A DNA stretch of 55,090 bases, taken from positions 1-55,090 of the forward strand of contig PATE01000102.1 in assembly GCA_002712305.1 (NCBI GenBank), written 5' to 3'. Position 1 is the first letter of the stretch. Each line of letters opens with the position of its first letter. This document shows positions 1-55,090 of the stretch, piece by piece. The stretch comes from Gemmatimonadota bacterium (GTDB lineage: Bacteria > Latescibacterota > UBA2968 > UBA8231). A model generated the notes under the pieces. The model saw only the letters and a program-made list of their open reading frames with translations. It searched no databases and was not told the DNA's origin. The position numbers were made by a program, and so were the translations under genes.

Positions 1-303
1 GGTCACCAGGTCCGGACGATTCCACACACACCACCATGCGGTTCGCAGGGCTGCCGCTGCGAAGGCGATGAGTTTGCCGGTGGCACCCACCTGAGGTGTC
101 AGAAAGCGGCGCGTGGTCACCGGATGTTCGGCGTCGAATTCACGATCCCCTTCGAAGGCGGGGGCGAGGATCGTACATCCCTCGTGTCCGGCAAGTCGCC
201 ATAAGCGGCCCAGAACGTTGGCGATGCCACCGACGATGGGCGGATAGTCGAAGGTGAGCAGGAGCGATCGCTGTACAGGCGGATCAGCAGCGGGCTCGTT
301 CAT
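1..303 (-). CDS. Glycosyltransferase family 4-like protein, N-terminal fragment
   Basis: Reading the minus strand from the ATG at 303-301 gives an open frame that runs off the left edge after 101 codons. Near its N-terminus it has the segment TFDYPPIVGGIA, followed by a helix and the strand CTILAPAF. This is the usual start of GT4-type glycosyltransferases, the glycine-rich acceptor-side Rossmann loop of the GT-B fold. Such enzymes transfer sugars from nucleotide donors to lipids, polysaccharides or small molecules. The start overlaps the stop of the upstream receiver gene (ATGA), so the two are probably translationally coupled. The donor-binding C-terminal half is outside the window, so donor and acceptor cannot be named. 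The family is likely; the exact function is unknown. Confidence 0.72.
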   Translation of the reverse strand, partial: MNEPAADPPVQRSLLLTFDYPPIVGGIANVLGRLWRLAGHEGCTILAPAFEGDREFDAEHPVTTRRFLTPQVGATGKLIAFAAAALRTAWWCVWNRPDLVT

Positions 304-719
304 GGGCTGTCGAGGATCTCTCGGACACGACCGACAAGACTCTGCAGAGAGAAGGGTTTCTCCATCAGTTCGTCGGCCCCTTCGAAGTCATCGAGTCCAG
401 CGGTAACACCTGTGATGATGACGATGCGAACATGAGACTGCCCGGCACGCAACTGATTGAGGACTTCCCGGCCCGACATTCTCGGCATGGAGTGGTCGAG
501 AAGAACCAGATGGATTTCCTCCTCATTCCGTTCGAAGGTCTCCAAGCCGCTTTCGCCGTCTTCGGCTTCCAGCACGGTGTAACCCCGGCGTCTGAGCATG
601 CGAGCCGCCGTGCTGCGGACCATCTTCTCATCATCGATGATGAGGATGGTCTCGTCTCCCCCTGGAAGCTGCTGGGGTGGCGTCGTTGTCAAAGGTTGCT
701 CCATCTGGGCAACGGTCAT
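300..719 (-). CDS. Stand-alone response-regulator receiver domain protein
   Basis: A single CheY-like receiver domain of 139 residues with no output domain. The acidic pair is about residues 29-30 (IIDDEK), the phospho-acceptor Asp is about 75 (LLDHSMP), the Thr is about 103 (IITG) and the Lys is about 121 (MEKPF). All catalytic residues are therefore present. I chose the ATG at 719-717 because it overlaps the TGA of the upstream PAS frame (718-716); a TTG two codons upstream is possible. The gene ends with TGA inside the ATG of the following glycosyltransferase. Receiver-only proteins relay phosphate between a kinase and other partners. No kinase core is nearby, so the partner is unknown. 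Because the upstream PAS gene is broken, this module may have lost its sensor. Confidence 0.85.
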   Translation of the reverse strand: MTVAQMEQPLTTTPPQQLPGGDETILIIDDEKMVRSTAARMLRRRGYTVLEAEDGESGLETFERNEEEIHLVLLDHSMPRMSGREVLNQLRAGQSHVRIVIITGVTAGLDDFEGADELMEKPFSLQSLVGRVREILDSP

Positions 720-1129
720 GGGCAAATACCCGGTACCTGCAGTCGCTCAGCCTGGGCGACACGTTCGGTGATTTCTTCGCGTACGATGATCGCCCCGGCC
801 CGTTCAGGCAGAAGGATGACACGCACCTCGTGAAGCACGAGGGTGCCCTCCTTCGATTCCGTTCCCGAAAGCAGGGGCGATGGCATCTCCAGGTCGTCGG
901 CCTACGAGGCCAGGGCCTGCTCGACCATGGCTTTCGGTAGAATGGGGTCATTGTCATCGGGGGCGACATCCCAAACAGGACGGCCGATGAGAGCGTCAGT
1001 ACTGGCCGATTCCTCCGTCTTGGTCGCTGCTGCCAGATAGGCGTCGTTCACGTCGACGATCGTCCCACGTGAGTCGATCAGGATTGCCGGCAACGGCAAT
1101 ACGGAAAAGACGGAACTGTAGTCAAACAC
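716..1129 (-). pseudogene. PAS-domain sensor interrupted by an in-frame TAG
   Basis: From GTG 1129 the frame encodes the first half of a PAS domain (LPLPAILIDSRGTIVDVND). It meets TAG at 904-902, codon 76, and then continues open for 61 more codons to TGA 718-716. The continuation (EGTLVLHEVRVILLP, then IIVREEITERVAQAERL) is the expected second half of the same PAS fold, ending in the usual DITER-like helix. Without the TAG this would be one complete PAS protein of about 137 residues, coupled by ATGA overlap to the receiver gene. GTG 1129 has an upstream GAGGGG at a spacing of about 9 bases. ATG 1186 would overlap the metallophosphoesterase by 56 bases. Other genes here end in TAG, so general recoding is unlikely. 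I call it a nonsense mutation or a sequencing error. Confidence 0.7.
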
Positions 1130-1130
1130 G

Positions 1131-2246
1131 TCAGTCGGCCCCTCGAAAAGGGGCGCGAAGAGTGGCGGTGCGGCGGGCGGGTTCATACCAGCCCTGTGGT
1201 GCGTGATCGGAGGTGTGTAGATAACATTCGATGGCGACTTGGCTGCTGCCCTCGGTAAAGGTGAACAACCGGCTCATGGGCATCGTCGTCAGTCCCGCAT
1301 GATACTTCGTCACGGCCGAGCAATTGACGAAGGTTGTTCCCCACTTCTGCTCAACATGGGACCGGCCACCATGGGTGTCGTCCGGATGCGTATGGGTATG
1401 GGAGCCGAGCCACAGGTCGGTTGCGCCGGGATGGGCGGCAAGATACCCCTCGAAGGCCTGCGCGTCCGGTTTTCCATCGACGAAGTAGAGATAACTGGCC
1501 CCCTCAGGGCCACCGGCGGGGAAGTAGCCGTGGTAGTGGCTGACCCAGTTGCCATCTTCGTCCTTGCGGAAGCCCTCCCAGGGGCCCGACGCAACGGTTG
1601 TCTCCTTGAGCATGTGATGGTGTGCCGTGATGACGATCTCGTCTTCGGCGACCGACTCGACATGTTGTTGCCACCAGTCAAAGGTCTCGCCCGTGACGGC
1701 GCCTGCAGGGTATCCGCCTCGCACGGCGCGGCCCACAGGTGGCCCACCGTCGTTTCGGTCGCTCATCATCAGGATGCGGATGTTGCCCACACGGAAGTGG
1801 TAACGCTCCCACGTCCCATCGATCGCAAAGGGTCGTCGCTGGGCATCGACGCCAGAGTATTCGGTCGAGATGCCTTCCGGATCGACCCACTTCCGAAACC
1901 ACCACTGACACTCCTCGTCGGGACCAGAGGCGTCGTGATTGCCGATGATGTTGTAGAAGTGCTCACGTCGATGTCGGGTGGCTGCGGCGAACTGCCGCAC
2001 AACCTCTTCGCCTTCCTCATCGTCCGGCGATCCCTGATTGCCGGACAGGTCACCCAGATGAAGGGCAATATCCCACTCGAAGGGCGGTCCTCCTTCGTCG
2101 CCGCCCTGCTCCGACTGGCGGATGGCCGTGGCCAGACTCTCACGGCCGTCGCGTCGCAGGTCTGTTCCCACGTGGGAACAGCCCATGACCCACAATCTGA
2201 ATTGACGCGTCTCCTCTGCCATGGGAGCAAATGATAACCTTCGCAT
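1131..2246 (-). CDS. Calcineurin-like metallophosphoesterase
   Basis: A 371-residue protein with the dinuclear-metal phosphoesterase motifs in order: GCSHVG near residue 23, LHLGDLSGN, GNHDA, TAHHH and GSHTHTH. The first motif is normally D-x-H, but here the Asp position is Cys (C-S-H). The rest of the site is intact. There is no signal peptide, so it is probably cytoplasmic. The substrate (phosphomono- or diester) cannot be inferred. It heads the minus-strand set PAS, receiver and glycosyltransferase, and its TGA lies one base before the chosen PAS start. The start could be ATG 2246 or ATG 2222 (MAEETRQF); neither has a good Shine-Dalgarno sequence. Family assignment is firm; the role is unknown. 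Confidence 0.85.
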   Translation of the reverse strand: MRRLSFAPMAEETRQFRLWVMGCSHVGTDLRRDGRESLATAIRQSEQGGDEGGPPFEWDIALHLGDLSGNQGSPDDEEGEEVVRQFAAATRHRREHFYNIIGNHDASGPDEECQWWFRKWVDPEGISTEYSGVDAQRRPFAIDGTWERYHFRVGNIRILMMSDRNDGGPPVGRAVRGGYPAGAVTGETFDWWQQHVESVAEDEIVITAHHHMLKETTVASGPWEGFRKDEDGNWVSHYHGYFPAGGPEGASYLYFVDGKPDAQAFEGYLAAHPGATDLWLGSHTHTHPDDTHGGRSHVEQKWGTTFVNCSAVTKYHAGLTTMPMSRLFTFTEGSSQVAIECYLHTSDHAPQGWYEPARRTATLRAPFRGAD

Positions 2247-2281
2247 TGCCGGACGCCAGCAGGAACCTCAAGTTATCAGTC

Positions 2282-2297
2282 GTCAGCTCCAGCTGAC
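2282..2297. repeat. Perfect inverted repeat in divergent intergenic region
   Basis: GTCAGCT-CC-AGCTGAC is a perfect 7-bp inverted repeat with a 2-base centre. It lies between the divergently transcribed metallophosphoesterase and M16 protease genes, 33 bases before the protease start. It could be a dimeric repressor operator or a small leader hairpin. No regulator is encoded next to it. Confidence 0.4.
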
Positions 2298-2330
2298 CTA
2301 TGAATTGCCGACTCTGTTATGAGGACTCTA

Positions 2331-5204
2331 ATGCCACGATCAACACGCTGTCGCCTTCTCTCGCTGCTTGCTACGTCGTGCCTGCTGGCGGGTCTCGTAT
2401 CCTGCGCACCGTCGGCGCCGCCGCCACAGGCTGCAGAGCCCCCTGCCGTGGCGCTGCCCAAAGACCCCAATGTGCGCACCGGCACCCTCGCCAATGGCAT
2501 GCGCTACGTCATCCGCCACAACGAGAAGCCGGAACAGCGTCTCGAATTGCGCCTCGTCGTCGATGTGGGATCTGTTCTTGAGCACGATTCCGAACAGGGG
2601 CTGGCACACTTCGCCGAGCACATGGCCTTCAATGGGACGGCCAATTTCGAAAAGCAGGAACTGATCGACTATCTCGAGTCGATTGGTATGCGCTTCGGTG
2701 CCGATGTGAATGCCTATACATCCTTCGACGAGACGGTCTATATGTTGACGGTCCCCACCGACAGCATGGACGTCGTCACCACCGCCTTCCAAATCCTGCA
2801 GGACTGGGCACAGGCGGTGAGCTTCGACGCGGAGGAGATCGACAAGGAGAGAGGCGTCGTCATCGAAGAGTGGCGAAGTCGGCGCGGTGCAGGACAACGG
2901 ATGCAGGACGAGCAGCTGCCGATCCTGTTGCACGAGTCGCTCTATGCAGATCGTTTGCCGATCGGCACTGTGGAGAATCTCGAGTCCTTTCCGCACGATA
3001 CGCTGCGCGCGTTCTACAAACGCTGGTATCGCCCGGATCTGATGAGCATCGTCGCCGTGGGTGATCTGGCCCCCGATCTGCTGGACAGTCTCATCCGCTC
3101 CACCTTTGATCCATTGCAGGCTCAGGATGATCCCGAAGAGCGGGTCTACCATCCCGTACCCGATCACCCTCAAACCCTGTTTGCCATCGCCACCGATCCC
3201 GAGGCTACGAGCAACGTCGTCTACATCTATTCGAAACAGGACGTGAGAGAAGACTCGACGGCCGATGCTTATCGACGCTCGATCATGGAGTCCCTCTATC
3301 ACGGCATGGTCAACCAGCGTCTCTACGAGCTCACTCAAGAGGCAGATCCCGAGTTCCTCGGTGGGGGGTCAGGCCAGGGCCGCTGGCTGCGGACGAAGGA
3401 GTTCACCTATCTCGGTGCGGCCGTACAGAACAACGGCTTCAACAGGGGGCTCGAGGCGCTGTTGAGAGAGGCGGCCAGGGTCCGACGACACGGATTCACG
3501 GCGACAGAACTGGCACGGCAAAAGACACAGAAGCTCCGCTCCATGGAACAGATGGCACGGGAATACGACAAGACAGAGTCTGCTCGCTTTGCCTCGGAAT
3601 ATGTGCGTCACGTCCTGGAGGGTGAACCGATCCCCGGCATTGCCCGTGAACTCGAACTGCATCAGGAACTGCTGCCGACCATCTCTCTGGAGGACATCAA
3701 CGCTCTCGCGCGTCGAGCCGTGCGAACCGACAATCGCGTGATCACGATCAGCGCACCCGAAGCTGATCAGATCATCGTTCCCGATGAGACCGAACTGCTG
3801 ACCGCCTTCGATGTCGTCAATACCATGGAGATCGAGCCCTACGTCGACGCCGCCGCTGACCGACCCCTGCTGCCGAATGAACCGGTGGCCGGAACCGTCG
3901 TGGCACGCAACTCCATCCCGGAATTGGGCGTCACGAGATGGACACTCAGCAATGGGGTTCAGGTGACGCTGAAGCCGACGGACTTCAAGAATGACCAGAT
4001 CCTGTTCAGCTCGTACAGCCTCGGCGGACACTCCCTCGTAGACGACGCCGACTACATGGCAGCGAACACGGCAACGTCCTCCGTCACACAGGGCGGGATT
4101 GGTAATTTCGACCAGATCGAATTGGGCAAATGGTTGGCAGGGAAAGTGGTCAGTGTCAGCCCCTATATCTCACAGCTGGACGAAGGTGTGTCCGGATCGG
4201 CGTCACCGGAAGACGTGGAAACGATGTTCCAGCTGATCTACGCCTATGTCACGGCGCCGAGGCCTGATACGAGCGCCTACGCTTCGTACATGACACGGCT
4301 CCATGCTGCCATCGAGAATCGCAGTTCGCAACCTGAAGTAGCCTATTCTGACACGATCCAGGCGACCATGTCGCAGCATCACCATCGGGCCCGTCCGTGG
4401 ACCCTCGAACTGCTCGAGGAGATGGATCTGGAACGCTCGACTGCGATCTACCGCGACCGCTTCGCTAACGCAGGAGACTTCCACTTCTACTTCGTCGGCA
4501 ATTTCACCCCAGAGGATATAGAGCCCCTCGTCACCCTGTATCTGGGAGGCCTGCCCACCACGGGTCGCCAGGAGACATGGCGCGACATCGACATGGATCC
4601 ACCCGACCAGATCGTGGAAAAGACGGTTCGGCGGGGGGTCGCGCCCAAGGCGCGGACCCGACTGGTGTTCACCGGTAATTTCGATTTCGGGAACCGGCGC
4701 GACCGGCTGCACATCGAGACCATGGCAGAGGCATTCCAGATCAAATTGAGGGAGATTGTGCGTGAAGATATGGGGGGCACCTATGGTGTCGGTGTCCGAG
4801 CCTCGACCAACCATTACCCCGATGAGACGTACCGGATCACGATCAACTTTGGCTGCGATCCCGAGCGCGTGGAGGAGTTGACGGAGGCCGTCTTCGTACA
4901 GATCGACTCGGTCCGTGATGTGGGGCTCGATTCTACGTATGTGGACAAGGTGAAGGAGATTCGCCGCCGTGAGCACGAAGTGAATTTGAAGGAGAACGGT
5001 TGGTGGCTCAGTGTTCTCGAGTGGGTGGATTATCACGATGTGGATCCAGCGGTCATCCTCGATGAGTCGATCGTCGAGGCGCTGACCCCCGAGGACGTCC
5101 AGGTCGCGGCCGAGCGCTGGTTCGACAAGAGCCGCTACGCGCGTTTCGTCCTGCTGCCACAACCCGAGGACGAGACAGAGACGGCAACTGAGGACGGTTC
5201 ATGA
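2331..5204 (+). CDS. M16-family zinc metalloprotease, lipoprotein
   Basis: A two-lobed insulinase-family peptidase of 957 residues, close to PqqL-type lengths. A lipobox (LVSC, Cys about residue 25) follows a hydrophobic signal, so it is probably a lipoprotein anchored in the envelope. The inverted zinc motif HFAEH lies at about 93-97. The third ligand Glu is about 76 residues later in DKERGVVIEE. The C-terminal half repeats the fold (WTLSNGVQV onward) but lacks HxxEH, as usual for the non-catalytic lobe. I chose ATG 2331 over ATG 2319 because GAGG lies 6 bases before it. Family members degrade peptides in the periplasm. The stop overlaps the sialidase start (ATGA), so the two form an operon. 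Confidence 0.9.
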   Translation: MPRSTRCRLLSLLATSCLLAGLVSCAPSAPPPQAAEPPAVALPKDPNVRTGTLANGMRYVIRHNEKPEQRLELRLVVDVGSVLEHDSEQGLAHFAEHMAFNGTANFEKQELIDYLESIGMRFGADVNAYTSFDETVYMLTVPTDSMDVVTTAFQILQDWAQAVSFDAEEIDKERGVVIEEWRSRRGAGQRMQDEQLPILLHESLYADRLPIGTVENLESFPHDTLRAFYKRWYRPDLMSIVAVGDLAPDLLDSLIRSTFDPLQAQDDPEERVYHPVPDHPQTLFAIATDPEATSNVVYIYSKQDVREDSTADAYRRSIMESLYHGMVNQRLYELTQEADPEFLGGGSGQGRWLRTKEFTYLGAAVQNNGFNRGLEALLREAARVRRHGFTATELARQKTQKLRSMEQMAREYDKTESARFASEYVRHVLEGEPIPGIARELELHQELLPTISLEDINALARRAVRTDNRVITISAPEADQIIVPDETELLTAFDVVNTMEIEPYVDAAADRPLLPNEPVAGTVVARNSIPELGVTRWTLSNGVQVTLKPTDFKNDQILFSSYSLGGHSLVDDADYMAANTATSSVTQGGIGNFDQIELGKWLAGKVVSVSPYISQLDEGVSGSASPEDVETMFQLIYAYVTAPRPDTSAYASYMTRLHAAIENRSSQPEVAYSDTIQATMSQHHHRARPWTLELLEEMDLERSTAIYRDRFANAGDFHFYFVGNFTPEDIEPLVTLYLGGLPTTGRQETWRDIDMDPPDQIVEKTVRRGVAPKARTRLVFTGNFDFGNRRDRLHIETMAEAFQIKLREIVREDMGGTYGVGVRASTNHYPDETYRITINFGCDPERVEELTEAVFVQIDSVRDVGLDSTYVDKVKEIRRREHEVNLKENGWWLSVLEWVDYHDVDPAVILDESIVEALTPEDVQVAAERWFDKSRYARFVLLPQPEDETETATEDGS

Positions 5205-6256
5205 GTCTCGAACAGCGCGAGCTGTTCATCGCCGGCGAGGGTGGGTATCACACCTATCGCATCCCGGTGCTTGCGGTGACTTCGACCGGTCGCATTCTGG
5301 CCTTCTGTGAAGGAAGACGTGATTCTCGATCGGATAGCGGCCAGATCGATCTGTTGCTTCGCCACAGCGACGATGAGGGAGTGACCTGGTCGGATGTACT
5401 CGTCGTGGCCACAGAACCGGAGATGACCAGCGGCAATCCGTGTCCCGTTGTCGACCGGACGACGGGCCGGATCCTGCTGCCTTTCTGCAGGAATCTGGCC
5501 GACGGCCCCGAGTCGATGATCTGCGAGGGCAAGGCGCCACGCACGGTGTGGCTGACCCACTCAGATGACGACGGTCTCACCTGGTCTGTGCCACGTGAGA
5601 TCACGGAGCAGACGAAGGATCCAACCTGGACGTGGTATGCCACCGGTCCCTGTCACGGGATCCAACTGACGTCGGGCAGACTGGTGGTTCCCTGTGATCA
5701 CATGGTCGGGGTCTATCACGATCGTCAGCGAGATCCCTATCACTCACACGTGATCATCTCCGATGACGGGGGCGATTCGTGGCGCATCGGTGGTGTCGTT
5801 GAAGAGGGGACGAATGAGTGTGCCGTCGCCGAACTGGCGGATCACTCGCTGTACATCAACTGTCGAAACTATCGGGGTGAGAAGCGCCGCGCGGCAGCGC
5901 GCAGCAGGGATGGTGGCGACAGCTTCGAGGCTCGCTTCTGGGTCGACGATCACCCCGAACCGATCTGTCAGGGAGCCCTGACGAGTCTGTCCGACGAGCA
6001 CGGGCCGGGAGATCGCTTGCTGTTTTCGAACCCGTCCAGTCAGCAGGCCAGGGAGCGACTGACGATCCGCCGAAGTGAAGATGGCGGGCAGACGTGGCCA
6101 ACAGCACGCTGCCTGTACGAAGGGCCCTCTGCCTACAGCGATCTCGCCATCACCAGCGGTGACACGGCGCTGTGTCTATACGAACGGGGAGCCGATGCCG
6201 CCTATGAGACACTCACCCTGGCGCGGTTCGACGAAGTTTGGCTGGAAGGCGAGTGA
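5201..6256 (+). CDS. Exo-alpha-sialidase-like BNR-repeat glycosidase
   Basis: A 351-residue six-bladed propeller of the sialidase superfamily. The N-terminal TYRIP motif supplies the first arginine of the substrate triad (about residue 20). Five Asp-boxes of the form S-x-D-x-G-x-T-W follow (SDDEGVTW, SDDDGLTW, SDDGGDSW, SRDGGDSF, SEDGGQTW). No signal peptide is visible, so the protein looks cytoplasmic unless exported another way. That is unusual for a scavenging sialidase and would suit cleavage of imported oligosaccharides. Members of this group also act on substrates other than sialic acid, so specificity is open. It is coupled to the M16 protease by a 4-base overlap. It is followed without a gap by a frame with no normal start codon. 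Confidence 0.85.
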   Translation: MSLEQRELFIAGEGGYHTYRIPVLAVTSTGRILAFCEGRRDSRSDSGQIDLLLRHSDDEGVTWSDVLVVATEPEMTSGNPCPVVDRTTGRILLPFCRNLADGPESMICEGKAPRTVWLTHSDDDGLTWSVPREITEQTKDPTWTWYATGPCHGIQLTSGRLVVPCDHMVGVYHDRQRDPYHSHVIISDDGGDSWRIGGVVEEGTNECAVAELADHSLYINCRNYRGEKRRAAARSRDGGDSFEARFWVDDHPEPICQGALTSLSDEHGPGDRLLFSNPSSQQARERLTIRRSEDGGQTWPTARCLYEGPSAYSDLAITSGDTALCLYERGADAAYETLTLARFDEVWLEGE

Positions 6257-6280
6257 GTTCGGACACCGATTCTAGCGCAG

Positions 6281-7126
6281 TTGGCCAGGCGTCTGGCCTG
6301 CCACGGGCTGATCAGCCCGGTGGACGGCGAAGAGGGTTACGTCGAATTGTTCCGTCGTCTTCAGCCGGTACCACCCATGGCCAATTCCTACCCGGGGTCG
6401 CCGCCACGACTCAACGATCGTCAGCAAGCTGTGCTGCGTGCCTTCGAGGTGTCGGGGCCGCTGTCTCCAAAACAGCTCCGTGAGCAGTCGGGGCTCGACT
6501 ATCGGCCTCTCATGGCGGCGGTCAATCGCTTGGAGGAAGCTTTCCTCGTCTGCGAGGACCAAACCGATGATTCGTGGGATCGGCCCCTCCATCTGTTCGA
6601 GCGCGAATGGCCAGACGCCCAAACCGAAGACACCGACCCCTTCGAAGCAAAGGCGCAGGTGCTGCTGCGGTGGGCCCTGACTTATCACCACGTAACGGCG
6701 GAGCAGGCTGCCTCGCTCACCGGTTGGCCCAAACGACAGCTGGCGAGTCTGTTGTCTGCCCTGCATGAACGGGGCGAACTTCAGATCCTTGAAACGTCAC
6801 CCGTCAGCTATCGCCTCCAGCACCTGCTGGATCTGATCGGCCGTCGTCATCGACCATACGCCCTCCCGCACCCTCTGTATCACCAGGCGTTTGCTCTCCT
6901 GGTACTTCCGCTCGGTGATATCGCGGGCGACGCCATGGGTACCGACATAGTCGGTCCCACGATAGAGGCCATGGGCGGAGAAGGAGAAATGGCGCACGTC
7001 CATTTCTACATCGCGTATCACGCCACCGCGGGATCGCAGGCGCACCTCCATACGGCGAGCAGCTCGGTCTCCTGTGCGTCGCTCGTGGAAGGCGCGACCC
7101 ACGCGGTCGATGTCTTCCGGATGTAA
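6281..7126 (+). CDS. AlkZ-related winged-helix protein, probably truncated and overprinted
   Basis: The first 170 or so residues resemble AlkZ-related winged-helix proteins: YVELFRRLQPVPPMANSYPG, a conserved N-terminal segment, then helix-rich wings ending near ALHERGELQILE. From about base 6794 the frame is simply antisense to the PAS gene 6797-7366, so the last ~105 residues are not expected to be meaningful. The genuine gene appears to have lost its 3' end at a junction near 6794-6800. The start is also poor. After the sialidase stop the frame is open from 6257, but the first usable codon is TTG 6281, with no Shine-Dalgarno sequence. It is likely a non-functional remnant. AlkZ relatives are linked to DNA repair, but no activity can be claimed here. 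Confidence 0.5.
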   Translation: MARRLACHGLISPVDGEEGYVELFRRLQPVPPMANSYPGSPPRLNDRQQAVLRAFEVSGPLSPKQLREQSGLDYRPLMAAVNRLEEAFLVCEDQTDDSWDRPLHLFEREWPDAQTEDTDPFEAKAQVLLRWALTYHHVTAEQAASLTGWPKRQLASLLSALHERGELQILETSPVSYRLQHLLDLIGRRHRPYALPHPLYHQAFALLVLPLGDIAGDAMGTDIVGPTIEAMGGEGEMAHVHFYIAYHATAGSQAHLHTASSSVSCASLVEGATHAVDVFRM

Positions 7127-7366
7127 CACGTCGGTGTAGCGACGCTCGATCACCTCATCCGGCGAATACCCGAGTAGATGACCGATTTCGCTGTTGGCGG
7201 AAATGAATCGACTGTCCGGATCCAGGACATAGATGAAGTCGGACGAGCCCTCCACCGGGGCTCGATACCGGGCCTCGGACAGAGCCAGTTCCTGAAGGGC
7301 AGCCGAATCGGGCTGCAGAGCGCCAGCATCGTCGGCGTCAGGTTTTCTGTCGGGAGGGGCGCTCAT
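6797..7366 (-). CDS. PAS-domain protein, probably a truncated sensor kinase
   Basis: A 189-residue protein with one clear PAS domain at about residues 27-150 (SEARYR, GSSDFIYVLDPDSRFISAN, GYSPDEVIERRYTDVLHPED, GVARDITERK). It is followed by IQRVREGVWSMTTADQIQQV. In longer sensors that segment leads into a GAF or kinase module, but here the protein stops after only VLEAIADG. The stop codon (6799-6797) sits exactly where antisense AlkZ-related sequence begins, so the downstream sensor half was probably deleted. The product could still be an isolated ligand-binding PAS protein. A candidate promoter lies at 7433-7461. Confidence 0.65.
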   Translation of the reverse strand: MSAPPDRKPDADDAGALQPDSAALQELALSEARYRAPVEGSSDFIYVLDPDSRFISANSEIGHLLGYSPDEVIERRYTDVLHPEDIDRVGRAFHERRTGDRAARRMEVRLRSRGGVIRDVEMDVRHFSFSAHGLYRGTDYVGTHGVARDITERKYQESKRLVIQRVREGVWSMTTADQIQQVLEAIADG

Positions 7367-7432
7367 ATCGGAGGGGTCCGAGAAGAGGAGAGGTTCGTAG
7401 AACTCGGCTCAGAATCTCATGTAGATTAAGTA

Positions 7433-7461
7433 AAAATAGTTAGATAGGACGTGTGTCTAAA
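7433..7461 (-). promoter_or_regulatory. Candidate sigma70-type promoter for PAS gene
   Basis: In the AT-rich gap 7367-7479, the minus strand reads TTTAGA, 17 bases, TATTTT, matching 4 of 6 consensus bases in each box. Transcription would start about 60 bases upstream of the PAS ATG. The rest of this gap shows nothing else. Confidence 0.4.
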
Positions 7462-7479
7462 CTCAAGTTGGGTCCGATC

Positions 7480-8826
7480 TCAGGCTGACAGCTCCAACGC
7501 CTCGTCCGCCCAGGTCTCGAGGCAACCCAATTCTGCCGCCAGATCGAGGATCGTATACCGGGCACGGATGTGTCTTGCCTGCACGATGGCTCGGCGGGCA
7601 CGCGCTCGATCGACACCAAGTTCAGCGAACGTGACGGGAGCGCCCGCTTCGGCGAGGGAGCGGCGTAGGACCGACGCGGGAATCAGCTGGTCCTTCACGA
7701 GGCTGAGGTGCTCCGTCGTCGCGAAACGCCGCAGCCGCTCGACGATCTGGTGATTGCTGAGGTTGTCGCCCAGTCGAGCAGTAGGTTGAACGGCGGGCCA
7801 CAGGGGGCCGAAACTCTGGCTGATGTGGTCGGAATCGGCCGACCATGGCGCCTGGCGCGCCAGCTTGTCGATCTCCAGTCGAGGACGATCGACCTCGAGA
7901 AGTCGCTCATACAGGTGGGCGATCGTGATCGTTGCCACGGCGACCTGGCGACCGTGGAGATCGTGGCTCGCGCCCCAGGCGTAGTGCTCCATGTCGAGGT
8001 AGTGGGAGACGAGATGTTCAGCGCCACTTGAGGGTGCAGATGTCCCGGCCACATCCATGGCCAGTCCCGACAACAGCAGGCCCCCCATGAGTCGAATGGT
8101 TGCGGGTGCCTCTGCCCGGGCAAGTGCGGGCCCGATTCCCTCGATCATTTCGTCAGCGTCCCCCACCAGATTCAGCGCATCCGGGACGAAGGGAGTTCCG
8201 GTCAGGATGTGACTCAGGGCCCAGTCGGCGCAGCTGGTCGCACGAGATCGGAGATCACCATAACCGGCCCCTCTCATGGTCGCGGGTGCGGCGGCCAGCA
8301 CATCGCCGTCCACCAGGCATCCGCGAGGCGCCCGACAGGGGTGTGTCGTCTTGACACCCTCCACCAGCAAGGCCACCGATGCAGAGAGGTATCCATTCAT
8401 GGAAGGCGCGGTCGGAACCACGACGTAGGGCAGGTCGAGTTCATCACAGGCGGCTCGAGTTAAATCATTGATCGTACCCGATCCGACGGCGATGGCACCG
8501 GACACGCGCTGCTGCTGCAGGTCACTGCGCAGCATGGACACCTCCTGATTACCGGCGGTCACCTGGGTATGGCCGACGCGTGGCGACAGACGCAACACCT
8601 GGACGTCACCCGATAGATGCTGGTGCAAACGCTTTCCGGCGACACGCCAGGTCTGGCTATCACACACCAGCGCCCAGAGCCCGGGTGGAAGCCACTGCGA
8701 GAGGATCTCGCCAGCCGCATGTAGTACATCGCTGCCGATCTGCAGGCCAACACCACGCGATGCCACAAGCGCAGCGAGTCGGCGCTGCAGGGAATCTTCA
8801 TGGGCGACGGGTGACAAGGGCTCCAT
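7480..8826 (-). CDS. sn-Glycerol-1-phosphate dehydrogenase family (AraM/EgsA-like)
   Basis: About 448 residues of the iron-containing-alcohol-dehydrogenase superfamily, glycerol-1-phosphate dehydrogenase branch. The NAD(P) loop is AVGSGTINDLTR, followed by VVPTAPSMNGYLSASVALL. The metal ligands are all present: Asp in GAGYGDL, His in SGAEHLVSHYLDM and His in HDLHGRQVAV. Members reduce dihydroxyacetone phosphate to sn-glycerol-1-phosphate, the backbone of archaeal ether lipids. Bacterial AraM-type enzymes make it for prenylated glycerol lipids. No geranylgeranylglyceryl-phosphate synthase is nearby, so the downstream use is unknown. I chose ATG 8826 (MEPLSPVAHED); a GTG at 8856 would add ten residues. 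It is divergent from the sulfotransferase. Confidence 0.85.
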   Translation of the reverse strand: MEPLSPVAHEDSLQRRLAALVASRGVGLQIGSDVLHAAGEILSQWLPPGLWALVCDSQTWRVAGKRLHQHLSGDVQVLRLSPRVGHTQVTAGNQEVSMLRSDLQQQRVSGAIAVGSGTINDLTRAACDELDLPYVVVPTAPSMNGYLSASVALLVEGVKTTHPCRAPRGCLVDGDVLAAAPATMRGAGYGDLRSRATSCADWALSHILTGTPFVPDALNLVGDADEMIEGIGPALARAEAPATIRLMGGLLLSGLAMDVAGTSAPSSGAEHLVSHYLDMEHYAWGASHDLHGRQVAVATITIAHLYERLLEVDRPRLEIDKLARQAPWSADSDHISQSFGPLWPAVQPTARLGDNLSNHQIVERLRRFATTEHLSLVKDQLIPASVLRRSLAEAGAPVTFAELGVDRARARRAIVQARHIRARYTILDLAAELGCLETWADEALELSA

Positions 8827-8898
8827 GTCTGATAACTTAAGGCTTCCTCGTTTCACGCTTCTTCGCGTCTTCTTCGTTCAGTTCATCGAAAGCACTCC

Positions 8899-9615
8899 AT
8901 GTCCCTTACCATCGTCATCGGTCGCGGTCACTCCGGCACGCGAGCCATTTCCCACACGCTGTATGCCAGTGGCGTTTTCATGGGCAACACCCTCAATCGC
9001 TCGGGTGACAAGGTGCCCCCTGGGGCGATGTACGAAGCGTGCCGCGTTTTTTCGCGTCATGTCCCGTGGAAAGGGGGGCTGCAATGGGATTTCGACGCCC
9101 TCCACGACATGCCCATCGATCCGGAATTCCAGCAACTCATCGATGAATACCTGGCGGACGTCTTGCGCGACGGAAACTCACGAAAGGGCTGGAAGCTTCC
9201 TGAGACGACGCTCGTGCTTCCGTGGATCGTGCGGTTGTTCCCGGACGCCAACTACATCTATCTGGTTCGAGATCCTCGCGACTCGATCCTCGGGGGCCAC
9301 AAGACCGATGATCTGGCAGATTTTGGCGTCTCGTATCTCGAGACGGAAGATGTCTTCGAGCGTCGAGCGATCTCGTGGAAGTACCAATACGATCTGGTCG
9401 AGGCGACACCGAAACCGGCAAAGTGGATGGAGGTGCGTTTTGAGGACTTCATCCTCCATCAGGAACGTGAACTGAAACGCATGGAGCAGTTTCTCGGTTT
9501 CGATCTGGGCAGAATCGTCGTGCGCCCCGATTCGGTGGCGCGCTGGCGCAGCGCTGAATCGGTTCCGGATTTTGATTTTCTCCGACCGCACTTCGTCGAT
9601 GTGAGCACCGCCTGA
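8899..9615 (+). CDS. Sulfotransferase family protein
   Basis: A 238-residue single-domain sulfotransferase. The P-loop-like 5'-phosphosulfate-binding segment GRGHSGTRAI is at about residues 8-17. The 3'-phosphate-binding segment is LVRDPRDSILGGHK near 122. The fold ends with a helical region around ERELKRMEQFLGFD. Such enzymes transfer sulfate from PAPS to carbohydrates, peptides or small molecules. There is no signal peptide or membrane segment, so it is cytoplasmic. The acceptor is not inferable. It is followed after 4 bases by the ABC-F gene, suggesting cotranscription. Confidence 0.8.
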   Translation: MSLTIVIGRGHSGTRAISHTLYASGVFMGNTLNRSGDKVPPGAMYEACRVFSRHVPWKGGLQWDFDALHDMPIDPEFQQLIDEYLADVLRDGNSRKGWKLPETTLVLPWIVRLFPDANYIYLVRDPRDSILGGHKTDDLADFGVSYLETEDVFERRAISWKYQYDLVEATPKPAKWMEVRFEDFILHQERELKRMEQFLGFDLGRIVVRPDSVARWRSAESVPDFDFLRPHFVDVSTA

Positions 9616-9619
9616 TCTC

Positions 9620-11548
9620 GTGTCTCTGCTGACGGCCAATGAGTTGGGGCGGTCCTACGGCGCCACGAGCATCTTCGCCGATGTGAGTCTGCGCATCGAG
9701 GCAGACGATCGGATCGGACTCGTGGGACCGAACGGCGAAGGCAAGACGACCCTTCTGCGGCTGATTGCGGGGCTTGATTCGCCGACAACCGGATCGATTC
9801 ATCGACGGCGCGATCTGCGCGTGGGGTATCTGGCACAGGACGATGGCCAGCCGCCCCCTGATCAGGATCTATGGACGGCGACGCTGAGTGCCTTCGACAC
9901 GCTGCGGGCTCTGGAGCGCCAGCTTCAGGAGCAGGCCGATCAACTAGCCGATGAAGATGCGCTGCGCCGATACGCCCAGATGCAGGCAGAGTTCGAGCGC
10001 CTTGATGGCTACACCTACGAGAGCCGCACCAAGCAGGTCCTGGAAGGCCTCGGTTTCGACGCGCCTGACTTTCGGCGCCCCCTCGCCGAGTTCAGCGGCG
10101 GGCAGCGAACTCGGGCTTCTCTGGCACGACTGCTGTTGGAAGCGCCCGATCTGCTCCTGCTCGACGAACCGACGAACTACCTCGATCTCGAAGCGGTGGA
10201 ATGGCTCGAACACTGGTTGTCCGAAGCCCAGGTCTCCTACGTCATCGTCTCACACGATCGTTACTTCCTCAACCGGGTCAGTGGCCGGATCTGGGAGATG
10301 GCCTTCGGTCGGCTGGAAACCTACCGTGGCAATTATTCTGCCTACGCGCGGCAACGCCAGGAACGATACGAGCGCCGCTTGAAGGAGTGGGAGACCCAGC
10401 AGGCCTATGTGGCCAAGACGGAGGACTTCGTTCGACGCTTCCTGGCCGGCCAGCGCACCAAGGAGGCCCAGGGAAGACGCAAACGACTGGCGCGTTATCT
10501 GCGTGATGAAGGAGTCGACAAGCCACAGCAGCACAAGCGGGTGCACCTCAACCTGGGTGATGCCGAACGCAGTGGAGATGAGGTGCTCGGGCTGCGCGAT
10601 CTGCAACTGGGCTACTCCGATACCGCGCCACCCCTCGTGCAGGCGCCAGAGGCGCTCATCGAACGCGGCGAGCGTATTGCGGTGATCGGTTCCAATGGTG
10701 CGGGCAAGACCACCCTCGTTCGCACCATTCTCGGTGAACTGGCGCCTTTGTCGGGCGAACTGCGACTCGGTGCACGCGTGCAGGTCGGATATCTCCCTCA
10801 ACTGCAGGAGCACCTGGATCCGGGCCATACGGTTCTGGATGCTGTGCAGGAGGTCAGCCCCGAATCGAAACCGGCCGAACTGCGCAATCTGCTGGGTGGA
10901 TTCCTGCTGTCCGGCGACGATGTGGATAAACGGATCTCCGAGCTTAGTGGTGGAGAACGAAGCCGTGTCTCGCTGGCGCGTCTCGTTTTGGCCGGTGCAA
11001 ACTTCCTCATTCTCGATGAACCGACGAACCATCTCGACATCACTTCCCAGGAAGTGCTCGAGCAAGTGCTGGAAGATTTCGGTGGTACGATCCTGCTGGT
11101 CAGCCACGACCGGTATCTGATTCAGTCGTTGGCGACCGGTATCTGGAGAGTCGCCGACGGAGAGCTGTCGAGTTTCGATGGGGATTGGGAGGCCTATGTC
11201 CTCTGGCGAGAGCGTCAGGTCGTTGAACTGGAGTCTGCTACAGGTAAGGCGAGCTCACGCCAACAGACACGCGAAGAGCAGCGCGAAGCGCGTCGGTTGC
11301 GAAAGCAGCGGGAGAAAGCGCTGGCGCGTCAGGAGGAGGTGGAGCAGCAGATCGCGCAATTGGAGAACGACAAGGACGGGATCGGCGAACAGATCGGAAA
11401 AGCAGGAGAGCGACAGGATCTCGACGCGGTCGCCGAACTGTCGCAGAAGCTGCAGCAGACGGAGCGACAGATCGCCGCCCTGTACTCTGAGTGGGAGAAT
11501 CTCGCCACGGGCCTCGAAGAGGGTCTGGCCGAGACTCCGATGGGGTGA
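9620..11548 (+). CDS. ABC-F family ATPase (Uup-like)
   Basis: Two ABC ATPase domains in one 642-residue chain without membrane segments. Walker A of domain 1 is GPNGEGKTT (about 36-44), with signature FSGGQRTRASLA and Walker B LLLLDEPTNYLD. Domain 2 has GSNGAGKTT, LSGGERSRVSLA and FLILDEPTNHLD. The inter-domain linker (about 240-310) is basic and charged, as in ribosome-acting ABC-F proteins. The last ~90 residues form a predicted coiled coil (RLRKQREKALARQEEVEQQ), typical of Uup. ABC-F proteins act on ribosomes, resolving stalled or drug-bound states. The start is GTG 9620, four bases after the sulfotransferase stop. Confidence 0.92.
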   Translation: MSLLTANELGRSYGATSIFADVSLRIEADDRIGLVGPNGEGKTTLLRLIAGLDSPTTGSIHRRRDLRVGYLAQDDGQPPPDQDLWTATLSAFDTLRALERQLQEQADQLADEDALRRYAQMQAEFERLDGYTYESRTKQVLEGLGFDAPDFRRPLAEFSGGQRTRASLARLLLEAPDLLLLDEPTNYLDLEAVEWLEHWLSEAQVSYVIVSHDRYFLNRVSGRIWEMAFGRLETYRGNYSAYARQRQERYERRLKEWETQQAYVAKTEDFVRRFLAGQRTKEAQGRRKRLARYLRDEGVDKPQQHKRVHLNLGDAERSGDEVLGLRDLQLGYSDTAPPLVQAPEALIERGERIAVIGSNGAGKTTLVRTILGELAPLSGELRLGARVQVGYLPQLQEHLDPGHTVLDAVQEVSPESKPAELRNLLGGFLLSGDDVDKRISELSGGERSRVSLARLVLAGANFLILDEPTNHLDITSQEVLEQVLEDFGGTILLVSHDRYLIQSLATGIWRVADGELSSFDGDWEAYVLWRERQVVELESATGKASSRQQTREEQREARRLRKQREKALARQEEVEQQIAQLENDKDGIGEQIGKAGERQDLDAVAELSQKLQQTERQIAALYSEWENLATGLEEGLAETPMG

Positions 11549-11640
11549 TACCATTGGCGGCTCTCAGACGTGGTTCCACACCGTCCCTCACGACGGCCGT
11601 GGATTCTATCGCTATTTGCCAGAATTTCGCCTTCCACTGG

Positions 11641-11847
11641 ACGACGGAGGTGATTCCGAATCCCAATCCAACGCTCGAGTTTCCCGTGCATCAGGAGATC
11701 ATTACCAAGGCCGGGATCTGGAATCTGGAGAACATGCAGTATGACGGGTTGGTCGAGGACGAGGTGTACGAGTTCCTCTTCGTCTTTGCTCCGATCTCCT
11801 TCAAGGGGGCAACGGGCTCACCCGGACGTCCCATCGCGATGCGGTAA
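11641..11847 (+). pseudogene. 3' remnant of a cyclase-family (KynB-like) hydrolase
   Basis: One frame encodes a segment matching the extreme C-terminus of putative cyclase / kynurenine-formamidase-like proteins: NPTLEFPVHQEIITKAGIW, then NLENM, then YEFLFVFAP and the terminal KGATGSPGRPIA. It ends in TAA at 11845. Upstream, between 11549 and about 11640, the same frame shows no cyclase similarity, and the HxGTHxD metal-binding half is missing. It is therefore a 5'-deleted remnant of about 70 codons lying between the ABC-F gene and the next gene. It has no start codon at a sensible place. The rest of the gap to 11873 holds only the AGGAAAG Shine-Dalgarno of the next gene. Confidence 0.65.
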
Positions 11848-11873
11848 TCAATCGGCTGCCAGGAAAGCACATC

Positions 11874-14552
11874 ATGACCACGCCAACACCCTCTTCGCTG
11901 TCTCGATTCTGTCGCACGGTTCTGCCCCAGATGGTTGCCGCCTCGGATGGCAAACGCACACTGAAGACCATCGATGACATCCAAGCGACGGATCAGTACA
12001 ACTCGTTCGATCGATTCCACGACACGAGCCAGACCCTCGTCGACTACTACCAGCGTGCGGGTGCCGGTGCCGAGATCACACCGATTCAGACGGGCGGTGA
12101 TATCGGCACAGGTCGATGGATCATTCAGGAGGCGCAGGATGTGCATTCGGCCACCGTCGATGTGGTGGCTCCCGTGCGCCAGCGGATCATCGACTTCAAG
12201 GAGAATCCCTGGCATGTGGTGCAGTGGTCGTCGGCCACGCCAAAACAAGGCCTGCACTGTGAGTTGGTGGTGATCGACGATCTGGCGTCGCTATCGAGTC
12301 TACGACCGGGGGCGCTGCGCGGGAAGGCCGTGTTGACCCGTGGCAATATCCGCGGAATGACGATGAAACAGCTGGCCCATGTAGGGGCCGCCGTCGTGAT
12401 CACCGACATCGATGTGACCAACAATCCAGATGCCCTGGCGTGGACGAAGTTTGGCTGGGGCATGGTGCCCATGAGCCATGCCACTGCCCGCATCGTCGGA
12501 TTGGTCATGTCGACGCAGCAGGGCGATCGCCTGAGAAGACTCCATCAGCGCCATGGAGGGTTGCAGCTGCGGGTGAAGGTGGACGTGCGAAAGTATGTGG
12601 GCCACCACGACATGGTGTCCGGTCTGATTCGTGGCTCCGAGGATCCGCAGGATGAGATCTGGGCCATCGCACACAGTGGTGAACCGGGCGCGATCGACAA
12701 CGCTTCGGGATGTGCCGTCACTGTCGAGATCGCGCAGATCATCGAAGGCCTCATTGCGAAGGGCACGCTGCGGCGGCCCCGTCGTACGATCAGGCTGCTC
12801 AATGCCTACGAGTGCTACGGATTTTTTGCCTATCTGGAGAGAGAGCACAGTCTCCAGACACCGATGGCCGGTGTGTGCATCGACACGGTCGGCGCCAAGC
12901 CGAGTGTGTGCGGTGGGCGACTCGAATGGCATGCGACGATCCCATCGTCGGCGGGGTTCGTCGACTGGATTGGTGAGAAGATCCTCCGGGCAACGCTGGG
13001 CAACTACAAGGCAGCCGGGTACAAACTGTGCATGGAAGACTTCATGTCCACGTCCGATACCCTCATCGGAGATCCACAATACGGCTATCCCTGCCCGTGG
13101 ATTACGACCCATCACAAAGAGGGCAAGGGGAGTACGTGGGATGCGTATCACTCCTCCGCTGACCAGCTCAATCTGCTCAGTGCGGCAGGGATGAAGACAT
13201 GCTCGGTGAGCATGGCGGCCTATCTCTACTGGCTGGCCGATATGGATACAACGAGTGCCCTGCAAGTCGCTAAAAGTGAGACCAAGCGGCTGACGGACGT
13301 GATCGATACGTCCCGTCGTCGGCTGGATCGAGCCGGCGCCGACTACATCGCTGAGACCCATGAGGTCGGTATGCAGCGGTTGCAGCGCTTCCTGTGGGGA
13401 GGGGATCGGGCAGCGATTCAGCAGGAGATCGGCGAATGTCGAGCTCAGATGTCTGCGGCTGCGGCGCAGGTGAAGAAACAGGGCCCGAAGAGGCGCCTCG
13501 ATGCTTCTGCTCGGCGGGTGCCGCGACGGACGGCCCTGCTCGCACCCACGACGGAAAACGTGGAGGCTTCCATCGGCAGTCGACTGAGCCAGGCGCGTCT
13601 GTCGCAGTGGTCCCTCTACTGGGCGGATGGGCGCCGCACCGTCGCCGAGATCGCCGATCGAATCAGCTGGGAGTGGGCCGGACTGCTCGCACCGCGAGAT
13701 GGTGGTGGCCCTCGACCCGATGTGTCTGCAGAACGCGTGGCCGGTTACTTCGAGGCGCTGGCAGATCTCGACTACGTGGAGTTGCCGGAACAGGCTGAGA
13801 TGGTAAGTCGGCGAGACATGGTAGATGACCTGCGTGCCCTCGGCATCACCGCCGGGATGGACGTCATGGTTCACAGCTCACTGTCGAAGATCGGTGATGT
13901 TGCCGGTGGTGGGGCCACGGTGGTGGAGGCTCTGGTAGAAGCTGTCGGCTCGCGCGGCACCGTGCTCGCCCCGTCCTTCAATCACAAAGCGGCGCAGGTC
14001 TACAACCCGCTCACAACACCTACGACCAATGGAGCCATCGCCGATGCGCTTTGGCGTCATCCGCGAGCGGCTCGATCGATGCATGCGACCCATGCGGTGG
14101 CTGCCATCGGAGCAAAGGCCGATCACTACGTGGCGGACCATCTACACGCAGGGATCTGGTCCGAAGACAGCCCGATCGGCAAACTCGTGCACGGCGACGG
14201 ATACCTGCTGGCCCTCGGGGTCACACACTGGACGACGACGGCTTACCACGTGGCCGAATGCTCCATGCCCTGTGGATGTATCGATCCCTTCGGCAATGTC
14301 GACCGCGTCGTGACCGAGCAGGGAAGTGTCGAGGAAGTCTGGGGTCTGGCGTTTCGGTCTGGCGAGTGCCCGGTCGAGATCAGCCCGAAACTCGACAGTG
14401 CTCTCGATCGGCGTGGTCTGCAGCGGCGTGGCAAAGTGGGTGACGCAGATTGTGAACTGGTGCGTGCCAGCGATCTGTGGAAGGTCCGGCGTGAGCATCT
14501 GCGGGGTGTCTGCCGCGCGTGCAAGGTGAAACCCAGATACCGGAACGACTGA
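11874..14552 (+). CDS. M28-like aminopeptidase fused to an aminoglycoside 3-N-acetyltransferase-like domain
   Basis: An 892-residue cytoplasmic protein with three parts. Residues ~30-460 are an M28/DUF4910-type aminopeptidase. Metal-site residues are in order: His267 (AHSGEPG), Asp275 (AIDNASG), Glu313 (AYECYG), Asp337 (CIDTVG) and His426 (DAYHSSAD). A PA-like segment (~125-210) is inserted before them. Residues ~555-640 look like a winged-helix segment (RRTVAEIADRISWEW). Residues ~644-830 resemble AAC(3) antibiotic N-acetyltransferases: MVHSSLSKIGDVAGGGATVV, RSMHATHAVAAIGAKAD, SPIGKL, and TAYHVAE at 789-795. A CxxC pair near the end (CRAC) is extra. Shine-Dalgarno AGGAAAG precedes the ATG. 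The next genes are a PIG-L-like protein and a GNAT, suggesting work on an amine-containing metabolite. The substrate is unknown. Confidence 0.82.
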   Translation: MTTPTPSSLSRFCRTVLPQMVAASDGKRTLKTIDDIQATDQYNSFDRFHDTSQTLVDYYQRAGAGAEITPIQTGGDIGTGRWIIQEAQDVHSATVDVVAPVRQRIIDFKENPWHVVQWSSATPKQGLHCELVVIDDLASLSSLRPGALRGKAVLTRGNIRGMTMKQLAHVGAAVVITDIDVTNNPDALAWTKFGWGMVPMSHATARIVGLVMSTQQGDRLRRLHQRHGGLQLRVKVDVRKYVGHHDMVSGLIRGSEDPQDEIWAIAHSGEPGAIDNASGCAVTVEIAQIIEGLIAKGTLRRPRRTIRLLNAYECYGFFAYLEREHSLQTPMAGVCIDTVGAKPSVCGGRLEWHATIPSSAGFVDWIGEKILRATLGNYKAAGYKLCMEDFMSTSDTLIGDPQYGYPCPWITTHHKEGKGSTWDAYHSSADQLNLLSAAGMKTCSVSMAAYLYWLADMDTTSALQVAKSETKRLTDVIDTSRRRLDRAGADYIAETHEVGMQRLQRFLWGGDRAAIQQEIGECRAQMSAAAAQVKKQGPKRRLDASARRVPRRTALLAPTTENVEASIGSRLSQARLSQWSLYWADGRRTVAEIADRISWEWAGLLAPRDGGGPRPDVSAERVAGYFEALADLDYVELPEQAEMVSRRDMVDDLRALGITAGMDVMVHSSLSKIGDVAGGGATVVEALVEAVGSRGTVLAPSFNHKAAQVYNPLTTPTTNGAIADALWRHPRAARSMHATHAVAAIGAKADHYVADHLHAGIWSEDSPIGKLVHGDGYLLALGVTHWTTTAYHVAECSMPCGCIDPFGNVDRVVTEQGSVEEVWGLAFRSGECPVEISPKLDSALDRRGLQRRGKVGDADCELVRASDLWKVRREHLRGVCRACKVKPRYRND

Positions 14553-14588
14553 ACCGTATCTCATCGACCATCAACGTCAGGAGTGGAC

Positions 14589-15461
14589 GTGTCTGACTCT
14601 TCGAAGGCGATTACGCTTCTCAGTATCGGCGCTCATCCCGCGGACGTGTTCGACCAGTCCGGTGGCACGATGGCCCACCACGTGGCGCGTGGGGATCGAG
14701 TCGCTGCAGCGGTGCTCACCCACGGCGCACGAGTACACGATGCCGTTATCTCAAGCCAGATGTTCGAGCGCGAAACGGTTCCTGAAGCCGATGAACTGGC
14801 CGCTCTCATGCAGGAACGGGCCGACAACAAGGCACAGGAAGTGCGTAGGGCCTGCGAGGCACTCGGCTTCAACGAGTTGTATTTCCTCGGTCTCGACGAC
14901 GCGGCCCTGCTACTGACCGAAGAGGCTGTGCGACAGTTGGCGCGGCTGATTCGGGACGTGCGACCGAACATCGTATTGACCCACTATCCCGGCGAAGGGA
15001 ATGGGGTGACCAACCAGCACGCCATCGGTGGCCAGATCGCCCTCTATGCCATGCAGTTGGCGTCTAACGTGGATCCTGGAGACACGAATCCACCGCACAA
15101 GGTTGCGCAGGTCTTCTTCTTCGGTACCGGCGCTGCCTCCGTGCGCAGTGATCTGTGGAGCGCCGCCGGTGGATTCACCAATGACGTGTTTATCGATACG
15201 ACCGATGTAATCGACAAGAAGCTGGCCTCCCTCGACGCCCTCGAGAGTCAGGGGTATGGCGGCGCCTACGCGCGAAAGCGCATCGAGACCGCCGATGGCG
15301 CCTTCGGCAGTGGCGCTCGCACGCCCTATGCCGAGGGATTCATCAAGATGAATGCGGAGGTGCACTATCATCTGCCGGTAACGGAGCGTGCGCTGGCCAT
15401 GTCCACCATGAGCGATCATGAGATGATCGAGCGACAGTCAACACGTCACAATGCGGGGTAG
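14589..15461 (+). CDS. PIG-L/LmbE-family deacetylase-like protein
   Basis: About 290 residues with the PIG-L fold: N-terminal AHPADVFDQSGGT, then LYFLGLDD, THYPGEGNGVTNQHAIGG and YHLPV. In MshB-like deacetylases the first motif is H-P-D-D, where the first Asp is general base and the second a zinc ligand. Here it is H-P-A-D, so the zinc ligands are kept but the general-base Asp is Ala. The His in TNQHAIGG is a plausible third ligand. I chose GTG 14589 because AGGAG lies 5 bases before it; GTG 14583 overlaps that AGGAG. It ends in TAG. It lies in an apparent operon with the M28/AAC(3) fusion and the GNAT, so N-deacylation or lysis of a sugar-like amine is plausible but unproven. Confidence 0.78.
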   Translation: MSDSSKAITLLSIGAHPADVFDQSGGTMAHHVARGDRVAAAVLTHGARVHDAVISSQMFERETVPEADELAALMQERADNKAQEVRRACEALGFNELYFLGLDDAALLLTEEAVRQLARLIRDVRPNIVLTHYPGEGNGVTNQHAIGGQIALYAMQLASNVDPGDTNPPHKVAQVFFFGTGAASVRSDLWSAAGGFTNDVFIDTTDVIDKKLASLDALESQGYGGAYARKRIETADGAFGSGARTPYAEGFIKMNAEVHYHLPVTERALAMSTMSDHEMIERQSTRHNAG

Positions 15462-15469
15462 ATAGCTGG

Positions 15470-16480
15470 ATGTACGAGTCGCTGGGTGAGGTGGTTCTCA
15501 AAGATGGCGAACGCGTTGAGGCGGGAGTGGTGGCTTGCCCTGACCCGGCATGGGCAGAGCGAATTGAAGCACTGCTGGGCCACAAGGGGGAGATCTGGCG
15601 CTGGCAGAATCGATGCTGCGCTCGTGACGAACTCGGGCTCGATGCCCGCTACTACCTTTTACATCGTGATGGCGATCCTTTCGCCAACATGCTCACGGCG
15701 ACCTACAAAGGGGTGGGTCACTTTGGCCACGTCTTCACCATCCCCGAGGATCGTCGAAAGGGAGCCGCTCATCAGCTGATGGGACTGCTCATGGAGGACT
15801 TCCGGCAGCGCAGTGGTCGCGCCCTCTTCCTTGGAACCGGTTTCGATTCGGCGCCCTATCACATCTATCGGCGTCACGGATTCGAAGGACTGCAACCGGG
15901 AAGCGGACAGATGGAGTATTATGTCGACGGCGATGGCGGCAGCTTTCGGGAAGCGTATTTCGCCACGGGTGACGTGGAGACAGGTGTTCCCGAGTGGCGG
16001 CACTGGCCAGCGTCTGGAGCGTTGTTTACCAGCACGTTTGACGGAGTGGTCCGCTGCCCAAGTCTGGGTCTGCATGGACGCAACTCCACAGAAGCTCCTT
16101 TCCTGGAGGTGTTGAAACGCGCCCAGCACGATCGTGAAAACCAGCACGGCATTGACACGATCGTGACAGAACGAACCGATACGGGCGCTGTTGTCGCTGT
16201 TGCCCGAAAGAGTCGACATCCCTTGTGGTCGCATCGGCAACTTCTCGATCTCTATGGACATCCCGAAGCCCAGCAGGAGATGTCCGCCAGTGTAGAAGCC
16301 CTCGGCTCGCTGGACGCAGGTTGTGTCAGCTACAGCGACGGCAACGAGACACGGGAAGCAGTGCTTTCGGCGGCCGGTTTTCGCGAGATCTCGCGTCTTC
16401 CCCAGTGGGTTGGCGCGGCGAAGGATGAACGAACATTCGTCGAGGTTGGGGCAGATGTAGGGGTTTGGGCCAAGGGCTGA
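15470..16480 (+). CDS. GNAT-family N-acetyltransferase with C-terminal extension
   Basis: A 336-residue protein. Residues ~45-150 form a GNAT domain: strand HFGHVFTIPEDRR, acetyl-CoA pyrophosphate loop RRKGAAHQL, and YHIYRRHGFEGL at the end of the fold. The remaining ~180 residues may hold a second, degenerate GNAT-like half (REAVLSAAGFREISRLPQW near 300-320), as in tandem GNAT proteins. It starts 8 bases after the PIG-L stop. The neighbours suggest acylation of an amino compound; the substrate is unknown. It is followed by a weak U-tract terminator. Confidence 0.75.
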   Translation: MYESLGEVVLKDGERVEAGVVACPDPAWAERIEALLGHKGEIWRWQNRCCARDELGLDARYYLLHRDGDPFANMLTATYKGVGHFGHVFTIPEDRRKGAAHQLMGLLMEDFRQRSGRALFLGTGFDSAPYHIYRRHGFEGLQPGSGQMEYYVDGDGGSFREAYFATGDVETGVPEWRHWPASGALFTSTFDGVVRCPSLGLHGRNSTEAPFLEVLKRAQHDRENQHGIDTIVTERTDTGAVVAVARKSRHPLWSHRQLLDLYGHPEAQQEMSASVEALGSLDAGCVSYSDGNETREAVLSAAGFREISRLPQWVGAAKDERTFVEVGADVGVWAKG

Positions 16481-16489
16481 ACAAAAAAA

Positions 16490-16512
16490 GTGGCGAAAAG
16501 CCCCAGTTTTTT
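16490..16512 (+). terminator. Weak intrinsic terminator after GNAT gene
   Basis: Ten bases after the stop, GGC-GAAAA-GCC forms a short GNRA-like hairpin, followed by CCAGTTTTTT. An A-run on the left could pair with the T-run, giving a bidirectional character. The stem is short, so confidence is limited. Confidence 0.4.
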
Positions 16513-16592
16513 CTAGCGTAGACTAGACCAAATGCCTATCTTGGAATGCAAGCGTCGTAAAAACAACAGCTAGAGCTAGATTTTCCCTTCCC

Positions 16593-16622
16593 TTGGCTTG
16601 GCTGTCAGATACTACATAGTAT
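16593..16622 (+). promoter_or_regulatory. Candidate promoter for small RNA 1
   Basis: TTGGCT, 18 bases, TAGTAT, with 4 of 6 consensus matches in each box. It lies in the long gap between the GNAT and Gfo genes, just upstream of a paired-stem region. Confidence 0.35.
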
Positions 16623-16628
16623 TCCTTC

Positions 16629-16714
16629 AAATAACATGTGAAGAAAGGTCGCGCGCTGGGGTGCGCGATCTCGAGGGCCGGTGGGACCGAGGCGATTCCA
16701 CTGGCCCTCTTTCT
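16629..16714 (+). ncRNA. Candidate structured RNA 1 (two hairpins inside an outer stem)
   Basis: Hairpin A pairs 16647-16656 with 16661-16670 over ten positions, including two G-U pairs, with loop TGGG. Hairpin B pairs 16673-16684 with 16698-16709, 12 positions with one G-U, and a 13-base loop. AGAAAG (16642-16647) can pair with CTTTCT (16709-16714), closing a three-way junction. Hairpin B plus TTTCT could alternatively be just a weak terminator. No coding potential was recognised in the segment. Confidence 0.4.
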
Positions 16715-16789
16715 GTACTCTCCAACGGCGCCAAATCACCCGAAAATCATGCCCTTTCGTCGCGAAACTGGGCTAGCGCCCCAATTCGC

Positions 16790-16818
16790 TTGACATTGGG
16801 AATTGGGCGCTGTAAAGT
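16790..16818 (+). promoter_or_regulatory. Sigma70-like promoter for candidate small RNA 2
   Basis: Perfect TTGACA (16790-16795), 17 bases, then TAAAGT (16813-16818). The boxes are embedded in a near-palindrome: GCGCCCCAATT at 16776-16786 and AATTGGGCGC at 16801-16810, a 10-bp inverted repeat with one bulged C. The repeat flanks the -35 and could be an operator. Confidence 0.65.
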
Positions 16819-16824
16819 TCTGCC

Positions 16825-16973
16825 ATCCCCACGGTCCGTCTTTCGGGATGGGCCGAACTGGAATGACGGTAGGCCGCCTCGTACCGCCATTTCAGAAGTC
16901 GAGCGGACCTCGCTCTCTCCCCCGCTCGAGTTTCTCCCTAAACAGGGGGCCTCCCCAGGCCCCCTGTTTTTTT
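16825..16973 (+). ncRNA. Candidate structured RNA 2, about 150 nt, with own promoter and terminator
   Basis: Starting at the expected start site are four consecutive helices. P1 pairs 16823-16829 with 16845-16851. P2 pairs 16858-16871 with 16882-16895, 13 of 14 positions including one G-U. P3 pairs 16899-16906 with 16922-16929, 8 perfect pairs. P4 is the intrinsic terminator at 16940-16973. It does not resemble SRP RNA, tmRNA, RNase P or a riboswitch class I know. It ends 44 bases before the Gfo start, so it may be a stand-alone small RNA or a transcription-attenuating leader controlling the two Gfo genes. Confidence 0.6.
16940..16973 (+). terminator. Strong intrinsic terminator
   Basis: A perfect 13-bp stem, 16940-16952 (AAACAGGGGGCCT) with 16957-16969, loop CCCC, followed by seven Ts. 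It lies upstream of, not after, a protein gene, which supports the small-RNA or attenuator reading. Confidence 0.85.
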
Positions 16974-17017
16974 GTTCTATTCCGGGTAACACTCAGACTC
17001 CATCACGAGGAAGCACC

Positions 17018-18013
17018 ATGGCGAGAATTCGCATGGCCCAGTACGGCACCGGACATGGGCACGCCGGGGGCAAGATGAACTCCATGCTCAAACATCCGGA
17101 TGTCGAAGTGGCCGGCATCTTCGAGCCGAATGCTGAGAAGGCGGCGGCGGCGCGGAGCGGTTCCGCATTCGCCGACGTGACCTGGTTTGAGAGCGAGCAC
17201 CAGATGCTCGAAGACGACACGATCATCGCCATTGCATCAGAAGGCAGCAATGACGAGAGTCTGCCACAGACAGAGGCGATCATCCAGGCTGGAAAGCATG
17301 CCTGGTACGACAAACCTGCGGGCGAAGACTTTCCACGCTGGCAGGCCGTCGTCGACACGGCACGCAGCAAGGGGCTCCACATTCAGATGGGATACATGCT
17401 GCGTTATCATCCCGCCTTCATGCAGGTTGCCGATTGGGCACGGGAGGGTTTTCTCGGAGACGTGTTCTCTATTCGAGGACATATGTCGACGAGTGTCCCG
17501 CCCGAATCACAGGCGAAGATCGCCGCCCACAAAGGGGGGATTCACTTCGACCTCGGCGGGCATATGCTCGATCAGGTCGTGTGGATCCTAGGGCGGCCAG
17601 AGCGGGTGACCTCGTTCCTGCGCAGCGACACGGCCGATGTACCAGACTTCACCGACAACAGTCTCGTCGTGTATGAGTTCGACAACGCCATGGCTTTCAT
17701 CGACATCGCCGCGATGGAGACGCGACCGATGGCGCGTCGTTTCGAAGTGTTTGGTACCAAAGGGAGTGCGATTCTGCTGGAGCCCTTCGAGCCTGGTGGG
17801 CGGATTCGCCTGGCCCTCGACGAGGCCCGAGGTGGATATGAAGAAGGGGAGCAACTCATCGAACTGAAACCGATGGGCAGAGGTGAGACCTACGATCGTG
17901 AACTCGACCATTTCCTGAGCGTCGTGCTCGACGGCGCTGCACCGGATCGTGGTCTGGACTTTGAACTGCTCGTGCAGGAGACACTGCTGCGCGGCACGGG
18001 GCACCTGTCATGA
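17018..18013 (+). CDS. Gfo/Idh/MocA-family oxidoreductase 1
   Basis: A 331-residue NAD(P)-dependent dehydrogenase of the Gfo/Idh/MocA family. The Rossmann loop is YGTGHGHAGGKM. A D-K-P motif (YDKPAGEDF, near residue 95) stands in for the usual EKP. A substrate-side segment, HKGGIHFDLGGHMLDQVVWI, contains the conserved His-containing helix. I chose ATG 17018, with GAGGAAG upstream. The same frame is open far upstream, but that part overlaps the structured RNA region and is not convincing. It shares a 4-base overlap with the second Gfo gene. Such enzymes oxidise sugar or inositol hydroxyls; the substrate is unknown. Confidence 0.87.
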   Translation: MARIRMAQYGTGHGHAGGKMNSMLKHPDVEVAGIFEPNAEKAAAARSGSAFADVTWFESEHQMLEDDTIIAIASEGSNDESLPQTEAIIQAGKHAWYDKPAGEDFPRWQAVVDTARSKGLHIQMGYMLRYHPAFMQVADWAREGFLGDVFSIRGHMSTSVPPESQAKIAAHKGGIHFDLGGHMLDQVVWILGRPERVTSFLRSDTADVPDFTDNSLVVYEFDNAMAFIDIAAMETRPMARRFEVFGTKGSAILLEPFEPGGRIRLALDEARGGYEEGEQLIELKPMGRGETYDRELDHFLSVVLDGAAPDRGLDFELLVQETLLRGTGHLS

Positions 18014-19101
18014 CACTGAGAATTGGTTTTGTCGGCTGTGGTGGAATGGGGAAGTCGCACCTGCGAACCCTGCGTGATCTGGATGGATTCGACGTGGTCG
18101 CCCTCAGCGACGTCAGCACTGAGGCCCTGTCGACCTGTGGTGAAGAGTTCGGTGTCGCCGACCACTACACCGACTGTGCCGAGATGTGTGATGCGGTGAA
18201 ACCTGATCTCGTGGTGGTGGCAACACAGACACGCCACCACCATGGGCCGAGTGTGGCTGCACTGGAACGAGGCATCCACGTGTTGTGCGAAAAGCCGATG
18301 GCCATCGACCCTGTCGAGGCCGATGAGATGGTGGCCGCCGCGCACAAGAGCGGTGCGATTCTCTCCATCAATCAGCAGAATCATGTGAATCCCGCCGTCG
18401 AGAGAGCTCTGCAGATGATCGAAGCAGGCGACATCGGTGACGTCGTCATGGTTCGCGGCCGCAACAAACACGGGCGCAAGAGTGGCAACGAATTCACCGA
18501 GATGGGCACACACATCACCGACATCATGCTTCGCATGGGTGGAAAACCTCTCTGGGTCGCCGGTTCCGTCATGTGGGAAGGCCGCGAAGTCACCGCCGAC
18601 GACATCATGGAAGCGAAGGAAATGTCTCCAAACGATCGCGATTCCGGACCCGTCGCCGGGGATCGTGCCATCGCCCACTACGGTTTCGAGGGAGGGACAC
18701 TAGGAGAGATCCAGTTCCTCGGCTACAAAGCGCTGCAGAACACGAACTACGGCGTCGACGTGTTGGGGTCGGAGGGACAGCTGGCCGTCCGGGTCTCGGG
18801 TTTCAAGGCCGGTGGGATCTGGCATCTGCCAAGGCCGATGGAAGGGACCCCGGCCGATCTGGGAGACTGGAGTGCCGTCGATCTCGGTGCGGAGGCCGAG
18901 AAAGAGACGGAGGCCCTCATGTACCAGCGACTGGCGGCGGCCATCGCGGGCAATGCGGCCGTGCCGGCCTCAGGGGAGGCGGGCAGACTGGCCATGGAGA
19001 TGGTGATCGGGATCTATGCGTCGCATCGCCAGGCCGGGGTCCGTGTGGCGCTGCCCCTGGCGGACCGACGTCATCCGTTGGATGCGTGGCGGGCAGGCTG
19101 A
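18010..19101 (+). CDS. Gfo/Idh/MocA-family oxidoreductase 2
   Basis: A 363-residue protein with N-terminal GFVGCGGMGKSHLRTL as the dinucleotide loop and CEKPMAIDP, the family EKP motif, near residue 97. A C-terminal alpha/beta substrate domain includes GTHITDIMLRMGG. It overlaps the first Gfo gene by ATGA, so the pair is co-translated. Paired Gfo proteins often work in sequence, oxidising and re-reducing a sugar, or form a heteromer. The promoter or attenuator upstream of the first gene would control both. A perfect hairpin ends the unit. Confidence 0.87.
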   Translation: MTLRIGFVGCGGMGKSHLRTLRDLDGFDVVALSDVSTEALSTCGEEFGVADHYTDCAEMCDAVKPDLVVVATQTRHHHGPSVAALERGIHVLCEKPMAIDPVEADEMVAAAHKSGAILSINQQNHVNPAVERALQMIEAGDIGDVVMVRGRNKHGRKSGNEFTEMGTHITDIMLRMGGKPLWVAGSVMWEGREVTADDIMEAKEMSPNDRDSGPVAGDRAIAHYGFEGGTLGEIQFLGYKALQNTNYGVDVLGSEGQLAVRVSGFKAGGIWHLPRPMEGTPADLGDWSAVDLGAEAEKETEALMYQRLAAAIAGNAAVPASGEAGRLAMEMVIGIYASHRQAGVRVALPLADRRHPLDAWRAG

Positions 19102-19113
19102 CGCTCCGTCAGC
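19097..19113. terminator. Hairpin between convergent genes
   Basis: GCTGACG-CTC-CGTCAGC, a perfect 7-bp stem overlapping the stop of Gfo 2. It lies between that gene and the convergent HAD gene. There is no T-run, so it may be a weak terminator or an RNA 3' end hairpin. Confidence 0.45.
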
Positions 19114-19137
19114 GAATCCCCGTAGCTGACAGCAGGT

Positions 19138-19824
19138 TCAGGAAATCTGTACGACGTCACCGAAAAAGTTGTCGGCAAGCTCGGTGAAATCGGTGATCGT
19201 CGCATGGGCGAGACGTTCTGCGACATGCGTCCTGCCCTCGTGGCCACCCGTGATGGCGATACAGTGCATTCCTGCCGCGGCGGCGGCCTGCATGCCTGCC
19301 TCAGAATCTTCAAAGACAAGACAGTGACCGGCTTCAACGCCGAGTCGCTCGGCCGTCATGAGGTAGCTCTGTGGATGCGGTTTGCTGTGCGGACACATGT
19401 CAGCGCTCGTAAACGTGGCGCAGTGTTCTCGAAGGTCTGCCAGGTCGAGAAATTCCTCCACCGTAGGCGCATTGGAGCTGGTGACGATGGCCGTTGTGTG
19501 TGGAAGGGCCGCTGAGGCGGCACGAAAGGCACGGGCAGCCCCCGGGATCAGGGGCGCCGGATTTGCTCTCTGAATCTCCTCAAAGTGCTCCTCGATCCTT
19601 GCTGCTATGTCGAGGCCCTCTAGAGCCGGAAACTGCTCTTTGAGGAGTTGACCGATAACCGACCACTTGATGCCGTGAAAGGCAAGCAAGTCAACGGACT
19701 GCACATCGACCTGCCATTGGACAAGCAGTTCGGCGATGGCCCGCTCTGAGACTTTCTCTGTGTCCCAGAGGGTGCCGTCCATATCGAACAGGATAGCTTG
19801 GATGTTCTGTGGTCTGTAGTTCAC
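19138..19824 (-). CDS. HAD-superfamily hydrolase, beta-phosphoglucomutase/phosphatase-like
   Basis: About 228 residues with all four HAD motifs: FDMDGTLWDTE (nucleophile Asp), VTSSNAP (motif II), KPHPQSY (Lys) and VFEDSEAGMQAA (acidic motif). A helical cap lies between motifs I and II. This is the PGMB/GPP subgroup, cytoplasmic sugar-phosphate phosphatases or mutases. I chose GTG 19824 (VNYRPQNIQAILFD). The frame is open further upstream, but that stretch overlaps other features and has no family similarity. It is convergent with the Gfo pair and could dephosphorylate their product. Confidence 0.83.
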   Translation of the reverse strand: MNYRPQNIQAILFDMDGTLWDTEKVSERAIAELLVQWQVDVQSVDLLAFHGIKWSVIGQLLKEQFPALEGLDIAARIEEHFEEIQRANPAPLIPGAARAFRAASAALPHTTAIVTSSNAPTVEEFLDLADLREHCATFTSADMCPHSKPHPQSYLMTAERLGVEAGHCLVFEDSEAGMQAAAAAGMHCIAITGGHEGRTHVAERLAHATITDFTELADNFFGDVVQIS

Positions 19825-19948
19825 GACCAGGCTCGTCTCTGGGTAGGTCTCACGCGTTCGGCACCCCTTGCTTGAAGTGTGACTGACTACTCTAAACAAG
19901 ATTCGCAAGGTTTGCTCATCCACGACGCACGAATACCTTCGTCTTGGT

Positions 19949-20185
19949 ATGAACAAGCCATCCCCAGAATCCAAAGTGGCGACACTGAACGATCTCCATC
20001 TCCTTCGGAAACCACTGATTCCACGATGGGTCAAGGCGGCTTTCTCTGCGGCTCCCGCCATGGGCATCGTGTCTGCTGCGACGGGCTCCTTTCTGGTGGG
20101 CGCCATCGCCGCCGTCGCTGTCATGGCCACCGTCTGGCTTGCACTGGAGGTCGTGGTGCACAAGCGCAACTCCAAGCTTCCATGA
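19949..20185 (+). CDS. Small hypothetical membrane protein
   Basis: 78 residues: a charged N-terminus with RKPLIPRWVKAAF, then a long hydrophobic stretch (about 32-70) that could make two short transmembrane helices (FSAAPAMGIVSAATGSFLVG and AIAAVAVMATVWLALEVVV), and a basic tail HKRNSKLP. No family is recognised. There is no good Shine-Dalgarno sequence before ATG 19949. The opposite strand is also open here but looks artefactual. The composition is what one expects of a real inner-membrane miniprotein, but this is tentative. It lies just upstream of candidate structured RNA 3. Confidence 0.4.
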   Translation: MNKPSPESKVATLNDLHLLRKPLIPRWVKAAFSAAPAMGIVSAATGSFLVGAIAAVAVMATVWLALEVVVHKRNSKLP

Positions 20186-20201
20186 GTGCCTGCCCCAGAA
20201 C

Positions 20202-20231
20202 TTGACCGCGTACCACCGCGGAGGCTACTGT
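20202..20231 (+). promoter_or_regulatory. Candidate promoter for structured RNA 3
   Basis: TTGACC (5 of 6 consensus), 18 bases, TACTGT (3 of 6). The predicted start site falls at the base of the first long-range helix of the RNA candidate. Confidence 0.4.
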
Positions 20232-20234
20232 GCC

Positions 20235-20410
20235 ATCGAGTCCTTCGGTTGCTCGTCGGGCGGAATTGGGCACACGATTTCGCCAGTGGCGCGGGAATAC
20301 GTATCGCAGGCGAGGGCCAAAGCGGGAATACGAGCTCGCGTCGCCGTGTGCCGACGGACCGCGAGTCGACTCGAGAGGTGGGAATCCTGGTGATTCGCGC
20401 CTCTTTTTTT
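20235..20410 (+). ncRNA. Candidate structured RNA 3, about 175 nt, rod-shaped, ending in a terminator
   Basis: Nested long-range helices are visible: 20236-20242 with 20368-20374 (7 bp), 20247-20250 with 20357-20360, 20254-20257 with 20353-20356, and 20269-20276 with 20345-20352 (8 bp, GGCACACG/CGTGTGCC). Inside are hairpin 20281-20284/20288-20291 and helix 20310-20314/20335-20339. A direct repeat GCGGGAATACG occurs at 20291 and 20322. The outer helix abuts the terminator stem at 20375. The size and rod shape recall 6S RNA, but I cannot show its central bubble. No convincing protein frame was seen. The gap 20411-20537 holds nothing else clear. Confidence 0.55.
20375..20410 (+). terminator. 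Intrinsic terminator of structured RNA 3
   Basis: Stem 20375-20386 with 20392-20403 (12 positions, one G-U, one mismatch), loop CTGGT, followed by seven Ts. Confidence 0.8.
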
Positions 20411-20537
20411 CGGATGATCAATCAGACCGGAAGCTGAGTTCCTGCTTGGTATGGTGGCCATCGATCGCAGTGATGACGTAGGTTTCTGATGCTCTGCATC
20501 AACGATCAACGACGCAAGACGGAAAGACAAGCATCTC

Positions 20538-22199
20538 ATGGCCACAGAAACACAGGGACTGACCGTCGAAGCGTGGGTCGACATCGACGAGGATCGCGCC
20601 GAGGCCGTTCAGACCGCCGTTGCCCAGTGGTCCTTCGCCGATTCGATGGATCGCTTTGCCACCTACGATGCTGGTTCGACGGGAGGACTGCCGACACAGG
20701 GGTTCTTCGGCGCCGTCTACGCCAGGGGTCACGTGTATTTCTCGCCGCAGTGCAACAATGATGGTCGCCACGGTATTGCGCTGCGCGTTGCGGTATCCAA
20801 GCCCTTCGACGATTCCGCATCCTGGGAGTCCTATGATGCAGGGGCAACGGGAGGGCTCCAGACTCGGGGGTACTATGGCTGTCTGGCGACGGGCCGATAC
20901 GTCTACTACGTGCCGCGCACCGACGGTCAGCACATGCACAGTCGAGTGCTTCGTTATGACATGCAGTCTGAGTTCAGCGATGAGACCAGTTGGTCTGCCT
21001 TCGATCCCGGAGAGCCAATCTCACACCAGGGCGGTGCCTTTGACGGGCGGTATGTGTACTTCGCGCCTGGATATCATCAGGACGACGGTCGCAGTGGCCA
21101 GGTCCTGCGCCACGATACGACGGCTCCCTTCGACGAGCCGTCGAGTTGGGTTCGCTTCGACGTGGGCGCCCATGTGGGTGAACGATGTCTCTGCTACGAT
21201 GGCGCGGTTTTCGATGGTCGTTATGTCTATTTCGTCCCCCTCGACGGTGGGGATATGCTGCGATTCGATACGACCAGCCCGTTTGAGAACGGGGAGTCGT
21301 GGGAGTCGTTCGATCCACGAGGACTGTTTTCTTCCGGGGAAAGTGGGGGATGTGTGGGGGCCATCTTCGACGGTCGCTACATCTATTACACACCCTACGC
21401 CCACAGTACCGTCGTGCGATTCGACTCGTCATCGGCTTTCACCGATTCCGGCGGCTGGTCGACGTACGATGCCGGCTCGACTTCGGGGCTGACCTGCTGT
21501 GGATATGACGGGGCTGCCTTCGATGGCCGTTTCGTCTACTTCATTCCGTTCTGGGAAGGGGATAGTGCGGCCCATGGTTTTCATGCAAGGCTGTTGCGTC
21601 TGGATACGTTGAAGAACTTTGACGACGCCTCCGCATGGTCAGCCGCCGATGGATCTGCGCTCGCACCGCCCAATCCAGGTGGCTTCAATGGCGGAGCCTT
21701 CGATGGACGCTATTTGTACATGGCGCCGTGGCGGCAGAACGAACCCAGCGGTGAGATCCATGCCCACGGGCAGGTCCTGCGATATGACACGGCGTCGTCG
21801 GGGTCGAGATTCCAGTTGCGTTGGATGGACTGCGGTCACAATGGTGGCCTCGGTGGATCGGTGCCGGGTCCCGCATTCGTCCTCAATACCGAGGCGGGAG
21901 TCGTGAGCGTGCAGGCGCACACGATACCTGCTGTAGGCAAACATCATCTGGCGGGTGTGGTCACTGCAGATCGTGTGGCACTCTGGATCGATGGAACCTG
22001 CATTGCCTCGGCGGCCCTGCCATCCCCAGTGGTAGACTCGCAGTTGGATATCAGCGTGGGACAGCTGGCGGGAGGGTCCTCCCCACTTCAGGGTCGCGTT
22101 CTGAAGCATCGTATCAGCGACTGCGCGCTGGACCAGGATTGGCTTGAGAAGGCCCCCTCCCTGTTGAGTGACGAACACGCGCTGAGCGGCCTTTCCTAA
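20538..22199 (+). CDS. LamG-like domain interrupted by a seven-bladed repeat propeller
   Basis: 553 residues, no signal peptide. Residues ~8-32 (LTVEAWVDIDEDRAEAVQT) look like the first strands of a LamG/concanavalin-like fold. Residues ~35-430 hold seven repeats of 50-60 residues with the shape SW-x-x-Y/F-D-x-G ... GGAFDGRYVYFVP ... G-x-VLRYDT-x-x-x-FDD, most likely a seven-bladed beta-propeller. The LamG fold then resumes from about 435 (FQLRWMD, VGKHHLAGVVTADRVALWID, LDISVGQLAG, RVLKHRISDCALDQDWL). LamG domains bind glycans, and propellers bind ligands or proteins. The stop overlaps the convergent C45 stop (CTAA). No family name is known for the whole protein. Confidence 0.7.
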   Translation: MATETQGLTVEAWVDIDEDRAEAVQTAVAQWSFADSMDRFATYDAGSTGGLPTQGFFGAVYARGHVYFSPQCNNDGRHGIALRVAVSKPFDDSASWESYDAGATGGLQTRGYYGCLATGRYVYYVPRTDGQHMHSRVLRYDMQSEFSDETSWSAFDPGEPISHQGGAFDGRYVYFAPGYHQDDGRSGQVLRHDTTAPFDEPSSWVRFDVGAHVGERCLCYDGAVFDGRYVYFVPLDGGDMLRFDTTSPFENGESWESFDPRGLFSSGESGGCVGAIFDGRYIYYTPYAHSTVVRFDSSSAFTDSGGWSTYDAGSTSGLTCCGYDGAAFDGRFVYFIPFWEGDSAAHGFHARLLRLDTLKNFDDASAWSAADGSALAPPNPGGFNGGAFDGRYLYMAPWRQNEPSGEIHAHGQVLRYDTASSGSRFQLRWMDCGHNGGLGGSVPGPAFVLNTEAGVVSVQAHTIPAVGKHHLAGVVTADRVALWIDGTCIASAALPSPVVDSQLDISVGQLAGGSSPLQGRVLKHRISDCALDQDWLEKAPSLLSDEHALSGLS

Positions 22200-23233
22200 C
22201 CCAGCAGAGCACCTACATCGATGATCTCTGGTGCGACGACACCCGGGTAGCCCGCCCACAGTGACAGCTTGTCGTTGACCGCATCGAAGAGGAGGGCAAA
22301 GTCCGTGTGCAGACCGGCCTCGCCCTGCTGGCAGATCGCACCTTGAGGTGATCGGTCAGCGAGAATCGAGTCCACGCTGACACCGTTTGCAGCCCGCTTT
22401 TTCGCGGTATCATAGCGACGCTGTCCGTTGGACAGTATGGGCTCGCTCTGCTGCGGATTCTGCGCTGCGAAAACGTCGTCGAGGATGTGGTTTGTGTGGA
22501 CGAGTGGCTTGTCATCTGCTCTGATCACCGTCATTCCGGCGCCGGTCTTTTCAACAAGTGCGAAATCTCCGCCGCGATCGGCGAGCATGAGGCTGAACCC
22601 GTAGGCGTTGAGGGGCAGGGGATCGAGGTGGGAGATCGCCTCGTCTACCGAAGCGCAGGCGGGCAACACCGTGTGCAAGCCCATCAACGAGAACAGACCG
22701 TCCTCGTCGCGCATGGGCCCGGGGATGCCCGTCATCCCCATCATCAGTCCTGCCGCGTTCGCACCGGCCACTGTCCATGGTGTGCCGGCAAAGTGAAAGT
22801 GCAGATGGGCGTGGCCCACATCGGGTCGGCTGATCTCCATCACATTCAGTCCCAGCTGGTGCAGACCGATGTCGTCGGTCTTGCCGAACAAAGGGCGCCC
22901 CTCATCTCGACGGCCCACGAGGGTGCACTGGGGAAGGTCACCAGACAGCCGATGGTGACACAGGGCGGTTGCATACTTCTCCCAGGACCACCCGAGGCCC
23001 TCGGCGATGCCGCGACACTCGAGCACGCCAGGCGGGAAGATGCCCTCCCATTGGGCGATCCATCGGTTGATCTCCGGTTGAGATCTGTGGATCAGGTCGT
23101 CGACGGAACCGCCGCCGGTTTCGGCCAACTGCTCAAGGGCCGAAGACATCCAGGTCTGTGTCAGCAGGCGAGTTGCCTCTCCCTGTTGCCGTCCTCGCGC
23201 GAAGGCGTCCCCGCTCGTATGAAATCGAAGCAT
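22196..23233 (-). CDS. C45-family autoproteolytic acyltransferase/hydrolase-like protein
   Basis: 345 residues resembling acyl-CoA:6-aminopenicillanate acyltransferase-like Ntn hydrolases. The candidate nucleophile is Cys103 in QCTLVGRRDEGRPLFGKTDD, with downstream TPWTVAGANAAGLMMGMTG and HTNHILD. Ntn hydrolases of this group self-cleave before the Cys to expose its amino group, then transfer or hydrolyse acyl amides. The start is ATG 23233, overlapping the TGA of the PhyH-HEAT gene (TGATG), so the two are coupled. The stop is TAG. It is cytoplasmic in appearance. The substrate is unknown; penicillin chemistry should not be assumed. Confidence 0.75.
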   Translation of the reverse strand: MLRFHTSGDAFARGRQQGEATRLLTQTWMSSALEQLAETGGGSVDDLIHRSQPEINRWIAQWEGIFPPGVLECRGIAEGLGWSWEKYATALCHHRLSGDLPQCTLVGRRDEGRPLFGKTDDIGLHQLGLNVMEISRPDVGHAHLHFHFAGTPWTVAGANAAGLMMGMTGIPGPMRDEDGLFSLMGLHTVLPACASVDEAISHLDPLPLNAYGFSLMLADRGGDFALVEKTGAGMTVIRADDKPLVHTNHILDDVFAAQNPQQSEPILSNGQRRYDTAKKRAANGVSVDSILADRSPQGAICQQGEAGLHTDFALLFDAVNDKLSLWAGYPGVVAPEIIDVGALLG

Positions 23234-24591
23234 CAGTACGGTGTCTTCGGCGTCGTGATGGGGCACCAGCGCGAGGTCTGCAGGGCGTCGATCAGCGCCG
23301 TGCGCGAGGCGGGTGTGTCGATTCTTCGAAGGGCCTTCAAGGCATTGGCCTGCACATATCGATTCGGATGCGCCACGGTGCGTTGAAGTTGCTCGACGAA
23401 GTCTCCTGCGGATTTCCCGTGGCGGGCGATGGCCAGCGAGGCATTGCGGGCGAGCCATTCATCATCGGACTCAAGGGCCGCCACCAGATCGGGCAGGGCA
23501 GCCGCCCCCGAAGACCCGAGACACCCCAGACCGTAGGCCGCGCGATGACGGATCTCGGCATCATCATCCTTCAGTAGAGCTCTCAGCCCTGCTGTGGCCC
23601 GTTCACCACCGACGCCCGCATCGGCCAGGGCGTCGATGGCAGCCAGTCTCACGCCCGTTTCGGCGTCGGCGAGCAAGTCACACAATCGGTCGGCGACCGG
23701 GTCGCTTGCCGCAGCGAGACCGTATCCGATGTTTCGGCGCGTATCCTGTGAAGCGCTTTGTAGCGCGTTCAGCAAGGCATCGTGGCCCGCCTCACCCCCG
23801 GTCCCCAGGGCGTAAGCCGCTTTCAGAGCCTCGGCCTCTGGAGCGTCGAGACGGCCCGACAACGCATCCGCATCGGCTACGCCGAGGTCTTCGTTGGCCA
23901 CCTCGCGTCCTGTGTGCCATGCCAACATCGAACGCCACATGATCGAGCGCGGGTCGGTTGGCTCGAAACCGTTGGAGACGATGCGGTCCTGGGTCGATCC
24001 CTTGGCCGGCTCGGGTTCATCCATTCTGGCGAAGAGGAACTTCAGCATATAGCGCTTGCGATCCGTTACATTGGCCATGCCCCGATGCCACAGATCATAG
24101 TGAACGATCACCACTGTACCCGCTTCGCCTGCCAGGGCGACCTCGGCCTCTGAATCGGGCGCGTCGTTGAAGTATTGCGATCCAGGAACGACACCGGTGG
24201 GGCCCATATCCACGGTCGTATCCTGAGGGTAGTAGAAGGCCATGGCCCAGCGTGTGCGATGGTGCCGGCGAGCCCAACTGTCTTTGTGCATGCGCTGGGC
24301 GTCGGTATGGGGTGGCCGAAAGTGGCAGTGTCGATGGGCGTGGACTATATAGTCCTCACCAAGGATGCTCGTCAGCGCACCCCGGACCTGCGTATCGTCG
24401 AGAATGCCGCCGATCGCAGGCACACGCGGTAGAAGATTGTTGCCAGGATTGCCTTCGGTCTCAAAGACCTCATCGATCTGTCGATAGAGGTCCTGATGGA
24501 AGCCGGTGGGCATGACCGGCTGAACGTGGATGTAGCCATTGCTGACATATCGTCGCAGGGTGGCTTCGTCGAGGCCTTCGATGTTTTGCAT
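23233..24591 (-). CDS. Phytanoyl-CoA dioxygenase-like domain fused to HEAT repeats
   Basis: 452 residues. The N-terminal ~230 form a PhyH Fe(II)/2-oxoglutarate oxygenase: HKD near residue 102-104 supplies the HxD pair, and YDLWHRGMAN supplies the distal His (about 169). RKRYMLKF provides the Arg for 2-oxoglutarate. Residues ~255-440 are five or more HEAT/PBS-lyase-like repeats (VRLAAIDALADAGVGG, IRHRAAYGLGCLGSSG, LARNASLAIARHGKSA, YVQANALKALRRI). I chose ATG 24591, with AGGAG 11 bases upstream, over GTG 24633. PhyH proteins hydroxylate lipids or small molecules, and the HEAT tail suggests a protein partner. It is coupled to the C45 gene. Confidence 0.83.
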   Translation of the reverse strand: MQNIEGLDEATLRRYVSNGYIHVQPVMPTGFHQDLYRQIDEVFETEGNPGNNLLPRVPAIGGILDDTQVRGALTSILGEDYIVHAHRHCHFRPPHTDAQRMHKDSWARRHHRTRWAMAFYYPQDTTVDMGPTGVVPGSQYFNDAPDSEAEVALAGEAGTVVIVHYDLWHRGMANVTDRKRYMLKFLFARMDEPEPAKGSTQDRIVSNGFEPTDPRSIMWRSMLAWHTGREVANEDLGVADADALSGRLDAPEAEALKAAYALGTGGEAGHDALLNALQSASQDTRRNIGYGLAAASDPVADRLCDLLADAETGVRLAAIDALADAGVGGERATAGLRALLKDDDAEIRHRAAYGLGCLGSSGAAALPDLVAALESDDEWLARNASLAIARHGKSAGDFVEQLQRTVAHPNRYVQANALKALRRIDTPASRTALIDALQTSRWCPITTPKTPY

Positions 24592-24649
24592 AACTTTTCG
24601 GGCTCCTGGCAGGAAGTCTGCGGACGGGGTCACAACGATAGGGGAACGG

Positions 24650-25483
24650 ATGAAAATCGTCGACAGTCATCTGCACGTCTGGAGTGGTGATTACGCGACC
24701 TACCCATTCGTAGAAGGACGGGCCGAAGCCGAACCGGCCACGGGTGAGATGCTGATCGATACGATGGATGCCGTCAGCGTGGATGCGGCGGTGATCGTGC
24801 AGCCTGCACACTACCTCTATGACAATCGGTATGTCACCGACTGCCTGCGGCGCTTCCCAGACCGGTTCGCCGCCGTGGGACTGGTAGATCAGCAGGCGCC
24901 GGACGCCATCGATCGACTCGATGAACTGTTGGACGCCGGATTTGAGGGACTGCGCATTCACCTCGCCTCCCGAGTCGATGACCCAGCGCAGTGGGCTACA
25001 CCAGATCAAGACGCACTCTGGCGCCGTATGGCCGACGCCAAGGCCAGTTTCTGTGTTTTTGGACCGTCCAAACATCTGCCGGCTGTGGAACCGATCATCG
25101 CCCGGCACCCGGATGTGCGTATCGTCCTGGACCATCTCGGCGGCTCCCCGGCACCTGCCGACGACGTCGAAGGACACGGCCTGCAGCTTGCCCTCGGGCT
25201 GGCGCAGTATCCTCAGGTGTCTGTGAAACTGACGCCGCAGGGACACAAATCATCAGAGCCCTATCCCCACAGCGACCTGTTCGATCTCTATCGGAAGTAC
25301 TACGACGCCTACGGTCCTGAACGACTGATGTGGGGGACGAACTATCCGGGTATCCTGAAATCGACAGGATATGGACCCTCCCTCGAGCTGTTTCGCGACC
25401 ATCTCTCCTTCTTCAGCCAGGCGGAACGTGAACGCCTTCTCGGTGGCACTGCGATGGAGATCTGGCCTAGCCTGGCTCGTTGA
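24650..25483 (+). CDS. Amidohydrolase_2-type TIM-barrel hydrolase
   Basis: 277 residues starting MKIVDSHLHVWSGDY, the H-x-H metal motif of amidohydrolase-related proteins. VLDHLGGSP supplies another His. The last motif is MWGTNYPG, where the usual Asp of GSDYP is Asn. Relatives include lactonases of sugar acids and decarboxylases. Loss of the Asp may change metal dependence. Shine-Dalgarno GGGGA precedes ATG 24650. It is divergent from the PhyH-HEAT gene and convergent with a Gfo gene. A sugar-lactone hydrolase role would fit the neighbourhood but is inferred. Confidence 0.8.
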   Translation: MKIVDSHLHVWSGDYATYPFVEGRAEAEPATGEMLIDTMDAVSVDAAVIVQPAHYLYDNRYVTDCLRRFPDRFAAVGLVDQQAPDAIDRLDELLDAGFEGLRIHLASRVDDPAQWATPDQDALWRRMADAKASFCVFGPSKHLPAVEPIIARHPDVRIVLDHLGGSPAPADDVEGHGLQLALGLAQYPQVSVKLTPQGHKSSEPYPHSDLFDLYRKYYDAYGPERLMWGTNYPGILKSTGYGPSLELFRDHLSFFSQAERERLLGGTAMEIWPSLAR

Positions 25484-25536
25484 AGCTGTAGCTTGAGCCT
25501 GGGAGGGAGCCAACAGCTGAGTCTGAAGTCGCCGGG

Positions 25537-25550
25537 GCGGCGGGCGCCGC
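25537..25550. terminator. GC-rich hairpin between convergent genes
   Basis: GCGGC-GGGC-GCCGC, a 5-bp stem between the amidohydrolase and the Gfo gene. There is no T-run, so it is weak evidence for a bidirectional terminator. Confidence 0.3.
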
Positions 25551-25569
25551 TGGCAACGATTATCCAGCG

Positions 25570-26817
25570 TTATCCCGGTGTTCGGTAGCTGGGAAAGTAG
25601 TCGTAGTCCTCGAGCGAAATCGTCTCGCCGGGTGTCGCCCAGGGGAGGCCGAGTTCGCTGAAGTTCACACCCTGGCCAAATGCGTCCTGCACCGCGTCGG
25701 TCATGCCGCGGATGGCGATCTCACCTTTGGGGCCCTCGCAGCGCAGATCTTCCCCAAGCGGATGAATCGCCGACGATTCGTAGGATCCGCAGGCGATCAG
25801 GGTCTGCGTCCGGGCCACCTCCAGCGAACAGTGTGGGGTCGTGGCCAACGCATCGACTCCTGTCGGAGCCCCCGCTGCAATCCAGTCGATGGCCCCGCCC
25901 ACCGATCGCTCGTCGATCTGGTCCTCAGCATCGAAGCTCTCTACGCGCCCATCATGCCAGCGAACGGTCAGCTGGTTATCGAAGCCGAATTCGAGACGGG
26001 CCGACGTGGTGTCGATGCCGAATCCCGGGTTCGTGCTCTGCTCGGTGGCGTGGCTGACGGCGAAACAGATTTCGATCTGCTCGCGAGTGGTGGTACGAAG
26101 GCTCACCGTGTCTGCTGACCGAATCGGATTGGTGCTATACAACTCAGCCGTGATGGCGACCGGGCTGGCTGACGATTCGACCGTTGCCCCGGCCAGAAAC
26201 CCCATGAGGTTCACCGAATGGGCCAGCGCGTTGTTATGAGGTCCATCCAACACCCACGTGTCGCCTAAGGCCAGCTCGCCAGCCCACCCATTGCGGGAGA
26301 AGTAGTCGTCGCCGCGCGGCCAGCAGCCGAACCCTCTAATCCGCAGTACGCGGCCGAAGCGTTCTTCCACAAGCCAGCGCTTCAGTCGGTGGGTGGAGGG
26401 CTGATACAGGTGCTGAAAACCCACAGCGCAGGCGATGGTGCCGCGATCCCGGGCGGTGATCATGGCGTCTACATCCTGAATACTCCCTGCAGCGGGTTTT
26501 TCAACGAGCACGTTGACACCCGCCTCACAGGTGGCGACCACCATGGGCCGGTGCAAGGGGATCCCCGTGGGGATGCAGAGCAAGTCGACTTTCTGGCGTT
26601 CGGCTGCCAGCAACTGTCGCAGACTGTCATGGACAGCGACGCCTGATTCGTGCAGTGCGCCGATCTCGTCGGCAAACAGATCGTGATCGGGTGGTGGGGC
26701 CACCTGCGCGACATGCTCGGCTCGACCGTCGGCCACGAGACTGGCCAACGCTCGTCGATGGAAACCGGCGAAACCCCCCATGCCGACGATGGCGACGCCG
26801 ACAGGTCTATTCGTCAC
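25570..26817 (-). CDS. Gfo/Idh/MocA-family oxidoreductase 3
   Basis: 415 residues. GVAIVGMGGFAGFHRRAL is the nucleotide loop and VLVEKPAAGS the EKP motif near residue 100. A long C-terminal substrate domain includes LDGPHNNALAHSVNLMGFLA. The start is GTG 26817 (VTNRPVGVAIVG), which overlaps the enolase-superfamily stop (TAG 26809-26807) by 11 bases. That coupling suggests the dehydratase product or substrate is also handled by this enzyme. The frame upstream of 26817 is open but overlaps the enolase gene and has no family similarity. The substrate is unknown. Confidence 0.85.
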   Translation of the reverse strand: MTNRPVGVAIVGMGGFAGFHRRALASLVADGRAEHVAQVAPPPDHDLFADEIGALHESGVAVHDSLRQLLAAERQKVDLLCIPTGIPLHRPMVVATCEAGVNVLVEKPAAGSIQDVDAMITARDRGTIACAVGFQHLYQPSTHRLKRWLVEERFGRVLRIRGFGCWPRGDDYFSRNGWAGELALGDTWVLDGPHNNALAHSVNLMGFLAGATVESSASPVAITAELYSTNPIRSADTVSLRTTTREQIEICFAVSHATEQSTNPGFGIDTTSARLEFGFDNQLTVRWHDGRVESFDAEDQIDERSVGGAIDWIAAGAPTGVDALATTPHCSLEVARTQTLIACGSYESSAIHPLGEDLRCEGPKGEIAIRGMTDAVQDAFGQGVNFSELGLPWATPGETISLEDYDYFPSYRTPG

Positions 26818-28039
26818 GTACGACACCTTCCGACTGCACGCGATCATAGATTCCCTTGAACTCGGCGCTCTCATCGTCTTCCCAGATGTGAGAGCGGAAT
26901 CCACGGATCATACCCTCTTCGGTTCCCGTTACCGTCGTCGGCGAGACGTACGATGGGCCGAACCATTTGGTCCCATCGGGCATCTCGAGAACGCCGACGT
27001 GACGAGGCCTCTCCATGGGCTTCTGCTGAGAGCAGCGTTCAACTGCCGCTTCATCGACTTCGATCCCCAACCCTGGGCCCTCTGGGACCGGGGACGATCC
27101 GTCGATGACGGGAAGTGTCGTGGTCGTCACATCCTCTTCATACTGATCGTCGAGGTTGATCGAGTGAGCCGTGTGCGTTGGCAGGACAGCGGCCATGTGC
27201 ATGGCCATCGCCTTGCCCAGCGTGCCAGACTCGTGTTGCAGGATGACCTGGATGTTCGCCTTGCCCAGGGCGAAGCCGCTGGCCACCGTGTCGAACATGG
27301 TCCCCGTCAGCATGAAGATGTCCGCCATTTCGTGCTTGTACTCCTGCATTCCCCCCATGTGCGTGCCGTGCATGATAATGGGAATGCGTGTCTGGCTGCG
27401 GATCTGGCGCCAGCCTTCGATGTCGGTTCGCACGAGTGGATCTTCGATGAACCCGACGATGGGATGGTTGCGCTCCAACTCTGAGATGATGGGCAGGACC
27501 GCCGCCAGGGACCGATTGTGATTGAAATCGTAGTGGATCCGGAATCCAGGCGGTGCCACTTCTTCGGCAAGTTGTGTCTGTTCGAAGACATCGTGCAGGG
27601 GACTTGTGTGGATCTTGAAGATGCGATATCCCTGCTCCGCTGCTCGCTTGATCTCGTCGCGAAAGTGTTCGGGCGACGCCGGGCGCGTCCAGGCGGCGAC
27701 GGAGACCCAGTTGCGGCGCTTGGGCCCGAGCAACTTCCACACGGGGACCTCGAGGGCCTTGCCCATCAGGTCGTAAAGGGCCGTATTCATCCCAGGACCA
27801 AGGGTGAGTGTGTTGTTGATGAAATCGAAGGGCCGCTTGCCGATCAGTTCCTTGCCCGCATCGGGTTCGGGATGCGCCCAGGGGCGCACGCGAGTCTCTC
27901 CCCAGCCTACCAGTCCCGCATCGGTTGCCACTCGATAGAGGATCCGGTGGTCGATGCCATACATATCGACGCGGCGGTGGGCGTAGCGGGATGCGAGGCG
28001 CGGATAGATGGGAATGATGTCGACGTCGGTGATCTTCAT
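26807..28039 (-). CDS. Mandelate racemase/muconate-lactonizing-type enolase-superfamily protein, atypical site
   Basis: 410 residues of the enolase superfamily, with an N-terminal capping domain and a C-terminal barrel. Barrel motifs: YRIFKIHTSP (base strand, K-x-H rather than K-x-K), RIHYDFNHN (first metal Asp), IVGFIEDPL (second ligand Glu) and IIMHGTHMG, where an acidic third ligand would normally sit. The last is therefore noncanonical. FQ-type downstream segments (VILQHESGTLGKAMAMHM) contain a possible catalytic His. I chose ATG 28039, with GGAGCGAG upstream. It ends in TAG and overlaps the Gfo 3 start. It is probably an acid-sugar dehydratase or a divergent, altered enzyme. Confidence 0.78.
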   Translation of the reverse strand: MKITDVDIIPIYPRLASRYAHRRVDMYGIDHRILYRVATDAGLVGWGETRVRPWAHPEPDAGKELIGKRPFDFINNTLTLGPGMNTALYDLMGKALEVPVWKLLGPKRRNWVSVAAWTRPASPEHFRDEIKRAAEQGYRIFKIHTSPLHDVFEQTQLAEEVAPPGFRIHYDFNHNRSLAAVLPIISELERNHPIVGFIEDPLVRTDIEGWRQIRSQTRIPIIMHGTHMGGMQEYKHEMADIFMLTGTMFDTVASGFALGKANIQVILQHESGTLGKAMAMHMAAVLPTHTAHSINLDDQYEEDVTTTTLPVIDGSSPVPEGPGLGIEVDEAAVERCSQQKPMERPRHVGVLEMPDGTKWFGPSYVSPTTVTGTEEGMIRGFRSHIWEDDESAEFKGIYDRVQSEGVVRDE

Positions 28040-28074
28040 GGTCTCGCTCCAGTCGCTTGAGGGCGGCGGCAATA

Positions 28075-28103
28075 TTGACATTCGTCCGCCTGCTGTCTAC
28101 CGT
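28075..28103 (+). promoter_or_regulatory. Candidate promoter for isomerase/dehydrogenase/amidase operon
   Basis: Perfect TTGACA (28075-28080), 17 bases, TACCGT (3 of 6), in the 115-base divergent gap. It is oriented towards the sugar isomerase gene at 28155. Confidence 0.5.
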
Positions 28104-28154
28104 GCGGCGCCAATGACTGGATGACAACCCTCACAGATCCCGAAAGGCAAAACA

Positions 28155-28952
28155 GTGAAGATTGGACTCTACGCTTCCATGTTCGGCAAGGGAGTGAATC
28201 CACTTCCGGATATCGAGAGCTTCATCGATCTGGCCTACGAAGAGCGTCTTGATGTGATCGATCTGCGCAGCGATGTCGGTTTCAGCGATCACGATTCGAC
28301 CTATCTCCTCGACACGAAGATGAGCTGTCTCAACAAGGGACTGGCCATCGGATATCTGGCGACGACGGGCCACTTTGTCGGCACTGAGGAGGAACTGCAG
28401 ACCAAACTCGACCGCATTCGCACCGATCTGGACATTGCCGTCAAACTCGGTGCCCCCATGGTTCGCGTGTTCTGTGGTGAAACGCCGGAAGACGCGGCAG
28501 CCGGGAAACGGGAGATCGAGTGTTTCCAGGAGGCCTGTGACGAGGCGGCCCAACGGGGCATTGCCGTGGGGCTGCAGAATCACCCCTGCACCGGGGATGG
28601 CGTGGTGCGACTGATGGAACAGGTGGACCGCAGCAATTTCACCTTCATCCTCGACACAGGACAATGGGTCGGATCACCCGGGCGCCACGCAGGGGAGGCC
28701 CAACCAGGCCACGACATCTATCAGTACATGGAACAGACCGCAAAATACGCCTGTCATGTGCGCGCGAAGTTCTACAAGATTGACTCTGGCGCCGAGGAAT
28801 GGCTCGACTACCCGCGAATCGTCGACATCCTGAAGGCGGCCGATTTCAATGGCACACTGGGTGTAGTTTTCGAAGGCAAGGACATCAATGACTGCGACGA
28901 TCACGACGTGCTGCGCAGGGCGGCGGCACAACTTCGTCAGCTGGCAGGGTGA
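28155..28952 (+). CDS. Sugar phosphate isomerase/epimerase-like TIM barrel
   Basis: 265 residues of the xylose-isomerase-like AP-endonuclease-2 fold. Strands include VIDLRSDVGF, APMVRVFCGE, GIAVGLQNHPC, FTFILDTGQWVGS and LGVVFEGKD. The Glu, His, Asp and Glu that bind metal in this fold can be matched to these strand ends. The start is GTG 28155, with AAAGG about 9 bases before. It is the first gene of a plus-strand run with an Ldh_2 dehydrogenase and an acetamidase-like protein. It likely isomerises or epimerises a sugar or keto-sugar; the substrate is unknown. Confidence 0.78.
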   Translation: MKIGLYASMFGKGVNPLPDIESFIDLAYEERLDVIDLRSDVGFSDHDSTYLLDTKMSCLNKGLAIGYLATTGHFVGTEEELQTKLDRIRTDLDIAVKLGAPMVRVFCGETPEDAAAGKREIECFQEACDEAAQRGIAVGLQNHPCTGDGVVRLMEQVDRSNFTFILDTGQWVGSPGRHAGEAQPGHDIYQYMEQTAKYACHVRAKFYKIDSGAEEWLDYPRIVDILKAADFNGTLGVVFEGKDINDCDDHDVLRRAAAQLRQLAG

Positions 28953-28964
28953 GGGATATCGACC

Positions 28965-29978
28965 ATGAATCTGCCTCCCGATGAGTTTGTCACCGTATCA
29001 GAAGATCGGGAACTGGCTTTTCTACAGGCCTGTTTCGAGCACGTGGGGGTCGGCGCCGATCATGCCACGGTGATGGCGAGGTTGCTCACCAATTCTGATC
29101 TGCGTGGCGTGCGCAGCCACGGAATCGCCTGGGCGCCCGGCTACTGTCGAAAGTTCAACGAGGGCGATCTGAATACGACTCCCGATATCCGTGTCGTACA
29201 CGAGAACCCGACAACGGTGATCGTCGATGGTGATGGTTTCCTCGGGTACGTGCCCACGATGATGGCTACTGAGGCAGCGATCGCCAAAGCGAAGCAGGTC
29301 GGCGTCGGGCTGGGATTGGTACGGCACATCGGGCACAATGGAGCAGCGGGCCACTACACACGAGTCTGTCGTGACGCTGGATGCATCGGTTTTGCCGTGC
29401 AAGGGTTCCGCGGCGATGGCGAGCGTCGTCATCAGGATCCCAAGCCACCGGCGACCTACACGGGGTTTCCACCCATGTCCTTCAGTATTCCAGCCAGAAA
29501 TGAACCGGCCGTCGTCCTCGACATGGTGGCCCACGTCGTTTCGGGCTACAACGAGCCCGAGTTCGCCGACCTGCCCGAGCGAATCCCGGCCACGTTCTTC
29601 AAGGCCATGGGGCTGGTTGCGACGGCAAATCTTCTCGGTGGCGCGTTGACAGGGTTCACGCAGAACGAAGCAGATGAGATCGCCCGGCGGTTTCCAGGGG
29701 CGACGATGGGTGGCATGGTCCTGGCCATCGACATCGCCTCGGTGGTGCCCGAACAGGTGTTCGGTGCCGAGGTCGATCGATACATCCGTGCTGTATGCGA
29801 GTCCTTTGCGCCGATGCCCGGTCAGGACGAGGTGGTGATGCCCGGGCACATGGAGGAACGTATTCTGGCGCAGCACAAATCCACGGGAATCCGCTTCGGC
29901 GACCGAGAGCAGCAAGCGGCCCAACAGATGCACGACGACTGGGGTGTCCCACTGCCCTGGGATGAGGAGAGGAAGTGA
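28965..29978 (+). CDS. Ldh_2/malate-lactate dehydrogenase-family oxidoreductase
   Basis: 337 residues of the NAD(P)-dependent MdhB/ComC/YlbC-type family, unrelated to Rossmann lactate dehydrogenases. Motifs: SDLRGVRSHGIAW near residue 45 (Arg and His), VGLGLVRHIGHNGAAGHYTR near 115, MSFSIPARNEPAVVLDM, and AIDIASVVPEQVF. Members reduce 2-oxo acids or oxidise 2-hydroxy acids, including sugar-derived acids and ureidoglycolate. It lies 12 bases after the isomerase and 3 bases before the acetamidase-like gene, so it is in an operon. Confidence 0.85.
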   Translation: MNLPPDEFVTVSEDRELAFLQACFEHVGVGADHATVMARLLTNSDLRGVRSHGIAWAPGYCRKFNEGDLNTTPDIRVVHENPTTVIVDGDGFLGYVPTMMATEAAIAKAKQVGVGLGLVRHIGHNGAAGHYTRVCRDAGCIGFAVQGFRGDGERRHQDPKPPATYTGFPPMSFSIPARNEPAVVLDMVAHVVSGYNEPEFADLPERIPATFFKAMGLVATANLLGGALTGFTQNEADEIARRFPGATMGGMVLAIDIASVVPEQVFGAEVDRYIRAVCESFAPMPGQDEVVMPGHMEERILAQHKSTGIRFGDREQQAAQQMHDDWGVPLPWDEERK

Positions 29979-29981
29979 GAG

Positions 29982-30917
29982 ATGAGTGAGGTTCGACGAT
30001 TTACACGCACACCCTACTGCAGTGGAGCCGATGATCCGGAGCGCTCCGCCATCCGCGGTACCCTTCAGTTGGGGGAGACGGTCATCATCGAGACCGCCGG
30101 TGGGCATGACAACGACTACGAGCAGCAGGATTCACTGCAACCGGGGGCGGTCTTCGAAGTCCGGGAACATCGGTATTCCCGTCAGGGCCCCTTCGTCATC
30201 GATGGCATCGAGGCCGGGGACTGGGTGCAGATCGAGATTCTGGACATGGAGGTGGGACCCTACGGCTTCTATCGCAATGGCGGACCTCTGTGGGGGAGTA
30301 TGCGCTGTATCGCGCCCGTACGAGACGGTCTTGTGCATTTTCCGCCCGATTTCGTGGTACCCGCTCGGCCCATGATCGGTTACGTGAGGCTTGAGTCCGT
30401 CGCTGGCTACGAGATCGATAGCGGTGGAAACATGGACTTCAACTCCGTGCAGCCTGGCAGCACCCTGCACATCCGGGCGCAGAAGCGAGGTGGACTCGTG
30501 AGTTTTACCGATGTCCACGCTCGCATGGGAGACGGCGAACTGACGGGTACAGGTGTCGAAATCGATTCAGCCCTGACGATCCGTGTGGATCGTTCTCCCG
30601 GGTTTCCCTGTCATGCGCCGGTGGTCGAGAAGACCCGCCATATCGAGGCCGAAGAGGAATGGCTGACCAGTGGGCAGGGCGGCAACTGGCAGGAGGCGAT
30701 CAAGGCAGCGTGGATCGACATGATCGCGTTGATCAGCGACCGATATGAATGCACCGTGGAGGAGGCGAATCTGATTATCGGCACCATCGCTGATGCGCGG
30801 CCGGGTTATTCGGCGGGTGATCTGAGCAAACGCGGGCGACCCGGAGCCGGTTACATCACTGTGCAATTGGCGGTGACAAAACAACTGCGTCGAACGGGAG
30901 AGGCCTACAAGCCCTGA
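29982..30917 (+). CDS. Acetamidase/formamidase-family protein
   Basis: 311 residues of the FmdA/AmdA family. Motifs: SGGNMDFNSVQPGSTLHI, SFTDVHARMGDGELTGTGVE and the terminal SAGDLSKRGRPGAGYITVQL. Family enzymes hydrolyse short amides to acid and ammonia through an Asp/His/Glu metal-like site; GDGE and VHA residues are present. It is cytoplasmic. It starts 3 bases after the dehydrogenase, whose 2-hydroxy or 2-oxo acid product may be related. It converges closely (8 bases) on the minus-strand peptidase. The natural substrate is unknown. Confidence 0.82.
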   Translation: MSEVRRFTRTPYCSGADDPERSAIRGTLQLGETVIIETAGGHDNDYEQQDSLQPGAVFEVREHRYSRQGPFVIDGIEAGDWVQIEILDMEVGPYGFYRNGGPLWGSMRCIAPVRDGLVHFPPDFVVPARPMIGYVRLESVAGYEIDSGGNMDFNSVQPGSTLHIRAQKRGGLVSFTDVHARMGDGELTGTGVEIDSALTIRVDRSPGFPCHAPVVEKTRHIEAEEEWLTSGQGGNWQEAIKAAWIDMIALISDRYECTVEEANLIIGTIADARPGYSAGDLSKRGRPGAGYITVQLAVTKQLRRTGEAYKP

Positions 30918-30925
30918 CGAGGTCT

Positions 30926-33094
30926 TCAGTCCCGAGAGGACAAGTTCATCTCCAGTTCGACTGTGAGGCTCGCGACACGTTCCACCAGGGTGGTCACGGC
31001 GGATGTGTAGGTCTCCTGCCACGCAGCCAGACTTGCCGAGTCACCTTCGAGGATCTCGTATCGCAGTCCGGGCAGCATCCAGGACGCATATCCGCTGAAG
31101 GGATCCGGTGATGCAAACAGGGATTGGCTCCAAGGGCGTCCCTGCAAGCCCGACTCGAGCAGGAAGCTCTTCTCCAGTTGCAGGAGGTGGTCGTTGAGGC
31201 GGCCGAGGGTCACCCGATCAGGGCCGGCCTCGCCAGCGTCGGCCAAGAATCTCTCGCTGGCGTGACGATAGGCCTCGGTGGCGATGAAGAGTTCGGCGAT
31301 CGAGTGATCCAAGGCAGACCAGTCCGCCTCGATGGATTCATCGGTGGCAAGTTGGCGGAGTGTGTGCACGTGTTTCTGCAGATCCACCGCGTATCGCCCC
31401 ACGGCATAGGGTAACAGGTCGGCATTGGCCAGCCGCAGCGCGATTAGACCGTCGATACGAGAAAGGGTTGGGCCGTAGACGAATTCAGGATCACAAAAGG
31501 TCTCGTAAAAGGCGAAATCGTCGTATCCCGAGTGATAGAGCGATGGGCCTCCCATCCCGGGCCATGCCGACGGGATGCCGAGGTGGGTGTAGAAGCCTAC
31601 GTGATCCGATCCGCCGCCCAGGTTTCCGACGGCCGGTTCAACACTTCCCTCTGTGACGGACATCCATCGTGTCAGCACACTGCCCCCATCATCATCGGGG
31701 TGTTCAACTGCACCCGCCGCGTCGATCAGCAATTGCTTGAGCGTCGGTGACGACGAACCACTTGGCCTTGGCCCCGCCACGGCCATATCCGCATTTACAT
31801 AGGCCACTGCGTGTGCGAGTCGGTCTCGATACTGTTCGACAAATTCCGTCGATCCGATGATGCCATACTCCTCGGCATCCCAGTGACAGATGGTGATCGA
31901 TCGACGGGGTGGATGCCGGCGTGACAGCTTTCCGAATGCCTCAGCAAGGGTCAGAAGCATGGCCGTGCCGCCATTCGGATCGACGGCACCAAAGGTCCAC
32001 GCATCGTAGTGTGATCCGAGCAGAATCTCCTGCTCGGGCCAGTCGGTTCCCTCGACGGTGCCACAGACGTTGATGACGCGGACCATCTGATGTGGTTGCT
32101 CGACTTGAATGCGGACGGTCAACTCGTCCGGGCCGGTCAGCCGATAGGCGAAGGGAAGCCCGCCTTGCCACCCTCTTGGTACGGCATCGCCCGTCATACG
32201 CGACAAGATCTGTTCGGCGGCTCCATAGGGAAGGGGGACCACCGGGATCTCAGGTAGGGCTACTTCGGCTGCATCCAGCCGATCTACGTCGGCCACATCA
32301 AGGGGCAGGGCGGCAACAAAGGGCGTCAGCGGATCTCCGCTGTAGGGCAGGGTCTTGATCGAGCCTCTCTGTACCGTGCTCTCATTCCACTGCTTGCCCT
32401 CGGGATAGACCGGCCCACCGCGGTAACCGTAGTTGCCCGGGTCGGAATAGATGATCAGGCCGATGGCCCCTGCCTCCTCAGCGTATTTGGCCTTGAAACC
32501 GCGGAAGTTCCCTCCGTAGCGAGCGATCGCGATGCGTCCTTCGAGGGAGACGCCGATCTCTCGGAGCTGGGCGAAGTCTTCGCGTCGTCCATGATTCACA
32601 TACACCACCGTCCCGGTTACATCACCCGAAGCGGAATAGGCGTTCCAGCCGGGTGTCAGGTCGGGGTGTGCGGAAAAGGGATCCTGCTCGACGATGTATT
32701 CCTGGTCGTTGAGGGGCAGGCGGATGGGTGTGACCAGCGCAACCCTCGACGAGGGAAGATGATGTGGCATCCACGCATCGTATTCGTGCCGCTCTACCCA
32801 CAGACCGGCTTCATCCATGACCGTGGCGAGATAGTCCGCCAAGGCATAGTTGGCCGCAGAACCGGTCGGGTGGGGATCTCGCGTGAGTCTCTCCAGGTGC
32901 GCGCGGTATCCGTCGGCCTGAGGGAGGGGAAGGAAGACCTCTTCCCTCCGATGCTGATCCTGCGAACCCTTGGCGGTAAAACCGGCCAACAACTGGTAGA
33001 CGTCATCGGCCGCGGCAGGTAGAGGACGAAAGCCCTGCAGCAGGAACAGACCCAGAAAGAGACCCAGAGAGAGGGAGCGTTGACGTGAATGCAT
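30926..33094 (-). CDS. Secreted PSMA/glutamate carboxypeptidase II-like M28 peptidase
   Basis: 722 residues with signal peptide (LGLFLGLFLLQGFRPLPAAA). A protease-associated domain lies at about 130-300 (GKI-like EGRIAIARYGGNFRGFKAK). The M28 catalytic domain at ~335-580 has ligands His362 (GSHYDAW), Asp372 (AVDPNGG), Glu408/Glu409 (WDAEEYG), Asp436 (NADMA) and His521 (YHSGYDD). The C-terminal ~140 residues match a transferrin-receptor-like dimerisation domain. This is the GCPII architecture, which trims glutamate- or dipeptide-containing peptides. It is probably periplasmic. It lies in tandem with the PDZ repeat gene on the minus strand. Confidence 0.88.
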   Translation of the reverse strand: MHSRQRSLSLGLFLGLFLLQGFRPLPAAADDVYQLLAGFTAKGSQDQHRREEVFLPLPQADGYRAHLERLTRDPHPTGSAANYALADYLATVMDEAGLWVERHEYDAWMPHHLPSSRVALVTPIRLPLNDQEYIVEQDPFSAHPDLTPGWNAYSASGDVTGTVVYVNHGRREDFAQLREIGVSLEGRIAIARYGGNFRGFKAKYAEEAGAIGLIIYSDPGNYGYRGGPVYPEGKQWNESTVQRGSIKTLPYSGDPLTPFVAALPLDVADVDRLDAAEVALPEIPVVPLPYGAAEQILSRMTGDAVPRGWQGGLPFAYRLTGPDELTVRIQVEQPHQMVRVINVCGTVEGTDWPEQEILLGSHYDAWTFGAVDPNGGTAMLLTLAEAFGKLSRRHPPRRSITICHWDAEEYGIIGSTEFVEQYRDRLAHAVAYVNADMAVAGPRPSGSSSPTLKQLLIDAAGAVEHPDDDGGSVLTRWMSVTEGSVEPAVGNLGGGSDHVGFYTHLGIPSAWPGMGGPSLYHSGYDDFAFYETFCDPEFVYGPTLSRIDGLIALRLANADLLPYAVGRYAVDLQKHVHTLRQLATDESIEADWSALDHSIAELFIATEAYRHASERFLADAGEAGPDRVTLGRLNDHLLQLEKSFLLESGLQGRPWSQSLFASPDPFSGYASWMLPGLRYEILEGDSASLAAWQETYTSAVTTLVERVASLTVELEMNLSSRD

Positions 33095-33120
33095 GAAGAG
33101 AGGTTCCTGCTGTGAGGTGC

Positions 33121-35397
33121 CTATTCAGTATCTCGAAAAAGGCCGATTCGTGAGCCCAGGAATTCAACCCCATCGGCGCGTCCTTCACGATCGTAGTCGT
33201 CGTGACCCGCTTCGTCGATGAGGATGGCCACATTCGGCGCGTCGCGGCCTCCCCAGTAACGAGTGCTGCCACCGTCTGCCTGCCCGGAGGGGCTTCGATA
33301 CACGTCGTCGCCTTTCCCGTCGAAGAGGGCGGCGAATCCATTCATGGCTGATGCCCCCTGGCTCAAACCGGCACCCCGGTAGGTGTCATTCCCTTTCAGA
33401 TCTACCAGGACGGCGACGCTGGCGTCCCAGCTTGCTCCCTGATTTGCTGTGATCTGGCCCTCGTAGGCGTCGTCGCCCTCCTCATCGACCAGCACACCGA
33501 TCGCCTGGTGTGCCGAACTGGCCTGAGAATAACGAGTGGCCCGATAGTGGTCATCGCCCCGCCGATCAACGAGCCCCCCGAGACCGAAGAAGTATCCGAC
33601 ACCTTGGGAGAAGTTTCCCGCCTGATAGCGATCGTGCCCCTCTTCATCGAGCAGAAGGCCGATCCCGCCCGCGGCAAATCCTCGCAGACCACAACCAACC
33701 CCTTGCGCCCATCCCTCATACACGCCTTCGGTCCCGTACACCGAAGGGCGAGAACGATCGGTGACGTAGTGGTCATTGCCCTTCGAGTCGACGACGGCCG
33801 CAATCGCTCGTGGCCCGGCGAATCCTTGCGCAAAGCGCGCCGCCGAGTATAGATCAGAACCTTTCATATCGTGCAGCAAGGCAACGCCAAACATGGCTGA
33901 GCCCTGTGTCATGACATCACCGAGATAGATGTCATCTCCTTCACGATCCAACAACAGTGCTGCGCCGCCAAAGGCACTGGCTACACCCAACGTGCCCCCT
34001 TCGTACACATCGTCTCCCTTTACATCGATCAGGGCGACGACGCCACCAACGGCGCCGACCACACCTCCGAGTCGACGATCGACATATCGATCATCTCCGC
34101 CCAGATCGACCACGAGGGCGACAGGTGCCTGGGCATGTACCCGAGCGCCACCCAGATACAGATCATCGCCACCCAGGTCGATGATGACGGCCGCGTCCTC
34201 TCCATACACGTTGGCGCCTTTTCCCCCGACCACCACCCAACCCCAGCTGGTGGGCTGAGCAAACCGAATCTCACCTGTAAACGCCGCTGGAAGGTCAGCA
34301 TCCACGATATGGGGAAGACCCTTCGCCGCATCACGAATCCGACGTAATTGATCGGGTGTACCCAGGTGGGACAGTTCGATCAATGACGCCGCCATAAGGC
34401 CCACATCCACCTTCTTGGCCCAGCGCAGCGTTTCCTGATGCCGATGGGTTTCCTGTCGGTTCTCCTCGTCGAGGTAAAGGCTCTCGTCGAATCGATCGAG
34501 AAGAGCGTGGACAGCTCGACCCAGGTTCCCGGGCGTCGTGTCGGGCAAGGCCTGGTGCGACAACCGTCCGGCCCTCCACAGGACACCCAACAGCGGCGGG
34601 GATAGAGAACTGGCGGTCAGTGCCGCGAACACCGTGTCGGGCGATGTCTCAAGCGGGATCACGTCAACATCGAGACGTGACGCCATCGCGCCAACTCGCT
34701 CGGCGAGGGTTCCTGCAGACAACCGATCTGCGAGGTCCGTGATCGGGCGCGCCGCCGCCGTGGGATGCAAGAGCGCAAAGTCCACGTCGGCGAGTCGCGT
34801 ATCGTGTCCGTAGGCCACCGCATCGTCGCCAAAGGCACGCAGCAGGTCGGCAAGCGCGTCGTTGGCGCCGAGGCGGGTGAGCAATTGCTCCATCGAATGC
34901 TGCACAGTCCCCGGCGTATCCAGCCACCGATCGTGGCGTGGCCGCAGACCCGGCGGGGGGCGTCGCTGTTCGATCATCAGACCGTAGAGACGCCGTCGAT
35001 CGGTGACACCACAGCTGAGTTGGAGCGGCTCCCCCTTGCGGCGCAGGTGCAGGACAACGGAACTATCGGGGGGCAGGCTCTGGATGTAGTCGAGGGTTTC
35101 CTGCAGGGAAGTGAGGCGATAAGCATCTGCCCCTCGTAGCCGATCTCCCTCCAACACGCCGGCGTGATCGGCAGGACTGTCCACCCGTACATGGGTAACC
35201 CGCAAGTTGTCGCCAGACCCGGCCAGACGCATGCCGACGACGCCAAAGTGCCTGGGCAGATCGTCGGGCAACGGTTCCAGGGCCGGCTCCTGCGCCCCGG
35301 CAGCGTCCAGGAGGACGAGCAGAGAGAGGATCAACCCATATCGCTGCCGACGATTCAGCACACATCGCTGCAGACGCCGGATCGGTTGTTCGAGCAT
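33121..35397 (-). CDS. PDZ protein with twelve G-D-D-x-Y repeats
   Basis: 758 residues with a long N-terminal signal ending near LDAAGA-QEP. A PDZ-like domain at about 45-130 contains RVDSPADHAGVLEGDRL. A helical middle follows (~150-370). From about 395 to the end there are twelve repeats of 25-30 residues of form A/G-x-x-LLVDxxGDDxYxG, for example IIDLGGDDLYLGG, VDLGGDDRYVD, LIDVKGDDVYEGG, LLDREGDDIYLGD, VLVDEEGDDAYEG and LFDGKGDDVYRSP. Most repeats carry two acidic residues, suggesting Ca-binding turns of a beta-helix. The export and PDZ parts suggest an envelope scaffold or protease adaptor. No known protein family name fits the whole. It is in tandem with the M28 peptidase. Confidence 0.78.
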   Translation of the reverse strand: MLEQPIRRLQRCVLNRRQRYGLILSLLVLLDAAGAQEPALEPLPDDLPRHFGVVGMRLAGSGDNLRVTHVRVDSPADHAGVLEGDRLRGADAYRLTSLQETLDYIQSLPPDSSVVLHLRRKGEPLQLSCGVTDRRRLYGLMIEQRRPPPGLRPRHDRWLDTPGTVQHSMEQLLTRLGANDALADLLRAFGDDAVAYGHDTRLADVDFALLHPTAAARPITDLADRLSAGTLAERVGAMASRLDVDVIPLETSPDTVFAALTASSLSPPLLGVLWRAGRLSHQALPDTTPGNLGRAVHALLDRFDESLYLDEENRQETHRHQETLRWAKKVDVGLMAASLIELSHLGTPDQLRRIRDAAKGLPHIVDADLPAAFTGEIRFAQPTSWGWVVVGGKGANVYGEDAAVIIDLGGDDLYLGGARVHAQAPVALVVDLGGDDRYVDRRLGGVVGAVGGVVALIDVKGDDVYEGGTLGVASAFGGAALLLDREGDDIYLGDVMTQGSAMFGVALLHDMKGSDLYSAARFAQGFAGPRAIAAVVDSKGNDHYVTDRSRPSVYGTEGVYEGWAQGVGCGLRGFAAGGIGLLLDEEGHDRYQAGNFSQGVGYFFGLGGLVDRRGDDHYRATRYSQASSAHQAIGVLVDEEGDDAYEGQITANQGASWDASVAVLVDLKGNDTYRGAGLSQGASAMNGFAALFDGKGDDVYRSPSGQADGGSTRYWGGRDAPNVAILIDEAGHDDYDREGRADGVEFLGSRIGLFRDTE

Positions 35398-35463
35398 GAC
35401 CCAACGGTAGGGACGGTGCCGAGTGGGAGCCAGTCAGCAGGCGGCATGACTGGGAATTCGGCT

Positions 35464-35478
35464 CGTGTATATTACACG
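35464..35478. repeat. Operator-like inverted repeat upstream of mannonate dehydratase gene
   Basis: CGTGTA-TAT-TACACG, perfect 6-bp arms, in the divergent gap between the PDZ-repeat gene and the mannonate dehydratase gene, 69 bases before the latter's ATG. It could be the binding site of a sugar-acid regulator; none is encoded in the window. Confidence 0.4.
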
Positions 35479-35482
35479 CAGC

Positions 35483-35505
35483 AAAAAAGAGGGATTCGAT
35501 CCCTC
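35483..35505 (-). terminator. Minus-strand intrinsic terminator in a divergent gap
   Basis: On the minus strand the sequence reads GAGGGAT-CGA-ATCCCTC followed by six Ts, a perfect 7-bp stem. No minus-strand gene ends here. It would stop an antisense transcript of the mannonate dehydratase gene, or act as a hairpin in its leader. Confidence 0.5.
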
Positions 35506-35546
35506 CTCTCTACTTCGTTCTAGTTCACTAGAAAGCAGATCTTCCA

Positions 35547-36533
35547 ATGATCCAAATTGCCGAAGTGCTTCCGCCGCGATACACCCCCCTCTGGGATATG
35601 GTCAAACAGTGCGGAGTTGACCACGTGGTGGGAACGATGGATATGAGCCGCGGCACCGAGAATGTGGCTCGGGACGATCTTCCCTGGGGCTACAATTCGC
35701 TCGTGAGAATCAAGACGGCTTACGAAGACTTCGGCTTCAACTTCAACGTTCTTGAGTCGCGTCCTCCCCTGAACAAGGCTAAACTCGGCCTGCCCGGCCG
35801 CGATGAAGAGATCGAGGCAGCCTGTGATCTCATCCGCAATCTGGGGGCTCTGGGCATCGGCGTCTGGTGCTACGAGTGGATGCCCGTGTTCAACTGGAGT
35901 CGCACGTCATCCACCAAGCGTGGGCGCGGTGGTGCTCTCGTGACGGCATATGATCACAAACTCATGGAGAATGCACCCCTCACCGAGGCGGGTGAGGTCG
36001 GCGAAGAGGCCCTGTGGGACAATCTCAGATACTTCCTGGAGAAGGTGATCCCCGTGGCGGAGAAGGCAGGCGTGCAGTTGGCGATGCACCCTGACGATCC
36101 GCCACTGTCACCGATTCGCGGGCTGGGGCGCATCATGCGATCTGTCGACAACTATCAGCGCCTCGTCGACCTGGTGCCTTCCGAGGTCAATGGGATCTGC
36201 CTGTGCCAGGGGAATTTCACGCTCATGACTGGTGATCTACCGACCGCAATCAGGCAGTTCGGCAAGCAGGACAAGATCTTCTTCGTCCACTTTCGCGACG
36301 TACGTGGCACGCCTGTGGAGTTCGAGGAGACCTTTCACGACGAAGGCCAGACCGATATGAACGCCTGCATGCAGGCCTATCGGGATGTCGGTTTCGACGG
36401 CGTCCTGCGGCCAGACCATGTGCCGACCATGGAGGGAGACAGCAACGAAAATCCAGCCTATTCGGCCCTCGGGAGGCTGTTCGCCATCGGTTACATCAAG
36501 GGGCTGCGCGAGTCGACGTACGCGGCGAACTGA
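35547..36533 (+). CDS. uxuA: Mannonate dehydratase
   Basis: 328 residues, TIM-barrel UxuA family. Residues seen: [11 protein letters not shown] (metal-binding His and Asp), [11 protein letters not shown] (Cys), [11 protein letters not shown] (His, Asp), [11 protein letters not shown], and [11 protein letters not shown] near the C-terminus. The enzyme dehydrates D-mannonate to 2-keto-3-deoxygluconate in glucuronate catabolism. The protein is shorter than E. coli UxuA (about 390), but similar shorter forms exist. The gene stands alone after an operator-like repeat and is closed by a strong hairpin. It converges on an enolase-superfamily dehydratase-like gene. Confidence 0.87.
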
Positions 36534-36539
36534 AAAGGA

Positions 36540-36565
36540 GGGGTTGCCCGTCTTCGGGCAACCCC
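36540..36565. terminator. Strong bidirectional hairpin between convergent genes
   Basis: GGGGTTGCCCG-TCTT-CGGGCAACCCC, a perfect 11-bp stem six bases after the mannonate dehydratase stop. It has no T-run, but position and strength suggest a shared terminator. Confidence 0.65.
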
Positions 36566-36578
36566 ATGCGCCGAGCCG

Positions 36579-37847
36579 TCACGACCAGAGCCGGTCGTGG
36601 GCGGTTTCAGCATCCCAGTCGTGAGTTGCCTCGAAGTATCCCGGATCCTTCGGATTGAGGTGGCTGCGCAGCACCTCCTCATTCACGTCTGTGAAGCCGA
36701 GGCCCGGGCCTTCCGGAACCTGGATATACCCATCCTGAATCAGCGGGACGGGGAGCCCGTCGACCATCTGGCTCCAGATGTCGATCTCGTCGACAGAGTG
36801 ATTCTCCAGGACCATGAAATTCTCCGACGCGGCAGCACAATGGACCGCGGCCAGGGCGGCGATGGGCGACATGGCCATGTGGAAAGCCATGGCGATACCC
36901 GCCTCCTGCGCCATATCGCAGATCTTCTTGGTTTCGAGAATGCCCCCGGAGGACGCCAGGTCTGGATGGGCGACGGCGATTGCTCGATTCTCAAACAGGG
37001 CAGCGAAATCCTCCTTCAGATAGATGTCTTCGCCCGTACACACAGGCGTGTCTACAGAATCGGCGAGGCGTTTCCACTCATCGACGAACTGCCACGGGAT
37101 CATGTCCTCGTACCAGGCCAGGGCAAACTGATCGAGCGCCTTGCCGAGGCGGATGCAAGATTCGACCCCGATATGGCCGAAGTGATCGACGGCCAGGGGG
37201 ATCTGATAACCGATGGCGTCTCGCACGTGGGCCACATATTCGCATAGAAGGTCGATACCCTTGTTGGTGATCTGAATCCCCGTGAAGGGGTGCATGACGG
37301 TGGACGATGTGAGCATCTCAGGGGGAGAGATGAGGGTATCGGGGATGCCGCGCAGAAGCCCGATGCCCACGTCCATCTTGAGGAACTTGTAGCCCATGTC
37401 CATGCGAGCCTTCAACCGCTGGCCCATTTCCCGGCCGTCGGGAACGGATGTGGTGTCACAATAACAGAGGATCTTGTCGCGGAACTTGCCCCCCGCCAAC
37501 TGATAGGCAGGGACCCCATACGCCTTGCCTGCAAGATCCATCAGGGCCATTTCGATCGCACAGACACCACCGCCCTGGCGCGCATGGTGCCCGAACTGCT
37601 TGATCCGGCGGAAGAGTCGATCCACATCACATGGATTCTCGCCCATGAGGCGACTCTTGAGCATTAGCCCATAGGTCTTGCTCCCACCGTCGCGGATGTC
37701 GCCATATCCGCTGATGCCCTGGTTGGTGTCGATGCGCAGAATCAGCCCGCGCAAGGGATCGCTGCGAACGTCGCAGATCCGCATATCCGTGATCCGCAGC
37801 TCGTTTGGGCGCGAGTTCGTATTTACGTGACTTTCGGTGTCGCTCAT
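36579..37847 (-). CDS. Enolase-superfamily dehydratase-like protein (mandelate racemase type)
   Basis: 422 residues. I chose ATG 37847 (MSDTESHVNTNSR) because GGAGG lies 8 bases before it. Barrel motifs: YKFLKMDVGI (K-x-D), LAVDHFGHIG (metal Asp), LAWYEDMIPW (Glu), PVCTGEDIY (Glu), VAHPDLASSGG (Asp) and MAFHMAMSP (His). The metal triad Asp/Glu/Glu is canonical, unlike the homologue at 26807-28039. Such proteins dehydrate acid sugars (galactarate, gluconate, mannonate and others). It is convergent with the mannonate dehydratase gene. The substrate is not certain. Confidence 0.85.
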   Translation of the reverse strand: MSDTESHVNTNSRPNELRITDMRICDVRSDPLRGLILRIDTNQGISGYGDIRDGGSKTYGLMLKSRLMGENPCDVDRLFRRIKQFGHHARQGGGVCAIEMALMDLAGKAYGVPAYQLAGGKFRDKILCYCDTTSVPDGREMGQRLKARMDMGYKFLKMDVGIGLLRGIPDTLISPPEMLTSSTVMHPFTGIQITNKGIDLLCEYVAHVRDAIGYQIPLAVDHFGHIGVESCIRLGKALDQFALAWYEDMIPWQFVDEWKRLADSVDTPVCTGEDIYLKEDFAALFENRAIAVAHPDLASSGGILETKKICDMAQEAGIAMAFHMAMSPIAALAAVHCAAASENFMVLENHSVDEIDIWSQMVDGLPVPLIQDGYIQVPEGPGLGFTDVNEEVLRSHLNPKDPGYFEATHDWDAETAHDRLWS

Positions 37848-37974
37848 TCCTGGTCCTCCACCGTTCCTGGTCCTGCACGGGAAGTTCATCTGAGCTCACA
37901 ACTCAGCATAGATCGCCTGCCGCCGCAAGTCTGACGCTTGCTCCTGCCCCTTGCTCCGCTGATCTTCCACCACC

Positions 37975-38991
37975 ATGAAAAGCTGGTGCTTTCTCTCTCG
38001 ACTTTCCGTTTTCTCCTGTCTGGCCCTGCTGGTGGGGTGTACCTGGCGATCTCAGGCACCTGCTCCGGGGTCTCAGATTGTCGGCGGCGCTGCCTTCCAC
38101 GCCTATGTCTCGTCGAGATCCCAAAGCGCTTCTGAGTTGGATTCCGTCTACGTCCCCTGGGTGGCTGTGCTCCCCTTTCATGACGATTCAGGCTTCCGGC
38201 AGGGCGTGTTCGAGTTGCCGAACGACATTCCCCGGATGTTGGGCGGGGCGCTAGAAGAGGGGCAGATTTGCCGGGTCGTACCCGCCGAGGTCGTTGAAGA
38301 ACTGGTGGCCGGGCGAGGTCATTCCTGGGCAGAGACGCATCTGAGCGTACTCGGAGACAGCTTGCAGGTTGACCACATCATCAGTGGCGTCGTACTCGAC
38401 TACAACTTCAAAAGGCTACACCTCGGCGATCCACTGATCGGCGGCTACAAGTCGTGGGAGGGCACTGCAGAGGTGGCCGTCGCCCTGCACAGCGGTGCCG
38501 GTTTCGATCGGCTGAACACGTCGACAGCGCGCCATGAGTCGCGCAATCGAGGCGTTGGACTCGATCTGCTCGGCAAGCCGCGCGAGGGGGATTTGCACTT
38601 CGTACGTTTGGAGGAAATGGAGCACGGAGGTCCAGAGTTTCTTGAGACAGCACTGGGGGAAGCGACGAGACTGACCATCCAGCAAATCACGACAGAGCTA
38701 CTCCCAGTCCTGCAGCCGAGACAACTGGTGGGACTCGACCGCGTGCCCACGGTGCTTTCGGTTTCAGGCGACGATCTATTCATCGATATCGGCATCGAGC
38801 AGGGCGTGCAGCCTGGCTATCGGTTCGTTGTCGAAGGTGTGCCCGGCGATGCGTCCCCCATCGTAGAAGTAGAGGACGTGATCTCAGCCAACGTGTCCCG
38901 CGTGGTGGCTTTGCGTGGGGGAGAGTTGATCAGAGCCGGTCAAGCTTTGAGACACATCGCGGCAAACCGCGTTGACCCACAGGGGCGATGA
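37975..38991 (+). CDS. Lipoprotein with TolB/FlgT-like domains
   Basis: 338 residues with lipobox LLVGC (Cys about 22) after a hydrophobic signal, so a lipoprotein. Residues ~60-230 contain VAVLPFHDDSGF and IISGVVLDYNF, which resemble CsgG/TolB-like N-terminal folds. The C-terminal ~90 residues (DDLFIDIGIEQGVQPGYRFV, then RAGQAL) resemble the C-terminal barrel domain of FlgT-like outer-membrane proteins. Its role is probably in the envelope, as a periplasmic or outer-membrane assembly factor. It is 4 bases from the next gene. The family is uncertain. Confidence 0.65.
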   Translation: MKSWCFLSRLSVFSCLALLVGCTWRSQAPAPGSQIVGGAAFHAYVSSRSQSASELDSVYVPWVAVLPFHDDSGFRQGVFELPNDIPRMLGGALEEGQICRVVPAEVVEELVAGRGHSWAETHLSVLGDSLQVDHIISGVVLDYNFKRLHLGDPLIGGYKSWEGTAEVAVALHSGAGFDRLNTSTARHESRNRGVGLDLLGKPREGDLHFVRLEEMEHGGPEFLETALGEATRLTIQQITTELLPVLQPRQLVGLDRVPTVLSVSGDDLFIDIGIEQGVQPGYRFVVEGVPGDASPIVEVEDVISANVSRVVALRGGELIRAGQALRHIAANRVDPQGR

Positions 38992-38995
38992 CCCG

Positions 38996-39703
38996 ATGGC
39001 ACGAATCGACCTGATAACACGAATCACAACGACGGCGCTGGTCACATGGCTCTGCCTGCTGATGCTGCACGGCGCCGCTGATGCTCAATCCCCACTTCTG
39101 CTGGGCGAGTGGCACAACGTTCAGGCGTCGGAGGATTTCGATCTCGACAGTCGATTGATGCTGCACGAGGGAGGGGTCGCTCACGTCGAGTTGGCTGGAC
39201 CATTCAGTCAGGCCTATCTGGCGGCGTCCGACGATGAGGATGTCCAACAACTGGCAGACATCTTCCCCGATGGTCTGCAGGTGCAGATCGTGGCAGATGG
39301 CACCTGGACCGCCACAGATGACTCGCTGACGCTCGATTTTCCCGACCCCGATCTGATGATCAATGGAGGTAACTTCGAAGCGTTCATCACCACCATTGCC
39401 ACCGCCCTTGCAGCGCCGGTCATCAGGCAGCTCAACCTGCCCCCGGACCAGGAGCCAGCGGTGATCGCCACATTTGTCGGCCTGCTGGAGGAAGATCTCA
39501 CTGAGCAGGATGTGACCGATCAGGCTTTCGCCAATAATGGGCAACCGGTGGCGTATAGACTGGAGCAGGGGGCTCTCATCCTGACCGACGCCGATGGGGT
39601 GGATGCACGCTGGCACAGCTTGACGGCAGCGAGTGTGGAAATGATGGGGTGGGGGCAGTTCAAGCGCCGCACGGCCGCAGGCGCCGTGTGGAAGACCGAA
39701 TAA
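38996..39703 (+). CDS. Secreted lipocalin-like hypothetical protein
   Basis: 235 residues with a clear signal peptide (TTALVTWLCLLMLHGAADA-QSP). The mature part starts LLGEWHNVQ and contains GTWTATDDSLTLDF and the repeated strand-turn pattern of lipocalin-like fatty-acid or stress-response domains. A helical segment at 135-190 is rich in Leu/Ala. The start is ATG 38996, 4 bases after the upstream stop; TTG 38972 would overlap that gene. Unrecognised beyond a lipocalin-like guess. It is translated together with the TolB/FlgT-like lipoprotein. Confidence 0.6.
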   Translation: MARIDLITRITTTALVTWLCLLMLHGAADAQSPLLLGEWHNVQASEDFDLDSRLMLHEGGVAHVELAGPFSQAYLAASDDEDVQQLADIFPDGLQVQIVADGTWTATDDSLTLDFPDPDLMINGGNFEAFITTIATALAAPVIRQLNLPPDQEPAVIATFVGLLEEDLTEQDVTDQAFANNGQPVAYRLEQGALILTDADGVDARWHSLTAASVEMMGWGQFKRRTAAGAVWKTE

Positions 39704-39762
39704 TCACCCTGACCCTACCGCTGCAGAGTCTCGTTTGGCTATCTGCGCCCCCGTGGGACCCC

Positions 39763-39782
39763 CGCTGTTAAGCGTCTTTTTT
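39763..39782 (+). terminator. Weak intrinsic terminator
   Basis: CGCT-GTTA-AGCG followed by TCTTTTTT, in the gap after the secreted lipocalin-like gene. The stem has only 4 bp, so termination may be partial. Confidence 0.45.
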
Positions 39783-39836
39783 AGAAATAGATAGATCGTC
39801 TGGCCAGTAAATCTCTGGTAAGGGCAAACGATTTTC

Positions 39837-39865
39837 TTGACATCTTTAAAATTGAGAAGTATGGT
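39837..39865 (+). promoter_or_regulatory. Strong sigma70-like promoter for surface protein gene
   Basis: Perfect TTGACA (39837-39842), 17 bases, TATGGT (39860-39865), in an AT-rich stretch. The transcript would have a leader of about 145 nt before ATG 40018. Confidence 0.7.
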
Positions 39866-39871
39866 TGCCAT

Positions 39872-40017
39872 CTCGTGGGACCGATTTGTGCCGGTCAAGG
39901 CAGGCGAAGATCGGCTTTTGCTGGAGCAAACCACGAAACCCTTTCGGCCACTGGATTTCGAGAAATCCGGCGGCCGGTGCAGCATCACACCATCATCCCT
40001 GAGGAGGGAATCTCCTT
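39872..40017 (+). promoter_or_regulatory. Structured 5' leader with Shine-Dalgarno hairpin
   Basis: Hairpins visible in the leader: 39890-39896 with 39909-39915. A two-part hairpin follows, 39945-39949 with 39972-39976, enclosing GGATTT-CGAG-AAATCC (39953-39968). Finally AGGAG (40002-40006) pairs with CTCCT (40012-40016) across GGAAT, which would sequester the AGGAGG Shine-Dalgarno sequence ten bases before the ATG. I recognise no riboswitch class. The structure could tune translation or stabilise the mRNA. Confidence 0.5.
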
Positions 40018-41958
40018 ATGTTGCGCAAGCTAACGATCGCAGCTGCCGCCATCGCTCTGATGGCCGGTACCGCGAGCGCGCAGTTCCTCCACATCGGAGA
40101 TCCGGATGTGCAGTTGGCGGATCTCACCAGTGGCGGTAAGCCTAACACACTTACCATTTCAGGCATTTCGGGAACCGCCGACTATGCCTTTGGTGGCGCA
40201 CCTCTCGATGTTTCGTTCAATCTGGACGGCTCGGGTGCGACAGTGTGGTTGATTGTCTACACAGCTGGAAAGTCTGCTCCTTACACCATCGAAGGTGCAG
40301 GCCCTGGCCCGTATGCCGACCCAGAGAATGCTGCTCCCGGTTGGCACGTGTACAGCGGCGTGAACACGCTGGTCGCCAAGACTTCGGGTGAGCGCCTCGG
40401 CGAGGGTGCCAACACGATCCAGTGGAATGGCCTTGATAAGGACGGCAATCCGGTGCCGCCTGGTTCCTACAATCTCTTTATCGCTGCCTTCGATGACGAA
40501 GCCACACCCCACGTCGTCGGTGTCGGTACCCGCCAGTTTGGATCGGGTGCGACGGTCTACTTCAACACCCAGCGTGGTGAGATCGTCAACTTCAATGGCG
40601 GTGAAGTCTCCAACATGGAAAACGACTGGATCAGCAACCTCGAGGGTTTCGATCTGATCGACAACCAGGCTGTTACTGATGCATGCGCCGGGCGTGAAGG
40701 CTGTGGGGCGGGTATCCACAGTGCGACGCCGCTGAACGGGGGACTCACCGACTGGATCGGCAACAATCGTGGTGGTGGCGTGGGCTGGCTCTATCGTTTC
40801 CAATACGACTGGGACACGCGTCAGGTCACGACGGTCGAGGACTGGGGCGTCGACAACGGAGCCGAGAATGGCATTCTGAGCCTGGGCGAGATCCTACCTG
40901 GTCGTCAGTATCACTCGACGACCGACGCTGCCAAGGGTGAGGTCTACGCGACGGCCGGCGTGTCCGGTACCGTTTCTAAGGTCTCCACCTGGAGCGTGGG
41001 CGACGCTTCATTCATTCCGGCCAAGGACTGGGATCTCTCTGACCTGTTCCTCTACGACAACAATGGTTCCGATCGCTCCGGCGGTCCGGGAACGCTCGCT
41101 CGTTTCTTCAATGGTGCGCCCGATCCTGCAGGAATCACGATGTCCGGTCACCATACGTCCCTCACAGCTCGTATGGACTATAACGGTAACATCAAGTATC
41201 TGAACCGCAACGGTGACGGATTTGGTGACTCGCGCACCTTCGCCGACGGTACGTTCGGTGAGTTCGAGTATGGTCACACGGAGGCGCCTGCCTTCAAGTA
41301 CAGCCTGTACTCCACGAAGTACGGTTGGGTGACCAACATCGAAGCTGGTACCGACAACTCCAAGAATGGCTTCATGCTGGGTGAAGATGGTTCGGGCCTC
41401 TTCCACTTCGAGCCGAAGCGGATTCCCATCACCTGGCCGCAGCTCAACGTCATCATCGACGAAGACGGCGATTGGGACGGCATGTACATGCAGGTCGGTG
41501 GATTTGGCGATGCAGCTCTCGCCAACGACTTCATCCCCGAGCCGGTGCCGAGAGATGATGGTTCGATTCCTCTGGCCATCCTCTCGCGTTATCCGATCGT
41601 GCAGCTGCCGTACGACCAGAAGCGCGTTCCTCTCGGCAACCCTCCGACCGCGATTCTCGAGCAGTCGGCTGAGGTTCCTGACGGTTTCGAGCTGAGCGAG
41701 GCGTATCCCAACCCGTTCAACCCCGAGACCACAATCCGCTTCCAGTTGCCGACGGCTGAGCACTTCACCATCACCGTCTACAACGAGCATGGTCAGGCTG
41801 TTCGCACCCTCGCCGACCAGCAGTTGGGTCCGGGTACGTTCGACATTACCTGGGACGGCCAGGACGACAACGGCCGTTCGGTGGCGTCTGGTGTCTATAT
41901 GTATCTGATCGAGGGGCCGAACCTTCGTACGCACAAGAAGGTTACGCTCCTGAAGTAG
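40018..41958 (+). CDS. Secreted surface protein with FlgD/type-IX-like C-terminal sorting domain
   Basis: 646 residues with signal peptide (LTIAAAAIALMAGTASA-QF). Residues ~80-170 hold a FlgD-like Ig segment (ANTIQWNGLDKDGNPVPPGS). The middle resembles beta-rich secreted repeats without known family. The C-terminal ~85 residues form a FlgD/type-A-like sorting domain: LSEAYPNPFNPETTIRFQLP, FTITVYNEHGQAVRTL, FDITWDGQDDNGRSVASGVY, ending with HKKVTLLK. This resembles CTDs of type-IX-secreted cargo in Bacteroidota. The gene has its own promoter, good Shine-Dalgarno and a terminator, all signs of high expression. It is probably an abundant surface or S-layer-like protein. Confidence 0.82.
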   Translation: MLRKLTIAAAAIALMAGTASAQFLHIGDPDVQLADLTSGGKPNTLTISGISGTADYAFGGAPLDVSFNLDGSGATVWLIVYTAGKSAPYTIEGAGPGPYADPENAAPGWHVYSGVNTLVAKTSGERLGEGANTIQWNGLDKDGNPVPPGSYNLFIAAFDDEATPHVVGVGTRQFGSGATVYFNTQRGEIVNFNGGEVSNMENDWISNLEGFDLIDNQAVTDACAGREGCGAGIHSATPLNGGLTDWIGNNRGGGVGWLYRFQYDWDTRQVTTVEDWGVDNGAENGILSLGEILPGRQYHSTTDAAKGEVYATAGVSGTVSKVSTWSVGDASFIPAKDWDLSDLFLYDNNGSDRSGGPGTLARFFNGAPDPAGITMSGHHTSLTARMDYNGNIKYLNRNGDGFGDSRTFADGTFGEFEYGHTEAPAFKYSLYSTKYGWVTNIEAGTDNSKNGFMLGEDGSGLFHFEPKRIPITWPQLNVIIDEDGDWDGMYMQVGGFGDAALANDFIPEPVPRDDGSIPLAILSRYPIVQLPYDQKRVPLGNPPTAILEQSAEVPDGFELSEAYPNPFNPETTIRFQLPTAEHFTITVYNEHGQAVRTLADQQLGPGTFDITWDGQDDNGRSVASGVYMYLIEGPNLRTHKKVTLLK

Positions 41959-41980
41959 TTCGTTTTTTGTGAATAGGGAG

Positions 41981-42010
41981 GGGGGCTCCCGGCGACGGGG
42001 GCCCCCTTTC
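41981..42010 (+). terminator. Intrinsic terminator after surface protein
   Basis: Stem 41981-41991 with 41996-42006 (11 positions, one G-U), loop GCGA, followed by TTTC. It separates the surface-protein gene from the large downstream operon. Partial read-through is possible because no clear promoter precedes ATG 42065. Confidence 0.75.
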
Positions 42011-42064
42011 TGCACGTTTCTGTCCGTCTTCCGTAAAACTCGATCCCCCGATTGAGGTCACCCC

Positions 42065-44176
42065 ATGGCCCGGTTTCGTCTCAGCGGCTTCTGGCTTGCG
42101 CTGATTGCCGTTTTCCTCGCGGCGAGTGTCCATGCACAGCCCTCTCGCACCGTCATCAACACCTGGCCATCGACGACACACTATCTGGGTTTTGCACAGT
42201 TTTCCGGGAAAGATGACGGTCAGATTCGCATCTCAGCGGCTGGTGCATATACGCTGTATCTCAATGGTGACCTTGTCGGGGCAGATGACGATCCGACCAC
42301 GGTCGAGACCTACCAGGTATCGTTCAGAAATCGCGAAAATGTGATCGCCGTCGTTTCCGAACACGACGGCAGCAATTCCCCCTACGGGTTGTTCGTCGTC
42401 ATCGAGAGTCCGCAGGGAACGATTGCCAGTTCCGCCGAAGACCGCCTGGCCCCATGGTTCTGGAGCGATGCGGCACTACCGAACGAAGCCGGGGCGGACT
42501 GGACCGAACCACGGTTGAGTCGTCTCGACGATCTCGAGTTGGATGATGTTCCCGTCGTCTTCACACCCGTCCAGACGGGCACCTTCGATCCAACGGGATT
42601 TGCCGATTTTGCCGATATAGATATGACCCGTGCCAAGAGCATCGCCGGGTACGGTGGCGGAATCGATGGAAGTCTCGACGGACTGCAGTTGCGTTCACTG
42701 GTGGGCACCAATATTGCCTTCAGCTCGCTGTCTGATCAGCCACGCCTCGTCGATGGCGACGTGTCCAGTGCGGTGTCTTTCCGGAGAGGGGCGACATCGC
42801 TGCTGCAGCGGGTGCAGACAGATCTCGGTAGATTAATCACCATCGACCGTGTGCGCGTGGTGACTCAACCCCCGAGCAAGTCGAGTTCCTACGAAAACAA
42901 CTCGCTGCGTGGCTACAGCATTCTCGTCAGCAAAGATGGTGTCGGTTTTACTGAGGTAGCGGCACGCAATCAGATTGAGACCTTCCGCGAGACGGAGGTC
43001 ACCTTCGCGCCGATCGCGGCTCGACACGTTCGCCTGGTGGTGACCGAGTTCTCCGCCCGCGACGCTTCGCCGCAAGTGGCTGAGTTAGAGGTGTTCGGTG
43101 TCGGTCTCGACCAGCAGGGAACGTTCCGGTCTCTGGCCCTCGACCTGGGAACGAGTCAACCGAAGAATTTCGACAGTGCCCAATGGTTTGGTGAACTGGG
43201 CAAGGCGAGTGAACTGGAACTGCGCTTTCGATCGGGCAATGATGGGGTGAGTTGGAGCACCTGGTCACCGTGGGCCGCAGACAGTGTCATCGCCCTGCAA
43301 GTCCCAGAGCCGGCCCAGTGGCTTCAGTTCGAAGCACGAATGGAGACGCGAGACCTTTTCGCAGGCCCGCGACTCGACAGCATCGTCGTCAACTTCAATA
43401 CAGATGACCTCCCTGTGGCTAGTGCGGCCAGTTCCATCACGCCGTTGCAGGTGAATATCGGCGTCGATACGGATTTCACCTACACGCTCGATGTTGAAGT
43501 GGATGGCTCAAGCGCCGGTGTCGAGAGGATCGTCGTCTTGACTCCGTATCCGGCCGCGTTGAATACATCTTCCGTCACCGGCCTGGGCGCCTCGGCGATT
43601 GATCTGGCCAACACATACAGCACGAATGACTCCCTCGTCATTAGTTTGACGCCCCCCTTGGCGGCCTCGACGCAGGTCACCTTCGATTTCAGCTCTCGAC
43701 TGCTTTCTGGCAGTCACGCATTTACGGCGTTGGTCGCCTCGCCAGGTTCCACCAATCCGTTGCTTGCCGTGACCCGTGAAGATGCCATCGATACGCTGTC
43801 GACGATCGTCGAGGCGCTCCAACTGTCCTTCCCGGTTCTGTCTGAGGTCGCTCCGAATCCACGGGTGGTAACGCCCAACGATGATGGTGCCAACGAATGG
43901 GCCACTATCGGTTTCGTCCTCGGTCGTGTCACGCAAGTACCCGTACATGTTGAGATCTACGATCTGGCGGGTCGCCTCGTACGCCGCCTGCCAGAGCGGA
44001 TGCTGCGAGCCGGGAGTTACCTCGGCGGCCAAGACGATCCAACGCATCCCGGTGCCTGGAATGGTCGCAACGACGCGGGGGACCTCGTTCCCCCCGGCAC
44101 GTATGTCTTTCGTCTGGTGGTCGACATAGACCCCGATGCCGAGACGTCCGTCGGCCTCGTCGGCGTCGCCTACTGA
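42065..44176 (+). CDS. Secreted discoidin-like protein with C-terminal FlgD-type domain
   Basis: 703 residues with signal peptide (ALIAVFLAASVHA-QP). Residues ~210-350 resemble an F5/8-type (discoidin) galactose-binding fold (LGRLITIDRVRVVTQ, TEVTFAPIAARHVRLVV, VAELEVFG). The C-terminal ~110 residues form a FlgD-like domain with VTPNDDGANEWATIGF, which resembles the T-P-N-x-D-G motif of gliding-associated type-B sorting domains. VHVEIYDLAGRLVRRL and GAWNGRNDAGDLVPPGTY follow. It thus combines a binding fold and a sorting-like end. Shine-Dalgarno GAGGT precedes the ATG. It is the first gene of the barrel-protein operon. Confidence 0.78.
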   Translation: MARFRLSGFWLALIAVFLAASVHAQPSRTVINTWPSTTHYLGFAQFSGKDDGQIRISAAGAYTLYLNGDLVGADDDPTTVETYQVSFRNRENVIAVVSEHDGSNSPYGLFVVIESPQGTIASSAEDRLAPWFWSDAALPNEAGADWTEPRLSRLDDLELDDVPVVFTPVQTGTFDPTGFADFADIDMTRAKSIAGYGGGIDGSLDGLQLRSLVGTNIAFSSLSDQPRLVDGDVSSAVSFRRGATSLLQRVQTDLGRLITIDRVRVVTQPPSKSSSYENNSLRGYSILVSKDGVGFTEVAARNQIETFRETEVTFAPIAARHVRLVVTEFSARDASPQVAELEVFGVGLDQQGTFRSLALDLGTSQPKNFDSAQWFGELGKASELELRFRSGNDGVSWSTWSPWAADSVIALQVPEPAQWLQFEARMETRDLFAGPRLDSIVVNFNTDDLPVASAASSITPLQVNIGVDTDFTYTLDVEVDGSSAGVERIVVLTPYPAALNTSSVTGLGASAIDLANTYSTNDSLVISLTPPLAASTQVTFDFSSRLLSGSHAFTALVASPGSTNPLLAVTREDAIDTLSTIVEALQLSFPVLSEVAPNPRVVTPNDDGANEWATIGFVLGRVTQVPVHVEIYDLAGRLVRRLPERMLRAGSYLGGQDDPTHPGAWNGRNDAGDLVPPGTYVFRLVVDIDPDAETSVGLVGVAY

Positions 44177-44192
44177 GCGCCCAACGCACTCC

Positions 44193-46922
44193 ATGCATCG
44201 AAACGGTCTACACCGTCTGTCGTTCGCACGCGTCTTCATCGCGGGGATGGCTCTGTGTCTGACTGCCAGTGTGTGTGCTCCCGTTTCAGCCCAGTTTCTA
44301 TCGCGCGACTTTCGCGAACTGTGGGCCAACGAGGTCTTCGAGAACTACGGCCCGGGTGGCTATCGCGACTACGATTTCGGTGAAGAGAACCGTCGCTTCG
44401 ATCTATTCGGTGATCTCATCGTCGACGGTGTCGACATCGTGCACATGGAAGAGGTGCGGCGCGATCGTCCAGGACTCCGCGGCAGCTATGAACAGAGGAA
44501 TGGTCGCTACGATCGCTTCTTCGACAAACTGGTAATCGCCAATGAGGGGTTCGGTCCCTGGTCGACGAGGCTGATCATCGGCGATCACATCAGCACCCAT
44601 TTCACCCCCATGACGCTCAACATGCCGCGGTTCAATGGGATGCGCTGGGATGGTTCGTCGAGCAGTAACAGCTTCACCGTCATTGCAAGTCACTTCACCG
44701 ATCCTGTCATCGTTCCGAACAACGCTGACATCGAGACAGACTTCAATCGTCGACGGATCTTCGGGACATCAGCTCTGGCGGGTCACTGGGAGAGTCAGAT
44801 CGGTGGCGCCCTGCGCATCGGCACGACGTTCATCAATACCCACCGCTTCGATTCAGAAGCGGGAACCGACCTCAATGGCATGCGCGGTACGGTCCCGAGG
44901 GTCATGCACGGTGGGCTGCGCAAGCTCTTCGTCTTCGTCACCGATGACAACCCAGAGAATGACACGCCCGGGGCGACGGTCCACGAACTGAGCATGTTCA
45001 TCGACGGCAACGAAGTATTGCCACTTCGTGTCGCCCAGATCGATCACCTGCTGCAGCAACTGCCTGTCACGCCTGATCTGACCAGTACGATCCTGCTGAA
45101 ATCCAATGAAGTCAGTTTCCTGCGCAAGAACGGTCCTTGGCTCCAACCGGTTATCGATGCGAGCAACACGCCCTTCTTCACAGCAGTCCTTGGCGATATC
45201 TCTCACACCGTAGCCCCCGCCTCCTTGGGAAGCCCGTTGTCGGCCGCCGGTGACAACGTGGTGTTTTACGAGTTCGAAGTGCCCGACACGACGCGCAACA
45301 TTGAGTTTGAGGCGGTCGTCAGCGACGACTATAGCATCGACATCGCTGGGGCGATGAACGTACCTGTCTTCGCGTCTCGCGCGACCGACTTCTACTACGA
45401 CTGGCAGAATACGGCGCGTGCCGAAGGTGCCCCCGGAGGTGGAGCGAATCTCAAGCGAATCCGCTTCGATTACGGATTCCCAACGGGGCTTAATATCCTG
45501 GGCGCAAACTTCGAAGCTCATTTTCTTGGCTTTGACGCCCGGGGCGAGTTCGCGCGTAGCACCCGATTCTACAAGGTGCCAGCCGCAGGGGGAGAACGAT
45601 CGAAGGAAGAGGCGGATACCTACTACCTCCAGATTGCCCGTGAACTTCGGGAAGGGTTGAACGTTGGCTTCGAAGTCTTCGACGTGCCTGGAGACTACAC
45701 CACAAGCTTCTCGCGTTTCAGATTGTCCAACTCGAGCACCAGTATCGGCGGACGGTTGTATCAGCCGGTGCAGTTGGTGGCTGACAACGACGATCTCGAC
45801 CAGTGGGAGGATCGAATAGAGCACAATGATCCCCTCGCACCGGAGGCCACCTCAACCTCGGCGCCAGGTCATGGTGTATTCCCGGGTCTCGATCCTGACA
45901 ATGACGGTGTCCTCGACTTCAATATTGACAATGGCCGAGGCACCGACGCCTTCCAGCCCTTCCTCGGCTATGTCGCCGAGCCGCCAGAGTTGGTTTACGG
46001 AGATGATTTCAACAACAACGGCGTCGCGGACTTCCGCGAGAATGACAACCTGCCAGACTATCTGTATCCCCTCGATCACAAGGGATACCACACGCGCCTC
46101 GACTATCAACTCACGTCGAATACGCAGTTGCGCGCCGGTTTATACGCCATCGATCAGCCAGAGCTGGGTCGACGCAATGACACTCGATACATCGAGGGGC
46201 GTTACCTGCGTCAGTGGGACCAAAGCGGATATCTGCGGATCAATCAACGTTTCAAGTGGCTGAAGGACGATACGCCGAACACGATCTATTCATCGGCCGT
46301 GATCAATGACCCCTTTTCCCGGACATACGTCCTCGACAACGACCTGCTGCAGGGTCGCAACAGTCGAAACAGCCTGACATATGTTGAGTGGGGTCTGACG
46401 ACGATTCCGAAGGTCAATATCCGGAACATCGTCTCGGTGGGCCTGACCGACATCAACGGTGAAGCGCCAGAAGACCCGCTGTTCACGCGACCGGGTTCGG
46501 TGACCGAGTTGTCTGCCGTCAGCAAGGCTGACTACACATGGCGTCGCGGCCGTTTCACGCTGACGCCGCAGATCAAGCACATCTACCAGTACACGAAGGT
46601 GCCAGAGCGCGACATTCCCGAGCGCCAGCGACGCTGGATCATGCCGATCCTTCGCGCCGACATGCAGGTGGGCCCCCGAACGGTCTTGAAGACGGGTATT
46701 CAGGGGCTTCCTCTGCTCAACGAACGCACGTCGGATCCGGCAAATCCCGAACAGAACTTCCGACGGCGTACGTACACGGCCTTCCTGCAGAATCGCAGCA
46801 ACTATCAGGGGTATGACCTCACCGTCCTGATGGGCATCTATCGCACGAAGGTGAACTACACGGGCTCAACGCGGCCTTCGTCCGGGTCCCTTGAGTACTT
46901 CTTCCGGGTGTATATCGGCTAA
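44193..46922 (+). CDS. Barrel-like envelope protein, tandem paralogue A
   Basis: 909 residues. The signal peptide ends near VCAPVSA-QF; the start ATG 44193 excludes an upstream in-frame ATG that overlaps the previous gene. Segments shared with paralogues B and C, in order: an N-terminal FGDLIVDGVDI-like block, TRLIIGDHI..HFTPMTLNM..FNGMRWD (blocks separated), IGTTFINTHRF, VVFYEFEVPD, ARAEGAPGGG, a segment with FPTGLNILGANF, then VFPGLDPDNDGVLDF and DDFNNNGVADFRENDNLPDY. The last two are Ca-binding-like loops (D-x-D-x-D-G). The C-terminal ~200 residues show alternating strands with aromatic ends (RTVLKTGIQGL, SLEYFFRVYIG), typical of outer-membrane barrels. Function unknown. Confidence 0.72.
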   Translation: MHRNGLHRLSFARVFIAGMALCLTASVCAPVSAQFLSRDFRELWANEVFENYGPGGYRDYDFGEENRRFDLFGDLIVDGVDIVHMEEVRRDRPGLRGSYEQRNGRYDRFFDKLVIANEGFGPWSTRLIIGDHISTHFTPMTLNMPRFNGMRWDGSSSSNSFTVIASHFTDPVIVPNNADIETDFNRRRIFGTSALAGHWESQIGGALRIGTTFINTHRFDSEAGTDLNGMRGTVPRVMHGGLRKLFVFVTDDNPENDTPGATVHELSMFIDGNEVLPLRVAQIDHLLQQLPVTPDLTSTILLKSNEVSFLRKNGPWLQPVIDASNTPFFTAVLGDISHTVAPASLGSPLSAAGDNVVFYEFEVPDTTRNIEFEAVVSDDYSIDIAGAMNVPVFASRATDFYYDWQNTARAEGAPGGGANLKRIRFDYGFPTGLNILGANFEAHFLGFDARGEFARSTRFYKVPAAGGERSKEEADTYYLQIARELREGLNVGFEVFDVPGDYTTSFSRFRLSNSSTSIGGRLYQPVQLVADNDDLDQWEDRIEHNDPLAPEATSTSAPGHGVFPGLDPDNDGVLDFNIDNGRGTDAFQPFLGYVAEPPELVYGDDFNNNGVADFRENDNLPDYLYPLDHKGYHTRLDYQLTSNTQLRAGLYAIDQPELGRRNDTRYIEGRYLRQWDQSGYLRINQRFKWLKDDTPNTIYSSAVINDPFSRTYVLDNDLLQGRNSRNSLTYVEWGLTTIPKVNIRNIVSVGLTDINGEAPEDPLFTRPGSVTELSAVSKADYTWRRGRFTLTPQIKHIYQYTKVPERDIPERQRRWIMPILRADMQVGPRTVLKTGIQGLPLLNERTSDPANPEQNFRRRTYTAFLQNRSNYQGYDLTVLMGIYRTKVNYTGSTRPSSGSLEYFFRVYIG

Positions 46923-49738
46923 TGCGTACCCTGGTGAAGTTCCTGCGCGCTTTCGCGCCATTGGCGGCCCTCACGCTGGCCATTCCGGCACAAGCCCCGG
47001 CGGAGTTGTTGTTCCGTCCGGGTCAGCCTTACGTGAACTACGCCTACGAGAGTTATCGGGCTTACGACTCTATTCTCTTCGGTCGTGACCGGACGCCACA
47101 GTTTGATGCGTTGGGTCAGTTCGTGATGAATGGAATCAACGTCTTTGAGATGCAGGAGTTCCGTTCGATCAGCCCCTCACCGGGTAGCATCGTACGCAAA
47201 CCCCAGCTCTACGGGACCTACCTGAATCGACTCGTCGTCGCCGACGACAGTTACAAGGGCGTCACAACACGCTTCATCATCGGCGACCGGATCCGCGCCA
47301 AGTTCACGCCGCTGACCCTCGACCTGGCAGCCATGAACGGGATGCGACTCGATTCGCACTTCCGCGGCGGATCTCTCGTGCTGGTGACCTCGCGTGTGGA
47401 CAAGCCGATCTTCGAGGCCCTGCAGAACAATGACCACCGGATTCACGGCTCTGAATCGTCTGAATTCATCCCTCGATGGGCGACCTATCTCATGGGAGCC
47501 GATCTGCGCACGCAGCTGCAGGGGCTCGATGCGGGTTTCTCGTGGGTCAACCAGTTCCGTACAGACAGTCTTCGCGATCTGGGTGAGAACAGTTTCAAGG
47601 GCACCCTGCCGAGCATCGGTGTCGCACCACAGTGGGTGGTCGTTCGCGTGGCTGACCAGTACGTGGACGACGCCGTTGGTGCTCGGGTACGTGGTGCCAC
47701 CCTCTATCTGAATGGTCAGCCCTTTCGGCCCGAGGTCGCTGCCTACGACAAGACCACGCCTGATCGTCTGACCATGACTGTTACTCTCGATCCTGACAGA
47801 GCGGTCATCCCACCGGCGGGACGGGACAACTCGAATACTCTGGTCATCGAACAACCACATCAGCTGCCCTCACCTGAGGGCTTTTACGAGACCGAAGGGG
47901 AAGAGGCGCTGTTGTTATGGTTCAAGGTCCCCTCGACCCTTCCCGGAGACGGGGCCTTCGGTGATCCAGTGGAAGAGGTTGAGGTCGAGTTAGAGGTGGC
48001 CGGCGACTATCAGATCGAGTTGTCGGAAGTCTTCGAGGGAGCTTCGTCGAATCCGGTGACGTACTTCTACACGGCGGCCCAGTCCGAAGGTCGGCCGGAG
48101 ATCGGCAATTTCCGCCGAGTACGGGTGCGTTATGGCCGCCAGACAGGTCGCACCTTGCTGAGTGCGCATGTGAATCTGGATATCAAGGGGTGGCTGCTGC
48201 ACAGCGAGATCGTGCGCAACTACAGCTACCGGGCCTACCCGGGGCTGAATCGTCGCAAGCTCGACATCTTCGACGACCAGACCCATGCGTGGTTCTTTAA
48301 TTTCCGGCGCGATTTCGGCCATTTCAGCCTCGGTGGTGAGGCTTACAATGTGGATGGCCGGTATTCCACGGTGCTGAATGTGCAGGACGACGATCTGCGG
48401 AGTTACTTCCAGTTCCTGTCCAGCCCGTTCAGTTATCCGACCAACTTCAACGAGCCTCGTCTGGCGAATTTTGTCGCCGGCAATCGGGCGGCGCCCACGA
48501 ATACGATCGAGTTCAATACGGTCGACGACAATGATGACAAGGATCAGTATCCCGACAGTTACTTCCTTCGTCGCACGACCGATCTGTCGACGGGCGGTCG
48601 ATTCATCGAAGATCCGGACGGCGTGTTTCCCGGGCTCGACGCAGATCTGAACGGTCGTCCCGATATCAACGAGAACAACAATCTCATCCCGGATTACTAC
48701 GAGCCATTCCTTCTCTTCGACGTGAATCCCGATGCCTATGAATTCGGCGAAGATCTGAATGGGAATGGTGTGATCGACGATCGGGAAAATGACGAGTTGC
48801 CCGACTATCCATATGACGCGGATCGTCGAGGTTATCATCTGTTCGGCGAGATGCCCATCCCGGGATTGCCAGCGGCCAAGGCGACACTCAGCCACTACCA
48901 GACTTCGGCGCCCTTCCAGGGTGGAGAGGCCCAGGTCTCGTATCTGCGGGCTGAAATGAGCCGACGATTCCCGTTCATCGGCAATCTGCTCGGCATCTAC
49001 AAGCTCAAGCGCATCGAGGACGACATTCCCGATCCGGTGTTTGGTCTGGGTCGAAGTCCCATTTATTTCGAGCCGGATGTCTTGCCGCCGGAAAGCCTGT
49101 CAGACGAGGAGCGCCTCAATCCGCTCGGGATTCCGGTGCTGCAGCCGGATCCACTGCTGTTCAGGGACAGTTGGGTGAACCGGTTCTACGTGAAGGGGCA
49201 GTTCACGCGCATCGAGAATCTGCTCGTCGAAGTCAGCAGTCGGTACGATCGCAACCGACAGCACTCGATCGGCGACCAGTCATCGAACACCATCTCAGAC
49301 TGGGCCTATGTAGCCCGGGTCGGCTACACGTGGAACCCTTGGCGGGCACTGCGAGTGATCCCACAGGTGAAATGGCTGAGCCAGGATCTCAGCGATGACG
49401 ACGGAACCGTCCTGGAGATCGACGAGCAATTCTTCTATCCGATCCTCCGGTTGGAATACCCCATCTCCAGTCGCACAACGATCAAAGCCGGTGCGCAGGG
49501 CTTTCCCATCCTCGAGAGCAGCTATCGAAATGAGTTCTCGCCTGACGTTGATTTCGATGAGAAAGTCTATCTCGTCCAGCTGAACAACACGTCGAATTAC
49601 GTGGGTTATGAGGTCAACGTGAACCTCGGATACGAACGGCGTCAGCGCCGATTCCTCGACAAATCACGACGAGATCAGGATCTCGATTTCCATCGCTTCT
49701 TCCTGCGTGTGATCGCAGGCCTACGGCCACTGTTCTGA
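46922..49738 (+). CDS. Barrel-like envelope protein, tandem paralogue B
   Basis: 938 residues with signal peptide near LAIPAQA-PAE. It has the same block order as A: TRFIIGDRI with AKFTPLTLDLAAMNGMRLD, YLMGADLRTQL..GFSWVNQF (blocks), LLLWFKVPST, AAQSEGRPEIGNFRRVRV, VFPGLDADLNGRPDINENNN, and EDLNGNGVIDDRENDELPDY. The end is RTTIKAGAQGFPILESS, YVGYEVNVNLGYERR and FLRVIAGLRPLF; the terminal Phe is a normal barrel C-terminus. It is joined to A by TAATG and to C by TGATG, one-base overlaps, so the three are translated together. It lacks the second half of the ARAEGAPGGG-type glycine tract seen in A and C. Function unknown. Confidence 0.72.
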   Translation: MRTLVKFLRAFAPLAALTLAIPAQAPAELLFRPGQPYVNYAYESYRAYDSILFGRDRTPQFDALGQFVMNGINVFEMQEFRSISPSPGSIVRKPQLYGTYLNRLVVADDSYKGVTTRFIIGDRIRAKFTPLTLDLAAMNGMRLDSHFRGGSLVLVTSRVDKPIFEALQNNDHRIHGSESSEFIPRWATYLMGADLRTQLQGLDAGFSWVNQFRTDSLRDLGENSFKGTLPSIGVAPQWVVVRVADQYVDDAVGARVRGATLYLNGQPFRPEVAAYDKTTPDRLTMTVTLDPDRAVIPPAGRDNSNTLVIEQPHQLPSPEGFYETEGEEALLLWFKVPSTLPGDGAFGDPVEEVEVELEVAGDYQIELSEVFEGASSNPVTYFYTAAQSEGRPEIGNFRRVRVRYGRQTGRTLLSAHVNLDIKGWLLHSEIVRNYSYRAYPGLNRRKLDIFDDQTHAWFFNFRRDFGHFSLGGEAYNVDGRYSTVLNVQDDDLRSYFQFLSSPFSYPTNFNEPRLANFVAGNRAAPTNTIEFNTVDDNDDKDQYPDSYFLRRTTDLSTGGRFIEDPDGVFPGLDADLNGRPDINENNNLIPDYYEPFLLFDVNPDAYEFGEDLNGNGVIDDRENDELPDYPYDADRRGYHLFGEMPIPGLPAAKATLSHYQTSAPFQGGEAQVSYLRAEMSRRFPFIGNLLGIYKLKRIEDDIPDPVFGLGRSPIYFEPDVLPPESLSDEERLNPLGIPVLQPDPLLFRDSWVNRFYVKGQFTRIENLLVEVSSRYDRNRQHSIGDQSSNTISDWAYVARVGYTWNPWRALRVIPQVKWLSQDLSDDDGTVLEIDEQFFYPILRLEYPISSRTTIKAGAQGFPILESSYRNEFSPDVDFDEKVYLVQLNNTSNYVGYEVNVNLGYERRQRRFLDKSRRDQDLDFHRFFLRVIAGLRPLF

Positions 49739-52700
49739 TGTCGATGATTCGACGACAACTCCGGCGCCCAGCGCGATGGTTGATGGTAGGGGCCATTCCA
49801 TTCGTGATGCTCGCCGTCGACGTATCTGCCCAAGGCGAAGCCGTCGAGGATACACCCGAGTCGCCGGCCGTCGGTCCCCAGCGAATCATCGAGTCGCAGC
49901 CATTCGTGGGTCGCTTTGGTAGTGATTACACCAACTGGGGCGAGCAGGACTATCCGCGCCTGGTGGGTGTCACGAGCAATCTGCGCAACTTCTACAGCAT
50001 CTTGGGCGATCCCCTCGTCTACGGTTCCGAGTCCATTCGCTGGGTGGAGAGTCGTGGTCTGGGTGTGCAGCGGTTTCAGAACGGGACATCGCTGAACGAG
50101 AATCTCGTCCATGGTGAATCCGGCGCGAGCTTCTCGAAGCTGTTCAACTATGTCGTTGTCGGCACGGATGGTACGTCTGGGTGGCAGTCGCGGGTTATCT
50201 ACGCCAACGAGCTGCGTACCAAACTCACTCCGCTGACGTTCAAAATGTCGAATCTCAACGGACTGCGGCTGGATATCGGGACGAAGCTCGACGGCTTTTC
50301 GATGATGTTCTCCCGCCTCCACGCGCCGATCTATTCCTCCGGTGCAGAGAACGACAGGTCCATCAAGGCGAAGGCGCTCCTGTTCGGGATGCACTACGAA
50401 CGCAAGGTCGGCTTCATGAATTTCGGCACGACCTTCATCAATGCGCACCAGTATGAACCACTCATGCAGGAAAGCGCGTTGTCGTTCAAAGGCGTGCCCG
50501 GTGCCATGCAGGGAACACCAACCTTGTTGGCGATTCGTATCTCGGATGATTCTCCCACTGACGGCCAGGGCCCGGTTCTTCACGACGTGTCGGTTGTCGT
50601 CAATGGTGTGGAACGGCCTGAAATCGAGCCCTTTGTCGTGCTGCAGCAGAAGCGGGGAGATGATCGTCAGAGCTACATCGCAGGTCTGTTGCGTAACGGC
50701 GATCGGCGGCCCCTCCCGCCACTGGCCAACGACTATCAGTCTCTGAACCGCGGTGGTTCATACAACACCTACGACGGTTACATCAACTATGCCCTGTTCG
50801 ACGTGGATGTCTACTACCGGGGATACGAATTCCCCTTATGGATCGACCATCTCTACTACCGGGATTACAAGGTCAATGGGCCTGACTATGTGATCAATCC
50901 AGATCACGACGAGGGTGAGAACGACATCATCGTCGGTGAAGAGTTCGCGTATGAGGCCGTGGAAGCGACGGGCGATTTCGACTTTGCGGGTATGGGGGAT
51001 CTGCCGCAGCCTCTCGATGGTGATACATACGGAATTCTCTATATCGACCTCGAAGACGTGGGAGAGACGATCCAGACCGTCCACGTCGATCTGGGCCTGT
51101 CAGGTGACTACCGGGTGGAGTTGTCCGAACTCGATCTGGCAGGGTCGACAAATACAGGCATCCGCGACAACTACCGAGACAAATACCGCTACGCCAGCTA
51201 CTTCCGCACCGTCGCTCGTGCTGAGGGCAACCCGGGGGGTGACATGGTGCGGCGTGTGCGCGTGAAGAGCGGTGTTCCCACGGGGCTGAACATCTACAGC
51301 GCCAATATGTATGGTGTCTACAAGGGATGGCAGATCAACGGAGAGATCAGCCGATCCTCCGCTTTCTATCAGTACGCCAGCGGTTTGCCGCGGCCACGCG
51401 TCTCCCTCGAATCGGTCAGTCTCAACGCGCTTGCCCGAGAGCAGGCACGGGGTGGGCGGTCGCAGGTAAGCGACGTGGCATACTACCTGACCGCGGAGAG
51501 AGATTTCGACCGCTTCGGCGTCGGCGCCGAACTCTTTGCTATCGGGCCGCTGTACGAGACCGAACTGCGCACATACATCGGTCGTGACGAGGTGGATGTA
51601 TCCGGAAATCCCATCGCCTATAACAACACGATGATTCATCGTTTTGTCGAAGACAATGACGATGACGACCGCTATCCCGATAGTTGGTACAACAATGCCC
51701 CCAGTGATCTGCAGGGCCAGTCAGACGTAGACGGTGTGTTTCCTGGACTGGACGAGGATTCAGACGGCATCCCTGACACGAATAAAGACTTCGATGCCAT
51801 ACCGGATCACCAGGAACCGTTCCTGATGTATAGCTCGGATCCACAGATCTATGACTTCGGCCTCGATCTCAACCACAACGACTTCATCGACGTCCGTGAG
51901 AACGATACCAACGCAGACCTCCCGTACGATCAGGATCTGAAGGGGATTCACGGTTACAGCAGTCTCCACCTCATGCCCGGACTCGAGTTGAGTCTCGGTG
52001 TCCTGCGAGGAGAGCAGATCGCCGGGGCGGCGCCCAACAACTCAGCCTACGCCCGACTCGAGTTGGTGAAGCAGACGCCCTCGGTGGGTCGTTTCTACGC
52101 CCATGCTTCTGCCGAACGGGTCGAGGACAGCGTCCGTGACTCGCTGAGTGTCTACTCCGATCGTGTGCTGACCGTATCGGAACAGTTTAACCTTAACTTT
52201 GCCGGTCTACAGCGCAATATCCAGATCGCTCCATTCCTGGAAGAGCCGCTGATTGATCCGCTTCTGTTTCAGAATTCCAACTGGTACCGTTTTTACACCG
52301 ACTCCCAGTGGATGTCCATTCCCGGGTTGTCCATGCGGAACAAGGTCAAGTTTGAGATCAACGACCAGCGTGAGGGCAAGCTCTGGGATGGGAATGAGCA
52401 GGAGGGGGAGCAGCTGAATCGATGGACGATGGTCCACACCTTTGACTATCGCTGGTCGATCAGTTCGAGATGGACCCTGTTCACGGGCTACAAGATGCGC
52501 TATCGCAAGGAGTGGACGGGCAGCCAGGACATTCCCTCGATTCATGAGCGTCACTCGATTCCGCTGAGTAAGCTGGAATACCGACTCACGGAACGAACAA
52601 GATTCCAACTTGGCTTCCAGGGATTCGGGCCGTGGTTGCCTTACCGCGTCACAGACCTGGTGAATCCAGAGATCGACTTCGAGCAGAATGACACTGTTCT

Positions 52701-52863
52701 GATGTTGACGAACAACTCCAACTACTTTGGCTACATCCTGACCACGACGATGGGGATGAGCAAGCGTCTCAAGGAATTCGCGGATCCTGCGGTGGCCTCT
52801 GTTGGCGATGAGGATTTCGTGTCCGCGTTCATTAAAGTCTTCGTCGGATTTGCAGACGAGTAA
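49738..52863 (+). CDS. Barrel-like envelope protein, tandem paralogue C
   Basis: 1041 residues, the largest copy. The signal peptide ends near LAVDVSA-QG. Blocks: ILGDPLVYGSESIRWV, LRTKLTPLTFKMSNLNGLRLD (in two parts), FGTTFINAHQYEP, LYIDLEDVGE, ARAEGNPGGDMVRRVRVKSG, VPTGLNIYSANMYG, VFPGLDEDSDGIPDTNKDFD and LDLNHNDFIDVRENDTNADL. An extra ~70-residue insertion near 335-410 contains VDVYYRGYEFPLWIDHLYYR. The end is RTRFQLGFQGFGPWLPY and IKVFVGFADE. It overlaps paralogue B by one base and is followed by the TPR gene after 8 bases. It is clearly homologous to A and B but has diverged; function unknown. Confidence 0.72.
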   Translation: MSMIRRQLRRPARWLMVGAIPFVMLAVDVSAQGEAVEDTPESPAVGPQRIIESQPFVGRFGSDYTNWGEQDYPRLVGVTSNLRNFYSILGDPLVYGSESIRWVESRGLGVQRFQNGTSLNENLVHGESGASFSKLFNYVVVGTDGTSGWQSRVIYANELRTKLTPLTFKMSNLNGLRLDIGTKLDGFSMMFSRLHAPIYSSGAENDRSIKAKALLFGMHYERKVGFMNFGTTFINAHQYEPLMQESALSFKGVPGAMQGTPTLLAIRISDDSPTDGQGPVLHDVSVVVNGVERPEIEPFVVLQQKRGDDRQSYIAGLLRNGDRRPLPPLANDYQSLNRGGSYNTYDGYINYALFDVDVYYRGYEFPLWIDHLYYRDYKVNGPDYVINPDHDEGENDIIVGEEFAYEAVEATGDFDFAGMGDLPQPLDGDTYGILYIDLEDVGETIQTVHVDLGLSGDYRVELSELDLAGSTNTGIRDNYRDKYRYASYFRTVARAEGNPGGDMVRRVRVKSGVPTGLNIYSANMYGVYKGWQINGEISRSSAFYQYASGLPRPRVSLESVSLNALAREQARGGRSQVSDVAYYLTAERDFDRFGVGAELFAIGPLYETELRTYIGRDEVDVSGNPIAYNNTMIHRFVEDNDDDDRYPDSWYNNAPSDLQGQSDVDGVFPGLDEDSDGIPDTNKDFDAIPDHQEPFLMYSSDPQIYDFGLDLNHNDFIDVRENDTNADLPYDQDLKGIHGYSSLHLMPGLELSLGVLRGEQIAGAAPNNSAYARLELVKQTPSVGRFYAHASAERVEDSVRDSLSVYSDRVLTVSEQFNLNFAGLQRNIQIAPFLEEPLIDPLLFQNSNWYRFYTDSQWMSIPGLSMRNKVKFEINDQREGKLWDGNEQEGEQLNRWTMVHTFDYRWSISSRWTLFTGYKMRYRKEWTGSQDIPSIHERHSIPLSKLEYRLTERTRFQLGFQGFGPWLPYRVTDLVNPEIDFEQNDTVLMLTNNSNYFGYILTTTMGMSKRLKEFADPAVASVGDEDFVSAFIKVFVGFADE

Positions 52864-52871
52864 GGGATCGT

Positions 52872-55090
52872 ATGGGACTCCTACTCGCAGTGCTCACCCT
52901 CGCGGGGACCTTCTTCTCCTTCCAATCGCCGTCGGAGAAGGAGTTGCTCGATCGCTTTGGCGAAGCGCAGAGGTTCTACGCGGAGGGCGCTTACGATCAG
53001 GCCATCACACACTACGACGCCGTCTCGCGGGTTCGCAGTCGAGTTCTCGATACCCAATTGCTCGACGTCACGGTGGGCGAGGCCTCCTATCCGGTGCAAG
53101 AGGCGGCTGTCTACCAGGTGGGCAACGCCAATGGCAAACTCTACTCTGACTACCGGCGTTTCTCCGAGAATGCCACCGACGATGAGACCCGGCAGGAGTT
53201 CGCAGATCTCGCCCAGAAAGCCCTCGAAGGTGCTCAGGCCGCCTTCAGGCAGGTCATCGACACGGCGACAAACGATCAGCTCCGAGGCCAGGCCTACGGA
53301 AGACTGATCGAGTTGTTCTATGAGGCGCAGCAGTTCGACCGCGTCATCGAGACCTCGGCCCAACTCATCGGGGCCTACGGCTCGAGTCCACTGGCCAAGA
53401 CGGGATACTACAACACGGGTTGGGCGTATTTCGAAACCAAGAGATATGAAGAGTCGATCGAAGCCTTTCAAGCTCTGCTCGATCGTTTTCCTGCTGGTTT
53501 CGAGGCAGATCGCTCACTGTTCCAGATGGGCGAGTGTTATCTCGAGCTGGAACGTTACGAAGAAGCGATCGGCGTCTACAGCGAGCTTGTGAAGCGCCAG
53601 CGCATCGACGAGTTGACGGAAGCAGAGCTGGAGCAGATTCGGCGTGAAAAGCTGGCCGGGCTCGTCGACGAGACGGCCCTCGAACTGGCAGCCAAGGCGC
53701 AGATCCGCGTCGGCACATGTTATGCCCGACTCGGCAAATACGACGAAGGTGTGGAAGCGTATCGCACCGTGATCGAACGGTTCGCAACCGAACGCGATCT
53801 CGTCGAAGAGGCGTATCTGCAGATGGCGCGGCTCTACGACGACGGTGGAAATGCGGAGGCCGCCGTGGCGACCTATCGCGAGGCGATCCGCGAGACCTCC
53901 GACAGGACGCTTCGCGCCCGTATCCAGTACGCCCTGGCCGAACGTCTGCTGGTGCGCGATCAATACGCGGATTCGATCACGGAGTTTCGTATCTACCTGC
54001 AGGCGTATGGTGACCGAGCTGCGCAGGCCGGTTTCAGCACGTCCCGGGTTCGTTATCGACTGGGCAGCGCCTATCAGCGCTGGGCCCAGGTCTCCATCGA
54101 AGCAGGAAGCCGCCCCATTGCTCACGAGCGCCTCAACGGCGCCATCGCACACTACGACACGCTACTGACGCAGGATCCAGCCGGTTCCTATTCGATCGAT
54201 GCCACGTTCAATCGAGCCGTCGCCATGCAGGCGATCGGCACCGCCGCCAGCCTTGATGCTGCACGACTTTCCTTCGAACGAATCGTGGCAGATGCGCAGA
54301 ACGCGGGTTATGTCGAGCGCTCTCTGGTGCAGCTTGCTGAGTTGCACGGCAAGCAGGGGGATCACGCCGCAGCCGTCAGCTCTGCGCAGCAACTTCTTGA
54401 CGAATACCCCGATAGTGAGCTGGCAGACGAGGCCTATCTGCTGATGGGGCTCGCCCATCAAGCCCAAGGCATACTGCAGTCCGCTGTCGACGCCTTCGCC
54501 CGTGTCTCGGCCACCTCGCCCCTCTACGGCAGAGCCGCAATGGGTGGTGGCCATGCGCTGCTGAGCCTGGGGCGTGCACAGGACGCAATCCCCACGCTGG
54601 ACGCGGGTGTTGAAACCGCCGACCAGGCGTATCTGAGTAGCTATCGATATCTGCTCGGTCAGTCCCACCAAGCACTAGGGGCGTCTGCCGAGGCCTTTGA
54701 TCAATTCAACAAGGGGCTGGCCGCCTCTCCTCCGCGCGACCTCGAAGAGGCCCTGCGATTGGCTCGAGGGAACGCAGCCCTGCTAACCGGGGATGACGAG
54801 ACGGCCATCGAGGATCTCGAGTGGGTGATCAACACCGTCGACGATCCTGCCAAGGTCAAATACGCGCGAGACGCACTGGCGATCTCCTATCTGCGACAGA
54901 ATCGTGGTAGTGATGCACTCACGATTCTCGATGAGATGACGCGCACCGCACAAACCCGTGAGGAGGAGGCAGATCTTCTGAGTCGGATCCTCGATCTCTA
55001 CTACGATCGAGACGACTACGACGAAGCCCTCGTCATCGCCCGGCGTCTGTTGGCCCTCGAGTTTGTCGACGAAGCGACACCCCAAAGACC
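52872..55090 (+). CDS. Tetratricopeptide-repeat protein, truncated at the window edge
   Basis: An open frame of 739 codons starts at ATG 52872, 8 bases after paralogue C, and runs off the right edge. The N-terminus (MGLLLAVLTLAGTFFSFQS) looks like a short signal peptide or anchor. Many TPR-like helical repeats follow, including AYFETKRYEESIEAFQALLD, YLELERYEEAIGVYSELVK, CYARLGKYDEGVEAYRTVIE and DRDDYDEALVIARRLLALE. TPR arrays of this kind (as in BamD, CpoB or gliding proteins) bind partner proteins in the periplasm. Its place directly after the barrel genes suggests an assembly or transport partner. Length and C-terminus are not visible. Confidence 0.78.
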   Translation, partial: MGLLLAVLTLAGTFFSFQSPSEKELLDRFGEAQRFYAEGAYDQAITHYDAVSRVRSRVLDTQLLDVTVGEASYPVQEAAVYQVGNANGKLYSDYRRFSENATDDETRQEFADLAQKALEGAQAAFRQVIDTATNDQLRGQAYGRLIELFYEAQQFDRVIETSAQLIGAYGSSPLAKTGYYNTGWAYFETKRYEESIEAFQALLDRFPAGFEADRSLFQMGECYLELERYEEAIGVYSELVKRQRIDELTEAELEQIRREKLAGLVDETALELAAKAQIRVGTCYARLGKYDEGVEAYRTVIERFATERDLVEEAYLQMARLYDDGGNAEAAVATYREAIRETSDRTLRARIQYALAERLLVRDQYADSITEFRIYLQAYGDRAAQAGFSTSRVRYRLGSAYQRWAQVSIEAGSRPIAHERLNGAIAHYDTLLTQDPAGSYSIDATFNRAVAMQAIGTAASLDAARLSFERIVADAQNAGYVERSLVQLAELHGKQGDHAAAVSSAQQLLDEYPDSELADEAYLLMGLAHQAQGILQSAVDAFARVSATSPLYGRAAMGGGHALLSLGRAQDAIPTLDAGVETADQAYLSSYRYLLGQSHQALGASAEAFDQFNKGLAASPPRDLEEALRLARGNAALLTGDDETAIEDLEWVINTVDDPAKVKYARDALAISYLRQNRGSDALTILDEMTRTAQTREEEADLLSRILDLYYDRDDYDEALVIARRLLALEFVDEATPQR

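Follow-up and report, generated by a model that had tools for sequence, protein, structure and literature searches.

The locus described here raises the question of what three very large, adjacent genes of a Latescibacterota bacterium encode and what their products might do at the cell surface. The genes, called A, B and C, lie in tandem, head to tail and all on the plus strand, in the stretch of 55,090 nucleotides that was analyzed as a whole (the window; Table 1). A reading made earlier from the nucleotide letters (the sequence-only reading) had taken them for three tandem paralogues that overlap by single bases. Open reading frames were found for all three, and pairwise BLASTP aligned A with B at 27% identity over 975 columns (E=2e-67), B with C at 30% over 636 plus an N-terminal block (E=6e-66 and 4e-17), and A with C at 27% (E=1e-46 and 1e-19). 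These alignments lie well above chance and make A, B and C near full-length paralogues of one another. Both junctions show the overlap that had been claimed, one base in each case, at TAATG (46920-46924) between A and B and at TGATG (49736-49740) between B and C. The conserved blocks that the sequence-only reading had listed for all three proteins are also present, but two of them, ARAEG-PGG and GLNILGAN, are clear in A and C only; their counterparts in B are AQSEGRPEI and GRTLLSAH. C has an extra insert near residues 330-400. The start of A was placed at the ATG at 44193, and a longer frame is available from 44136.

Table 1. Coordinates of the genes, inserts and calcium-type loops in the window
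Feature	Position	Strand	Basis
S1, surface protein, 646 aa, FlgD_ig/CHU_C type T9SS-like C-terminal domain	40018..41958	+	Pfam, NCBIfam
S2, surface protein, 703 aa, F5/8-type C (discoidin-like) domain and CHU_C/FlgD_ig-like C-terminus	42065..44176	+	Pfam
A, giant barrel paralogue (outer membrane, predicted), 909 aa	44193..46922	+	Clade A support 99-100
A, EF-type loop DFNNNGVADFRE	46005..46040	+	Column conservation
B, giant barrel paralogue (outer membrane, predicted), 938 aa	46922..49738	+	AlphaFold2 model; clade B support 100
B, insert, residues 216-405, 190 residues, all-beta	47567..48136	+	AlphaFold2 secondary structure; side presumed from strand parity
B, insert, residues 478-634, 157 residues, Asp-rich, Ca-type loops	48353..48823	+	AlphaFold2, conservation; side presumed from strand parity
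B, EF-type loop DLNGNGVIDDRE	48752..48787	+	Column conservation, 77 sequences
C, giant barrel paralogue (outer membrane, predicted), 1041 aa	49738..52863	+	Clade C support 99-100
C, EF-type loop DLNHNDFIDVRE	51865..51900	+	Alignment
TPR protein, 1080 aa, signal-peptide-like N-terminus	52872..55090, continues past window end	+	TPR families, Pfam, NCBIfam

None of the three proteins had a match in Pfam or NCBIfam at E<=1 or in PHROGs, and a 77-sequence profile compared with PDB chain sequences gave chance-level matches only (DegP-like, E 0.04). The absence of a recognizable family, which had been asserted from the letters, thus held in these libraries, and the match to a well-described family that would have told against it was not found there. 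A, B and C are a real and new protein family within a real conserved module. Three known families were considered by name and rejected: TonB-dependent receptors (no Plug, PF07715, or TonB_dep_Rec match at E<=1 in Pfam), PorP/SprF (no PF11751 or TIGR03519 match in Pfam and NCBIfam) and SprA (no SprA_N, PF14349, in A, B or C; a true SprA is encoded elsewhere in the genome, on contig C91).

The fold was modeled for B with AlphaFold2 using 77 relatives, and is extended to A and C by homology. The model (pLDDT 78.9, pTM 0.80) has 22 long strands between residues 114 and 934. All of its top Foldseek matches were outer membrane barrels (SlpA, MtrB, LptD, FimD, FpvA, SprA), BtuB, FpvA and FemA were among the Foldseek/VIA matches, and porins reached Z scores of up to 14 in VIA-align. 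The Foldseek TM-scores were low, about 0.2, so B matches outer membrane barrels in general and not the kin of any one family; against viral proteins Foldseek likewise returned generic barrels only. Together with the signal-peptide-like N-termini, the model places B, and by homology A and C, in the broad class of outer membrane beta-barrel proteins. The barrel had been suggested before from the letters, and the model of B bore it out where a non-barrel fold would have counted against it. Hydrophobicity alternation in the predicted strands was 0.30-0.34 compared to 0.26-0.27 in shuffles (family mean 0.39), which is just mildly above the shuffles and was therefore excluded as proof of a barrel. 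The C-terminal residue is aromatic in 34/77 family sequences, and AGF/AGY-like C-terminal ends are common among relatives. A possible TonB box (QFI/QFL-x-R at the mature N-terminus) was set aside because the motif abuts the signal peptide cleavage site and so proves nothing.

In outer membrane barrels the last strand points toward the periplasm. Counting strands back from that end would put both large inserts of B outside the cell and its N-terminus in the periplasm, and the periplasmic side would consist mostly of short turns. The Asp-rich loops are the best-conserved part of the A/B/C family, and the one in B, D611-x-N613-x-N615-G-x-I-D619-x-x-E622, has an EF-type ligand pattern. All 77 sequences, drawn from six or more lineages, keep D611, N615, D619 and E622 unchanged, and 76/77 keep N613; D536, N537, D539, D541 and D573 are likewise invariant. 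The Ca-binding-like loops that had been noticed in the middle of the proteins are thus among their most constrained residues, and one insert is a putative calcium-binding element.

The family extends well beyond the window. The same genome holds further copies: A and B occur again as a pair where contig C43 ends, C57 carries a complete A-B-C set, and four "solo" members, which are more distant, lie on C47, C77 and C122 (two on the last). In a set of 60 relatives the barrel family was found in all 25 genomes of the host's own family, that of the window included, and in 10 other genomes of the phylum, but in no genome of three sister families (22 genomes). Scanning the genomes of 84,980 species yielded 358 encoding stretches. 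The best 80 of these came from Latescibacterota (some labeled Gemmatimonadetes), Ignavibacteria, Kryptonia, Zixibacteria, KSB1, Neomarinimicrobiota and MAGs labeled "Bacteroidetes", and on these homologues the family spans the FCB superphylum. Only one copy of the barrel gene is present outside Latescibacterota. A, B and C each form their own clade with support of 99-100 in the tree, and do so also in an 86-sequence tree. Within Latescibacterota the A-B-C order is kept in 23/23 intact triple loci, and the matrices of pairwise distances for the three proteins correlate with r=0.967-0.987. Two to four different triads occur within one genome, which indicates that the triad was duplicated whole and that this agreement does more than mirror the species tree. 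If A, B and C were parts of a single assembly that cannot stand in for one another, a fixed, co-inherited triad would be expected, and the triad looks like a one-gene ancestor that was turned into a three-part set.

The genes next to the barrels suggest what such an assembly might handle. S1 scored E 7e-19 for FlgD_ig, 31 bits for CHU_C (cut-off 27) and 29 bits for the Por_Secre_tail model TIGR04183 (cut-off 23), and a homologue of S1 stands upstream of most triads. In S2 the F5_F8_type_C domain scored 44.8 bits (cut-off 28.2), and CHU_C, at 22.3, stayed below its cut-off. A CTD protein of the S1/S2 type lies upstream in 40/44 assessable loci, most "solo" loci included. In loci outside Latescibacterota the cargo and barrel genes are separated by a PorV/PorQ-like gene, with scores of 86.1 and 84.1 bits against a cut-off of 90. 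The strongest rival to the account we favor is that the barrels are passive anchors that only tether T9SS CTD proteins, and that the ExbB, ExbD and DUF4159 proteins encoded nearby serve another process. The CTD proteins are indeed the most constant neighbors, even at solo barrels without motor genes; an additional S2 between B and C in L084-L090 looks like a separate cargo for each barrel unit; and PorP-PG1035 and SprF-SprB provide a precedent (PMC9143113).

The downstream genes argue against this rival. After the TPR gene, which is found whole at L014:873-4115, come genes for a DUF5683-like protein, an fn3 protein, a protein of about 265 aa, a DUF4159 protein, ExbB and two ExbD. The ExbB (PF01618) and both ExbD (PF02472) genes are on the window's own contig, past the window end (L014). 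The fn3 protein and the ~265-aa protein appear lipoprotein-like, judged from their N-termini. TPR proteins downstream of barrel loci are about 1050 aa long and were found in 26/30 assessable non-solo loci, with a motor gene present in 24/30. The "solo" members and part of the triads lack motor genes in their neighborhood, which tells against the powered reading given below. With its ExbB/TolQ and ExbD/TolR genes, the A/B/C cluster would by gene content count among Tol/Exb-energized systems. TPR, ExbB, ExbD and DUF4159 genes are linked to the single-copy barrel as well, in Zixibacteria, KSB1, Ignavibacteria, Kryptonia and Neomarinimicrobiota, and about 22 strands with inserts of 150-190 residues make a protein far bigger than PorP. 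We therefore consider the plain anchor unlikely, though it is the first of the rivals.

Instead, a fixed trio, secreted surface proteins and a proton motor in one operon suggest a new kind of powered cell surface machine, and we give roughly even odds (about 0.5) to the whole of the following reading. A, B and C would be three specialized barrel subunits of about 22 strands with large extracellular inserts, one of which binds Ca, and together they would form a surface platform, probably a hetero-oligomer. The platform would receive and hold the T9SS-exported CTD proteins S1 and S2. The periplasmic TPR protein and a DUF4159 transducer of TonB topology would link it to the ExbB/ExbD proton motor, and the proton motive force would move or gate the platform or its cargo. 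The purpose for the cell could be a movement akin to gliding, the capture of substrates, or uptake. Computation supports the barrel fold, the conservation of the loops, the inheritance of the triad, the operon and T9SS context and the topology of the transducer; from these we infer that A assembles with B and C, that cargo is bound, that force is coupled to the platform, and what it does for the cell. A hetero-oligomeric outer membrane machine had been called plausible from the sequence, and that idea is now better founded because of the fixed A-B-C order, the co-inheritance and the motor genes in the operon. The sequence-only reading had not picked up the single-copy relatives in other FCB phyla, the T9SS cargo or the ExbB/ExbD neighbors.

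The proposed transducer is best seen at the single-barrel loci. In the DUF4159 proteins encoded there, an N-terminal TMH carries a conserved His, often as S-x-x-x-H, a motif shared with the TMH of TonB and TolA, and a Pro/basic linker follows. In an AlphaFold2 model of the Zixibacteria protein, the TMH (25-47) is followed by a disordered stretch (~50-170) and a globular domain that matches 4i66 (Haliangium Hoch_4089) with Z 22.6, with GATase-like folds next at Z about 9. In most A-B-C operons, that of the window among them, the DUF4159 protein lacks the TMH His, which weighs against the proposed coupling, and coupling may differ there. A literature search found no paper mentioning DUF4159. The motor and transducer could alternatively be assigned to an energized importer, in which the barrels resemble TonB-dependent transporters and S1 and S2 capture ligands at the surface, cf. 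SusD. The 22 long strands, the nearby ExbB/ExbD genes and TonB-topology transducer, the appearance of BtuB, FpvA and FemA among the structural matches, and the ~85 N-terminal residues (25-112) that precede the first strand of B are all consistent with this. However, neither Plug nor TonB_dep_Rec matched in Pfam at E<=1, and the large structured extracellular inserts, the three non-interchangeable paralogues, the T9SS cargo and the PorV-like neighbors do not fit an importer, which ranks after the plain anchor and is in our view quite improbable.

The cargo implies type IX secretion. SprA_N was found in the window's own genome and in 57/60 relatives, and 24 barrel-less relatives (families f2, f3, f4 and f7) retain SprA, which indicates that the barrel is not a core part of the T9SS. 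GldM_1st gave no hit in the relatives (0/60) or in the FCB genomes that bear the barrel (0/6), while the same model was positive in 28/118 genomes of a Bacteroidota draw that served as control. The barrel occurred in 2/118 genomes of that draw, neither of them GldM-positive. With SprA present and GldM_1st not found, the T9SS cargo is presumably exported without a recognizable GldM. A literature search found no paper joining Latescibacteria and type IX secretion. An auxiliary export role, in which A, B and C offer CTD proteins an alternative place to leave through, or be processed at, the outer membrane and ExbB/ExbD supply the power in lineages without GldL/GldM, would suit these counts and the PorV-like gene in the module, but is very improbable given the SprA-positive genomes without a barrel, whose T9SS must be powered otherwise, and the dedicated SprA already in the genome. 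The favored surface platform can also be drawn more specifically, as a proton-driven machine of FCB bacteria with Ca-binding barrels, a hetero-oligomeric triad in Latescibacterota, T9SS adhesins that are moved or gated through a new GATase-fold force transducer, and no recognizable GldM; this fuller version is tentative and somewhat doubtful.

Several FCB phyla, largely uncultured, carry the barrel family and its operon, for which the searched libraries contain no entry. If the powered platform is real, an attachment partner has been found for T9SS-exported surface proteins outside the classical Bacteroidota, a candidate energy source can be named for lineages with SprA and without a recognizable GldM, and a new fold joins the TonB/TolA-type force transducers. 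The best reading is of a machine of known kinds, namely energized outer membrane systems and cargo-anchoring barrels, that belongs to none of the families tested.

Several described systems share parts of this plan. PorP/SprF proteins have been proposed to anchor type B CTD proteins of the T9SS at the surface (PMC9143113), and like A, B and C they are outer membrane barrels encoded beside a CTD surface protein for which surface anchorage is proposed; A, B and C differ in their ~1000 aa, ~22 strands, extracellular inserts, triplication and own ExbB/ExbD nearby. SprA, the T9SS translocon, is also a giant outer membrane barrel of FCB bacteria and gave a weak Foldseek match (6h3i, E 1e-4), but in the genome that carries A, B and C it is encoded by a single gene of its own. 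The Agl-Glt gliding and Nfs sporulation systems of Myxococcus combine the TolQ/TolR-type proton motor AglRQS with TPR proteins, and their gene clusters also encode the TonB-domain protein GltG and several outer membrane proteins (PMC3169522). The clustering of a proton motor, TPR, TonB-type and outer membrane proteins resembles the A/B/C module. However, Glt is limited to Myxococcales and Bdellovibrionales (PMC3169522) and has no T9SS cargo, and by description GltA, GltB and GltH are 209-275 aa whereas A, B and C are 909-1041 aa; in the libraries used, no model of these Glt proteins gave a match. Fibrobacter succinogenes, like the window's host an FCB bacterium, has T9SS-exported surface enzymes, and its FSU_2396-2403 genes encode TPR proteins, ExbB, two ExbD and a TonB-family protein (PMC6851124); by the published description OmpA proteins are found there in contrast to the giant barrels here. 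The closest plan for the transducer is that of the vWA periplasmic force transducers, which consist of a TMH, a disordered linker and a globular CTD (PMC12204202). Like the DUF4159 proteins of single-barrel loci, these have a conserved His in the TMH and a Pro-rich disordered linker, and like the barrel loci they have TPR, TolQ and two TolR genes beside them, whereas in the system reported here the CTD is a GATase-fold DUF4159 domain and an outer membrane barrel partner is evident.

In loci L084, L085, L086, L087, L088 and L090 an additional gene for an F5/8C protein with a T9SS-type C-terminal domain (CTD) lies between barrel genes B and C, which gives the order S2-A-B-S2-C and hints that C has its own cargo, separate from the rest. 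CTD proteins also adjoin the solo barrels, the distant members outside the triads (L011, L012, L013 and L127-L139), and two solo barrels share one locus on contig C122. Motor genes were absent from the neighborhood of this clade. The T9SS motor protein GldM was not detected in the Latescibacterota genomes that have SprA (the genome under study and 59 relatives). In the barrel tree several MAGs named Gemmatimonadetes or Gemmatimonadaceae (L068, L069, L077, L080 and others) clustered with Latescibacterota, and these taxon labels may be wrong. Separately, a single ORF in the window showed an unusual domain fusion.

Coordinates of the features discussed
Feature	Position	Relative
Long DUF4159 protein, TonB/TolA-like topology	L014:5100-6332	e.g. 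L098:14884-16155
Short DUF4159 gene	e.g. G000:C4:23843-24415	
Peptidase_M28-like stretch plus Antibiotic_NAT (AAC(3)-like) domain	window 11874-14552	

The short DUF4159 gene (frame of ~220-320 aa, often ~240) was found in 59 of the 60 relatives and is nearly universal in the phylum, and its DUF4159 score was far above that of the long form. The long proteins consist of a transmembrane helix, often with SxxxH, followed by a disordered Pro/basic linker and a GATase-fold domain, and with this topology those of L014, L098 and relatives look like periplasmic force transducers of an undescribed class.
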